NCBI GenBank assembly: GCA_016841245.1
Contig: JAENZN010000028.1
Coordinates: 1 to 43,410, forward strand
DNA: 43,410 bases
Source: Syntrophomonas sp.
Lineage (GTDB): Bacteria > Bacillota > Syntrophomonadia > Syntrophomonadales > Syntrophomonadaceae
Direction of reading: 5' to 3'
The first letter of the stretch is position 1, and every line of letters begins with the position of its first letter. Below are positions 1 to 43,410 of the stretch, piece by piece. The translations under genes and the position numbers were made by a program. Below the pieces are notes generated by a model. It made no database searches, was not told where the DNA came from, and saw only the letters and a program-made list of their open reading frames with translations.

Positions 1-430
1 TATTTAATCTGATATTATCTTAAGCCTTTCTATGTCTTATATTTGAGAATCTACAATAGACGCAAGCGTACCTGATCTCATTTAAAGAACTGTTGCTAAA
101 GTCTAATATTTCCATTCGCCATCAAATGAACAAAAAAGGAGATGGAGTGCTTATGCTAACATAAGCTTGGTAAAATTACATTGCCTGTCTGTCGGTTGTC
201 GTTAGCTGCTTATATGGACACTGCCCATTATTCTCAAATCATCAAGCAGGTCTTTTAAAATTTATGAAGCAGTCGCCAAGCAGTTATCTAAGTGAAAAGA
301 GACGGTCTTTTATTTAAACCGGTCCACATATCGGTTAAGACAATGTATATCTATTTCGAATGGTCATTGGGGGGGATAGTATGGGCAGGTAACACGCTTT
401 CTGGTTAGCAAATATTACATTTAAGGCCAA
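1..430. other. Stretch with no recognisable gene
   Basis: All frames are broken by stops. The best ribosome-binding-site-like string (AAGGAG near 137) leads only to a three-codon frame. I see no coding or RNA feature here. Confidence 0.5.
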
Positions 431-477
431 AATGAGAAAGTCCTTGAAAACATAGTTTTTTCAAGGACTTTCTCATT
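431..477 (-). terminator. Perfect 20-bp hairpin after the tRNA remnant
   Basis: Positions 431-450 and 458-477 are exact reverse complements around a 7-nt loop. The stem ends in an A/T run, so it could act as an intrinsic terminator in either direction. It lies directly 3' of the minus-strand tRNA remnant at 479-554, which suggests it was that tRNA's terminator. Confidence 0.6.
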
Positions 478-478
478 C

Positions 479-554
479 TGGTGGAGATAAGCGGCATCAA
501 CCCGCTGATCTCTAGAATTCTATTCAAGTGCTCACCCAACTGAGCTATGGATAA
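479..554 (-). pseudogene. Degenerate tRNA remnant
   Basis: On the minus strand a D-arm (TAGCTCAGTTGGGTGAGCA), an anticodon-like stem, a T-arm stem (AGCGG/CCGCT), a 3' acceptor half (TATCTCC) and CCA follow each other with tRNA spacing. The 5' acceptor half reads TTATCCA and does not pair with TATCTCC. The T-loop lacks the normal TTC, and the anticodon stem has a T-T mismatch. The apparent anticodon AGA is not trustworthy. This looks like a dead tRNA whose 3' end and terminator survived. Recombination at the 5' edge is one explanation (inference). Confidence 0.6.
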
Positions 555-677
555 GTGAAAGACACTTTGCCGTTTTAGCTTGTATACAAAACAAAGGCAT
601 CAAAATTTCCAGACTGACGCCTTTGTGTACTGCTCAATAAAATTGTGTTTTTGGAGGTAGTCTTCAATAATTTCAGA

Positions 678-919
678 ATGTCATCTATGAAATGCCTCAA
701 AAAACAGGGTCAAAAATTGCAGTTTTTCGCCCCAAAATTTGCTCATTTTTCACTCCAAAACCACTACATATAGTGGTCGATCTGCCTTATTCGTCCTTAA
801 AACCACTATTCGTCATCAGAATTACCGTCTCAACATGGGTGGTTCGCGGGAACATATCCAATGGCTGCACTTCCTTTACCACATATCCTGATTCTGTAAA
901 TCTTTTTAAATCACGGGCC
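678..919 (-). repeat. Direct repeat, copy 1: rlmD 3' end plus downstream flank
   Basis: This segment covers the last codons of rlmD and about 109 bp beyond its stop. It matches 7558-7798 colinearly in the same orientation, with many substitutions and only small length differences. Because the noncoding flank is repeated too, this is a DNA duplication rather than similarity between two gene families. Confidence 0.8.
760..777 (-). terminator. Hairpin terminator of rlmD
   Basis: ACCACTA and TAGTGGT pair around a 4-nt loop, followed on the minus strand by TTTT. The hairpin lies just after the rlmD stop. A degenerate version is kept in the second repeat copy near 7642-7660. Confidence 0.55.
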
Positions 920-2049
920 ATAGTGGAGGGATTACATGATACGTAAACGATCTTTGGGACTCTTGTTTGTGCCACGGCATTTATTACTTCTGCTTTAAGC
1001 CCTGCCCGGGGTGGGTCAACGATAACTGCATCAAAATGTGTATGTAAATCGGGCAGCAGCTTTTCACATTCACCGGCTATAAATTCACAGTTTTTGATTT
1101 CATTTAAGCTTGCATTGTCTTTGGCATCTTCTACGGCTCCTGGAAAACTTTCAATTCCAATCACTTTGGCTGCTGATCCGGCCATATTCAAACTGAAGGT
1201 ACCTGCCCCACAGTATGCATCCAGCAGTATTTCATTTCCCTGCAAGTCCAGGTAATTTTTCACTAAATCTATCATTTTATCTGTCTGTTTAGCATTTACC
1301 TGAAAAAAGGCACCCGGTGAAAGCCTAAACAGCATTTTGCCTGCTTTATCAGTTAAATATTTTAGTCCATATTGGTGATGAAAACCCTGTTTATCCAGAG
1401 TGAAAATGGAATCAACCATGCCGGAAAGCTTTTTCAGTAGGCTTTTGTCTATCTTACAATTTTCCAATATAAGCATGATTTTATCATCGTCATCGGATTT
1501 ACGTATTGTAATACCAGAATTTGTTCCTGCACTTATACTACTTAGTGAAGCAGCTAAAAACGAGCTTATCTTTTGTATTTTCTTCGGTAAGAGCAGGCAC
1601 TGGTTGATAGGAAGAAGATTATCTGTTGCCTGCTCAAAATACCCTAGTTTTTTACCTGAGTCTCCGTCAGCTATATGCCAGCTAACTTTATTGCGATATT
1701 CCCAGGGGGATTCCACACGAATTACCGGCTTAACATCTATGTCCAGCTTTCCGATTCGCTGCAGACTATCAGTTACTACCTGTTGTTTTAACTGCAGTTC
1801 CCTCTCATAACTGACGTGCTGATAAGCACACCCGCCGCAGTTTTTGAAATGGAGGCATTTCGGATCAACCCGTTCTGGTGATGGTTCTAATAATGCTGCT
1901 GTACATCCTCGGGAATAGCTTTTGTTATCCTCCAGTATATCGATTTCTACGACCTCTCCGGGGATGGCGAAAGGTATAAATACCACTTTTCCATTGATCC
2001 TGGCCACCCCTTCGCCTTTATGGGTAATGCCTATGATAGCACATTGCAA
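787..2049 (-). CDS. rlmD: 23S rRNA (uracil-5-)-methyltransferase, RlmD/RumA family
   Basis: This 420-residue SAM-dependent enzyme should methylate a uracil of 23S rRNA (position 1939 in E. coli numbering, or a related site). Residues 1-45 look like a TRAM RNA-binding domain. Cys65, Cys71, Cys74 and Cys151 match the iron-sulfur cluster ligands. DAYCGAGTF at about 277-285 is the SAM loop, DPPRAGL begins at 345, and Cys372 in YVSCNPSTMARDL is the expected nucleophile. The length is normal. The start is TTG at 2049, six bases after GGAGGG; no in-frame ATG fits better. RlmD-, RlmC- and TrmA-like paralogues are hard to separate by eye, so the target base is less certain than the family. The 3' end is duplicated at 7558-7798. 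Confidence 0.9.
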   Translation of the reverse strand: MQCAIIGITHKGEGVARINGKVVFIPFAIPGEVVEIDILEDNKSYSRGCTAALLEPSPERVDPKCLHFKNCGGCAYQHVSYERELQLKQQVVTDSLQRIGKLDIDVKPVIRVESPWEYRNKVSWHIADGDSGKKLGYFEQATDNLLPINQCLLLPKKIQKISSFLAASLSSISAGTNSGITIRKSDDDDKIMLILENCKIDKSLLKKLSGMVDSIFTLDKQGFHHQYGLKYLTDKAGKMLFRLSPGAFFQVNAKQTDKMIDLVKNYLDLQGNEILLDAYCGAGTFSLNMAGSAAKVIGIESFPGAVEDAKDNASLNEIKNCEFIAGECEKLLPDLHTHFDAVIVDPPRAGLKAEVINAVAQTRVPKIVYVSCNPSTMARDLKRFTESGYVVKEVQPLDMFPRTTHVETVILMTNSGFKDE

Positions 2050-2462
2050 GATTTTCCCTCCAATTGTGTTAAATTTTTTTTTAACCTTCTAGCTTTTTTT
2101 ATGTGGCCTCTGTTCTTCCCGGAATTGCGAAACCTGGCCTGGCAATCCTGTATCGACTATATTATGTTATCTTTATCTCATATGACTACAGGATAAATTA
2201 TATCAGGCTCATTTCCCATAATTGCGTGAAGTTCAAACATTTCCAATCCATCAGCTATTCTCATATTCCCCTCCGTATAGTTGGTCCTTTATACTGAGTA
2301 ATATTGTTGTATGTTTAATACCATATTTCCGTATGCAGTGTCAAACATAAGTAGGATATGCTAAAAATAAAAACCAACCCAATAACAACTGTTGGTTTTG
2401 ATGCTTATACTTGCTTTTGGTTGTTGTGTTGAATATTTATTGTTAATATAACGGGTGAAAAT
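2050..2462. other. Noncoding stretch with one hairpin
   Basis: I see no convincing gene. AAAACCAAC at 2370-2378 and GTTGGTTTT at 2391-2399 form a perfect 9-bp stem, terminator-like in both directions. It lies just before the dead HTH gene. Confidence 0.4.
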
Positions 2463-2743
2463 ATGTCTGAAGATAAGGAATTGATAAATGCTCAAGTTCT
2501 AGCTGATGCTTTAGACCTGTCTGCAGAAACTATCTAGAGATATACCAGGGAGAATAAAATACCGTATATTGAATTAGGAAAAAACCACTACCTATAATCT
2601 TGCTGATGTAATCAATTTTACTGACTGACCCAATCATTAAAGAAAAGACTGCTGATTATGAAAGCGATCCCGTCAACAAAAAGCTAACTTACCAGGACTA
2701 CCTTTTAATACCTGATGTTTTCCAGGTTTATCTATTAAGTTAA
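2463..2743 (+). pseudogene. Broken HTH-Uma2 (DUF820) type gene
   Basis: The frame opens at ATG 2463 and reads like an excisionase-type helix-turn-helix (LINAQVLADALDLSAETI). A TAG at 2535-2537 falls where such proteins usually carry tryptophan. The same frame continues RYTRENKIPYIELGK until TAA at 2595. One base later the domain resumes as YNLADVINF. From about 2636, in a third frame, comes KKLTYQDYLLIPD, which resembles the start of a Uma2-family nuclease domain; the gene then stops at 2741-2743 with the catalytic part missing. The HTH-Uma2 arrangement is known in Firmicutes. At least one nonsense change, two frameshifts and a truncation make this a dead remnant. Confidence 0.65.
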
Positions 2744-2867
2744 AAACCTTATGGTAACATTCGCCAGGTATATTTTTTGTCCATTCTTGACTGTGCTTTA
2801 AGCAAAGCCTTTTGGGCTGAAAATTAGGCGTTTCAAAATCACCCAGGTTGAAGCAGCATTCCGAAAG

Positions 2868-3032
2868 TCAATAAGATGATAGTCGTAAATTAGCAAACGG
2901 TTTTATTTCATTTACCATCTCTTCTAAATACTGCTCAACCAGCAACTTATCCTGGAATATTCCATAAAGATTTGAACTTAACGTACAAGTATCATTATAA
3001 GCAGAAGCTGCTATTTGAAAATATGGATACAT
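2868..3032 (-). CDS. Possible 54-residue ORF or remnant
   Basis: An ATG at 3032 opens 54 codons (starting MYPYFQIAASAYNDTCTLSS). There is no ribosome binding site. After its TGA the same frame stays open for another 55-60 codons, so this may be the middle of a gene with one nonsense mutation. I recognise no family. It may also be chance reading of noncoding DNA. Confidence 0.2.
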   Translation of the reverse strand: MYPYFQIAASAYNDTCTLSSNLYGIFQDKLLVEQYLEEMVNEIKPFANLRLSSY

Positions 3033-3052
3033 CTTAGTTGACCATGAAGCGT

Positions 3053-5428
3053 TTACTGTTTTACATAAGCTTCATACGTCCGCATTACAAGTACAATTCC
3101 CTGTTCACGTGTAGTATGTCCATTTGGGTTTATCTTGTTTTCCCCTACACCCTTCATAATATTCTCCTGATTCATATATCTGACCGCTTCCAGAGCCCAA
3201 CCTGCAATCTCATTTTGATCTTCAAACACGATTTCATTTGAGACGATACATTTTATATTTGGCTTTGCGGTGTTAATTGTCCGTAAGAACATTACGCATA
3301 TCTCCTGGCGGGTTACAGGGTTATCCGGAGCAAAGCTGCCTGCTCCAACACCTTTTACAATTCCAAGTTTATACGCCTTAAGTATTTCTTCATTGTCGGT
3401 GTCGGTAAAGGGATTATCAAAAACCGGCTGAACAGCTTTTCCGGAAAGAGACTCATAGAGCTTAACTGCTATCTCACAAAATTCTTCACGTGTAATATCC
3501 TGCTGGAAGTTGTTCAATATACCGTAAGTGGTCAGTCCACTCTGGACAGCCTGCTCTATCTCAGGTTTTGCCCAGTTACTTGCAGTACTGTAATCTATAA
3601 ATGCATCCTCAACAGGCAACTCATCAGTTTTTGCATCCTCAACAAGCAACTCATCAGTTTTTGCTGCCGGCAGTTTAATAACCGCAGAGGTTTTTCTTTC
3701 AATTTCGTTCGAATAGTCGGATTCACCATATCCGTTAAAAGCCTTTACCCTGTAATAGTATTTTGTCCCGGGCTGAAGGCCGGTATCAAGATAAGAAGTG
3801 GCATTTGCTTCATTGTTATTATCTACTACGATGTAGTCTTTCCCTTCTTCCTTTCGCTCAAGTATAAAGCCCATTTCATTGTCTGAACAGTCCTCCCATG
3901 TGATAAAGCATTCGTTTGCCGTGACGTTGGCATCTATAATTACGGGTGCTGATGGCGGCCATGAAGGAGTAAATTTCTTAGTAAGATTGATCTGTATGTC
4001 GGGCTTTATTATAATTCCCGTTTTACTTGCCTGCGGTGTAGATACGCTTATAATATTTGAATAGCGTGACCAGAACAGGGAATAATAATGAAGCCTCACC
4101 TTGTAATAGTAAGTGGTGCCCGGCAAAACATTATTATCAGAAAAGCTTTCAGCATTCTTACCCAACACGCCTACTTCAACGTAATTCGTTCCATCAGTGC
4201 TTCGTTCCACGCGGTATCCATCTTCAATATCACTGTTATCCTTCCATTTCAAATCTATCTGTGTACTTGGTTCCGCCGCCACAGTCAGTTCCGTCGGCTT
4301 TCCGGCCACAACCACTTTACCTTCATTGGAATAACCTGAATAAACAGGACCATATCTGAAAGCACGTACCCTGAAACAATACTTCGTATCACATTCATTC
4401 AGACTTCCCAACGACTCAAAATGCCATTTCCACTGAGTGGTGTTATTATCAACCACTGCAACCTTAGTATAACTTCCCCCTTCCGCTTTCCTCTCAATTT
4501 CAAACCCGTCTTCATTATCGGAATTATCAGACCAGTTGAGTTTGATATCATTACCCATTGCCATCCCTGACATGTTGGTAGGATCTGCAGGATTCAAAAC
4601 GTATATATCTGAGGAATCAAAGTATACTGTCACAGTAATCTCGCTGGAATACCCAGAATATCCAAAATCATTCTTTGCTCTGACACGGTACTGGTATTTC
4701 CTTCCCTGCCCTGCACTTACGTCAGTGTAAGTGGTCGGATACCCATCAACCCGTGCAATAAGCTCATATTGATTTGTTCCGTCTATTTTCCTCTTAACCT
4801 CTATTTCCTGTCCGTCGGTATTTTCCCATTCCAGAACAACGTGGGCACCGGAAGTTGAGGATGCCTTAAGATTTTGGGGTGCAGATGGCAGGGGAAGAAC
4901 TATCGAAGCCTGGGATTTCCACGCAGTAAAAGCAGCCCCCTCGTAGTCCTGATGTTCACTAGGAATATGCGACCAGTCTGAAAGAAACCAGTGGGTAGTA
5001 TCTTCATGGTCATAGTACCTGTAGTACGTATTGGTTTCAGGAATATTTGCATAATAACCGGGCCTAAGCACATAACAGGCAATACCTTTATATACATAGC
5101 CGTTGTACTGTACAGCGTTGTTTTTTTCCGATTCATGTATGGTATAAAAATGATCCCCTATATTCGAATTATGCATATGGTAAAGAGGAACAAGTCCAGG
5201 CTTTTTAACAGGAGAAACATAACAAAAAATACCCGAATAAATGTACCCTGATGCTTTTAAACTTTCAATATCCTGCCAACTTGTAGTGTATATATACTCT
5301 AAAGAATGAGTTGTCGAAACATAATATAAAGGTACCGCAATCAATTCCTCAGCCTGAACCGGCAGAGCAAACAATTGCATAATAATAACAAGTATTAGAC
5401 CTACCCGGATAATTTTATTTTTTTTCAC
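3053..5428 (-). CDS. Secreted S-layer-anchored protein with fibronectin type III repeats
   Basis: This 791-residue protein starts at GTG 5428 after GGAGAG. Residues 1-26 are a signal peptide (KKNK, a hydrophobic core, then LPVQA). About 30-170 contain aromatic-rich repeats with GDHFYT and HWFLS, as in DUF5648-type domains. Four fibronectin type III domains follow (roughly 178-270, 275-375, 376-465 and 490-580), each with the YYYRVKAFN/YSN signature. A duplicated KTDELLVEDA/KTDELPVEDA linker leads to three SLH domains at about 605-791, with TREE, TRQE and TREQ motifs. SLH domains bind pyruvylated cell-wall polymer, so the protein should sit on the cell surface with its N-terminal part exposed. 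The ligand is unknown. The gene follows tetR and a truncated gene in the same direction. Confidence 0.85.
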   Translation of the reverse strand: MKKNKIIRVGLILVIIMQLFALPVQAEELIAVPLYYVSTTHSLEYIYTTSWQDIESLKASGYIYSGIFCYVSPVKKPGLVPLYHMHNSNIGDHFYTIHESEKNNAVQYNGYVYKGIACYVLRPGYYANIPETNTYYRYYDHEDTTHWFLSDWSHIPSEHQDYEGAAFTAWKSQASIVLPLPSAPQNLKASSTSGAHVVLEWENTDGQEIEVKRKIDGTNQYELIARVDGYPTTYTDVSAGQGRKYQYRVRAKNDFGYSGYSSEITVTVYFDSSDIYVLNPADPTNMSGMAMGNDIKLNWSDNSDNEDGFEIERKAEGGSYTKVAVVDNNTTQWKWHFESLGSLNECDTKYCFRVRAFRYGPVYSGYSNEGKVVVAGKPTELTVAAEPSTQIDLKWKDNSDIEDGYRVERSTDGTNYVEVGVLGKNAESFSDNNVLPGTTYYYKVRLHYYSLFWSRYSNIISVSTPQASKTGIIIKPDIQINLTKKFTPSWPPSAPVIIDANVTANECFITWEDCSDNEMGFILERKEEGKDYIVVDNNNEANATSYLDTGLQPGTKYYYRVKAFNGYGESDYSNEIERKTSAVIKLPAAKTDELLVEDAKTDELPVEDAFIDYSTASNWAKPEIEQAVQSGLTTYGILNNFQQDITREEFCEIAVKLYESLSGKAVQPVFDNPFTDTDNEEILKAYKLGIVKGVGAGSFAPDNPVTRQEICVMFLRTINTAKPNIKCIVSNEIVFEDQNEIAGWALEAVRYMNQENIMKGVGENKINPNGHTTREQGIVLVMRTYEAYVKQ

Positions 5429-5452
5429 AATACTCTCCTCGCTTTATTTTTA

Positions 5453-5699
5453 TTATTTATTAATGAGTAATTCCAAATTTTCAACAGCCCTTATACCTGA
5501 TGTTTTAAGTATGGCTCTATTATCTTCATCGCTGGAATTTCCTACACCAATTACAATATAGTAATCCCCTTTTAAAATATGTATTCCGGGAGTTGCGATA
5601 AACGCTTCATCTCCGATTCCATCAACTTGTGTCAATTCATCTGCAAAATTTTCTCTGATAGATTCAAATATAGATAAAAGTATATGATTTAAATTATAT
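5453..5699 (-). pseudogene. 5'-truncated gene fragment
   Basis: About 80 codons follow the tetR stop and end at 5453 with no usable start codon. The frame could only be extended by an ATG at 5770 inside tetR, out of frame with it. The segment GIGDEAFIATPGIHILKGDY looks like the C-terminal part of a secreted or lipoprotein-type domain, but I cannot name it. The N-terminal part seems to have been deleted. The slpA-like gene starts 24 bp downstream. Confidence 0.45.
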
Positions 5700-6311
5700 T
5701 TAACTTTCCAGGCGTTCAAATACAAAGTCCACGTGATTTGATAGTTTCTGAATAACAAACGAAGTATCACTCCCTTCCTGAAGGGCTACTACAAGATTAA
5801 AAATAATACCCAGGAAACCATAATTCAATTCTTCAGCAACGATTCTTAAATCGGTATCATCACGGATCCTTCCTTTTGATACCATTGTCCTTAGTATTAT
5901 CTCGTAGTAGTTAACAGGCTCTTGAAGCATGAATTCTTTTATGAAATCCCTGGCTCTTTGATTTATATATTGTTCCATCATAATAATCAAAGCTATTTTA
6001 TCTATTCGTGGGTTTCTGTTTTTACTATATTTAATAAATATCATCCTGAAAACTTCTCGAGGAGCCATAAATTCAATTTCATACTCAATTTCATCTTTAT
6101 GCGGTCTTTGGGCCAACATTCCTTTCTGGAAATAGTCAAATATACATTTCAGAATATCCTCTTTATTTTCAAAATGGTTATATATGGAGCTTTCTTTTAT
6201 CCCTGACATATAAGCAATTTTTCTGACCGAAACTCCATTATATCCATACCTGGAAAATAAATTCACTGCCGCATCAAATATTTTTCCTCTTGTCCCTTCT
6301 AATGTTTTCAT
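5700..6311 (-). CDS. TetR/AcrR family transcriptional regulator
   Basis: This 203-residue protein has the standard TetR N-terminal DNA-binding domain. Residues about 7-53 carry AAVNLFSRYGYNGVSVRKIA and SIYNHFENKEDIL, with the usual helix-turn-helix and YxHF ending. The C-terminal two thirds is an all-helical ligand/dimer domain with no recognisable ligand signature. Genes that follow on the same strand are a truncated fragment and the SLH surface protein, so it may control them. A perfect palindrome lies 46 bp upstream of the ATG, as expected for self-repression. The effector is unknown. Confidence 0.85.
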   Translation of the reverse strand: MKTLEGTRGKIFDAAVNLFSRYGYNGVSVRKIAYMSGIKESSIYNHFENKEDILKCIFDYFQKGMLAQRPHKDEIEYEIEFMAPREVFRMIFIKYSKNRNPRIDKIALIIMMEQYINQRARDFIKEFMLQEPVNYYEIILRTMVSKGRIRDDTDLRIVAEELNYGFLGIIFNLVVALQEGSDTSFVIQKLSNHVDFVFERLES

Positions 6312-6356
6312 TGCTTAACAATCCCCTTGCTAACTGTTGTTAATATTATATACCTA

Positions 6357-6380
6357 TTTTACTAACACTTGTTAGTAAAA
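6357..6380. promoter_or_regulatory. Palindromic operator, probable TetR site
   Basis: TTTTACTAACA and TGTTAGTAAAA are perfect 11-bp arms around CT. A related imperfect site (TAACTGTTGTTA) lies at about 6331-6342, closer to the start codon. Position and symmetry fit autoregulation by the adjacent TetR gene; the protein-site pairing is inferred. Confidence 0.65.
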
Positions 6381-6565
6381 TCAAACATATTTTCCCAGCC
6401 TACTCTCTGTCCTTTTTGTTTCTCCTCATTCCGTTTTATCAGCTGCCAACGCCAATTTGATTTTCCGGATTTTCGCCAGTTAAAAAATGCAGGAACTCAA
6501 ACATCCAATCTGCTATGTACATTGAAAATCCGCTTCGGTGGATATGTTCTAACGGTGCAATGAAA
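6381..6565. other. Short stretch without a gene
   Basis: Nothing recognisable on either strand. It should hold the tetR promoter. Confidence 0.4.
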
Positions 6566-6617
6566 AAGGGATTTTTTGAGTTTCAGCTTACGAGCTGTTA
6601 AATCTCAAAAACCCCTT
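6566..6617 (-). terminator. Long hairpin terminator after the SUKH gene
   Basis: On the minus strand AAGGGGTTTTTGAG pairs with CTCAAAAAATCCCTT around an inner CAGCT/AGCTG hairpin, followed by TTTTTC. It lies 20 bp past the stop at 6637. Confidence 0.65.
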
Positions 6618-6636
6618 ATTTACTGGCTTTTTTCTA

Positions 6637-7053
6637 TTACTTATCCACTCTTGACATCCATACCACCGTCTCCACGAGTCCAGTGGCAACTAAAACACAT
6701 TCATTGATCTCGTGTTCCCAACGGACAATCTGATTAGTTGATATTTTACCATCTTGTATAATGTAAGCATAATAATCAACACACCCGTTTCCAGCAATGA
6801 AGAGTAATTCATCTAAGCCATCATAACATTCTGATAAATTTTCTCTTATTAGATTATTGTCTTTTATAATCTGGTCAATTAACAATAGCAAACATTGGTC
6901 GCCGTTAACCGCTAAAAGTAAATCTTTTAATTCTTGTGGAAATAAAACCCCTAATTTTTCCTCAGCATTTTGATTTTCTGATAAGTTAGCACCGCATTTA
7001 GGAACAATAAACTTATTATGTGACATGTGTTTTCTAATTAGCTCAAGCCACAT
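6637..7053 (-). CDS. SMI1/KNR4 (SUKH) family protein, orphan immunity-like
   Basis: The protein has 138 residues. LGVLFPQELKDLLLAVNGD near residues 34-52 is the SUKH opening motif, and LLFIAGNGCVDYYAYII at about 84-100 together with VRWEHEINECVLVATGL matches the family core. SUKH proteins often neutralise polymorphic or contact-dependent toxins, but no toxin gene is nearby. It could be an orphan immunity gene kept against neighbours' toxins, or have a housekeeping role. The ATG follows a run of eight G residues that may serve as its ribosome binding site. Confidence 0.75.
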   Translation of the reverse strand: MWLELIRKHMSHNKFIVPKCGANLSENQNAEEKLGVLFPQELKDLLLAVNGDQCLLLLIDQIIKDNNLIRENLSECYDGLDELLFIAGNGCVDYYAYIIQDGKISTNQIVRWEHEINECVLVATGLVETVVWMSRVDK

Positions 7054-7120
7054 AACCCCCCCCTACTGAAGAAATATAATTTTGCCTTATAATCATATCT
7101 GACAAGTCATTTTTATTTTT

Positions 7121-7435
7121 CTACATTTTTTTCTTATTCTTATAGAAAACAAAGCCACCACAAATGATATAAAAAATTAAGACAACAATTCCTGTTGGCA
7201 TTTCATTGATAATTTGTCCCGTCTCTTGTGTTCCCATATAAATTAGATGAATTGCAGGTAATGCTCCCAATAAACTACCCCAAAAGACATTTTTATTTAG
7301 AATAAAACCACTAATAAAGAACAAGGCTAACCAAACTACGACAATAGGTGAAATAGCTCCAATATTACTAATTGCTATCACTCCATAAAGAATTGCAAAA
7401 ATAATAGCTGGTATATAAAATACAATTTTCTTCAT
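7121..7435 (-). CDS. Small four-helix membrane protein, unknown
   Basis: The start is placed at ATG 7435 (MKKIVFYIPAIIFAILYG) because GGAGGG lies seven bases upstream. An in-frame ATG at 7471 would add 12 polar residues and remove this spacing. The 104-residue product has four hydrophobic segments (about 4-24, 30-48, 52-70 and 79-98) and ends in KNKKKM, so the C-terminus is probably cytoplasmic. No family is recognised. It may share a transcript with the SUKH gene 67 bp downstream, and a role in immunity or export would be a guess. Confidence 0.6.
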   Translation of the reverse strand: MKKIVFYIPAIIFAILYGVIAISNIGAISPIVVVWLALFFISGFILNKNVFWGSLLGALPAIHLIYMGTQETGQIINEMPTGIVVLIFYIICGGFVFYKNKKKM

Positions 7436-7557
7436 TTTCAACCCTCCAAATAAAAATTCTCTTTGCTGCATACTTTTCCACTTTCACGACCTATTATAAG
7501 AATATCAATATATCTCCTGGCACATAAAGTTTTTGGGTATTATCTTTGAAAATCCAA

Positions 7558-7798
7558 ATGTCATCTATAAAACGTCCCAAAAAGCAGGGTCAAAAAATGC
7601 ACTTTTTCGGCTCGATTTTTGCCTATTTTTTGCTCAAAAACCACCATATGTAGTGGTTTACCTGCTTTAATTACCCTTCGAACCACTATTCGTCATCATT
7701 ATTATGCACTCAACGCGGCTGGTTCTCAGAAACATATCCAGCGGCTGCACTTCCTATACTATATAGCGAGATTCTACAAAACCTTTAGGTCACGGGCC
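7558..7798 (-). pseudogene. Degenerate copy of rlmD 3' end and its flank (direct repeat, copy 2)
   Basis: This matches 678-919 along its full length in the same orientation. Read on the minus strand it still encodes ARDLK, EVQPLDMF, RT and MTNSGSKGN as in the end of RlmD. A one-base frame change and an in-frame TAG break it. The flanking noncoding part, including the ACCACTA hairpin, is also present. Upstream on the minus strand (above 7798) no more rlmD sequence is seen, so only the 3' tail was copied or survived. Confidence 0.8.
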
Positions 7799-7896
7799 TT
7801 TCACCCATTTCAATGAGCTCCTCAATTTCTCGGTCGCTGAGCCAAGTTCCTCCTGACTATCTAAAGGATTAAAAAATATCCCTGAAGCGCAAAACA

Positions 7897-7922
7897 CGGG
7901 GGATGAACTGCATCATCCCCCG
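7897..7922 (-). terminator. Terminator of the ior operon
   Basis: CGGGGGATGA and TCATCCCCCG are perfect 10-bp arms with a 6-nt loop, 12 bp beyond the iorB stop. TGTTTTG follows on the minus strand, so the U-run is imperfect. Confidence 0.7.
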
Positions 7923-7934
7923 CATACCAGCATA

Positions 7935-8522
7935 CTAATCAGCAATAATCTTCATGCCTTCTTCAAAAGCTTTTAGATTTATATTAATGGCCTTTTCTGG
8001 CACCAAGGCTCGGATGGCACTTTCCATTTCTTTGACTGGCAGTCCGGCAACTGCTGCCAGCACTCCAACCAGCACTACATTGGCGGCCCGTGCATTACCG
8101 CATTGGCCGGCGATTTCTGTAGCATTGATCAATCGAGTATTGGGAATCAAGTTTTGTATTTTATCTACTATATCTTCCGGGTATTTTACCTTGCCACTCA
8201 TCACCGGCAAGGGGTCTACCCTTTCGTCATTTATTATTACCATTCCGTCTGGCTTTATATAATCTAACCAGCGAGCTGCTTCTAATTTTTCGAAAGCCAG
8301 CAATATGTCAGCATCCCCTTTTTTAATTATGGGAGAATATACTTTTTTTCCGTATCTTACCTGGGTAACCACACTGCCGCCCCGCTGAGCCATACCGTGA
8401 ATTTCTGATACCTTAACATCATAGCCCATCTGTACCGCCACATCAGCCAGAATACGGCTGGTCAACAATGTACCCTGTCCACCTACGCCCACTATCAGAA
8501 TATCAGTTACCTGTTTGCTCAT
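7935..8522 (-). CDS. iorB: Indolepyruvate:ferredoxin oxidoreductase, beta subunit
   Basis: This 195-residue protein matches the gamma-type (CoA-side) domain of 2-oxoacid:ferredoxin oxidoreductases. DILIVGVGGQGTLLTSRIL at about 8-26 and SEIHGMAQRGGSV at about 39-51 are the family signatures. With IorA it converts aryl pyruvates plus CoA to aryl-acetyl-CoA, CO2 and reduced ferredoxin; the reaction is reversible. Its ATG follows iorA by 3 bp, with GGAGGT inside the end of iorA, so the two are translationally coupled. A terminator follows directly. Confidence 0.92.
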   Translation of the reverse strand: MSKQVTDILIVGVGGQGTLLTSRILADVAVQMGYDVKVSEIHGMAQRGGSVVTQVRYGKKVYSPIIKKGDADILLAFEKLEAARWLDYIKPDGMVIINDERVDPLPVMSGKVKYPEDIVDKIQNLIPNTRLINATEIAGQCGNARAANVVLVGVLAAVAGLPVKEMESAIRALVPEKAININLKAFEEGMKIIAD

Positions 8523-8525
8523 AAG

Positions 8526-10268
8526 TTATACCTCCAATACCTTTATAGCATCGAATTTGCATATTTGGGGACAGAGACCGCAGCCCACGCAGTTGTTATC
8601 GTTCATAACCGCGATCTTCTCCTCATCCAGGAAATTAATTCCGGTACAGCCAATTCTAATGCAGAGTTTACATCCCGTACAGAGTTCCGGGTCTACATAA
8701 TACTTTACTCCAGACGGTTGTCTTTCTATCAGGGCGCAGGGACGTTTGGCGATAATCACTGAAGGCTCTCGTTTCCCAAGTTCTTCTTTTAAAGCATTCT
8801 GCAGTTCATCCAGTTTCAGCGGGTCAACCACCTGTACGTTCTCTATGCCGACGGACTTGACTAATGCCACCAGGTCCAATTTTCTGGTCGGCTGACTGGT
8901 GATGGTTTTCCCGGTCGCAGGGTGTTCCTGATGCCCGGTCATGGCTGTGGTATCGTTATCCAGTATCAGCACCGTAGAAGTCCCCTGGTTATATACGATA
9001 TCTATCAGCGGAGTAATTCCAGAATGGACAAAGGTAGAATCCCCGATCACTGCTACCATTTTTTCTGCGAACTCTTCCCCCCGGGCCTTTTCCATCCCCA
9101 TGGCCGTGCCAATGCTGGCTCCCATACAGATGGTGGTATCTATCCCATCCAGAGGACTTAAAGCTCCCAGGGTATAGCAGCCAATATCACCTGCTACTAT
9201 TAAGCGCATTTTCCTCAAGGTGTAAAATACTCCCCGGTGCGGGCATCCGGGACAGAGCAGAGGAGGCCGACCGGGTATTTCTTTTACCAATCCATACATG
9301 TCCTCGTTATTTACACCCTTTAACACTTTTTCTATCAATTCCGGGCTGTATTCCCCTAAAAGAGAAAATAATTCCTTCCCTTCCACTTGAATGCCCCAGG
9401 ATTTTATTTGTTCTTCTATTACCGGCTCCAGTTCTTCTATAACTACCAGACGATCCACCTTTTGGGCAAATTCCTTTATTAATGTTTCCGGCAGCGGGTT
9501 AACCATGCCCAACTTGAGTATAGATACTCCGGGCATAGCTTCTTTCACGTACTGATAAGGAACCCCACTGGTGATGATGCCGATCTTGGTATCAGCCAAT
9601 TCTATCCAGTTTAACTCACTGCTTTCCGCATATTCCTTTAGCTCCAGCATGCGTTTTTCAACTTCCACATGCCGGCCCCGGGCATTAGCTGGAAGCATAA
9701 CATATTTGGGAGCGTTCTTTTTATATCCCTTGACCTCATATTCCTCTTTTTCACCGGTTTCCACCATGGTCTGAGAATGGGCCAGACGGGTAGTTATTCT
9801 CAACATGACCGGAGTATCAAATTTTTCACTAATATCAAAGCCCATTTTACAGAATTCCAGAGCTTCCTGGCTGTCCGTAGGTTCGAGAACTGGTATCTTA
9901 GCAAATTTTCCGTAGCCCCGGTTGTCCTGTTCATTCTGAGATGAATGCATTCCCGGGTCATCCGCTGAAACCAGAACTAATCCCCCGTTTACCCCGGTAT
10001 AGGCAAAGGTGTATAAAGGGTCTGCGGCCACGTTCACTCCTACATGTTTCATTGCTACCAGAATCCGGGCCCCTCCAATCGAGGCTCCAATCCCGACTTC
10101 CAGGGCAACTTTTTCATTAGGAGACCATTCAGCATACACACCATCGAATTTTGCAAAGCTGCTTACTATTTCCGTACTGGGAGTACCCGGGTAGGCTGTG
10201 GCTACTGTAGCTCCAGCCTCATAGGCCCCCCTGGCAATAGCTTCATTTCCAATCATCAGTCGTTTCAT
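8526..10268 (-). CDS. iorA: Indolepyruvate:ferredoxin oxidoreductase, alpha subunit
   Basis: This 580-residue protein has full family length. The N-terminal pyrimidine-binding domain includes TAYPGTPSTEI near residue 24. The TPP/Mg site is seen in GDIGCYTLGALSPLDGI and GDSTFVHSG followed by DNDTTAMTGHQEHP. The C-terminus carries two ferredoxin-type 4Fe-4S motifs, CTGCKLCIRIGC and CVGCGLCPQIC. It oxidises indolepyruvate and other aryl pyruvates, or runs in reverse as a reductive carboxylase. GGAGGA lies close upstream of the ATG. The leader has a terminator hairpin only about 28 bp before the start, suggesting attenuation. Upstream genes on the same strand supply an aminotransferase and an aryl-CoA ligase. 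Confidence 0.95.
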   Translation of the reverse strand: MKRLMIGNEAIARGAYEAGATVATAYPGTPSTEIVSSFAKFDGVYAEWSPNEKVALEVGIGASIGGARILVAMKHVGVNVAADPLYTFAYTGVNGGLVLVSADDPGMHSSQNEQDNRGYGKFAKIPVLEPTDSQEALEFCKMGFDISEKFDTPVMLRITTRLAHSQTMVETGEKEEYEVKGYKKNAPKYVMLPANARGRHVEVEKRMLELKEYAESSELNWIELADTKIGIITSGVPYQYVKEAMPGVSILKLGMVNPLPETLIKEFAQKVDRLVVIEELEPVIEEQIKSWGIQVEGKELFSLLGEYSPELIEKVLKGVNNEDMYGLVKEIPGRPPLLCPGCPHRGVFYTLRKMRLIVAGDIGCYTLGALSPLDGIDTTICMGASIGTAMGMEKARGEEFAEKMVAVIGDSTFVHSGITPLIDIVYNQGTSTVLILDNDTTAMTGHQEHPATGKTITSQPTRKLDLVALVKSVGIENVQVVDPLKLDELQNALKEELGKREPSVIIAKRPCALIERQPSGVKYYVDPELCTGCKLCIRIGCTGINFLDEEKIAVMNDNNCVGCGLCPQICKFDAIKVLEV

Positions 10269-10295
10269 GGTATTCCTCCTTAGCCATTATCAAAT

Positions 10296-10324
10296 AAAAA
10301 CCCCTCTTCCAGACGGAGGAGAGG
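10296..10324 (-). terminator. Terminator-like hairpin in the iorA leader
   Basis: On the minus strand CCTCTCCTCC pairs with GGAAGAGGGG around TCTG, followed by TTTTTATTTG. It sits 28 bp upstream of the iorA start, past a plausible -10 (ATTATAAGG near 10336-10344). No T-box, leader peptide or known riboswitch motif is visible, so it may be an unclassified attenuator or a stray terminator of upstream transcription. Confidence 0.55.
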
Positions 10325-10341
10325 TTCCCTGATCCTTATAA

Positions 10342-10440
10342 TAGTGCCTGGTCCAATCTTAACTTTTATATGAATAATACCACAGGTCAGCTCATTATAC
10401 ACTAAGATTAATGGTTGACCGCTTTCGGTGCCAGGCACTA
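10342..10440. repeat. 99-bp element with 10-bp inverted ends
   Basis: TAGTGCCTGG at 10342-10351 and CCAGGCACTA at 10431-10440 are exact inverted repeats. Inside them CCAATCTTA and TAAGATTAATGG extend the stem imperfectly. The layout is that of a small foldback or MITE/REP-like element. GTGCCTGGCAC-type palindromes recur in many Firmicute intergenic regions as I recall; copy number in this genome cannot be judged from one window. Confidence 0.45.
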
Positions 10441-10697
10441 ACTTACTAACTCATTCCGTAAAGTTACCGGATGAATAAGTTAGCAACTCAACTTTAGCAC
10501 TTTACCACTGACAAGTTTTATGCTTTGTCTTAGCAAGGATGGTAAGGCGCTTTACAGCGGCAAATAGCTCAGATAACAAGCATTACGTATGCAGACAATA
10601 TTCCTCCATTTGCTAAATTAAGACCGGCAGACGGCGGGACAAAGCATAATACTCGTCAAGCCGTAGCCGTGACATTATGTTAACTGTGAAAGTTGAA
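10441..10697. repeat. Noncoding region with nested imperfect inverted repeats
   Basis: The 257-bp gap has no gene but several paired segments. CTAACTCATTCCG near 10448 pairs imperfectly with CGGATGAATAAGTTAG near 10469-10484. GACAAGTTTTATGCTTTGTC at 10510-10529 nearly matches the complement of 10638-10657. TCAACTTT near 10488 and AAAGTTGA at about 10689-10696 bracket the whole. It could be a mobile foldback element or a structured RNA. Confidence 0.4.
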
Positions 10698-10701
10698 TAT
10701 G

Positions 10702-11268
10702 TTAGTCTCTGATAGCGTTTCTGCAGTTTCTGAGTTCTTTTTCCCAGTTGACAATAGCGTCACTGATCACCCTGGACATACTATAAACATGAGCCAGACT
10801 GATTACATCTGCTGCAGATGTTGGTTTCCGGTTTTCTCGGTTCCCCACCAGGCCTGTTATGGCAAAATCGCCTACTCTAGGCAGGTTCTTTTGTACCGCC
10901 TTACCCGGCTTGATCGGACCGGTCTTTAGTTTAATCAGCCCTGGCGGTTCATTATTGCCTATCGAAGCGTCTATAGCCACCATATGCCGAAATGGATATT
11001 CAGCTCTGAGGTCCCGCAGCTTGAGTCCAAGATTGCCAGCATGCCATGGTTCCTGCAAAGTCCCCATAACTATAATATCAGCGCTCTGTTCTGCCAGCAT
11101 AGTACCTGTCAAGGGCCCCAGACAATCCAGCAGGTGACGGTCTGAGCCAATACAGATAAATACTGGGGGTTCATCTGCATCATTAAAACTACCCATGAAG
11201 GCGCGGGTTAATACCGACCTGGAATCAGGTTGAGCATAGTGAACAGCAGCGATTAACCTGGAATCCAT
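10702..11268 (-). CDS. yyaC: Sporulation protein YyaC (DUF1256), Gpr-protease-like fold
   Basis: The 188-residue protein shows VFICIGSDRHLLDCLGPLTG at about 36-55, then VMGTLQEPWHAGNLG and VAIDASIGNNEPPG. This is the DUF1256/YyaC pattern, related to germination protease and hydrogenase maturation peptidases. YyaC is made during endospore formation in Bacillus; its exact activity is unclear. Its presence supports a spore-forming host. The ATG lies 4 bp after the hisC stop with GGAGG overlapping it, so it is read as part of the paaK-hisC transcript, although a functional link to that pathway is not obvious. Confidence 0.85.
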   Translation of the reverse strand: MDSRLIAAVHYAQPDSRSVLTRAFMGSFNDADEPPVFICIGSDRHLLDCLGPLTGTMLAEQSADIIVMGTLQEPWHAGNLGLKLRDLRAEYPFRHMVAIDASIGNNEPPGLIKLKTGPIKPGKAVQKNLPRVGDFAITGLVGNRENRKPTSAADVISLAHVYSMSRVISDAIVNWEKELRNCRNAIRD

Positions 11269-11271
11269 TAA

Positions 11272-12375
11272 TTATGCCTCCAAAATATCCTGCAGGGCTT
11301 TGATAAAGCGCTGATTTTCAGAAGGACTCCCCACCGTTACCCTGATATAGGTGGGATAGCCAAAAATATCTCCGGTTCTGATAATAACACCTTTAAGCAT
11401 AAGCTGCTTAAATACTTCCTGACAGTCCCGGCTGGTATCCACAAAGATATAATTTGCTTCGGTAGGTACGTATTTTAGTCCCATTTTTTCGAATTCTTTA
11501 TATAGATAAGCCTTACCCTCCGAATTCAGCTTCTGACTGGCCTCCACGTGGTCGTTATCATCCAATGCCGCCAGAGCAGCGATCTGGGCTAAGAGATTTA
11601 CATTAAAGGGCTCGGTGACCCGCTCTACCGCGGCCACGATTTCCGGGGCAGTTGCCATATAACCTATGCGCAGCCCAGCCAGGCCATATATTTTGGAAAA
11701 GGTGCGCGATACTATTACATTCCTGCCCTGCTGCAGATAATCCATTCCATTGGGAAAATCCGGACACTCTACATATTCAAAGTAGGCCTCGTCAAAGACT
11801 ACTATCACGTCATCCGGCACCCGGGCCATGAATTCATCTGCTTCTGCTCTGCTCACAGCAGCACCGGTGGGGTTATTGGGATTACACAGATAAATGATTT
11901 TGGTTTTATCGTTAATTGCAGCTGCCATAGCCGTTAGATCGTGTCTGAAGTCTATAAGCGGAACAGCAATACATTTAGCTCCCATAATGGTGGCAGTAAA
12001 TTCATATTCCGAGAAAGAGGGCAAACCAAAGATAACCTCATCTCCCCTGTTAATGAAGGTTTCCACCAGCAGTTTCAATAACTCATCAGAACCATTGCCA
12101 ACTAGCAGCTGATTATCTTGAACACCTAAAAACGAGGCTAGTCGCTGCTTGAGATAATAACAATTGGCATCAGGATAAAAGTGCATCATGTTCAGTGAAT
12201 CTCTAAGTGCCTCTATAGCCCGCGGAGAAGGTCCCAGGGGATTTTCATTGGAAGCCATTTTAATTATATCTTCCAGACCCAATTCTCTCTTCACTTCTTC
12301 GATGGGTTTTCCGGGAGTATAAGGTTTCAAATCGAATATTTCGGCTCTGGCCTGTTTTTTAATAAAGTCGCTCAT
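11272..12375 (-). CDS. hisC: HisC-type aminotransferase (histidinol-phosphate or aromatic)
   Basis: This 367-residue fold-type I PLP enzyme shows ASNENPLGPSP at 41-51, NPNNPTG at 165-171, DEAY at 195-198 and the PLP lysine K228 in SRTFSKIYGLAGLRIGY. That is the HisC pattern. HisC enzymes often also transaminate aromatic amino acids. No other his genes are present, and the neighbours are paaK and ior, so I infer that its main job here is interconverting aryl pyruvates with phenylalanine, tyrosine or tryptophan. It starts 4 bp after the paaK stop, with GGAGGG upstream. Confidence 0.88.
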   Translation of the reverse strand: MSDFIKKQARAEIFDLKPYTPGKPIEEVKRELGLEDIIKMASNENPLGPSPRAIEALRDSLNMMHFYPDANCYYLKQRLASFLGVQDNQLLVGNGSDELLKLLVETFINRGDEVIFGLPSFSEYEFTATIMGAKCIAVPLIDFRHDLTAMAAAINDKTKIIYLCNPNNPTGAAVSRAEADEFMARVPDDVIVVFDEAYFEYVECPDFPNGMDYLQQGRNVIVSRTFSKIYGLAGLRIGYMATAPEIVAAVERVTEPFNVNLLAQIAALAALDDNDHVEASQKLNSEGKAYLYKEFEKMGLKYVPTEANYIFVDTSRDCQEVFKQLMLKGVIIRTGDIFGYPTYIRVTVGSPSENQRFIKALQDILEA

Positions 12376-12378
12376 AGC

Positions 12379-13698
12379 TTATCCCTCCTGCTTTTCCTGA
12401 TTGCGTAGATCTATTACTCTTTTGGCTTTGCCTGCACTTCTTTCAAGGCTGAACGGTTCCACAAATTTTAGTTTGGGATTAAGGGACAGGGTTTTATATA
12501 ACTGCTGACTGAGTCTGCGTTCAATAGCCTCTATTTCACCGTAATTGTCTGAGAATATCTTCTCGGATACTTCTACCTGAATTTCTATATCTTCTAAATA
12601 GCCCTTATTATAGCGAATAATTTGATAATGAGGTGAGAGCCCTTCTATATTCATGAGGACACTCTCTATCTGGGAGGGAAATACATTAACTCCCCTGATA
12701 ACCATCATATCATCGGTACGGCCTGCTAGCTTACTGATCCTGGCGGTGGTTCTGCCGCATTCACAAGGTTCATAAGTTATAGAACTGATATCCTTACTGC
12801 GATATCTTATTACTGGTATGGCTTCCCGGCACAGGGTAGTAATTACTACCTCTCCTTTTTCTCCTGGTTTAACCGGCTCCAGGGTTTGGGGATTTATTAT
12901 TTCGGTAATATAATAATCTTCCGCCACATGCTGTCCATTGATCAGATGGCACTCACCTGCAAAGCCCGGACCGCCCGCTTCACTGAGTCCATAATTGTCG
13001 GTAGCCAGCATACCCCACATTTCCTCGATCTGTTTCCGGTATTCTTCGGAAAATGCTTCTCCGCCGAAAAGCCCGATTCTCACCTTAAGATCCTCCCTGG
13101 GATTGATACCCATATTAAGAGCGACTTCACCCAGATGCAGGGCATAGGTGGGAGTACTTACCAGAGTCGTAGTCCCAAAATCTTTCATGACCATCAACTG
13201 CTTTTCAGAGTTTCCGCCGGATATGGGAATAACCGTAGCACCTACCCGCTCCATCCCATACTGCAGTCCATGGGCCCCGGTAAACAGACCGTAACCAAAA
13301 GCTATCTGAGTAACATCCGAAGAATCCACCCCGGTCATACTGATCATACGAGCCAGCAGTTCTGTCCATATTTCCATATCCTTGCGGGTTAAACCTACCA
13401 CAGTCAATTTCCCGGTGGTACCTGAGGATGCATGCAGCCTGATTACTTTATCCATAGGAGCTGAAAACATTCCAAAGGGATAATTGGCTCTAAAATCTTC
13501 TTTACTGGTAAAGGGCAATTTTCGGATATCTTCCAGTTTGGTTAAATCTCCCGGTTTAAACCCTACCGCATCGAATTTGCCGCGGTAAAGTGGTGAATGC
13601 TCATAAACATATTCCAGAGTTTCCTTCAATCTCTTTAATTGCAGTTCTTCCATCTTTTCTCGGGGCATACATTCTATTTCTTTATTCCAGACAGCCAT
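12379..13698 (-). CDS. paaK: Phenylacetate-CoA ligase (aryl-acetate activating)
   Basis: The 439-residue adenylate-forming ligase has the length and signatures of PaaK: PLYRGKFD near 36, the ATP loop SSGTTGK at 91-97, DNYGLSEAGGPGFAGEC near 235-250 and RTDDMMVIRGVNVFPSQIE near the C-terminus. It forms phenylacetyl-CoA (or indoleacetyl-CoA) from acid, CoA and ATP with release of AMP; it could also run towards ATP. No phenylacetyl-CoA epoxidase genes follow, in line with an anaerobe. With IorAB and the aminotransferase it makes a path between aryl acetates and aromatic amino acids. Confidence 0.9.
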   Translation of the reverse strand: MAVWNKEIECMPREKMEELQLKRLKETLEYVYEHSPLYRGKFDAVGFKPGDLTKLEDIRKLPFTSKEDFRANYPFGMFSAPMDKVIRLHASSGTTGKLTVVGLTRKDMEIWTELLARMISMTGVDSSDVTQIAFGYGLFTGAHGLQYGMERVGATVIPISGGNSEKQLMVMKDFGTTTLVSTPTYALHLGEVALNMGINPREDLKVRIGLFGGEAFSEEYRKQIEEMWGMLATDNYGLSEAGGPGFAGECHLINGQHVAEDYYITEIINPQTLEPVKPGEKGEVVITTLCREAIPVIRYRSKDISSITYEPCECGRTTARISKLAGRTDDMMVIRGVNVFPSQIESVLMNIEGLSPHYQIIRYNKGYLEDIEIQVEVSEKIFSDNYGEIEAIERRLSQQLYKTLSLNPKLKFVEPFSLERSAGKAKRVIDLRNQEKQEG

Positions 13699-13774
13699 AT
13701 CATTCTCTCCTATCCTGTTTTCTATCCCTGAATAGCATAAATCTAAAATCTCCTTAGTTTATTACCTTACCTGA

Positions 13775-15322
13775 TTATGCAGCTGAAGAGCTTTCTTTGT
13801 TATAGATCCGGTCTATATGTTCAGCCGGGTAAGACCTGCTAATAATACTTACCAGTGGTACTACTCCTAATGGTATTATCATGGCCAGGGAGCCAAAGAA
13901 GGGAGTACCCCACTTGGTTAATAATCCCATAATATCGCTGCTAATGAATGAGGGGCTGGTATTTATTATTAAATAACCCCCTACCGCGATAACAAGACCG
14001 GTTATCATCCCTGCCCATGCACCTGCCCGGGTAGTTGCCGGCCAGAAAAGACCATAGATATATGGTGCCAGGAATGAACCTGCCACTGCTCCCCAGGAAA
14101 GGGCCATCAAGGTTAATATTATTCCCGGAGGGTTTAAGGCCACATAAAGGCAGAACCCAATAAAGGCAATACATAAAAACCGCATCAGGCTCATCGTGGC
14201 TTTTTCACCCAGGTCTTTTTTAACCGCTCCTTTTATCAGATCAATACTGACTGATGAACTGGCGGTTAATACCAGTGATGATAAGGTTGACATAGATGCT
14301 GACAGTACCAATATCAAAATCAGCACTCCGACCAGCGGCGGGAGGGTCTGCCCTATGATGGTGGGCATAATTAAATCCGGTGTGGCGGTACCATTAAATA
14401 CCGGTAATTCGCTAAAAAACAAATGTCCGGTGGACCCCACATAATAAGCTCCCATGGTTATTATCAAAGAAAAGATAGTCGATACCCAGGTAGCTACCGG
14501 TATAACCTGTTCGTTTTTTATTCCATAAAATTTCTGCACCATCTGGGGGAGACCCCAGGTACCCAGACTGGTTAGAATAATAAGTGATATCAAACCCACC
14601 CAGCCTATTGAAGATGAGGGCGTTATCAATCCCGGGTCAATGGCTTTTAGAGCTGCAAATCCATGGGCAAAGCCATTAACCACCTCATGTCCCATCACAA
14701 AATATACCATTAAGACTACTCCGACTATCATTATCAATCCCTGTACAAAATCTACCAGAGCTACCGCCATATACCCCCCCAGAACCAGGTATAGACCGGC
14801 CAGCAGCGCCATTATGGACAGAGCCAGCACATAGGGTATACCAAAAATCTGTTCAAACAAATAGCTTAAACCCATAAATACCGAGGCGGCATAAGGAACA
14901 AAAAATATAAATATAATTAAACTGGAAATAATTTTCATACTGGAAGAATCATACCTGTTTTCTAAGAATGAAGGCATGGTTAAGACATTGAGCCTGCTGG
15001 TCATTTCTCGGGTTTTTTGGCCTAAAATGCGCCAGGCCAAATAGGTCCCGATTATACTGTTGCCCAGGGCTATCAAGAGGGCGGACATTCCGTATCCCCA
15101 TCCGACCTTACCAGCAAATCCAATTAAAAGAACTGCGGAAAAATATGTGGTTCCATATGAAAAAGCGGACATCCATGGACCAACGGCCCGGTTTCCTACC
15201 ACGAAGTCATTAACTGTATTAGTTTTACTGCGGGTGTAGAAGCTCAAACCGATAATAACGGCAAAAAAACACACCAGCATAGCAATCTTAGCGAACAACA
15301 ATTCTACCATCCTCCCGTACAA
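13775..15322 (-). CDS. Sodium:solute symporter (SSS family)
   Basis: About 515 residues with 13 hydrophobic segments, typical of the SSS/PutP family. The family sequences near TM1-2 (VGNRAVGPWMSAFSYGTTYFSA) and SASMSTLSSLVLTASSS in the middle are clear; the latter contributes to the second sodium site. The substrate is not fixed by sequence. Its place directly before paaK suggests an aryl acid or an amino acid (inference). The start is unsure: TTG at 15322 or ATG at 15310 sits on or next to GGGAGG, whereas a TTG nine bases after it (about 15301) would have normal spacing. Confidence 0.88.
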   Translation of the reverse strand: MYGRMVELLFAKIAMLVCFFAVIIGLSFYTRSKTNTVNDFVVGNRAVGPWMSAFSYGTTYFSAVLLIGFAGKVGWGYGMSALLIALGNSIIGTYLAWRILGQKTREMTSRLNVLTMPSFLENRYDSSSMKIISSLIIFIFFVPYAASVFMGLSYLFEQIFGIPYVLALSIMALLAGLYLVLGGYMAVALVDFVQGLIMIVGVVLMVYFVMGHEVVNGFAHGFAALKAIDPGLITPSSSIGWVGLISLIILTSLGTWGLPQMVQKFYGIKNEQVIPVATWVSTIFSLIITMGAYYVGSTGHLFFSELPVFNGTATPDLIMPTIIGQTLPPLVGVLILILVLSASMSTLSSLVLTASSSVSIDLIKGAVKKDLGEKATMSLMRFLCIAFIGFCLYVALNPPGIILTLMALSWGAVAGSFLAPYIYGLFWPATTRAGAWAGMITGLVIAVGGYLIINTSPSFISSDIMGLLTKWGTPFFGSLAMIIPLGVVPLVSIISRSYPAEHIDRIYNKESSSAA

Positions 15323-15361
15323 CCGTAAACTTCATGTTTAATTATTGGCTAAACTACCGTA

Positions 15362-16192
15362 CTACCTCAACATTTCCTTTATAAACTGAGGTAAGATGAA
15401 TGCGCCTTTATGTACATATTCATTATAATATTTTAAACCATTTATCTGCTTTTTGTCACCAGCAATTCTTTCCGGATCCCATTTTTTACTGCCCACAGTG
15501 AATGACCAGGGCCCTGCCGTATAGGTAACTATAGGTGCCAGGCAGACCTTAACCGTATCAAAAACCGAACTCAAGTTTTCAAAGACATTGACAAAGAGAT
15601 CCTGGTAAAATATCGGGGATTCAGACTGTACTGCTATCATGCCGTCGGTATTCAGCCGATTATATACATCTAAATAGAATTCTTTACTGTATAGTTGTAC
15701 TGCGGGGCCTATGGGGTCAGACGAATCTATGATGACCATATCGTAATGCTCTTCGGTATTCTGAACGAATTTGATACCATCCTCAATGTACAGGTTTAAC
15801 CTTGGATCTTGAAAAGAGCAGGCCATAGTTGGCAGATAAATCTTGCTGTTTTCCACCACCCGGCTATCAATCTCTACCAGATCAACCTGCAGGACGGCGT
15901 CGTGCTTCAGTACTTCTCGGGCCGTTCCTCCATCTCCCCCGCCGATGATTAAAACCTTCTCCGGATGGGGGTGTGAATTCATTGCGGTATGAACTATCAT
16001 CTCATGGTAAATGAATTCATCCATTTCACTAACCTGTATATTTCCATCCAGCACTAAAGCTTTACCGCATTCAACTGTATCTATGATCGCCAGTTCCTGA
16101 TATTGTGTTTTTTCGGCGTGTAATACCTGTTTGACTTTCCACTGCACCCCATAGCCTGAAGTGTGTTTTTCATAAAACCATATTTGATTCAT
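15362..16192 (-). CDS. speE: Spermidine synthase (polyamine aminopropyltransferase)
   Basis: This 276-residue protein transfers the aminopropyl group from decarboxylated S-adenosylmethionine to putrescine or a similar diamine. LIIGGGDGGTAREVLKH begins at 81, the acidic VEID near 107-110 binds the ribose, and IIDSSDPIGPA at 154-164 contains the catalytic aspartate region. Length is normal. AGGAGG precedes the ATG. No speD or speA is in view, so the source of substrate lies elsewhere. It may use a different diamine. Confidence 0.93.
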   Translation of the reverse strand: MNQIWFYEKHTSGYGVQWKVKQVLHAEKTQYQELAIIDTVECGKALVLDGNIQVSEMDEFIYHEMIVHTAMNSHPHPEKVLIIGGGDGGTAREVLKHDAVLQVDLVEIDSRVVENSKIYLPTMACSFQDPRLNLYIEDGIKFVQNTEEHYDMVIIDSSDPIGPAVQLYSKEFYLDVYNRLNTDGMIAVQSESPIFYQDLFVNVFENLSSVFDTVKVCLAPIVTYTAGPWSFTVGSKKWDPERIAGDKKQINGLKYYNEYVHKGAFILPQFIKEMLR

Positions 16193-16221
16193 AACTGGTA
16201 TTCCTCCTTTGAACAGCCTGT

Positions 16222-16545
16222 TTATCTTACACCATCTTTAAATTTCTCATTTATCAATTCCTCAATCATAGTTTGATTTTCTTCCAGCGAAAGAAGGTTT
16301 TTGAAATCAACGTTTAACAGAGTTGCTTTAATAATCTGGTCTATCTCTTCATCCCCCTGACCCGGCTTCCACTGTTTTAACAGGTCAATGAAATTCGGCT
16401 TATCTTTCTTAATCAAAACCAGTTCCAGGAGATCTAACAGAAACTTCATCTCATCTACTGTAATCCGCCCTCGTATGCCCAGATCGGCGATAAGACTGGC
16501 GGTCTCGTCATATATTCTTATGATGTCCTCATCGCCTGCACTCAT
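16222..16545 (-). CDS. Unknown small acidic, helical protein
   Basis: The 107-residue product is rich in acidic and leucine residues and predicted helical throughout, with no membrane segment. I do not recognise a family. Its ATG overlaps the stop of the DnaB-like gene (TAATG), a sign of translational coupling, and speE follows 29 bp later. The tight link to the helicase suggests it could be a partner of that protein, but nothing in the sequence shows it. Confidence 0.6.
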   Translation of the reverse strand: MSAGDEDIIRIYDETASLIADLGIRGRITVDEMKFLLDLLELVLIKKDKPNFIDLLKQWKPGQGDEEIDQIIKATLLNVDFKNLLSLEENQTMIEELINEKFKDGVR

Positions 16546-17915
16546 TAATTTCCAACCCTTTCAGCATCTTTCATAGTCTGTTTCTGCAGGTCGAAGTTTA
16601 TAGGAATTCTAACTCCGCTTCGTCCATCCCGGTTTTTTTCGATATACAAGTAGTAGTTGGGCTTCCGGGCATACTTATTAAGTTCTTCGTTTTCTTCCAG
16701 TTCTTCCTTGGAAAAAGGACTGAGCTTTAACATCAAATCACATTCATTTTTCATTCTCTTGGCTCCCTGCAAACTGCCGTCAGGGTTAAGCTGTACCAGA
16801 ACCATCACTGCAATTTTGAGGTTCTGGGCCAGTAGTTTCTGGGTCTTTATTATCTGTTCCAGGATCTGCCACTCCTGAAGCTTGGGATCTTGTTTTTCCA
16901 TTCGTCCTACATAATCTATAATCATCATATCGATATTTTTCTGGGACCTGAATTTACGGGCAATAGAAATAGTTTTTTCCGGAGTAAGATTGGGACAGGG
17001 ATAAGAATAAAAACCACTGGCCCTTAATTTTGAATATCCATTTAAAATCATGGATAATTCATTCTGGCTTATGTCCCCCATCCGAATACGGTCATGTTCA
17101 ATTTCGGAAAGTATTGACGCCCATCGCAGGGCAATCTGCTCCCGGCTCATTTCCGTATTTAGATAAAGGATGTTCTTGCCATAGTTTACCGCTATCGATT
17201 TAGCGGTATGAAGGGCGAAGGCGGTTTTTCCGTGCCCGGTTTGGGCACCCAGGATGATCAGATCTCCGGATTTATAGCCCAGAGTAATATGATCCAGGTT
17301 ATCAAAACCCGTAGGCAGGCCATCCAGGGGTATTACCCCTTTATGTTTAACTTGTATTTCCTGGTATCTAAGAAAACGACGTTCAACTTCGTCGTAACCC
17401 AGATTAGCCATATCTTCGGGGGTATCTATTTTATCGTCGATTTCCAGAGCAGTCAGATTGGTCAGGTGGTCTTCAGCATTCATCAAAAGCTGCTCAATAT
17501 CCTGCTCCTGTCTTTCTCTTAATATCTGATAATTATTTCTTAAAAAATCAACAAATCTCCTGATCTTGGCTTTATCTTTAACTCTTTTTATCCAATATTT
17601 GATATTTTCATCATCGATATAGTGTTCAGCTATGTATTTCACTTCTTCAATATCTCGAGGATTATTCAACATCCCTAAACTGTGAGCTTCCTTTAACAAT
17701 TCCACATAAGTGGGCCGGATTTCCCTTTCGAATAAAGAACAAAGCAGGTCAAATATAGCCGCATGTTTGGGAACATAAAAATCAGCCGTCTGCATACAAT
17801 GATAGGCTTCAACACATGCATCCTCCGAATGCAGCATGGATGAAAGAACCCTTCTTTCGCTCTCCATATCCATTAATAATTCATCCGGCAATGCCGATTG
17901 AAAGTTGACATTCAC
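16545..17915 (-). CDS. DnaB-like replicative helicase, divergent paralogue
   Basis: The 456-residue protein keeps the DnaB plan: an N-terminal helical domain (about 10-110), a linker helix, and a RecA-type ATPase. GAQTGHGKT at 223-231 is the Walker A loop, ILYLNTEMSREQIALRW is motif H1a, IDMMIIDYVGRM near 325-335 is Walker B, and VMVLVQLNPDGSLQGAKRMK replaces the usual SQLSR segment. Several stretches are unlike housekeeping DnaB/DnaC, so it is probably a second helicase or a lineage-specific version. It follows a DnaD-like gene on the same strand, fitting a helicase plus loader or initiator pair. The start appears to be GTG with a weak GGTGAT upstream. Confidence 0.82.
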   Translation of the reverse strand: MNVNFQSALPDELLMDMESERRVLSSMLHSEDACVEAYHCMQTADFYVPKHAAIFDLLCSLFEREIRPTYVELLKEAHSLGMLNNPRDIEEVKYIAEHYIDDENIKYWIKRVKDKAKIRRFVDFLRNNYQILRERQEQDIEQLLMNAEDHLTNLTALEIDDKIDTPEDMANLGYDEVERRFLRYQEIQVKHKGVIPLDGLPTGFDNLDHITLGYKSGDLIILGAQTGHGKTAFALHTAKSIAVNYGKNILYLNTEMSREQIALRWASILSEIEHDRIRMGDISQNELSMILNGYSKLRASGFYSYPCPNLTPEKTISIARKFRSQKNIDMMIIDYVGRMEKQDPKLQEWQILEQIIKTQKLLAQNLKIAVMVLVQLNPDGSLQGAKRMKNECDLMLKLSPFSKEELEENEELNKYARKPNYYLYIEKNRDGRSGVRIPINFDLQKQTMKDAERVGN

Positions 17916-17985
17916 AAAATCACCATCCAGCTCTATTTACTATAATCTCTCTGCAAGCAGGCAGAAGCTTTTCTTATAATCAGAT

Positions 17986-18181
17986 AGCGGAGAACATAAT
18001 CCTCCGCTCAGACCGATGACAGAAGTGAATATCTGCGTTATTTCAAAAAGCCCGCTCAATCAACGTACTCAGGTACGATTCAATCGCAGGCTTTTCTCAT
18101 GCCTTGATCTTCGCTTCTGTCATCGGCCTGGCAACTTGTCGTCCTTGCCGACAAGTTGAGCGGAGAACATAATCCTCCGCT
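17986..18181. repeat. Highly structured 196-bp intergenic element
   Basis: A 23-bp hairpin unit (AGCGGAG...CTCCGCT) occurs identically at both ends, 17986-18008 and 18159-18181. Inside, 18013-18029 (CCGATGACAGAAGTGAA) pairs with 18110-18126 with one mismatch. Nested between these arms is AAAAGCC...GGCTTTT enclosing CGTAC/GTACG. CAACTTGTCG at 18132-18141 pairs perfectly with 18149-18158. A T-run follows on the plus strand at 18182-18188. Such dense nesting fits a foldback mobile element or a structured RNA between dnaD-like and dnaB-like. Confidence 0.65.
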
Positions 18182-18241
18182 ATTTTTTAGCCTGTTCCGC
18201 ATACCTATTCTTATTTTACTGTATTATCCCATAATATTGGA

Positions 18242-19411
18242 CTATTTTTTTACCGGAGGAATAAATATTTCGTATTCTTCCCCGGCAACTGCGGATGTTT
18301 TGGGCGGGTTACCGCTAGCAATTTTTTTATTGGAGCGCTTTTTCTCTTTAAACTCTTTTACTTCTTGATCGGCTTCTTGAACTTGACGTATTTCCTTGGC
18401 CATCCAATTATTTAGAACACTATCCATGTATTCCAGTCCACCATTTTTAGTGCGCTGACACATGACTTCACCGGCTTTCATGATCATGGAATGAGAAAAA
18501 CCCCAATCATATCTCCATTTGTAATAAACCCTGCGTCTGGCTTCAGCATTCATATCAATACCGGTAAAATTGCCAAATTCTACGATGTCAGGATCAAACC
18601 TCCTGGTCCGCAGCGATATATTTTTACCAGTGTCCACGTAATTCTTAAAATACATTTCCAGTCCATCCAGGCTGTTTATGGAATATTCTTTTAAATCACG
18701 GGCTATCTTTGAAATATCAGTGGGATTTACTATCTTTCGTTCAAAACATAGTTCCAGTAATACCAGCAGAAATTCTGGTGAAAAGGCCATTTCATCCAGC
18801 CATATTCTTAATTCATTGGACATTTTGACACTCAGGAGATTTCCAGTTTTGCGAGCAACAAAGTCAGCTACCTTCCTGAAATTATCATCACTTTTTATGG
18901 GGGCTGGAAGTGAATGCTTAGTTGCCGGTTGATGGTTCTCCTCCAGTTTAAGTTCCAGTTGTTCTATTTTGTATCTATACTCATCCAGCATATCTTCCAG
19001 TTTTTCTATTTGGTGCTTTTTGGCCTGGTCGCCATTCACGTTACTTGATAGGCGGGGATGATCTCTGACTATAAGAGCTTCCAGTTTAATGATTAACGGC
19101 TGCAGGGATATTTCTTTTTCCGCAAAGCTCTTCTTGCCATTATCCAGACTGATAATTCCAGCATTATTGAGGCTGTTTAGCTTACGGGATAATTTCTGCC
19201 GTGATAAGGCAGAACAAGATTCCAGCACCTGCCCCACTTGCACACCGCTCTGAGCCAGCGGTCGGGTATTCTCATAGGCACATATAATAGATGCTACTAT
19301 ACCTATATCTTCCATGTCCAAATCCAATTCTTTGGCATAAGCGAATAAAACGCCGGGTATATTTACATATCCCCAGCGAAAAACCTCTATAATAGCTGAG
19401 CTTTGAATCAT
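18242..19411 (-). CDS. DnaD-like replication initiation/primosome protein
   Basis: This 389-residue protein has an N-terminal winged-helix region (residues about 15-105; DIGIVASIICAYENTRPLAQSG, then SRQKLSRKLNSLNNAGIISL). A linker and a helical segment (VADFVARKTGNLLSVKMSNELRIWLDEM) typical of DnaD/DnaB_2 domains follow near 195-260. A second copy of that domain occurs at about 288-345 (RRRVYYKWRYDWGFSHSMI, YMDSVLNNW). The order winged helix plus two DnaD domains resembles Bacillus DnaB/DnaD primosome proteins. The basic C-terminal tail is low-complexity. It starts at ATG 19411 after GGAGG and precedes the helicase gene, so I infer a helicase-loading role. Confidence 0.75.
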   Translation of the reverse strand: MIQSSAIIEVFRWGYVNIPGVLFAYAKELDLDMEDIGIVASIICAYENTRPLAQSGVQVGQVLESCSALSRQKLSRKLNSLNNAGIISLDNGKKSFAEKEISLQPLIIKLEALIVRDHPRLSSNVNGDQAKKHQIEKLEDMLDEYRYKIEQLELKLEENHQPATKHSLPAPIKSDDNFRKVADFVARKTGNLLSVKMSNELRIWLDEMAFSPEFLLVLLELCFERKIVNPTDISKIARDLKEYSINSLDGLEMYFKNYVDTGKNISLRTRRFDPDIVEFGNFTGIDMNAEARRRVYYKWRYDWGFSHSMIMKAGEVMCQRTKNGGLEYMDSVLNNWMAKEIRQVQEADQEVKEFKEKKRSNKKIASGNPPKTSAVAGEEYEIFIPPVKK

Positions 19412-19612
19412 GTATTATCCTCCTACAAAATATGTATGCAAATTATAGCACTAGAAATGAATGGATAACAAGAATAGATAATTCTTAATTTAACCCAAAA
19501 AGACTATCTATTTGAATAAATTTCATTAGCACCAATGCTATATCCTATTTTTTCCGCTTAACTCGACTTGACGATTCTTATTTCCCAATACATCAGCATT
19601 GATAGTTATATG
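19412..19612. other. Short AT-rich gap
   Basis: It lies between the nuclease gene and the dnaD-like gene and must hold the promoter of the latter. Nothing else is recognisable. Confidence 0.4.
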
Positions 19613-19646
19613 AAATAAATGCCGTTATTAAAAACGGCATTTATTT
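19613..19646 (-). terminator. Strong bidirectional terminator after the beta-CASP nuclease gene
   Basis: AAATAAATGCCGTT and AACGGCATTTATTT are perfect 14-bp arms with a 6-nt loop, immediately after the stop at 19648. Both flanks are T-rich on the outgoing strand. Confidence 0.8.
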
Positions 19647-19647
19647 A

Positions 19648-21237
19648 CTATTTGCCAATGGCTTCTTCAATTTTTTCAACCATTCGAATAATTTCTCTAT
19701 AATTAGAATCCTTGACGCTATCTCGGTACATATCATGCAGTTGCAAACATAAGTCTAAATATGCTTTTTCCGCCCGACTGGCTTGATCCTTTGGTTTTTC
19801 CGTATAATACTGCAATTTTGGAGCTTCTTCCATCTCCTCCAATACAAATTCGTCAAGTATTTCGGGTATATAAATGGGAATATCAAATTCCGCTTTAATG
19901 GCTGCTGCCAGACCATCTTGTGATTCTTCCTCTCCATGAACCAGGAATATACCTTTAATATTCGACTTGAAATGCCTCAGCCAATCTAACAGACCTTCTT
20001 GATCAGCATGGGCTGAATAGGTTTCAATATTATTTATTTCTGCCTTAACGGCTACTTTTTCTCCATGAATGGTTACCAGCTTTTCACCATCCAGTATTTT
20101 TCTGCCCAGGGTACCTTGCGCCTGGTAGCCTACAAAGAGTACCGTTGCTTCGGGCCGCCAGATATTATTTTTGAGGTGATGCTTAATCCTGCCGGCCTCA
20201 CACATGCCACTGGCGGAAATGATAATCATATTACCCATTTTGCAATTAAGGGCCATCGATTCCTGATGGGTATGGGAGAATTTCAACTGATCCAGCATCA
20301 AAGGATGACTGTTGTCATCCTCTAATATTTTTCGGGCATCGTCATCATACAAATCTATGTGTTTTTGAAAGATCCGGGTGGCTGCTATAGCCAGAGGACT
20401 GTCAATATATATCTCTATTTTAGGGTCCAGTCTGCCTTCCGCATTAAGCTCATATAAGTCATATAAGAGATCCTGAGTTCTTTCCACTGCAAAGGCGGGA
20501 ATGATTAAATTGCCCCCTTTCAGCATAGCCCGATCAATAACCGATTTTAAATCTTCTTTGCGGCTAGCCGTCTTGGGGTGCAATCTGTTGCCATAAGTTG
20601 ATTCCATGATAATATAATCGGCATTTTCAATAATGGTGGGATTCTTTATAATAGGCTGGTCTGGAGTACCCAGATCACCGGAAAAGACCAGTTTAAGTTG
20701 TTTCTCGTCCTGTTCTGCTATCCAGAGCTCTACAATGCAGGCCCCTAAAATGTGCCCGGCATTTCTCAAGCGGACCTTCACTCCCGGTGCCAGCTCGATG
20801 ATTTCATCCATATTAAGAGAACGGAACTGATCCAAACATTCCACGGCATCTTTGGAATTGTAAATTGGTTCTAACAAAGGTTTACCGGCCCGTTTGTTTT
20901 TACGGTTTTTTCTCTCTACTTCAAATTCCTGTATGTGTCCTGAATCCGGCAGTAAGACTCCCGCTAGATCTTCAGTTGCATGACTGCAGTAAATTTTACC
21001 CGTAAACCCATGTTTGCACAGTTTGGGCACCAATCCTATGTGGTCAATGTGTGCATGAGTTAAAATAACAAAATCAATTGATTCCGGTTCTACTGCAAAA
21101 TTACGGCAATTTCTTTCCTGTAAGGCCCGGGGCCCCTGAAAAAGCCCGCAATCTACCGCGAATCTGCTGGTCTCAGTCTCGATAAGAAAAAAAGACCCAG
21201 TTACAGTCCTGGCCGCTCCCAGGAAGCGTAGTTTCAT
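19648..21237 (-). CDS. Metallo-beta-lactamase/beta-CASP RNA-processing exonuclease family protein
   Basis: The protein has 529 residues. HAHIDH at 61-66 is the zinc-binding motif, FSGDLG and MESTYGNRLH are further beta-lactamase motifs, the beta-CASP insertion spans about 210-400, and SAHADQEGLLDW near 405 plus FLVHGEE complete the Ysh1/CPSF-73-like RNA nuclease pattern (COG1236). These enzymes cut or trim RNA in the cytoplasm. A C-terminal extension of about 60 residues is helical and not recognised. It starts at ATG 21237 after GGGGG. A monocistronic unit is likely, with a strong terminator downstream. Confidence 0.88.
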   Translation of the reverse strand: MKLRFLGAARTVTGSFFLIETETSRFAVDCGLFQGPRALQERNCRNFAVEPESIDFVILTHAHIDHIGLVPKLCKHGFTGKIYCSHATEDLAGVLLPDSGHIQEFEVERKNRKNKRAGKPLLEPIYNSKDAVECLDQFRSLNMDEIIELAPGVKVRLRNAGHILGACIVELWIAEQDEKQLKLVFSGDLGTPDQPIIKNPTIIENADYIIMESTYGNRLHPKTASRKEDLKSVIDRAMLKGGNLIIPAFAVERTQDLLYDLYELNAEGRLDPKIEIYIDSPLAIAATRIFQKHIDLYDDDARKILEDDNSHPLMLDQLKFSHTHQESMALNCKMGNMIIISASGMCEAGRIKHHLKNNIWRPEATVLFVGYQAQGTLGRKILDGEKLVTIHGEKVAVKAEINNIETYSAHADQEGLLDWLRHFKSNIKGIFLVHGEEESQDGLAAAIKAEFDIPIYIPEILDEFVLEEMEEAPKLQYYTEKPKDQASRAEKAYLDLCLQLHDMYRDSVKDSNYREIIRMVEKIEEAIGK

Positions 21238-21282
21238 ATATATTCCCCCATAACCTTTTTATCTATGTTTTTATCTCTCTAA

Positions 21283-21759
21283 TTATATCGCAACCAGTCT
21301 TCTGGCGTCCTTTTTTCTGGAAAGTTTATAATATTGTTCATAAAAATCGAGAACCTCAACGCTTATTACTTTTCTATCCTGAGTTTTCAGGGCGCGTAAT
21401 AAGTTATCGAAACTGATCCGTCCAAAGTCTTTTACTACTTCGTTGCTGTCCAGGTTTTCAACCACTTCACAATAACGACCGTGAACCTGTTCAAATACTC
21501 CGAAATACAATTCCCGGATCTGTATCACTCGTTTCATGATCTGCTCAACCTCAACCCCCTCTATATCGACCATTGCCACCAGGTCATCGATCAGATTGTT
21601 AAGCAGTCGGTTATTAAATATAGCAGCCATTACTTCCTTGCGGTACTGCTTGGATAACAGGTAACGCATATAATCCAGAAATTCACCTTGAGCGGAAGAT
21701 CTAAGCAGTGAGTATCCATTCAGCAGCTCCAGTTCCCTTTCAGATACATCTCCATTCAC
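21283..21759 (-). CDS. Unknown helical protein
   Basis: This 158-residue protein begins at GTG 21759 after GGGGAGAGG. It is leucine-rich, charged and predicted all helical, with no signal peptide, membrane segment or metal motif. I do not recognise a family. It ends 45 bp before the beta-CASP nuclease gene on the same strand, so the two are probably co-transcribed; whether it binds that nuclease is unknown. Confidence 0.6.
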   Translation of the reverse strand: MNGDVSERELELLNGYSLLRSSAQGEFLDYMRYLLSKQYRKEVMAAIFNNRLLNNLIDDLVAMVDIEGVEVEQIMKRVIQIRELYFGVFEQVHGRYCEVVENLDSNEVVKDFGRISFDNLLRALKTQDRKVISVEVLDFYEQYYKLSRKKDARRLVAI

Positions 21760-21906
21760 CGTACCTCTCCCCTTCTCTATATTATTTATTAACTAAGGAG
21801 TTCAACCCGGTACAGCCTTAATCCTCCAGGGAATTATCGTAATATTAGTAGCTAATCCTAATCTATTCGTATACTTTCGACACCGCTGTTTGCTTTATTT
21901 GGAAGA

Positions 21907-23082
21907 TTATCCTTTTCTATGTCGAGCCAGAAAAGAGCCAATTCTATCCAGGGCCTGATCAATATCAGCTACACTTGCAGCATAACAGCATCGTACATGT
22001 CCATTGCCTATTACTCCAAAGGCATTACCCGGCACTACCGCGACTTTTTCTTCCATAATCAATTTTTCGCTGAATTCTTCACTATTCAGTCCAGTATTTA
22101 CTATGGAAGGAAACGCATAGAAAGCACCCTGGGGCTCAAAACACTCCAAACCAATTTCCCGGAATCCTGAAAGCATAATCTTTCTCCGGTAATTGTAATT
22201 CTCCACCATTTTTTTCATTTCAGTCTCGCCATGACGAAGAGCCTCCAGGGCAGCTTTTTGGGCCATAATAGGTGCACACATAATAGTATACTGGTGTATT
22301 TTAGTCATAGCCCCAATCAGGTCGGGATGACCACAGGCATATCCAATACGCCACCCGGTCATAGCAAAAGCTTTGGAAAAACCATTAAAAACGATGGTAC
22401 GCTCCTTCATCCCCGGCATGGCAGCTATGGAAACGTGCTGTCCATTATAAGTCAGTTCCGAATATATTTCGTCAGACATAACAATCAGATCATTTTTAAT
22501 AATAATATCTACCAGAGCCTCAAGGTCTTCATGACGCATAATACCACCGGTAGGATTATTAGGATATGCCAGTATAAGTACTTTGCTCTTCGGGGTTATG
22601 CTTTTTTCCAGCCTATCAAGTCGAACCCGATATTCGTCTTCAGCAAAGGTCTCCACTGCTACAGGAACACCGTAAGCCAGAGATGCTCCAGGCGAATAAG
22701 ATACATACGAAGGTTCAGGAATCAGAACTTCATCCCCCGGTTCAATTATAGCTCTTAAGGCTAGATCTACCGCTTCACTAACTCCTACGGTGACCAGGAT
22801 TTCTCGCTCCGGGGAATAGCTTACCCCTATATGCCTTTTCATATAGAGTGCAATCTCTTCTCTTAATTCAATCAAACCCTGATTAGAGGTATACATGGTA
22901 TAACCATGTTCCAGGCTGTAAAAGCAGGCTTCCCTTATATGCCAGGGAGTTACGAAATCCGGTTCACCCACCCCCAGGGAAATGACCCCCTCCAACTGAG
23001 AAACCAGATCGAAAAATTTTCTTATCCCGGAAGGGGGGATGGTCTGTACGGTTTTAGATACATATTTATCCATAGTGCTCAT
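21907..23082 (-). CDS. Class I/II PLP aminotransferase, probably alanine- or aromatic-related
   Basis: The 391-residue protein has the aspartate-aminotransferase fold. SLGVGEPDF at 35-43, YPNNPTGG at 173-180, SDEIYSELTY at 203-212 and PLP lysine K237 in FNGFSKAFAMTGWRIGY are all intact. It resembles the PatA/AlaA/AspB-like group. Its ATG overlaps the stop of the Lrp-like gene by 4 bp (ATGA), so the two form one operon. The T-box upstream appears to read an alanine codon, which suggests that the enzyme makes alanine from pyruvate (inference). Sequence alone does not fix the substrate. Confidence 0.85.
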   Translation of the reverse strand: MSTMDKYVSKTVQTIPPSGIRKFFDLVSQLEGVISLGVGEPDFVTPWHIREACFYSLEHGYTMYTSNQGLIELREEIALYMKRHIGVSYSPEREILVTVGVSEAVDLALRAIIEPGDEVLIPEPSYVSYSPGASLAYGVPVAVETFAEDEYRVRLDRLEKSITPKSKVLILAYPNNPTGGIMRHEDLEALVDIIIKNDLIVMSDEIYSELTYNGQHVSIAAMPGMKERTIVFNGFSKAFAMTGWRIGYACGHPDLIGAMTKIHQYTIMCAPIMAQKAALEALRHGETEMKKMVENYNYRRKIMLSGFREIGLECFEPQGAFYAFPSIVNTGLNSEEFSEKLIMEEKVAVVPGNAFGVIGNGHVRCCYAASVADIDQALDRIGSFLARHRKG

Positions 23083-23576
23083 GGACTGATCACCAGCCTT
23101 TTATCTTCCTGCGGACTCTCGAAAATAAAATTATCTTGTTTATAGCGCTTGAGAATGAAATGAGTAACTGTACTCTGAACTTCATCGAGAGTCGACAGTT
23201 TATGGGAAACAAACAAGGCAATTTCCTTCATAGTATCCGCAGTTACTATAATAGATAAATCATAAGTACCACTCATCAAGTACACTGATCTGACTTCAGG
23301 GAAACGGCTGATTCTTTCCGCAACACCGTTAAACCCCACTTCTCTGACCGGGGTTACCTTGACTTCAATCATGGCTTCTACCCCATTCTCACCAAAGCGA
23401 TCCCAGTTGACCACCGTGTTGTATCCCAGTATATATTTTTCCTTTTCCAGATGCGCCAGTACTTCCCGGACATGTGCTTCGTCCTCATCCAGCATAGTAG
23501 CTATAGTCTTGGGACTGATTTTCGCATCATGCTCCAGGATTTTTAATATTTTCTTCTCTAGTTCCATTTTTCTCAA
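23079..23576 (-). CDS. Lrp/AsnC family transcriptional regulator
   Basis: The 165-residue protein has an N-terminal winged helix (KKILKILEHDAKISPKTIATML, about 8-50) and a C-terminal RAM/AsnC ligand domain (VEAMIEVKVTPV, then VYLMSGTYDLSIIVTADTMKEIALFVSHKL). Members sense amino acids and assemble into octamers. It is the first gene of a T-box operon and is coupled to an aminotransferase. The start may be TTG 23576 (four bases after GGGGG plus spacer) or ATG 23567, which has overlong spacing. The regulator could sense the amino acid that its partner enzyme makes. Confidence 0.88.
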   Translation of the reverse strand: MRKMELEKKILKILEHDAKISPKTIATMLDEDEAHVREVLAHLEKEKYILGYNTVVNWDRFGENGVEAMIEVKVTPVREVGFNGVAERISRFPEVRSVYLMSGTYDLSIIVTADTMKEIALFVSHKLSTLDEVQSTVTHFILKRYKQDNFIFESPQEDKRLVISP

Positions 23577-23611
23577 AAAGCCCCCTTAGTTTATTTTATT
23601 TATAAAAAAAT

Positions 23612-23639
23612 AAAAACCCTCATCCCACCAAGGGACGAG
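23612..23639 (-). terminator. T-box terminator
   Basis: CTCGTCCC pairs with GGGATGAG (one G-T pair) around TTGG and is followed by GGTTTTTATTTTTTT. The 5' arm would otherwise pair with the T-box core region to form the antiterminator. Confidence 0.85.
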
Positions 23640-23844
23640 AGTAATATTTCCCGCGGTACCACCCTAATTGCATAAATGCCCGCTCCGTAAATCATAACGG
23701 TTTCCATGAAACCGTCCGGCTTAGTACCTGTTGAAGTATTACACCGGCGCTCCCAGGTGGCTTTCACTGTTAACCTGCTCCCGGATCGCAGCAACCCCGG
23801 TTCTCTGCCAGCAGGCCTTCAGATACTCTTCTGATCATCGCTTT
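23612..23844 (-). ncRNA. T-box leader, specifier GCC (alanine)
   Basis: On the minus strand Stem I opens with AAAGCGATGATCAG and AGTA at the specifier loop, followed by AGAGAACCGGGG and GCTGCGA distal motifs. The 3' side reads GTGAAA-GCC-ACCTGG-GAGC, the standard GAA-A-NNN-A context just before Stem II, so the specifier codon is GCC at 23761-23759 (alanine). Stem III is an ACGGTTTC/GAAACCGT hairpin. GGGTGGTACCGCGG at 23664-23651 is the T-box core; its TGGT pairs with ACCA, fitting the A73 of tRNA-Ala. A terminator and a T-run follow. Uncharged tRNA-Ala should switch the lrp-aminotransferase operon on. Confidence 0.92.
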
Positions 23845-23861
23845 AAATATAAGTTTTAACT

Positions 23862-23890
23862 ATGCTATCACTACCAGGAACCTACGTCAA
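23862..23890 (-). promoter_or_regulatory. Sigma-A type promoter for the T-box operon
   Basis: TTGACG (23890-23885), a 17-bp spacer and TAGCAT (23867-23862) lie about 18 bp before the Stem I start. Confidence 0.55.
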
Positions 23891-23983
23891 GTCGAAAATT
23901 ATGGACTGTTAAATCAGGTATAGATTTCCTGCACTATTTTTCCGAATTGTGCATATTTATAGTTCTATCTGGAGGTGATGCTG

Positions 23984-24211
23984 ATGCACTATTTATCAAA
24001 TCTGAGCCAGGAAGAACTTAATGTAGCTCGTAAAATTGATGAATATTTTAATCTTGAACATATGAGTTTTCAGGAAAAATTGTTTCATGCCCTGCTTATA
24101 GCCCAGCATGAATTAGAGGCCGAGTATTACGGCAATGAATTCGAAAAATCCAGGATACTTGAGTTTCGTGATATTCTGCTGATGCTCCTAAAGAAATTCC
24201 CCCGGGAATAG
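23984..24211 (+). CDS. Small unknown acidic protein
   Basis: The start is placed at ATG 23984 because GGAGG at 23971-23975 lies eight bases upstream; a GTG at 23975 would overlap that site. The 75-residue product (MHYLSNLSQEELNVARKIDE) is helical, charged and without membrane segments. I recognise no family. It is the only plus-strand gene between 3 and 28 kb, diverges from the T-box operon and stands alone. Confidence 0.65.
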   Translation: MHYLSNLSQEELNVARKIDEYFNLEHMSFQEKLFHALLIAQHELEAEYYGNEFEKSRILEFRDILLMLLKKFPRE

Positions 24212-24246
24212 GAGGAATATTCATAATATCAGGCCGGCAAATACTC

Positions 24247-25392
24247 CTACTTGAAGAGCATAAATTTCTTCTTCAGCCATCTATATTCTACCAGATAACC
24301 TGCGAGCATGAAGAAAAATACACCCAGACACAAGGCACGTTCCCAGGTAAGCCTGGTTTCTAAAATATTAATAGTCTTTTCTTTCTCACCAGCAAAGTTA
24401 GAAATACTCTGGCGTTCTTCCTTTATGGAGGCCATCTGGTGAATGGTACTATATAACTCGTCCTGGATCTCGTAATATCTATTCCATTGGGCAGTTCTCT
24501 CCTTTTTCAAATCAGCTGCCCACTTAGTATAAACATAATTCTTATCCTCTTCCCGGATAGTCATGGCATCGTATATGGGAACTCCTACTGATGCCGCCGG
24601 TGGATTCAGCCCGATAAATCTACATATAGTGGCAGCGGTATCCAAGACCAGAGTAGAAGATGTTTTCGTGCCCGTTTTACAGCCCGGACCATTGATTACC
24701 AGAGGCACCAGATCACTGGGAGAGGTACTTCGGGCCGACGTCACTATGATCAAAGAATTATTGTACAGCTTATTGTTTTTGAGACTATTTATTAATTGGC
24801 CCAGACTGGTATCAAATGACATCAAGGAATCGTAATAGGTGTTTTCATCCAGGGATAAAAGTCCATCCATACTGTCATTCACATATATAAAAGAGAAATA
24901 AGGCATCTTGCCCGATATATTCTCCATGGCCACAGCAAAGGCCTCCTGGTCACTGCTGCAGGCCTTCAAACCCACATATTGGTCTTCTCCATAATTAAAC
25001 ACCTTGAGTTTTTCACCGGAGCCATCGATCACCTGAAAGGTCTTTCCATGTTTCTTCAGCAGGGCCAGCAAAGATTCAACTTCTATATCATTACTGCTGT
25101 TATAGTATCCATGTTCTGCCGGCAGGGTTCCGGTCAACAGTGATGCCTGGGCTGCTTCCACGGAATCAGTTCTGACGGATAGGCTTTTTTCATCCATCAA
25201 TCCTTCGGCCGCCATTTGTCTCAAGTTATGCATGGGGGTACTGATATACCCTTCGTAATTTAATCCCTCCACATTAATTAATATTACCTGCTGTACAGCT
25301 TCGTCAGCAAAAGCAGGCTTCAGCATCAATGCTATAGTAAACAGCAAGGTTATTATCCCAATACTTAGCAGCAGATATAAACTCCTCATCAA
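24247..25392 (-). CDS. Alkaline-phosphatase-fold membrane protein with degenerate active site
   Basis: The 381-residue protein has an N-terminal signal or anchor (residues 1-29), a phosphodiesterase/alkaline-phosphatase-like domain, a charged coiled region at about 300-350 and a C-terminal transmembrane helix at about 353-371. TPMHNLRQMAAEG and ASLLTGTLPAEHGYY match the fold (compare TPNLxxLAxxG and LLTGxxPxxHG). In active members the first metal aspartate precedes GL, a histidine precedes SLLTG, and VTSDHG binds metal. Here these read NVEGL, AQASLLTG and VTSARST, so most metal ligands are gone. It is probably a non-catalytic binding protein on the outer face, or strongly altered in chemistry. 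Confidence 0.7.
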   Translation of the reverse strand: MMRSLYLLLSIGIITLLFTIALMLKPAFADEAVQQVILINVEGLNYEGYISTPMHNLRQMAAEGLMDEKSLSVRTDSVEAAQASLLTGTLPAEHGYYNSSNDIEVESLLALLKKHGKTFQVIDGSGEKLKVFNYGEDQYVGLKACSSDQEAFAVAMENISGKMPYFSFIYVNDSMDGLLSLDENTYYDSLMSFDTSLGQLINSLKNNKLYNNSLIIVTSARSTSPSDLVPLVINGPGCKTGTKTSSTLVLDTAATICRFIGLNPPAASVGVPIYDAMTIREEDKNYVYTKWAADLKKERTAQWNRYYEIQDELYSTIHQMASIKEERQSISNFAGEKEKTINILETRLTWERALCLGVFFFMLAGYLVEYRWLKKKFMLFK

Positions 25393-25457
25393 TCACATCC
25401 CCTCCTTATCGGTCTATGCTAATGTATATTGATAGGAGGGGGCTAATATTCTTATCT

Positions 25458-27128
25458 TCAGAATCTGCCGCTGCGCAAAATAGAATAAGCCAGAAAAAGC
25501 CCCAGGATAACCGCCAGGATAAAACCTAATTCAGCTATGGGTATCCGTGCTATTATGCTGCTGCCGCTCATATTAACAAACAAGGAAGTCCCGATAATAA
25601 GGCTGGCCAGAATAATGGCCAGGGAGAGCCGATTGGATATCAAATCCAGCTTGCTCCCCAGTTTATCCAGGCGGTGATGTTCCATTTTTATCATAATTTG
25701 TCCATCACTCAATTTTTTGAAGGTATTACTGACATCCCGGGGCATGGTTCTGGCGATATGTCCATAATCCAGCAGGATCTCGGTGATTTCCTGTTTGATC
25801 TTTTTCCCGGAAAATCTTGCCCTCAAGGCTCTTTTTCCATAAGGCTCGGCAATATCAACCAGACTGATGGTAGGATCCAGCTGGGATATGGTACTTTCGA
25901 TGGTCATAAGCATCTTAACCAGCAGAGACAGCTCGGCAGGAAGCCTTACTCGATAATTAACCGATAAATCGATCAGCTCCGCCAGTGCCTCCCCGATATT
26001 TATCTGGGATAAGGGCAGACCGTAATACTTGCGGGAAAGATTGGCTACATCTCGTCTTAAATCTTCTACACTGACATGACTGGCATCATCAGCAATTTCT
26101 AACAAAACCCGGGTAACCCCGGTTACATCGTGATTCATCATACCAATTACCAAAATCATGTATTTATCCCGGTCGTATTCGTCAATTACACCCACCTGAC
26201 CAAAATCATAGAATATGATCTTTTCCCCGCTGCTTACCGCCATGTTTCCCGGATGCGGATCGGCGTGAAAAAACCCATGTACATATATCTGTAAATAGAG
26301 GGCTTTGACGATATGGGCCGCTACTCTGCAGGTATCATAATGGTGTTCCTTCAGGGCGGCAAAATCCGATATTTTTACCCCTTCCACATATTCCATGGTT
26401 ACCACCCGTTTGCCAGAATAAGCCCAAAATACGTTGGGAATAATGACGGTATCACTATCCTGAAAATTACGGTGGAATATTTCTATATTGCGGGCCTCTT
26501 TCTCAAAATCCAATTCATTAACCAGGGCTATTCCCAGTTCTTCAATTACCTCCGACAGTTTGTAAAACCTTATCCATTCACTCCGTCTTTCTAACCATAC
26601 TGATATTTCCCGCAGTATCTCCAGGTCGGTCTTAACCATCTCATCAATACCCGGTCTTTTCACTTTCACTACTACCCTTTCGCCGGTTGCTAATGTGCCT
26701 TCATGCACCTGACCAATAGAAGCGGCAGCTATAGGGCAGGGATTAAAATAGCTAAAATCTTTTTCTATATCCATACCTTCATCAGTCAATATTCTCTTAA
26801 CTTCTTCCCAAGGGAAAGGGGGCACATTATCCTGCAGATTTTCCAGCTCTTTTATGTATTCAGGATTCAACCAATCTGCCCTGGTGCTGAGCAGCTGACC
26901 CATTTTTATGAAGGTGGGTCCCAGTTCTTCAAAGGCATAGCGCAGCCGGCGAGCCGTATTTTTTTGCTGCAGCCGTTCATCGACTTTATCATTTCTCTTC
27001 TCAATCTTTAAAAAAGGCAGGTTTAAGCGGTCATATACCGAAGCGAATCCATATTTGATAAATACATTGGCTACTTCCCGATAACGTGGCAAATGTCTGA
27101 CCGTATTGATTGAATGGTTTAGTTTCAT
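25458..27128 (-). CDS. UbiB/ABC1 (AarF) family atypical kinase
   Basis: I choose ATG 27128 because GGGAGG lies six bases before it; an in-frame start at 27185 would run through a hairpin. The 556-residue protein shows the family KMGQLLSTR motif, the alanine-rich AAASIGQVHEG loop, VVVKVKRPG with the ATP lysine, NELDFEKEARN, GFFHADPHPGN and FYDFGQVG, and two C-terminal membrane helices. Such proteins act in isoprenoid quinone or lipid metabolism at the membrane as ATPases or kinases. The phasin-like gene precedes it on the same strand, an association seen in other Clostridia. Confidence 0.9.
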   Translation of the reverse strand: MKLNHSINTVRHLPRYREVANVFIKYGFASVYDRLNLPFLKIEKRNDKVDERLQQKNTARRLRYAFEELGPTFIKMGQLLSTRADWLNPEYIKELENLQDNVPPFPWEEVKRILTDEGMDIEKDFSYFNPCPIAAASIGQVHEGTLATGERVVVKVKRPGIDEMVKTDLEILREISVWLERRSEWIRFYKLSEVIEELGIALVNELDFEKEARNIEIFHRNFQDSDTVIIPNVFWAYSGKRVVTMEYVEGVKISDFAALKEHHYDTCRVAAHIVKALYLQIYVHGFFHADPHPGNMAVSSGEKIIFYDFGQVGVIDEYDRDKYMILVIGMMNHDVTGVTRVLLEIADDASHVSVEDLRRDVANLSRKYYGLPLSQINIGEALAELIDLSVNYRVRLPAELSLLVKMLMTIESTISQLDPTISLVDIAEPYGKRALRARFSGKKIKQEITEILLDYGHIARTMPRDVSNTFKKLSDGQIMIKMEHHRLDKLGSKLDLISNRLSLAIILASLIIGTSLFVNMSGSSIIARIPIAELGFILAVILGLFLAYSILRSGRF

Positions 27129-27151
27129 CCATTTCCTCCCGCCCTGGCAAG

Positions 27152-27177
27152 TACTGCCGGGTTCAATCCCGGCAGTA
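27152..27177 (-). promoter_or_regulatory. Perfect hairpin between the phasin-like and ubiB-like genes
   Basis: TACTGCCGGG and CCCGGCAGTA are exact 10-bp arms with a 6-nt loop, 19 bp downstream of the phasin-like stop and 24 bp upstream of the ubiB-like ATG. No T-run follows, so it is more likely an mRNA stability or processing element than a terminator. Confidence 0.55.
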
Positions 27178-27196
27178 TCACCCATAAAGGAATCTT

Positions 27197-27478
27197 CTAG
27201 GATATCCTTCCTTCCAGATCCTGCATTTTACTTTTCAGGTCTTCTATCTCGGACTGACTGCTGGCAAACAGGTCTTTCAGATCATTTAATTCTTCCCGGA
27301 TGACATTTCTTAATTCCTGTTTTTCTTCCTCGCCTCGTTTAATAGCATCATCCACGAAATTCTTAGCTTCCTCTTTATTCATTTCACCCTTCTCCACCAT
27401 TTCATGTATCATTTTCTCTGCCTTCTCTCTAGTTAAACTGATAGCCCCCAGGCCGAAATAAATAGCTTTTTTCATCAT
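27197..27478 (-). CDS. Phasin-like small coiled-coil protein
   Basis: The 93-residue protein has the Firmicute phasin/PhaF-like pattern: a short hydrophobic start (AIYFGLGAISLTREKAEKMI), an acidic MVEKGEMNKEEAKNFVDDA stretch, and a C-terminal coiled coil (LKDLFASSQSEIEDLKSKMQ). Classical phasins coat polyhydroxyalkanoate granules, but in Firmicutes this family is often found beside UbiB-like genes without PHA genes, so the role may be membrane- or lipid-related. It lies 68 bp before the ubiB-like gene, with a hairpin in between. Confidence 0.75.
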   Translation of the reverse strand: MMKKAIYFGLGAISLTREKAEKMIHEMVEKGEMNKEEAKNFVDDAIKRGEEEKQELRNVIREELNDLKDLFASSQSEIEDLKSKMQDLEGRIS

Positions 27479-27503
27479 AACCCTGAAGCTTCCTCCTTAT
27501 CGT

Positions 27504-27647
27504 TTATTTTCCTGTATTTTTTACCACCTGAAGCATAGCTATACATTCTCTTGCCTCACATCGAAAATATTTCCCCGGCCCGAATGCAAAACCATGGAAC
27601 CCAATATCATCTGGCTTGCTTATGGGTTCGCCCCCTATATATTCCAT
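27504..27647 (-). CDS. Possible 47-residue ORF
   Basis: ATG 27647 opens MEYIGGEPISKPDDIGFHGF and ends at 27504, 25 bp before the phasin-like gene. It reads as a coherent peptide with two cysteines in YFRCEARECIAML, but there is no clear ribosome binding site and I recognise no family. It may be another remnant of the decayed locus next to it. Confidence 0.3.
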   Translation of the reverse strand: MEYIGGEPISKPDDIGFHGFAFGPGKYFRCEARECIAMLQVVKNTGK

Positions 27648-27728
27648 GAATTTCTAAGATTTATATTCTAATCCCTTAAAAATAACCTCATATAGATTGG
27701 TATTAAGCAAAAAAGAAGTTGGCGAATT

Positions 27729-27869
27729 ATGAAAATAGTGTCGGTTTGTGAAGCAGAAGGTATGCTGCTTGTCCACGATGTGGCCCAAATTATTCCCGGT
27801 AAATTTAAAGGCAGGACCTTTGAAAAGGGCCATATTATTGGAAATAAAGTCATTAACCGGGTAAAATGA
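27729..27869 (+). pseudogene. Fragment of a MoeA-like molybdopterin-binding protein
   Basis: 46 codons from ATG 27729 (MKIVSVCEAEGMLLVHDVAQ, then IIPGKFKGRTFEKGHII) match the N-terminus of molybdopterin-binding proteins linked to molybdenum hydroxylases. A TGA ends it at 27867-27869 where the family normally continues for about 300 residues. It points opposite to the two hydroxylase remnants beside it. Confidence 0.6.
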
Positions 27870-27962
27870 TGGAGATTCAATTAATACTCAGACACCCGTA
27901 TCCCCAGTTGAATTCGAAATGAGATATTTTGCCGGGAACTTTAATGATTCTGATACAAATGC

Positions 27963-28235
27963 TCAAGCATTTTCTGAACTTAGAACCGATTTTATAGCTT
28001 CCGTTATTTCCTGGTAGCTGGTACAGCGGCATATATTGGATTGAAGCCATTCCTGCATTACTTCGTCACTGGCATCGGGGTGGATGTTGATCAGACCCTG
28101 GCAGTTCATTATAAAGCCTGAGGTACAGTAACCGCATTGAAAAGCAAACTTTTCCACAAATGCCTTTTGTATTGGAGCACCGTTAAGTCCTTCCACAGTT
28201 TGTGTTTTTCGGCCCACTGCTTCCACAGCCAGCAT
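27963..28235 (-). pseudogene. C-terminal part of a xanthine-dehydrogenase-type 2Fe-2S subunit
   Basis: The 90-codon frame keeps the second cluster motifs FQCGYCTSGFI and NICRCTSYQEI of the small iron-sulfur subunit (XdhC/CoxS type). The N-terminal plant-type 2Fe-2S half is missing, so it cannot be functional. A stop lies just upstream of the first ATG. Confidence 0.8.
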
Positions 28236-28268
28236 CAGCTAAAGTTTCTGGACGGTAGTATTCAAAAT

Positions 28269-28667
28269 TTAATGGGATGATGCTTTTTCCTCCTCCCTCT
28301 TCTGCCAGATAAGTTCTGGTATAACCGGCACCTGGTCCAGTTCCACCTGGGCAGCTCTGCTCAGCGCGTTAACCAGAGCCGCGTGAATAGCTACAATGCC
28401 ATGTTCGCCAATTCCCCGAGCACCAAAAGGAGCATTGGCATTAGGTGTTTCCCCCCAATCTACCAGGTATTCCGGCTGTTCTCCAATTCGCAGCACCTTA
28501 TAAGTACGCAAGCTGGTATTTTGAAGCTCCTGCTGTTGGTCATATATAAAGCTCTCCCGACTGCCCAGTCCCAGGCCCATGCTCATACCACCCATAACTA
28601 CCCCTTTGGCACCCTTAGGATTTATCACTTTACCGGCATCAAGAACCGTGGCTGCCCGTAAAATCAA
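28269..28667 (-). pseudogene. C-terminal part of a molybdenum hydroxylase large subunit
   Basis: About 132 codons match the end of XdhA/CoxL-type subunits: DAGKVINPKGAKGVVMGGMS, then APFGARGIGEHG near residues 91-102, which holds the catalytic glutamate region. More than 600 residues normally present upstream are absent, and nothing like them is seen at 28668-28780. This is a deletion remnant, in the typical order large subunit then 2Fe-2S subunit. Confidence 0.8.
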
Positions 28668-28783
28668 ATTGAACTAACTTGGTAAAGTTTGCGCATTTAT
28701 ATTAAGTTTATTCATCAGAATATAGATAAGAAATCAATGGAATTACATTTAGAAGCTTTACATGGCTTTGTTAATAGATGCGG

Positions 28784-28843
28784 TTGACATAACATTTCAA
28801 TTATGATTTATAAAAATTAGCACTCTAGGGGCGAGAGTGCTAA
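28784..28843 (+). promoter_or_regulatory. Sigma-A promoter with CIRCE operator (HrcA site)
   Basis: TTGACA at 28784-28789, a 17-bp spacer and TTTATA at 28807-28812 form the promoter. TTAGCACTC (28817-28825), nine bases and GAGTGCTAA (28835-28843) are a perfect CIRCE inverted repeat placed at the transcription start. HrcA should repress hsp20 at normal temperature; hrcA itself is not in this window. Confidence 0.95.
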
Positions 28844-28872
28844 CAATATTAAATTATAAGGAGTTGTTGATC

Positions 28873-29319
28873 ATGGCTGGTTTAGTACCTTTTAACAGGA
28901 ACCGATTAACCGTAAGAAACGCTGGCTTCGAGGACTTCTACAACATGCTTGATGACTTTTTTAGCGATACCTGGACACCCAGAAGAAGTTTATCAAGTGA
29001 CACCTTTAAAGTAGATGTCCAGGACAATGAAAAGGAATACTGTATTGATGCAGAACTTCCCGGGGTTAAAAAGGAAGAAATCAATCTTGAGATGAACGAA
29101 GGAAAACTGACCATATCTGTAAATCGGGAAGAATCTCTGGAGGAAGAGCAAAAAAATTATGTCCACCGTGAAAGACGCTATTCCTCCATGCAGCGGGCCA
29201 TCTATTTGCAGGAAGCATCCGGTGATGACATTAAAGCAAAGATGGAAGACGGGATTCTTAATATTATTGTTCCCAAAATAGATAAAAAAGAGCAATCTGT
29301 CAAAATCAACATCGATTAA
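28873..29319 (+). CDS. Hsp20/alpha-crystallin small heat-shock protein
   Basis: ATG 28873 is chosen because AGGAG lies nine bases upstream; an in-frame ATG at 28837 would fall inside the CIRCE element. The 148-residue protein has an N-terminal arm with FEDFYNMLDDFF and an alpha-crystallin domain at about 45-148, including VDVQDNEKEYCIDAELPGVK and AKMEDGILNIIVPK. It holds unfolding proteins in the cytoplasm as an ATP-independent chaperone. Control by CIRCE is common for groE and dnaK, less so for hsp20. Confidence 0.93.
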   Translation: MAGLVPFNRNRLTVRNAGFEDFYNMLDDFFSDTWTPRRSLSSDTFKVDVQDNEKEYCIDAELPGVKKEEINLEMNEGKLTISVNREESLEEEQKNYVHRERRYSSMQRAIYLQEASGDDIKAKMEDGILNIIVPKIDKKEQSVKINID

Positions 29320-29336
29320 TGCCGATCGCACCAAAT

Positions 29337-29390
29337 GAACGCACAAAATCTTGAGCCCCACTTTGTGCGTTCAGCAATTATTGTTATAAT
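29337..29390 (+). promoter_or_regulatory. htpG promoter with overlapping inverted repeat
   Basis: TTGTGC at 29363-29368, a 16-bp spacer and TATAAT at 29385-29390 look like a sigma-A promoter. GAACGCACAAA (29337-29347) and TTTGTGCGTTC (29362-29372) are perfect 11-bp arms 14 bp apart, and the right arm covers the -35. The repeat could be a repressor operator or a terminator for hsp20; no T-run directly follows, so I favour an operator. Confidence 0.6.
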
Positions 29391-29453
29391 TAGAGTTATT
29401 ACACTGACTGGGAATACCAGCTATATTTTTCATATTAAGGAGCGTTTTAACAT

Positions 29454-31331
29454 ATGGCAAGAAAACAATTCAAGGCAGAATCGAAACGACTGCTGAATCT
29501 GATGATCAATTCAATCTACACTCATAGGGAGATCTTTTTAAGAGAGCTTATCTCTAATGCCAGCGATGCTATCGATAAAATTTATTACAAAGCACTGGCT
29601 GATGATTCCATCACCTTCAATAAAAACGAGTATTATATCCGCATCACCCCTGACCGGGAGAACAGAACCCTGACTATTTCCGATACCGGTATAGGCATGA
29701 GCAAAGAGGAATTGGATGACAACCTGGGAGTCATAGCCAAAAGCGGTTCCCTGACCTTCAAAGAAGAAAATGAGCTTAAAGACGGCTATGATATCATCGG
29801 GCAGTTTGGAGTTGGATTCTATTCAGCTTTCATGGTATCCGATACCGTAACGGTCATCAGTAAAGCCTATGGCAGTGACGAAGCATATAAATGGCATTCC
29901 AAAGGTGTTGAGGGCTACAGCATAGAGCCCTGGGAAAAAGAAACTTTTGGGACTGACATCATTCTTAAAATCAAAGAGAACACCGATGATGAAGAATACG
30001 ATCAATACCTGGAAGAATTCCGGGTTAAATCCCTTATCAAGAAATACTCTGATTTCGTAAGATATCCCATAAAAATGGATGTTACCTCCCGAAGACCCAA
30101 AGAAGACAGCGAAAATGAATATGAAGATCATGTAGAAGAACAGACCGTCAACAGCATGGTTCCCATCTGGAAGAAGAATAAAAATGAGCTTTTCCCGGAA
30201 GATTACGAAAACTTTTATACAGAAAAACGCTACGGTTTTGACAAGCCGATAAAACATATCCATATCAGTACCGAAGGAGCAGTAAGTTATAATGCCATTC
30301 TATTCATACCCGAAAAACCGCCCTATGATTTCTATACCCGGGAGTACGAAAAGGGCCTGGAGCTCTATTCCAACGGCATATTAATCATGAATAAGTGCGC
30401 CGATCTGCTGCCGGATTTCTTCAGTTTCGTAAAAGGAATGGTTGATTCAGAGGATCTGTCTCTTAATATATCTAGAGAATTGCTGCAGCATGACCGGCAG
30501 CTGAAGATCATCGCCAAAAATATTAAGAACAGGATAAAGACCGAACTGTCCAATATTCTGCAAGAGGATAGAGAGCGTTATGAAGAATTTTATGAATCTT
30601 TCGGCAGACAGCTGAAATATGGGATCTACGAAGGTTATGGCACGAACAAGGATATCCTGCAGGACCTGCTGCTATTCTATTCATCCCAAGAGCAGAAAAT
30701 GGTCACCCTGGATGAATACGTGAGCAGAATGCCGGAAGATCAGAAATACATTTATTATGCGGCCGGAGAATCAGTGGAGAGGATCGAGAAACTGCCGCAG
30801 ACCGAAATGGTGGCAGATAAAGGATATGAAATTCTATACTTTACTGATGATGTAGATGAGTTTGCCATTAGAATGATATTGGCTTATAAAGAGAAAGAAT
30901 TTAAATCCGTATCCAGCGGCGATCTGGGAATCGAACCGGCTGCAGATGCAGATGATTCCACTGACCAAGAGCAGGATAAAGAGCTGTTTGAGTATATGAA
31001 AAATATCCTGGCCGGCAAAGTCAAAGATGTCCGGGCATCCAAACGGCTCAAGCATCACCCGGTATGCCTGGCCAACGAAGGCGAGCTTACGATAGAGATG
31101 GAAAAAATACTGAACGCCATGCCCAGTGACCACAAAATGAAGGCCGACAAAGTCCTGGAGATAAACAGCAGCCACGAAGTATTCAAATCCCTGCAGGAAG
31201 CTTTTGAAAACGATAAAGACAAACTAAATCTATATACTAATCTACTATATAATCAAGCCCTGCTTATCGAGGGTTTAACCATAGATGATCCACTAGAATT
31301 CACCAACGATATCTGCAGCATAATGAAATAG
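29454..31331 (+). CDS. htpG: Hsp90-family molecular chaperone HtpG
   Basis: The 625-residue cytosolic chaperone is full length. The ATP-binding motifs are [16 protein letters not shown] near 29-44, [12 protein letters not shown] near 78-89 and [15 protein letters not shown] near 117-131. The middle and C-terminal dimer domains follow. ATG 29454 has AAGGAG about ten bases upstream. Pairing with hsp20 makes a small heat-shock cluster; CIRCE appears only upstream of hsp20, while htpG has its own promoter with another inverted repeat. Confidence 0.96.
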
Positions 31332-31398
31332 ATCAAGGTAAGGCCCAAACCTGTTTTCGGGCTAAGTAAGCAAAAGAATCGACTATTTCAACTTAATC

Positions 31399-31419
31399 AG
31401 CCGGCGGCTCCCGCCGGCT
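31399..31419 (+). terminator. GC-rich hairpin after htpG
   Basis: AGCCGGCGG and CCGCCGGCT are perfect arms with a 3-nt loop, 68 bp after the stop. The U-run is weak (TTGAATT), so termination efficiency is unclear. The rest of 31420-31640 shows nothing recognisable. Confidence 0.5.
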
Positions 31420-31644
31420 TGAATTATCTACGGGATCAAAGAGCGCGAGAGTATCGGAGCATGTTTATTGATATTTCACTGTTGATGCACTAGTGCCATT
31501 GATAAGGTAAAATAAATTTCGCAAATTAGAATATCGTCCAGTAAAAAAGGACATGGACGCAGCCACTTTAATGAGCGATGAAAGGTTTATGTCAAAGATG
31601 GGTCAAAGCTAAATATTTCTACTTTATTCCAGAAAAACAAAAAT

Positions 31645-31662
31645 CCCGCCGTTGCCGGCGGG
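31645..31662 (-). terminator. Terminator of tRNA-Lys
   Basis: CCCGCCG pairs with CGGCGGG around TTGC/GCAA. On the minus strand ATTTTTG follows. Confidence 0.75.
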
Positions 31663-31675
31663 TTCTTTATTTCTA

Positions 31676-31752
31676 TGGTGGGCCATGAAGGAATCGAACC
31701 TTCAACCTTCTGATTAAGAGTCAGCTGCTCTGCCTGATTGAGCTAATGGCCC
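31676..31752 (-). tRNA. tRNA-Lys (anticodon CTT)
   Basis: The minus strand gives acceptor GGGCCAT/ATGGCCC, a normal D-arm, anticodon loop CTCTTAA with anticodon CTT, a T-arm (GAAGG/CCTTC) with TTCGATT, and an encoded ACCA. The base of the anticodon stem has a G-A mismatch; all other stems are intact. Confidence 0.93.
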
Positions 31753-31771
31753 GTTTGTTGTCACGAAAGAT

Positions 31772-31800
31772 ATTATACCTCCTGTTACCATATAAATCAA
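31772..31800 (-). promoter_or_regulatory. Promoter of tRNA-Lys
   Basis: TTGATT (31800-31795), 17 bp and a perfect TATAAT (31777-31772) lie about 20 bp before the tRNA. Between here and 31999 I see nothing else. Confidence 0.7.
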
Positions 31801-31999
31801 GACAATTGGGATAGATTAATCTTTCATTATGACTGCTGACATCTAATCACACGGCAGGAAAGACATCCGGCAACAGTAGATAAATCCAAAATTGTGAAAT
31901 GCTTTGCTTGATATTCTAATAATCGTATTTTATTCTTTATCTAATATATACATTTTACAACTCCATCTTCCCTTGCTAAGTAAATAACAAAAATCTAAT

Positions 32000-32926
32000 C
32001 TATCCGAGGTAAACATTTGCATTATGCCAGTCTAGATAATACGGTTCCGGAAACTGTTCTTTTCGCTCAGGTAAAATGATCAATTTACTGCCATGGTGGG
32101 CATAGTATTCTTTACCGTTGCCGAAATCTTCTTTGATTCGATGACTTACCTCTACTGTAAGAGTCTTATCTATAGTAATATATCCTCTATCAAATAAAGT
32201 ATGGAAATCTCTTCTCAAAAGCAACCCATTATTAATTTCGTGAGGTCCCTCAAGATTATATGGTTTAATATGTGCTGCTTCTAACACCGGCAGGGTTTTC
32301 TCTCCTGTAATCGCACATCTGCGGTGGTAAGCATCTGTGATCAGCACCTTGAAAGCTCCCTGTCCGATTCTCGGCTTAATCATTTGCTCTTTCCCGTAGC
32401 GATTTTCAGAACTTTCCATTACCATAGGTTGCACCACATTTTGATATTGAAGCTTTTCCTGCACCTGTTTATAAAGCTGCAACCCGTTCAATTCTCCGGT
32501 ATCGTATGTTTTACCTTGAACAATATTCCGACTCCAGTCTCGCGGGACCGGAATCCAATCCTGTTCATCAAAATAAAATGGCATGGATAAGATAATGCAT
32601 CCTATATATGGATCTGGATCAGATAAGCGATCGGTTTTTTTGTATTTATAAATCCTATTATTTAGTTCCATGAGGCTATTGGCACCATTAGCAATTCCAA
32701 ATGCCTCCCAGGCTAAGGAAGACGGCAAAATAGAAAACTTCAGAAATAATCCGCCACCAACAATATAGTCTTTGGGGCTATGCAGCTTGAACAAAAAAAG
32801 GTCGCCTTCATCAAGGGCCTTAAAGTTGGTTCGGCCTCCCGGCTTCCAAAAATTAACCTCATCACAATTTGCCTGTTTTAAAATTTTGAACCAGTCAAAA
32901 TCGGTTATTCCAACATATATTTTCAT
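32000..32926 (-). CDS. HNH endonuclease with N-terminal PUA/EVE-like region
   Basis: The 308-residue protein ends in an HNH domain: RRCAITGEKTLPVLEAAHIK near 205-224, PHEINNGLLLRRDFHTLFD near 231-249. The first 150 residues (FWKPGGRTNFKALDEGDLFL and FKLHSPKDYIVGGG) resemble an EVE/PUA-like base-recognition fold. Such pairs often act as modification-dependent restriction enzymes. It lies at the edge of the type I restriction locus and has no methylase of its own, consistent with that role (inference). All HNH metal-site residues I expect are present. Confidence 0.8.
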   Translation of the reverse strand: MKIYVGITDFDWFKILKQANCDEVNFWKPGGRTNFKALDEGDLFLFKLHSPKDYIVGGGLFLKFSILPSSLAWEAFGIANGANSLMELNNRIYKYKKTDRLSDPDPYIGCIILSMPFYFDEQDWIPVPRDWSRNIVQGKTYDTGELNGLQLYKQVQEKLQYQNVVQPMVMESSENRYGKEQMIKPRIGQGAFKVLITDAYHRRCAITGEKTLPVLEAAHIKPYNLEGPHEINNGLLLRRDFHTLFDRGYITIDKTLTVEVSHRIKEDFGNGKEYYAHHGSKLIILPERKEQFPEPYYLDWHNANVYLG

Positions 32927-33012
32927 AATAAACTCTACACCCGTGATATTTCCTGGGTTACATCCACGCTACTCAAAGAGTGGTTTTGAAATCTATAACT
33001 AATATAGAAACA

Positions 33013-33255
33013 CTAAAATAATTCATCAAAACGGCTACTTCTAATTTGCATAGCATTTTCCCTGCCACCCTCAACAGATATGCGGAAGGCTCGCTCGTTC
33101 TTTTTTCGACTAATAGTAATTGAGCCCTTTCCAAGATTGCGCAGTTCGATTATTTGCTGCTTATCCAGCAAAGCAATCTCGCTGTCAGAAAGTCCTGCAA
33201 CCCCACATACAAGAGCAAACACAAGATTATATCCATTGTTTATATAATCTTCCAT
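33013..33255 (-). CDS. Small unknown ORF after the YgjP-like gene
   Basis: ATG 33255 opens 80 codons (MEDYINNGYNLVFALVCGVA). The frame is open upstream for another 22 codons, to within the ygjP-like stop region, but without a start codon, and the ATG lacks a good ribosome binding site. It could be a truncated gene. No family is recognised. It is on the same strand as hsdR and the metalloprotease and may be co-transcribed with them. Confidence 0.45.
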   Translation of the reverse strand: MEDYINNGYNLVFALVCGVAGLSDSEIALLDKQQIIELRNLGKGSITISRKKNERAFRISVEGGRENAMQIRSSRFDELF

Positions 33256-33314
33256 TTCTTTTCTATCACTGTCTGTTGTGGTAAAACTCCACCTTACTAA
33301 TTTTCCCTGATATT

Positions 33315-34016
33315 CTATTCTTCAAGATACCGATCCATAATAAAGCTATTCAATTCATCTTTAGTCACTCGCCAGTCAGGTAATAATTTATCCATATAGT
33401 CCACAAAGGCCTGCGTGTGATTTTTTTCGAGCAGATGGACCAGCTCGTGGACCACAACATATTCCAGGCAATTAACTGGTTTTTTGGCCAGCTGAAGATT
33501 AATCCATATTCTTTTGTTTTTGGTATTGCACGTACCCCAGCGGGTCTTCATGTTTTTAACGCCCCAGGAGTTAGCTTTGACGCCCATAATCTGCTCCCAT
33601 TTTTCAATCAGGGTGGGGATTTTGTTTTTCAGCTCGGTGCGATACCACTCATTCATTACATTTTCCCGCTGCTGTTGAGTGCTTTTCTCACGAACGGACA
33701 ATAATAGTTTGCTGCCTTTTGTCTCAACATGGTTTGCTTTGTTGGAGTATCTTACTTCCAATCGGTATCTACGCCCCCACAGATAATGGCTTTCACCTGA
33801 AACGTATTCACGTTCCGATTGCCGCTCCTGATTTTCAAACTTTTCAACCTGTTTTTTGATCCAGGCAATCTTTGCTATAGCAAACAGCCGAATCGCCTCA
33901 TCACTGGCATTAAGGGGTGCAGAAATACGCACCTTACCCATCGGCGGAAGTACGGATAAGTGCATATTTTTTATATTCTTTTTTACTATATCAATTTCTA
34001 CATCGGAAACTATCAT
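33315..34016 (-). CDS. YgjP-like (SprT-like, DUF45) zinc metallopeptidase
   Basis: ATG 34016 starts 4 bp after the hsdR stop, with GGTGAT just upstream, and gives 233 residues; a longer in-frame start at 34082 would overlap hsdR. The zinc site is HELVH near residues 182-186 with the third ligand downstream in NHTQAF. The conserved RWGTCN and INLQLAKKPVNCLEYVVVHE mark the YgjP/WLM family. Genes of this type often directly follow hsdR in type I restriction loci; their role there is not established. Confidence 0.85.
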   Translation of the reverse strand: MIVSDVEIDIVKKNIKNMHLSVLPPMGKVRISAPLNASDEAIRLFAIAKIAWIKKQVEKFENQERQSEREYVSGESHYLWGRRYRLEVRYSNKANHVETKGSKLLLSVREKSTQQQRENVMNEWYRTELKNKIPTLIEKWEQIMGVKANSWGVKNMKTRWGTCNTKNKRIWINLQLAKKPVNCLEYVVVHELVHLLEKNHTQAFVDYMDKLLPDWRVTKDELNSFIMDRYLEE

Positions 34017-34020
34017 TTTA

Positions 34021-35648
34021 TCACCAATATTCTTTCTGTTCTTTTGCAATTTTAAATATTGTGTAAACTGCTTCATCTTCATTAACTATGGAATAGATAC
34101 CTCTTTGAATTACCTTTTCTTTTGCCTTATCACCAAGCCATTTATTAGGTTTAACCGTTTTTATTTTTCGGTCTATCTCTAACAAAATTTCTTCATCCTG
34201 AGAAAAATTGTCATACATGGCTCTCAGTGCCGCCGACTTCTTTATTTGTTCGGGATAACCTGAATACTCCTCCGGTTTTTCAACTTTCCTCGTCAGATCA
34301 ACTATTTTTTGCAGATACTTTTTATAGTCTTCCTTCAGGTTTTTACGCTCCTCAATAATCTTCATCAATAGCTCTGACATCTTCTCATAGTAACGTGGGT
34401 TTGTACCGCTTTTTTCTATAATCTTTCTGCGAACATTGTTTTCTATAGTCTCAGCAGCCGCTTCTTTGTTTTTCTTAATTCCTTCTGGCATAGCATCAAT
34501 GAAATCCACACCTCGTTCAACAATTAATTCTATCAATGACATATCATCAAATGCTGATATTTTTTCACTTTCGCTGGCACTTATATAGTTATCTATTAAA
34601 TACCGCATATCTGCTTCGTATTTTTTTAGATCTATATAGTCACTGCTGGCAAGCTTAATCTCATCTCTGACCTTTTTATAGAATACTACCTCATTCTTAA
34701 CAGCTTCAATTTGCTGGGGAGTATACTGAAGCTCATCAAGATTGTCAACCACATCAGCATATGCACGAAGCAATGAAGCAGTAAATTTATACAGGGACAG
34801 TCTCTTGGGTTCGTTTTCCTTTAGTTGATCTACATCCCCATCGTTAATCCAACAGAAATATCGAATAAATTCAAGTGTTGTGCGCGGTAAAGCTACCGGT
34901 TCACATAAAGCCCGTAAGCTCTCCAGTAATTCCTCCAAATGACTCTTGGCTTCTATAGCTCGATTTTTTAGCAGTCCGGTGACATCTTCCTTTTCAAATC
35001 CATCAAAGGCTTCACTTGTATAATCATCCACTGCCTTTTCCAGGCTCTTAAACAAATCCATATAGTCTATAATATAACCGTATTCCTTATCCTCACCGTC
35101 TATACGGTTTACCCTGCATATAGCTTGGAATAGCCCATGGTCACGCATCGATTTATCTATATAAAGATATGTAGCACTTGGTGCATCAAAGCCTGTTAAT
35201 AGCTTATCAACAACGATTAACAGCTTCATTTGTCCAGGCTCTTTCACAAATTTTTCTTTGCTTTCTTTTTCGAATGATTCTATGTCCTGCCCGTTAAGCA
35301 TTTTCTGATATACAGCATATTTGAAGCGGTTTTCTGTATCCCTTTGTTCACCGGTTGCTTCACCCTTAATCTCAGATATGTCTGCTGTGTAGGATGTTAT
35401 GATGGCACACTTCGTAAAACCACTATCAGTAAACAGCTTGTAGTATTTGCACGCCTCATAAATGCTCGCAGTAATTAAAATAGCATTTCCACGGTCATTA
35501 TTTAACCTGTCCTTCATTTCCATATCAAAAATAATATCTGTAACGATTTTGGATAGTCTAGCCTCGGAGCTGTAGACTTCTTTAAGCGTACCCCAGCGTT
35601 TTTTAAGCTTGGCCCTGGCTAGTTCTGTAAGTCCTCTGGTTTTAGTTT
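34021..35648 (-). pseudogene. hsdR: Type I restriction enzyme R subunit, C-terminal part (frameshifted)
   Basis: This frame continues HsdR after the break at about 35650. The codons read WFETKTRGLTELARAKLKKR, although the first internal ATG is only at 35523. It contains the second half of the motor: SSEARLSKIV, ILITASIYEACKYYKLF, IVVDKLLTGFDAPSATYLYI, QAICRVNRIDGEDKEYG, then the helical C-terminal domain. On its own it lacks the nuclease and Walker A. With the upstream part the protein would have about 1035 residues, the usual HsdR length. Confidence 0.8.
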
Positions 35649-37129
35649 CAAACCATAAATACTATTTTATCCTGGGCTGTAACATCCTGGGGAACATCCC
35701 TGGCTTCATATCTCAAATCCAATACGACCTTATCCGCGACCGCTTCAGGGTATTTGTAAGTATGAATATATGTACCAAAGACCTCTATACTGCTCTTAAT
35801 TTTCTGTTTCCTCATTTCTTTCCTACTTAAAAGAGGAGTACCGGTAAAACCGATAAAAATTGCATCGGGTAATATGGTCGTCATTGCTTTATGAAGTTTT
35901 CCTGACTGAGTTCTATGGCACTCATCAACAAAAATGTAGAACTCCCCTTTGGCTTTGAAGTTCGGCGGTAAACAGGCCAATAGTTTTTCGATATAACTAT
36001 CATAGGCTTTATCGTCATCCTTATGTCGTCCAAATTTGTGTACCAACGAGCACATAACTCGTGGTATTGTTGCGTTCAGTTTTTCAATTAAATCAGCACC
36101 ACTTTTGGTACGGTATATTTCATCACCCACGCCATCAGCACCGAACACCTTGTTTTCTATCTGATCATCAAGTTCCTCCCGGTCAGTTACAATGAGCACC
36201 CTGCCTTCGGGAATGTTTTCTTTAATCCACCGGGACAGCCATACCATAGTTAAGCTCTTGCCGCTGCCCTGAGTATGCCAGATAATACCACCCTCTTTAG
36301 CCTTTATCCTATGCTGAGCAGCCAGCACACCAAAATACTGATTGTGGCGGCACATCTTTTTTGTCCCGCCGTCAAATACAATAAAATTATATATAATACC
36401 AAGCAAACGCTCTTTTTGGCAAAGGCTAATTAAGTGACGGTCTATTTTGTAACCCTCATCCGTACTTAGTTCTTTTATATGCAGCGATAAGGCATCAGCA
36501 GCTTTATCATCCTCTTTCCATTCGATATACTGCTTTTCCGGTGTGTCTATAACCCCGATGCGAAGTCCCTCTGTATCGTTACCAGCCATCACCAGCTGCA
36601 TCGTTGAGAAAAAAGGTCTAATAAAATCATTGGTCTGGTTGTCTAAATTCTGCCTTATACCCTCTGAAACAGAAACAATACTTCGCTTCAGTTCAATCAC
36701 GCATACAGCAATGCCATTAATATAGAGCACAACATCAGGGCGCTTGGTGTGCTCACCTTTTACGGTTACTTCCTCGGCAATATAAAAATCATTTTTATAT
36801 GGCTTTTCCCAATCGATAAGCTTAAGCGTTTGGTGATGGACGCTAACATTTTCCTGTACAGAAACGCCATAACGGAGTAAAGAATATACATCTTTATTGG
36901 CATAATAAATGTCGGGCTTTGTGGAAGCATTAAGCAGAGTATTCACCGCCCGGCGAATAAGTTCATCAGAATATTCTTGTTTTTGCAGATATTTTCTAAG
37001 CCTTGTTGTGTCTATATTCGTATTATCCTGGTCATACAAATTGCCAATATACTTGTAACCAAGCTTGCTTTTAAAAAGCTCAATAATCCGATTTTGCGTT
37101 ACTCGTTCTCGCTGACCTACCCCGCTCAT
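35648..37129 (-). pseudogene. hsdR: Type I restriction enzyme R subunit, N-terminal part (frameshifted)
   Basis: Residues about 130-150 hold the nuclease core (RPDVVLYINGIAVCVIELKRS: D132, E146, K148). TQGSGKS at 286-292 is the Walker A loop, VDECHRTQSG the DExx motif and FTGTPLL motif III. The frame ends in KIVFMV-stop. Skipping one A just before the stop restores WFETK and the rest of HsdR, so a single-base insertion splits the gene. No slippery heptamer is seen. ATG 37129 overlaps the stop of a duplicated hsdS tail (TAATG). Restriction is probably off unless this is a sequencing error or phase variation. Confidence 0.85.
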
Positions 37130-37185
37130 TACCTAACCTCCTCCACTAATCTGATTCTGCCCGTTAGAAGTTCCTGCATCATGCC
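37092..37185 (-). repeat. hsdS-end/hsdR-start junction, copy B
   Basis: Codons at 37185-37129 read GMMQELLTGRIRLVEEVR-stop, an orphan copy of the last residues of HsdS, joined to the true hsdR start (MSGVGQRERVTQNRII). It matches 37536-37615 in order and orientation. Confidence 0.8.
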
Positions 37186-37478
37186 TAAAGTTCCCCGAAA
37201 TGATACCATTCATCTTCAGTTAACTCTCTAAGATAAGTACCAATTTCGTCTATCTGTTCATTGTCCAATGCCCATTGAATGTGTTCTTTAAAACGCATTT
37301 GCTTTTCGATTGGCATAGTAACATCCCATGCAGCTAAAATCAAAGGAAGCGGTGGCAGCCAACCGCCGGATGGCTGTTGCCTTTTGTTTTTCAGCAAATT
37401 ATATAGCTTTTGGCATTCCTTTGGTATTAGTCTCTTATTTGCGGTACAGTATTCCCACAGGCTGTCAAAGCTTTCCAT
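37185..37478 (-). CDS. Unknown small protein inside the type I locus
   Basis: Either ATG 37478 (97 residues, MESFDSLWEYCTANKRLIPK) or ATG 37499 (104 residues) may be used; a weak AAAGGGA lies 12 bases before the first. The C-terminal half, with LPPLPLILAAWDVTMPIEKQ and ELTEDEWYHFGEL, reads like a small conserved family found in Clostridia, but I cannot name it. It is helical, with no catalytic motif. It sits between hsdS and hsdR, bracketed by duplicated hsdS/hsdR junctions, so it probably entered with a rearrangement. Confidence 0.6.
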   Translation of the reverse strand: MESFDSLWEYCTANKRLIPKECQKLYNLLKNKRQQPSGGWLPPLPLILAAWDVTMPIEKQMRFKEHIQWALDNEQIDEIGTYLRELTEDEWYHFGEL

Positions 37479-37518
37479 CGTTTCACATCCCTTTAGCATC
37501 AGTATTATTGCGCCAATA

Positions 37519-37615
37519 TCATTTAATAATGCGATATTGTGTTACTCGTTCTCTTTGGTCAACTCTGTTCATTCCATTGCCTTCTCAACCAATCTGATTC
37601 TGCCGGTTAGGAGCT
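37519..37615 (-). repeat. hsdS-end/hsdR-start junction, copy A
   Basis: The intact hsdS ends at 37569. Overlapping it (ATGA), ATG 37572 starts MNRVDQRERVTQYRIIK-stop, a 17-codon copy of the start of HsdR that ends at 37519. This is what remains of an hsdR 5' end. Confidence 0.8.
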
Positions 37616-38798
37616 CCTGCATCATACCTTGTTTTATGGCTTTGTATTTGCTTAGTTTAGTTTCCATACCAGCAATTTCGGCATCCATGTCTGAGAAGAT
37701 AGTTGCGATGCGGTGTTGCTCAGATAATGCTGGTAAATTAATAATAATACTTGCAAGATTACTTGAACTTATATGTACAACTGCATCTCCTTGCCCTTTA
37801 CTTGCTTTTTGCTTAACAATTTTCGGAGTGTTTAAGTAATAGCCCAAAAATAATGAGTCTACATTCTGCGGTGATAATATAATGATATCTCCACCCACAT
37901 AGGCTTCTTCATTTTTCGTAAAGGCCACACATTTTCCGATTTCTTCCTTCGTTTCACCTGATCCTGCAAATAGAATATCCCCCATCTTTATTCTCTTTGA
38001 GGTCTTAGCAACTTCCCTAGAAATGAATGAATAGTATTTATTAATGAAATCGTTATGCCTAGTGTATATTTCACCATATCTAATGCACGGTAGATTGCCG
38101 CTTTGAGATTGTTCTCTGGTAATTCCAATCCCCTTTGAAAAACAACCAACCTCCCCTAACTTCTTGCATGCCCAGTCTTCTTTTGGGTTAAGCAGCTCCT
38201 GCATTGCTCCTTGCTTTATGTTTTTCTTTTTATCAATCAACTTTGTAAGTGAGCTAATAAGCCCGTCAATGTCGGATATGGCCGTGGATATCGCTTGTTG
38301 CTCAGTTTTAGATTTTGGTAATGGAATATAAAATGAATTCAAGTTGTGATTCGTTATTTGATTAATTGTAGCCCCCAGATTATTTTTGATTTGATTCTTA
38401 ACTATGTTTGATTGAAAACAATTAAATAAGTATCTACCGTATTCACTTCTGAAAACTGACATAAATGCACCAAATGTTTGACCTGCTGTTTTTTTATCAA
38501 TTATTGCACATTTACCAATTAAATTTCGGCTTCCGTTTCTAACACAAACTAAAATATCATTTTCTTGAACTATCAATTTTTCGTTTATTTGCATATCAAC
38601 ATAAACATTATCAGTAAAAACCAATTTATTGTCATCAATATTAGAAGAACGGAGTACCAGCTTACCGTAGCTTTTAACATCTGAGGGCTTATATGTTAGT
38701 CCAATTATGCTATCCCCAACATCTTCCAGAAGCAAGCATTCCCACTCCTCCGGAATAACCCCAATCTCAGTCTTCTTATACCCCTCTCTTACTTCCAT
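37569..38798 (-). CDS. hsdS: Type I restriction-modification specificity subunit
   Basis: The 409-residue protein has two target-recognition domains. The first (about 1-170) ends with NSFYIPLPKSKTEQQAISTA; the conserved spacer helix contains KKKNIKQGAMQELLNPKEDW. The second (about 212-370) ends with IINLPALSEQHRIATIFSDM and the C-terminal helix KYKAIKQGMMQELLTGRIRL. The two halves set the bipartite DNA target and bind HsdM. It overlaps hsdM by about 10 bp. The last 18 codons are duplicated beside hsdR. Confidence 0.93.
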   Translation of the reverse strand: MEVREGYKKTEIGVIPEEWECLLLEDVGDSIIGLTYKPSDVKSYGKLVLRSSNIDDNKLVFTDNVYVDMQINEKLIVQENDILVCVRNGSRNLIGKCAIIDKKTAGQTFGAFMSVFRSEYGRYLFNCFQSNIVKNQIKNNLGATINQITNHNLNSFYIPLPKSKTEQQAISTAISDIDGLISSLTKLIDKKKNIKQGAMQELLNPKEDWACKKLGEVGCFSKGIGITREQSQSGNLPCIRYGEIYTRHNDFINKYYSFISREVAKTSKRIKMGDILFAGSGETKEEIGKCVAFTKNEEAYVGGDIIILSPQNVDSLFLGYYLNTPKIVKQKASKGQGDAVVHISSSNLASIIINLPALSEQHRIATIFSDMDAEIAGMETKLSKYKAIKQGMMQELLTGRIRLVEKAME

Positions 38799-41218
38799 GA
38801 AAAGCCCATCCTTTCCAGATGACCTTTTACCTTGTTTTCGAAATCTGCCACTTCTTCCTCAATATCTGGCAGGGTTTGCTCATACCGCTCGACCAGTTCG
38901 GTAATTCGGTTAGTCAGGCGGTTAGAAATGGCTGAATAGATATCATTTATAGAAGTGAAAATTGAATTACACCATTTCTTCTCTACCACGAGCTCTTTGA
39001 TCTCTTCAATACTTAGATCGCCATACTTGGCAAAAACCAACTTATCCAGCACAGCAACCTCATTTTTAATAGCGGTGTTTGCTGCGGCTTCGCTCGTCAT
39101 CAGCTTTTCGTATTGTTTTAATATCTTCATTTCATCTGCAGACTCTTTATCTTTTTTGATGTCTTTTATGCGGTTTTTCAGCTCGCCCTTGGTTATGTTC
39201 CCTTTATCGTTTATGACTTCAGCAAGTAAACCTTCTTCCCCGCTGTGTTCCTCTTTCAGTTCGTCCATCCGGCGAATCAGTTCATCCCGCTCATTTTGCA
39301 GGCGGTTAATCTCTTCCTGCTTTTCGGGAAAGAATTCATCAATAATCACCTTTTTAGGAATAATTCTACCCTCAAAGGATTTCATCTTGCCTGTTATCGT
39401 GCCATCTTTTTTCTTAACCATTTCGCGCTCTATGTCATTGCCTGCTTCCCAGCCATCAAAAGCAATGGCATAAACATCATCCTGCATGGTTTCTTCCCAG
39501 TATGACATCAAGCACTGATATACATCATATTTATCTATTAGAGAAATATCATTGAACTGCCCCAGAAAAGCAGTTGATAGCTCATCTATAAAGGTTTTAG
39601 GATTATCGCCTATTTTTATTTCATTTAATTTTACCCAGTTGCTTTTTTTCCAGATCTGAAAAGCTTTGCTAATTTTTTCAGCATATTTTATAAATTCGTC
39701 ATTGCCGTAAATGTTATTGCGAATATCTTCTTTAGCTATTTTCAGTTTTATATAACCATCCCGATCTAAGCTGTCAAATAACTCCGCCTGCAGGGTTGGA
39801 AATGCCCTCCAGTAAGCCGCCAGTTCATCAATATCATGCTGAGGCAAACCGCCTAATAAATGAGATGATATGTCCTGCAAATCCTCCGCTTCACTTCCGT
39901 CAATATAGCGAGGAATATTCAAGTTGTACTCATTACTCTCAATCTCGCTATATGGGATCATTCGCGAAAATTTAGAGATTTCTATAAAGTTAGTAAAACA
40001 ATCTACTATTTTTCGAATATCCTGCTCGCGAAGCCGGTTCTTATTTCCATCTTTGACAAAGCCATGACTGGCATCTATCATAAATAAGCCTTTTCTTGCG
40101 GTGGCATTTTCTTTATCAACCACAATAATACAGGCAGGTATACCAGTTCCAAAAAACAGGTTGGCAGGCAGGCCAATAATACCTTTGATTATTTTTTTCT
40201 TGATTATTTCTTTTCTGATTGTGGCCTCTGAGTTTCCGCGAAACAGTACCCCATGCGGCAGAATGATTGCACCCTTGCCTTTTTCTGGCTTCAGAGAATA
40301 AATAAGGTGCAAAAGCCAGGCGAAGTCACCATTTTTTGCTGGTGGCACTGCATTATATCCGGCAAAGCGTTCATCACTAGTCGGGTCAATTCCATTACTC
40401 CATGACTTGTAGGAAAATGGGGGATTGGCAACTGCAAAGTCAAATCTATCCAGACTATCACCAGTTTTAAACTTAGGTGACGAAAGTGTGTTGGCATTGG
40501 CTACTGTACCAGTTGACTTGTTATGCAAAACCAGGTTCATTTTTGCCAGACCTGCAGTTGTTGGGTCAAATTCTTGCCCATAAATAGTAATGTCATTAGG
40601 AGCTTCATCAGATGCACGAATAAGCAACGAGCCAGAGCCACAGGCAGGATCATATATAGTTTGAGATGCAACCGTTGCACCGCTTATTCCAATTACCTTG
40701 GCCATTATCCGGGAAACCTCTGCCGGTGTATAAAACTGTCCTTTACTCTTGCCGCTTTCACTGGCGAAGTTCTTCATTAAGTATTCATAAGCATCACCAA
40801 TAATGTCATCGCCACCAGCCCGATTTTTACGAAAATCCAGGGCTTCATTCTGAAATATTGCAACTAAATTAGTTAACTTAGTTACCTTTTCCTTACCGCT
40901 GCCAAGTTTACCATCATCATCAAAATCAGCAATATCAATAATCCCATGAAGATCATTTTTATCAGCAAGTTTTCTGATTATTTTATTCATTTTATCGCCA
41001 ATGTCACTCTTTCCCTTGGCGTCGATCATATCGAGGAAGCTGCCACCCTCAGGTATCTCTATCTCCGCATAACGGTCCCCCATAAATCTGTCCGTAACAT
41101 ATTTAACGAATAATAATGTTAACACGTAATCCTTATATAGCGAGGCATCCATTCCACCCCGTAGCTCATCACAACTGCTCCATAAAGAACTATAAAGCTC
41201 ACTCTTCTTTACTGCCAC
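38789..41218 (-). CDS. hsdM: Type I restriction-modification methyltransferase subunit, long form
   Basis: The 809-residue protein starts at GTG 41218 after AGGAG. An N-terminal HsdM helical domain precedes KGQFYTPAEVSRIMAKV at about 159-175, the SAM loop DPACGSG at 190-196 and catalytic NPPF at 265-268. This makes N6-methyladenine. About 300 extra C-terminal residues form a charged helical/coiled-coil region (EINRLQNERDELIRRMDELK, TNRITELVERYEQTLPDIEE). Long HsdM forms are known; the extension may brace the complex. All methylase motifs are intact, so modification can continue even if HsdR is dead. Confidence 0.93.
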   Translation of the reverse strand: MAVKKSELYSSLWSSCDELRGGMDASLYKDYVLTLLFVKYVTDRFMGDRYAEIEIPEGGSFLDMIDAKGKSDIGDKMNKIIRKLADKNDLHGIIDIADFDDDGKLGSGKEKVTKLTNLVAIFQNEALDFRKNRAGGDDIIGDAYEYLMKNFASESGKSKGQFYTPAEVSRIMAKVIGISGATVASQTIYDPACGSGSLLIRASDEAPNDITIYGQEFDPTTAGLAKMNLVLHNKSTGTVANANTLSSPKFKTGDSLDRFDFAVANPPFSYKSWSNGIDPTSDERFAGYNAVPPAKNGDFAWLLHLIYSLKPEKGKGAIILPHGVLFRGNSEATIRKEIIKKKIIKGIIGLPANLFFGTGIPACIIVVDKENATARKGLFMIDASHGFVKDGNKNRLREQDIRKIVDCFTNFIEISKFSRMIPYSEIESNEYNLNIPRYIDGSEAEDLQDISSHLLGGLPQHDIDELAAYWRAFPTLQAELFDSLDRDGYIKLKIAKEDIRNNIYGNDEFIKYAEKISKAFQIWKKSNWVKLNEIKIGDNPKTFIDELSTAFLGQFNDISLIDKYDVYQCLMSYWEETMQDDVYAIAFDGWEAGNDIEREMVKKKDGTITGKMKSFEGRIIPKKVIIDEFFPEKQEEINRLQNERDELIRRMDELKEEHSGEEGLLAEVINDKGNITKGELKNRIKDIKKDKESADEMKILKQYEKLMTSEAAANTAIKNEVAVLDKLVFAKYGDLSIEEIKELVVEKKWCNSIFTSINDIYSAISNRLTNRITELVERYEQTLPDIEEEVADFENKVKGHLERMGFSWK

Positions 41219-41464
41219 TTCAAAACACTCCTAGATATATTTTTAGAACAAATAAATATTGATTAAGTAATAGCTATGCTTATTTATACGATATCGTTAG
41301 CTTCCTAAATACTTCCATGCACTTCTACAAAAATCCTTTCTATTCCGCGTATTGGTTCTGTTTTCGCGTAAAGGTGAACCCCCGGATGGCAAATTTTCTT
41401 GCCTTCCCTCTGTGGACTATAATCAGTTTTTTGATATTGATGTTTTGTATCCCCTCATCTAAAA

Positions 41465-41490
41465 GAGCACCTACCTCTAAGTAGATGCTC
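41465..41490 (-). terminator. Terminator after the truncated gene at 41525
   Basis: On the minus strand GAGCATCTAC pairs with GTAGGTGCTC (one T-G pair) around TTAGAG, followed by TTTT. Confidence 0.7.
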
Positions 41491-41524
41491 TTTGTTCTCA
41501 TGACACAATTCCCCGCGCTTTCCT

Positions 41525-41732
41525 TCATTCGGCTAAAAATCCTTGCATCCATAATATGCCTCTTAAAGGCTCGCCAATAGAGATTCCATATTTTAGTATC
41601 TTATCGCTTACATACAATACTCCTTCTATATCTGGATCATGCATGAAGGTTGCTTTAATCTTATAAATATTAACATCATCTATCTTAAAACTTGTTATAT
41701 CATTAATTGGAAATTGAAACTCATGGGTTTAT
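41525..41732 (-). pseudogene. C-terminal remnant of an unknown gene
   Basis: About 65 codons without a start encode FQFPINDITSFKIDDVNIYK and end in KYGISIGEPLRGILWMQGFL. It reads as a compact beta-rich domain of a real protein whose 5' part is gone; I do not recognise the family. A good terminator follows 35 bp later. Confidence 0.5.
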
Positions 41733-41746
41733 AAATGCTGAAAAAT

Positions 41747-41776
41747 AGCCAACAAAAAGAAGTCCCTCTGTTGGCT
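41747..41776 (-). terminator. Terminator of the MNT/HEPN operon
   Basis: AGCCAACA and TGTTGGCT pair across a 14-nt loop and are followed on the minus strand by ATTTTTC, directly after the stop at 41777. Confidence 0.75.
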
Positions 41777-42091
41777 TTATAATTCTATTCCTGTTCTTAA
41801 TATCTCATCAACAATTCCTAATCTCTCACTATATTCATCAGGAGTGAAAGCCAGAGGTTCAATATCCAGGTCATAATCCATAGCATGTCCGAGTAGAAAT
41901 GCTATGCTGTCCACTCTCCTCATACCCTGGAAATAATTTGAGAATATAGCCAAATCTATATCACTTCCGTTATCGAAAGTGCCACTGGCATAAGAACCAA
42001 ATAATATAGCCTTATCCACGGAAATCTCTTGTCTAATTTTCTCTACATACTTTTCAATTCCGGAGCGAACTGCTTCAGGGATATTAGCCAT
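41777..42091 (-). CDS. MNT-type nucleotidyltransferase (MntA-like antitoxin)
   Basis: The 104-residue protein has the minimal nucleotidyltransferase motif GSYASGTFDNGSDIDLAIF near residues 32-50 (GS then DxD) and a partner acidic residue in DLDIEPLAF. MntA proteins modify HEPN toxins by adding AMP; others have unknown targets. GAGGAGGTG precedes its ATG by a good distance inside the end of the HEPN gene, which it overlaps by 49 bp, so the pair is co-expressed. Confidence 0.85.
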   Translation of the reverse strand: MANIPEAVRSGIEKYVEKIRQEISVDKAILFGSYASGTFDNGSDIDLAIFSNYFQGMRRVDSIAFLLGHAMDYDLDIEPLAFTPDEYSERLGIVDEILRTGIEL

Positions 42092-42495
42092 ATGAACACC
42101 TCCTCTGTCAAAGTCAGTACATCCATAGCTTCTTGCTGATCCACCGCTTGAGAAAGTTTTTCTTTGTAAGAAGGATATCGTTCCGCAATATAGTATGCTA
42201 GCAATTTTACGAAAAAAGCATTATATTTATCTAATTTCCGAATAAATTCCTCAGTATCTTTAGATTCTCCGTCTATGGCCTCTACGATCTGTTTAAAGAC
42301 CTGTGCTATATTGTGCGTTCGGGGAGGTTCTTGATCGCAAAACATAACAAATAACCCTTTAACCAGCTTCTCAATCGATTGTTGACACATAAATACTACA
42401 TAAAGATAACGTTTTGAAGCCAGCATTGCTCCGGCTGTTTCCAGATCATATGTGGCTATATCTTCCCAGTAGGAGTATTTCTGATTCCTATCCAT
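42043..42495 (-). CDS. HEPN-domain protein
   Basis: ATG 42495 (MDRNQKYSYWEDIATYDLET) lies nine bases after GGAGG and is preferred to the TTG at 42504. The 150-residue helical protein shows the HEPN pattern YWEDIATYDLETAGAMLASK, FMCQQSIEKLVKGLF, RTHNIAQVF and YIAERYPSY. The RX4-6H ribonuclease motif of HEPN toxins is not seen (RYPSYKEK has no histidine). The pair may therefore be the non-toxic HEPN/MNT type, or a disarmed module. Confidence 0.82.
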   Translation of the reverse strand: MDRNQKYSYWEDIATYDLETAGAMLASKRYLYVVFMCQQSIEKLVKGLFVMFCDQEPPRTHNIAQVFKQIVEAIDGESKDTEEFIRKLDKYNAFFVKLLAYYIAERYPSYKEKLSQAVDQQEAMDVLTLTEEVFIWLISLKQFAPELKSM

Positions 42496-42504
42496 AATGA
42501 TCAA

Positions 42505-42621
42505 CCTCCAGCATCACCATATATTATTATTATACCAATACAAGCTGTAAGGTGTTGGAGAACATTGTCGGCCAGAAATACTGGCCATCTTTAAGGTTAT
42601 ACCCCAATAATCTACTACTCA
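42505..42621. other. Gap with a small hairpin
   Basis: GGCCAG and CTGGCC near 42571-42587 form a 6-bp stem. A TATAAT-like string near 42532-42537 could serve the HEPN gene. No coding sequence is seen. Confidence 0.35.
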
Positions 42622-42738
42622 TTACTTGCCAAATTTTACAGCGTGCTGCATCTTAATCTTTGTAATATCCTCTTTACTGCTGATCTTCCCCTCTAAATAC
42701 TGTTTCCCGATGGCCTGTGCCTTTGCACTAGGTTTCAT
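42622..42738 (-). CDS. Possible 38-residue ORF
   Basis: ATG 42738 opens MKPSAKAQAIGKQYLEGKIS and ends at 42622. The peptide is basic and looks like a real protein N-terminus, but has no clear ribosome binding site. It starts 28 bp after the 22-residue peptide gene. It could be a small protein or the start of a truncated gene; no family is assigned. Confidence 0.35.
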   Translation of the reverse strand: MKPSAKAQAIGKQYLEGKISSKEDITKIKMQHAVKFGK

Positions 42739-42766
42739 ATCTTTTTATCGTTTAATCAGATAACCA

Positions 42767-42835
42767 TCAAATAAGAATGAAAATCATTGCAAGAAGGATT
42801 GCCATACAAATGAACATACATAGATGTTTTCTCAT
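42767..42835 (-). CDS. 22-residue hydrophobic peptide
   Basis: GGGAGGG lies five bases before ATG 42835. The product is MRKHLCMFICMAILLAMIFI plus two residues: a basic N-terminus and one membrane-spanning stretch. It is too short for standard gene finders. Size and shape fit type I toxins or small membrane regulators; no antisense RNA is proven. Confidence 0.45.
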   Translation of the reverse strand: MRKHLCMFICMAILLAMIFILI

Positions 42836-42926
42836 TGAATCCCTCCCATCTGCTTATTATACGTTAAATACGTATATAAGCTTGCTTGGTAATACATCCT
42901 GCAAAATCCTACTACTGGAATGAATA

Positions 42927-43076
42927 CTAAAAGGATGTTATTAGGATTAATACAAAAGCGAACCAATACTCCCGCTGCTCTTCTTTTACAGCATTATCGA
43001 GCATCGTTTGAACCAGGTTATCATCAGCAATAATTTCAAGGGGAGATAATATCATATCCAAATATTTTTCCAGCAT
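42927..43076 (-). CDS. Possible 49-residue ORF or remnant
   Basis: ATG 43076 opens MLEKYLDMILSPLEIIADDN and ends at 42927 with a hydrophobic tail (FAFVLILITSF). The frame is open for about 11 more codons upstream, so it may be a C-terminal remnant. There is no ribosome binding site and no family. Confidence 0.25.
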   Translation of the reverse strand: MLEKYLDMILSPLEIIADDNLVQTMLDNAVKEEQREYWFAFVLILITSF

Positions 43077-43176
43077 GTATCGTAAACGTAAATTATGCCG
43101 CAAAATTCTGTGTAATTATGCTAAATCGTTAAAGATACACCCCTCATATCAAAGAAACGGATATGGAGAGAAAACA

Positions 43177-43239
43177 ATGAAGTTTGCAATTATTAATTCT
43201 GCTTCCTGCAGGAGCCCAAAAATTAAAACTCGTCAATAA
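43177..43239 (+). CDS. 20-codon ORF cut short at a palindrome
   Basis: GGAGAG six bases before ATG 43177 is a good site, yet the frame (MKFAIINSASCRSPKIKTRQ) ends at a TAA that lies at the left edge of the palindrome at 43235. It may be the 5' end of a gene interrupted by that element. Confidence 0.3.
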   Translation: MKFAIINSASCRSPKIKTRQ

Positions 43240-43263
43240 CTCGGGGTCTGACCCCGAGTTATT
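43235..43263. repeat. Perfect 29-bp palindrome
   Basis: AATAACTCGGGGTC and GACCCCGAGTTATT are exact 14-bp arms around a single T. It could be a bidirectional terminator stem or a copy of a GGGGTC-type intergenic repeat. Confidence 0.6.
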
Positions 43264-43323
43264 GCTTATTGCGCTTTCTTACAACTTTTTTCTTTCTCTT
43301 TTTCTTTTCAGCGGCCATCTTCT

Positions 43324-43410
43324 TTATATAGGTCCCGGGTTATCCGTTTTAATAGCCATATTCGTTGTAACCGCGGGCGGATATTCCTTCAGCGTGTTAA
43401 CCATGTTGGT
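43324..43410 (-). CDS. Partial ORF running off the window end
   Basis: 28 codons from the window edge end at TAA 43324-43326 (TNMVNTLKEYPPAVTTNMAI, then KTDNPGPI). Just beyond it on the same strand, in another frame, is a very basic 19-residue reading (MAAEKKKRKKKVVRKRNKQ). Too little is visible to name either. Confidence 0.3.
   Translation of the reverse strand, partial: TNMVNTLKEYPPAVTTNMAIKTDNPGPI

Follow-up and report, generated by a model that had tools for sequence, protein, structure and literature searches.

In many Firmicutes alaS carries a T-box, and in the anti-TRAP (at/rtpA) operon of B. subtilis a T-box raises a regulator of the metabolism of the same amino acid, as we propose below for alaR. 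Anti-TRAP is a protein antagonist concerned with tryptophan, and differs in this from AlaR, a DNA-binding protein of the Lrp type concerned with alanine. The T-boxes of alaS in C. acetobutylicum and B. subtilis, which control alanyl-tRNA synthetase, are transcriptional and alanine-specific, have a UGGU bulge and a GCU specifier, and respond to tRNA-Ala with A73 (PMC4695836). The alaR-alaT gene pair occurs in Bacillus and relatives as yugG-yugH. A passage in PMC12893347, which cites Sidiq et al. 2021, names B. subtilis AlaT (YugH) as the major aminotransferase for alanine synthesis; an earlier survey had YugH as uncharacterised (PMC6522883).

We analysed a T-box leader that precedes alaR-alaT in Syntrophomonas. 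The whole stretch of DNA studied (the window, 43,410 nt) belongs, as contig C29, to a genome of 3.9 Mb, whose nearest named relatives by AlaR, with the genome's own records possibly left out of the comparison, are Syntrophomonadaceae such as Thermosyntropha lipolytica. Like the alaS leaders, this one appears transcriptional and specific for alanine, and has the UGGU bulge, but it stands before alaR-alaT instead of the synthetase gene and reads GCC, which is fully complementary to the anticodon of tRNA-Ala(GGC), where the others read GCU. Our main reading, to which we give a probability of roughly 0.86, is that a transcriptional T-box specific for tRNA-Ala(GGC) controls alaR-alaT and that alanine scarcity raises the operon. 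At the level of sequence, the RNA parts, their specificity, the operon and its conservation are established. The alaR-alaT T-box is itself a standard switch, and the contrast that a preliminary description of the locus drew with the usual T-box targets was overstated, since T-boxes before amino-acid biosynthesis genes are commonplace.

The operon and its leader

The transcription unit lies on the minus strand. A sigma-70-type promoter (23862..23890, -) consists of TTGACG at 23890-23885, a 17-nt spacer and the extended -10 element TGATAGCAT ending at 23862; the sequence scan reads it as TTGACG-17-TAGCAT, and TTGAC with T(G)NTAGNAT is kept at this site in nearly all relatives. The first gene, alaR (23079..23567, -; Pfam PF01037 and protein alignment), encodes an Lrp/AsnC-type regulator of 162 aa and is preceded by a Shine-Dalgarno sequence, AAGGGGG (23581..23587, -), that is kept in the genus. 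Its start is an ATG that relatives retain; the TTG listed first, at 23576, is missing from the nearest relative. The stop codon of alaR overlaps by 4 nt (ATGA) the start of alaT (21907..23082, -), which encodes a class I PLP aminotransferase of 391 aa. The preliminary description had placed a T-box before an Lrp-type regulator and an aminotransferase at 21907-23844; the matches to Rfam RF00230 and Pfam bear this out, and the coordinates agree with the leader and operon as mapped here. Downstream of alaT, after a gap of 147 nt in which a terminator search found none, lies a gene for 158 aa without a family match (window 21283-21759, -). It also follows alaT in the loci of two relatives (L037, L038), and may be a member of the operon.

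As judged by cmscan, the leader (23628..23847, -; Stem I, linker, Stem III and antiterminator) matches RF00230 over its full length (1-219/219) with 98.9 bits (gathering score 93) and an E-value of 9.9e-21. The same leader precedes alaR in 29 of the 29 relatives fetched first; this and the E-value exclude chance. Of 15 loci that are more distant or truncated, 11 have the leader as well. The T-box bulge UGGU (23658..23661, -), placed by the Rfam alignment, is invariant in an alignment of 40 leaders (A1) and complementary to the ACCA end of tRNA-Ala (A73). The antiterminator (23631..23665, -), made of an AGGG/CCCU and a GCGGG/CUCGU helix, is conserved as a pairing in the aligned leaders: 98.6% of cells are paired, versus 57-74% when slid, and three pairs have changed on both sides. 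An intrinsic terminator hairpin (23616..23642, -), behind which comes a T-rich tail, was found by scan and is conserved likewise, with 93% of cells paired versus 31-62% when slid, including pairs changed on both sides. The two structures are mutually exclusive, the strand CUCGUCCC, which is the 5' arm of the terminator, being common to both; such a shared strand is expected of a transcriptional T-box.

The best reading of this arrangement is that alanine starvation would raise AlaT and AlaR together. When alanine is scarce, the anticodon of uncharged tRNA-Ala(GGC) would pair with GCC and its free ACCA end with UGGU; the bound tRNA would hold the antiterminator, and RNA polymerase would continue into alaR and alaT. 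With tRNA-Ala charged, the terminator would form and transcription would end. The specifier and its 3' neighbours, GCCACCU (23761-23755, -), are complementary to the T-box strand AGGGUGGU (23665-23658, -), and the two are paired without tRNA both in RNAalifold and in the single-sequence fold, a pairing that could possibly represent a self-masked off state.

The gene pair, its regulator and its enzyme

We used the AlaR alignment to collect 80 named loci, among them Bacillus, Paenibacillus, Lachnospiraceae and Dehalococcoidia records. In every one of the 80, with or without a T-box, the two genes share a strand and alaT comes after alaR. Gene order and protein families are the same in Syntrophomonas and in Bacillus and relatives, AlaT identity being about 53-63% in the Bacillales loci. 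Twenty-two of the 80 have a T-box core upstream of alaR, namely loci of Syntrophomonadaceae, Moorella, Carboxydothermus, Heliobacterium, Thermincola and relatives of Desulfotomaculum and Pelotomaculum, whereas none was found upstream of alaR in any fetched Bacillus or Paenibacillus locus. The gene pair is therefore old and the T-box confined to one part of the phylum, so that one gene pair gains or loses an RNA switch between lineages; the age of the linkage also accounts for the presence of a regulator in a T-box operon. The function of a widely conserved and little-studied regulator-aminotransferase pair thereby becomes open to test in several anaerobes, among them Moorella, Carboxydothermus and the Syntrophomonadaceae.

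AlaR has a clear C-terminal AsnC/RAM ligand-binding domain (PF01037, AsnC_trans_reg, 58.9 versus a cut-off of 25 bits). Its N-terminal helix-turn-helix scores below the Pfam cut-offs (19.5 versus 27 bits for PF13404, 19.5 versus 21.9 for PF13412), and the full-length sequence matches Lrp structures. Judging from its family, AlaR may plausibly be an alanine sensor that regulates the alaR-alaT promoter, and feedback on alanine metabolism is probable for a regulator of the Lrp type. The message that encodes AlaT also encodes AlaR, and the 4-nt overlap couples the two; AlaR would then add a second layer of control, with a putative ligand and target and with either sign of action. The T-box might instead control the operon alone, with AlaR a passenger of the old pair or a regulator acting elsewhere. 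The pair is indeed equally tight in Bacillus and Paenibacillus, where the T-box is missing, and a shared operator upstream of the T-box is not apparent: inspection of the regions upstream of 40 T-box loci and of 36 Bacillales loci, with 7-mers counted in the latter, led us to recognise no convincing AlaR operator, and yielded promoter elements and lineage-specific words that are AT-rich or, like TGTAATAT, promoter-like. Yet AlaR sequences of T-box genomes share 43-85% identity and 23 invariant columns, a degree of conservation that points to selection, and Lrp-type proteins usually regulate neighbouring genes. We regard a T-box acting without AlaR as a serious possibility, though not the probable case.

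The intergenic region between alaR and a divergent small gene contains a conserved block, AATAGTTCAGAAAAACTTTACC and GCATATTATTA. We considered AATAGTTCAGAAAAACTTTACC as an AlaR operator and set it aside, as it is situated towards the divergent gene; the block looks like a sporulation-type promoter for that gene. The divergent ORF itself (window 23975-24211, +) encodes about 78 aa, has no Pfam match and lies beside the alaR leader in many relatives.

AlaT matches Pfam Aminotran_1_2 (PF00155) with an E-value of 1e-75 and has the lysine motif of class I PLP aminotransferases, SKAFAMTGWRIGY. Its best NCBIfam model is PRK07682, at 570 bits, with the PatA-like PRK07683 far behind at 414 bits. Since the score lies below the equivalog cut-off of 620, the enzyme is a likely but not a certified orthologue of B. 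subtilis AlaT; the cut-off was exceeded in one of 14 control genomes, so the model is probably Bacillus-centred. In this genome we found no alanine dehydrogenase (best match 19.9 bits versus a cut-off of 392) and no T-box before alaS (L252, G000:C40:128563-131121, -), which has a short leader. From these two results, alaR-alaT appears to be the sole T-box output for alanine in this genome. AlaT would form alanine by transamination of pyruvate, glutamate being the most likely amino donor.

An alanine T-box could also govern an enzyme that serves mainly another purpose, either as a broad aspartate/aromatic aminotransferase or in alanine breakdown, and would then do no more than set the level of that enzyme. 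The solved chains closest to AlaT, 1gd9/1dju, are named as aspartate and aromatic aminotransferases, so that the substrate range may be wide, and class I gamma aminotransferases are often broad. This is difficult to reconcile with an Ala-specific T-box conserved in many families, with the membership of AlaT in the family of B. subtilis AlaT and with a genome in which no alanine dehydrogenase was detected; breakdown fits poorly with a T-box, which activates its gene at starvation and so suits synthesis. We consider another main purpose improbable, and retain alanine synthesis as the probable role of AlaT.

The specifier codon

The preliminary description had read the specifier as GCC, for alanine, and proposed a covariance-model alignment as a check. 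We performed this alignment, and it placed no codon other than GCC in the specifier loop (23759..23761, -, read as 23761-23759): the Rfam alignment gives the Stem I context as GAA-A-GCC-A-CC, so that GCC occupies the specifier position. Of the 40 leaders of A1, 39 have GCC in the codon column and one has GCU, which likewise encodes alanine; any of the four bases occurs just before the codon, and nearly all leaders have A or G just after it. A further 43 leaders added to A1 had GCC in 42 and one unclear case (L148), giving 81 GCC, one GCU and one unclear among 83 leaders that are not all independent, some of the further ones coming from the same genomes as the first set.

The reading rule was also checked within the genome, where at the same position 11 out of 11 other T-boxes carry a codon for the amino acid that their own genes serve; the rule is therefore valid here. 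These codons are ATC (ileS), TTC (pheS), TGG (trpS), CTC (leuS), GGC (glyQS), TGC (cysE-cysS), TCC (serC-like/serA), TTC (aroF/pheA), CTC (ilvD), ATC before a 2-oxoacid:ferredoxin oxidoreductase and TGG before a transporter. The ATC leader of the oxidoreductase operon (L011, G000:C18:71842-72074, +) is an observation in its own right, and would suggest that branched-chain amino acids are made by reductive carboxylation under tRNA-Ile control.

The tRNA-Ala(GGC) of the genome has A73 (3' end ...CTCC-A-CCA) and an anticodon that matches GCC fully. Its A73 agrees with the earlier remark that the core TGGT suits tRNA-Ala. The bulge has no power to separate alanine from proline, because tRNA-Pro has A73 too, and any base after CC makes a proline codon; nevertheless a different specifier register, whether shifted downstream by one base to CCA/CCG (Pro) or upstream by one base to NGC (Ser, Gly, Arg, Cys), is very improbable and we reject it, since the Rfam alignment and the 11 self-consistent T-boxes identify GCC, with a purine next to it on the 3' side, as the codon, the G of GCC is invariant in A1 with no need for it in a proline codon, an upstream codon would vary among four amino acids, and the GCU of one homologue is a synonymous alanine change.

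A tRNA-Ala(GGC) gene within the leuS leader

More unusual than the alaR-alaT T-box is the location of the gene for its presumed ligand. A single match for tRNA-Ala(GGC) was found in the genome, and this gene, CCA included (G000:C33:33544-33619, -), lies within Stem III of the leuS leader, a leucine T-box (G000:C33:33489-33775, -; specifier CTC; L006, L055). We examined the corresponding loci of relatives (L065-L094, L254, L256, L257, L266, L269-L288). ARAGORN detected tRNA-Ala(GGC) before leuS in 23 of the first 30 loci, with the T-box core after the tRNA. A signature pattern, consisting of a tRNA 3' half closely upstream of a T-box core, was matched by 52 of the order's 63 genomes and by 88 of 398 in the phylum; on reading the list, about 78 of the 88 phylum matches were tRNA-like, in some 27 families. 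A reversed-pattern control produced stray matches in far fewer genomes, and leuS was downstream in most of 20 phylum loci examined. The nested arrangement thus recurs, by sequence comparison, across many families.

The nested gene is Ala(GGC) in all 43 loci checked, and in most of them it sits exactly at the tip of Stem III. The arms of Stem III covary between lineages (GACA/UGUC, AACAA/UUGUU, GGCAAA/UUUGCC and GGUAAAUA/UAUUUACC), and a register test gave a mean of 5.2 pairs for arms of the same locus versus 3.0 for arms from different loci; a generic search for helices around the nested tRNA did no better than shuffles. In a literature search that covered sources other than the main T-box surveys, we found no published description of a tRNA nested in a T-box.

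The nested tRNA lies upstream of the T-box terminator and is therefore transcribed with or without read-through into leuS. The leader would presumably work around the tRNA, and alanine and leucine supply may be tied. That the two controls are wired together through this single gene, the ligand of the alaR T-box, is a tentative proposal which we would rate below even odds. If true, the supply and processing of tRNA-Ala(GGC) would depend on the leuS promoter, and possibly on the leucine antitermination decision, and excising the tRNA would split the leuS leader. The arrangement thus poses a testable question, namely how a riboswitch functions with a tRNA that needs to be excised from its middle. 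Another tRNA gene, for tRNA-Lys(CTT), lies in the window itself at 31676-31752 (-).
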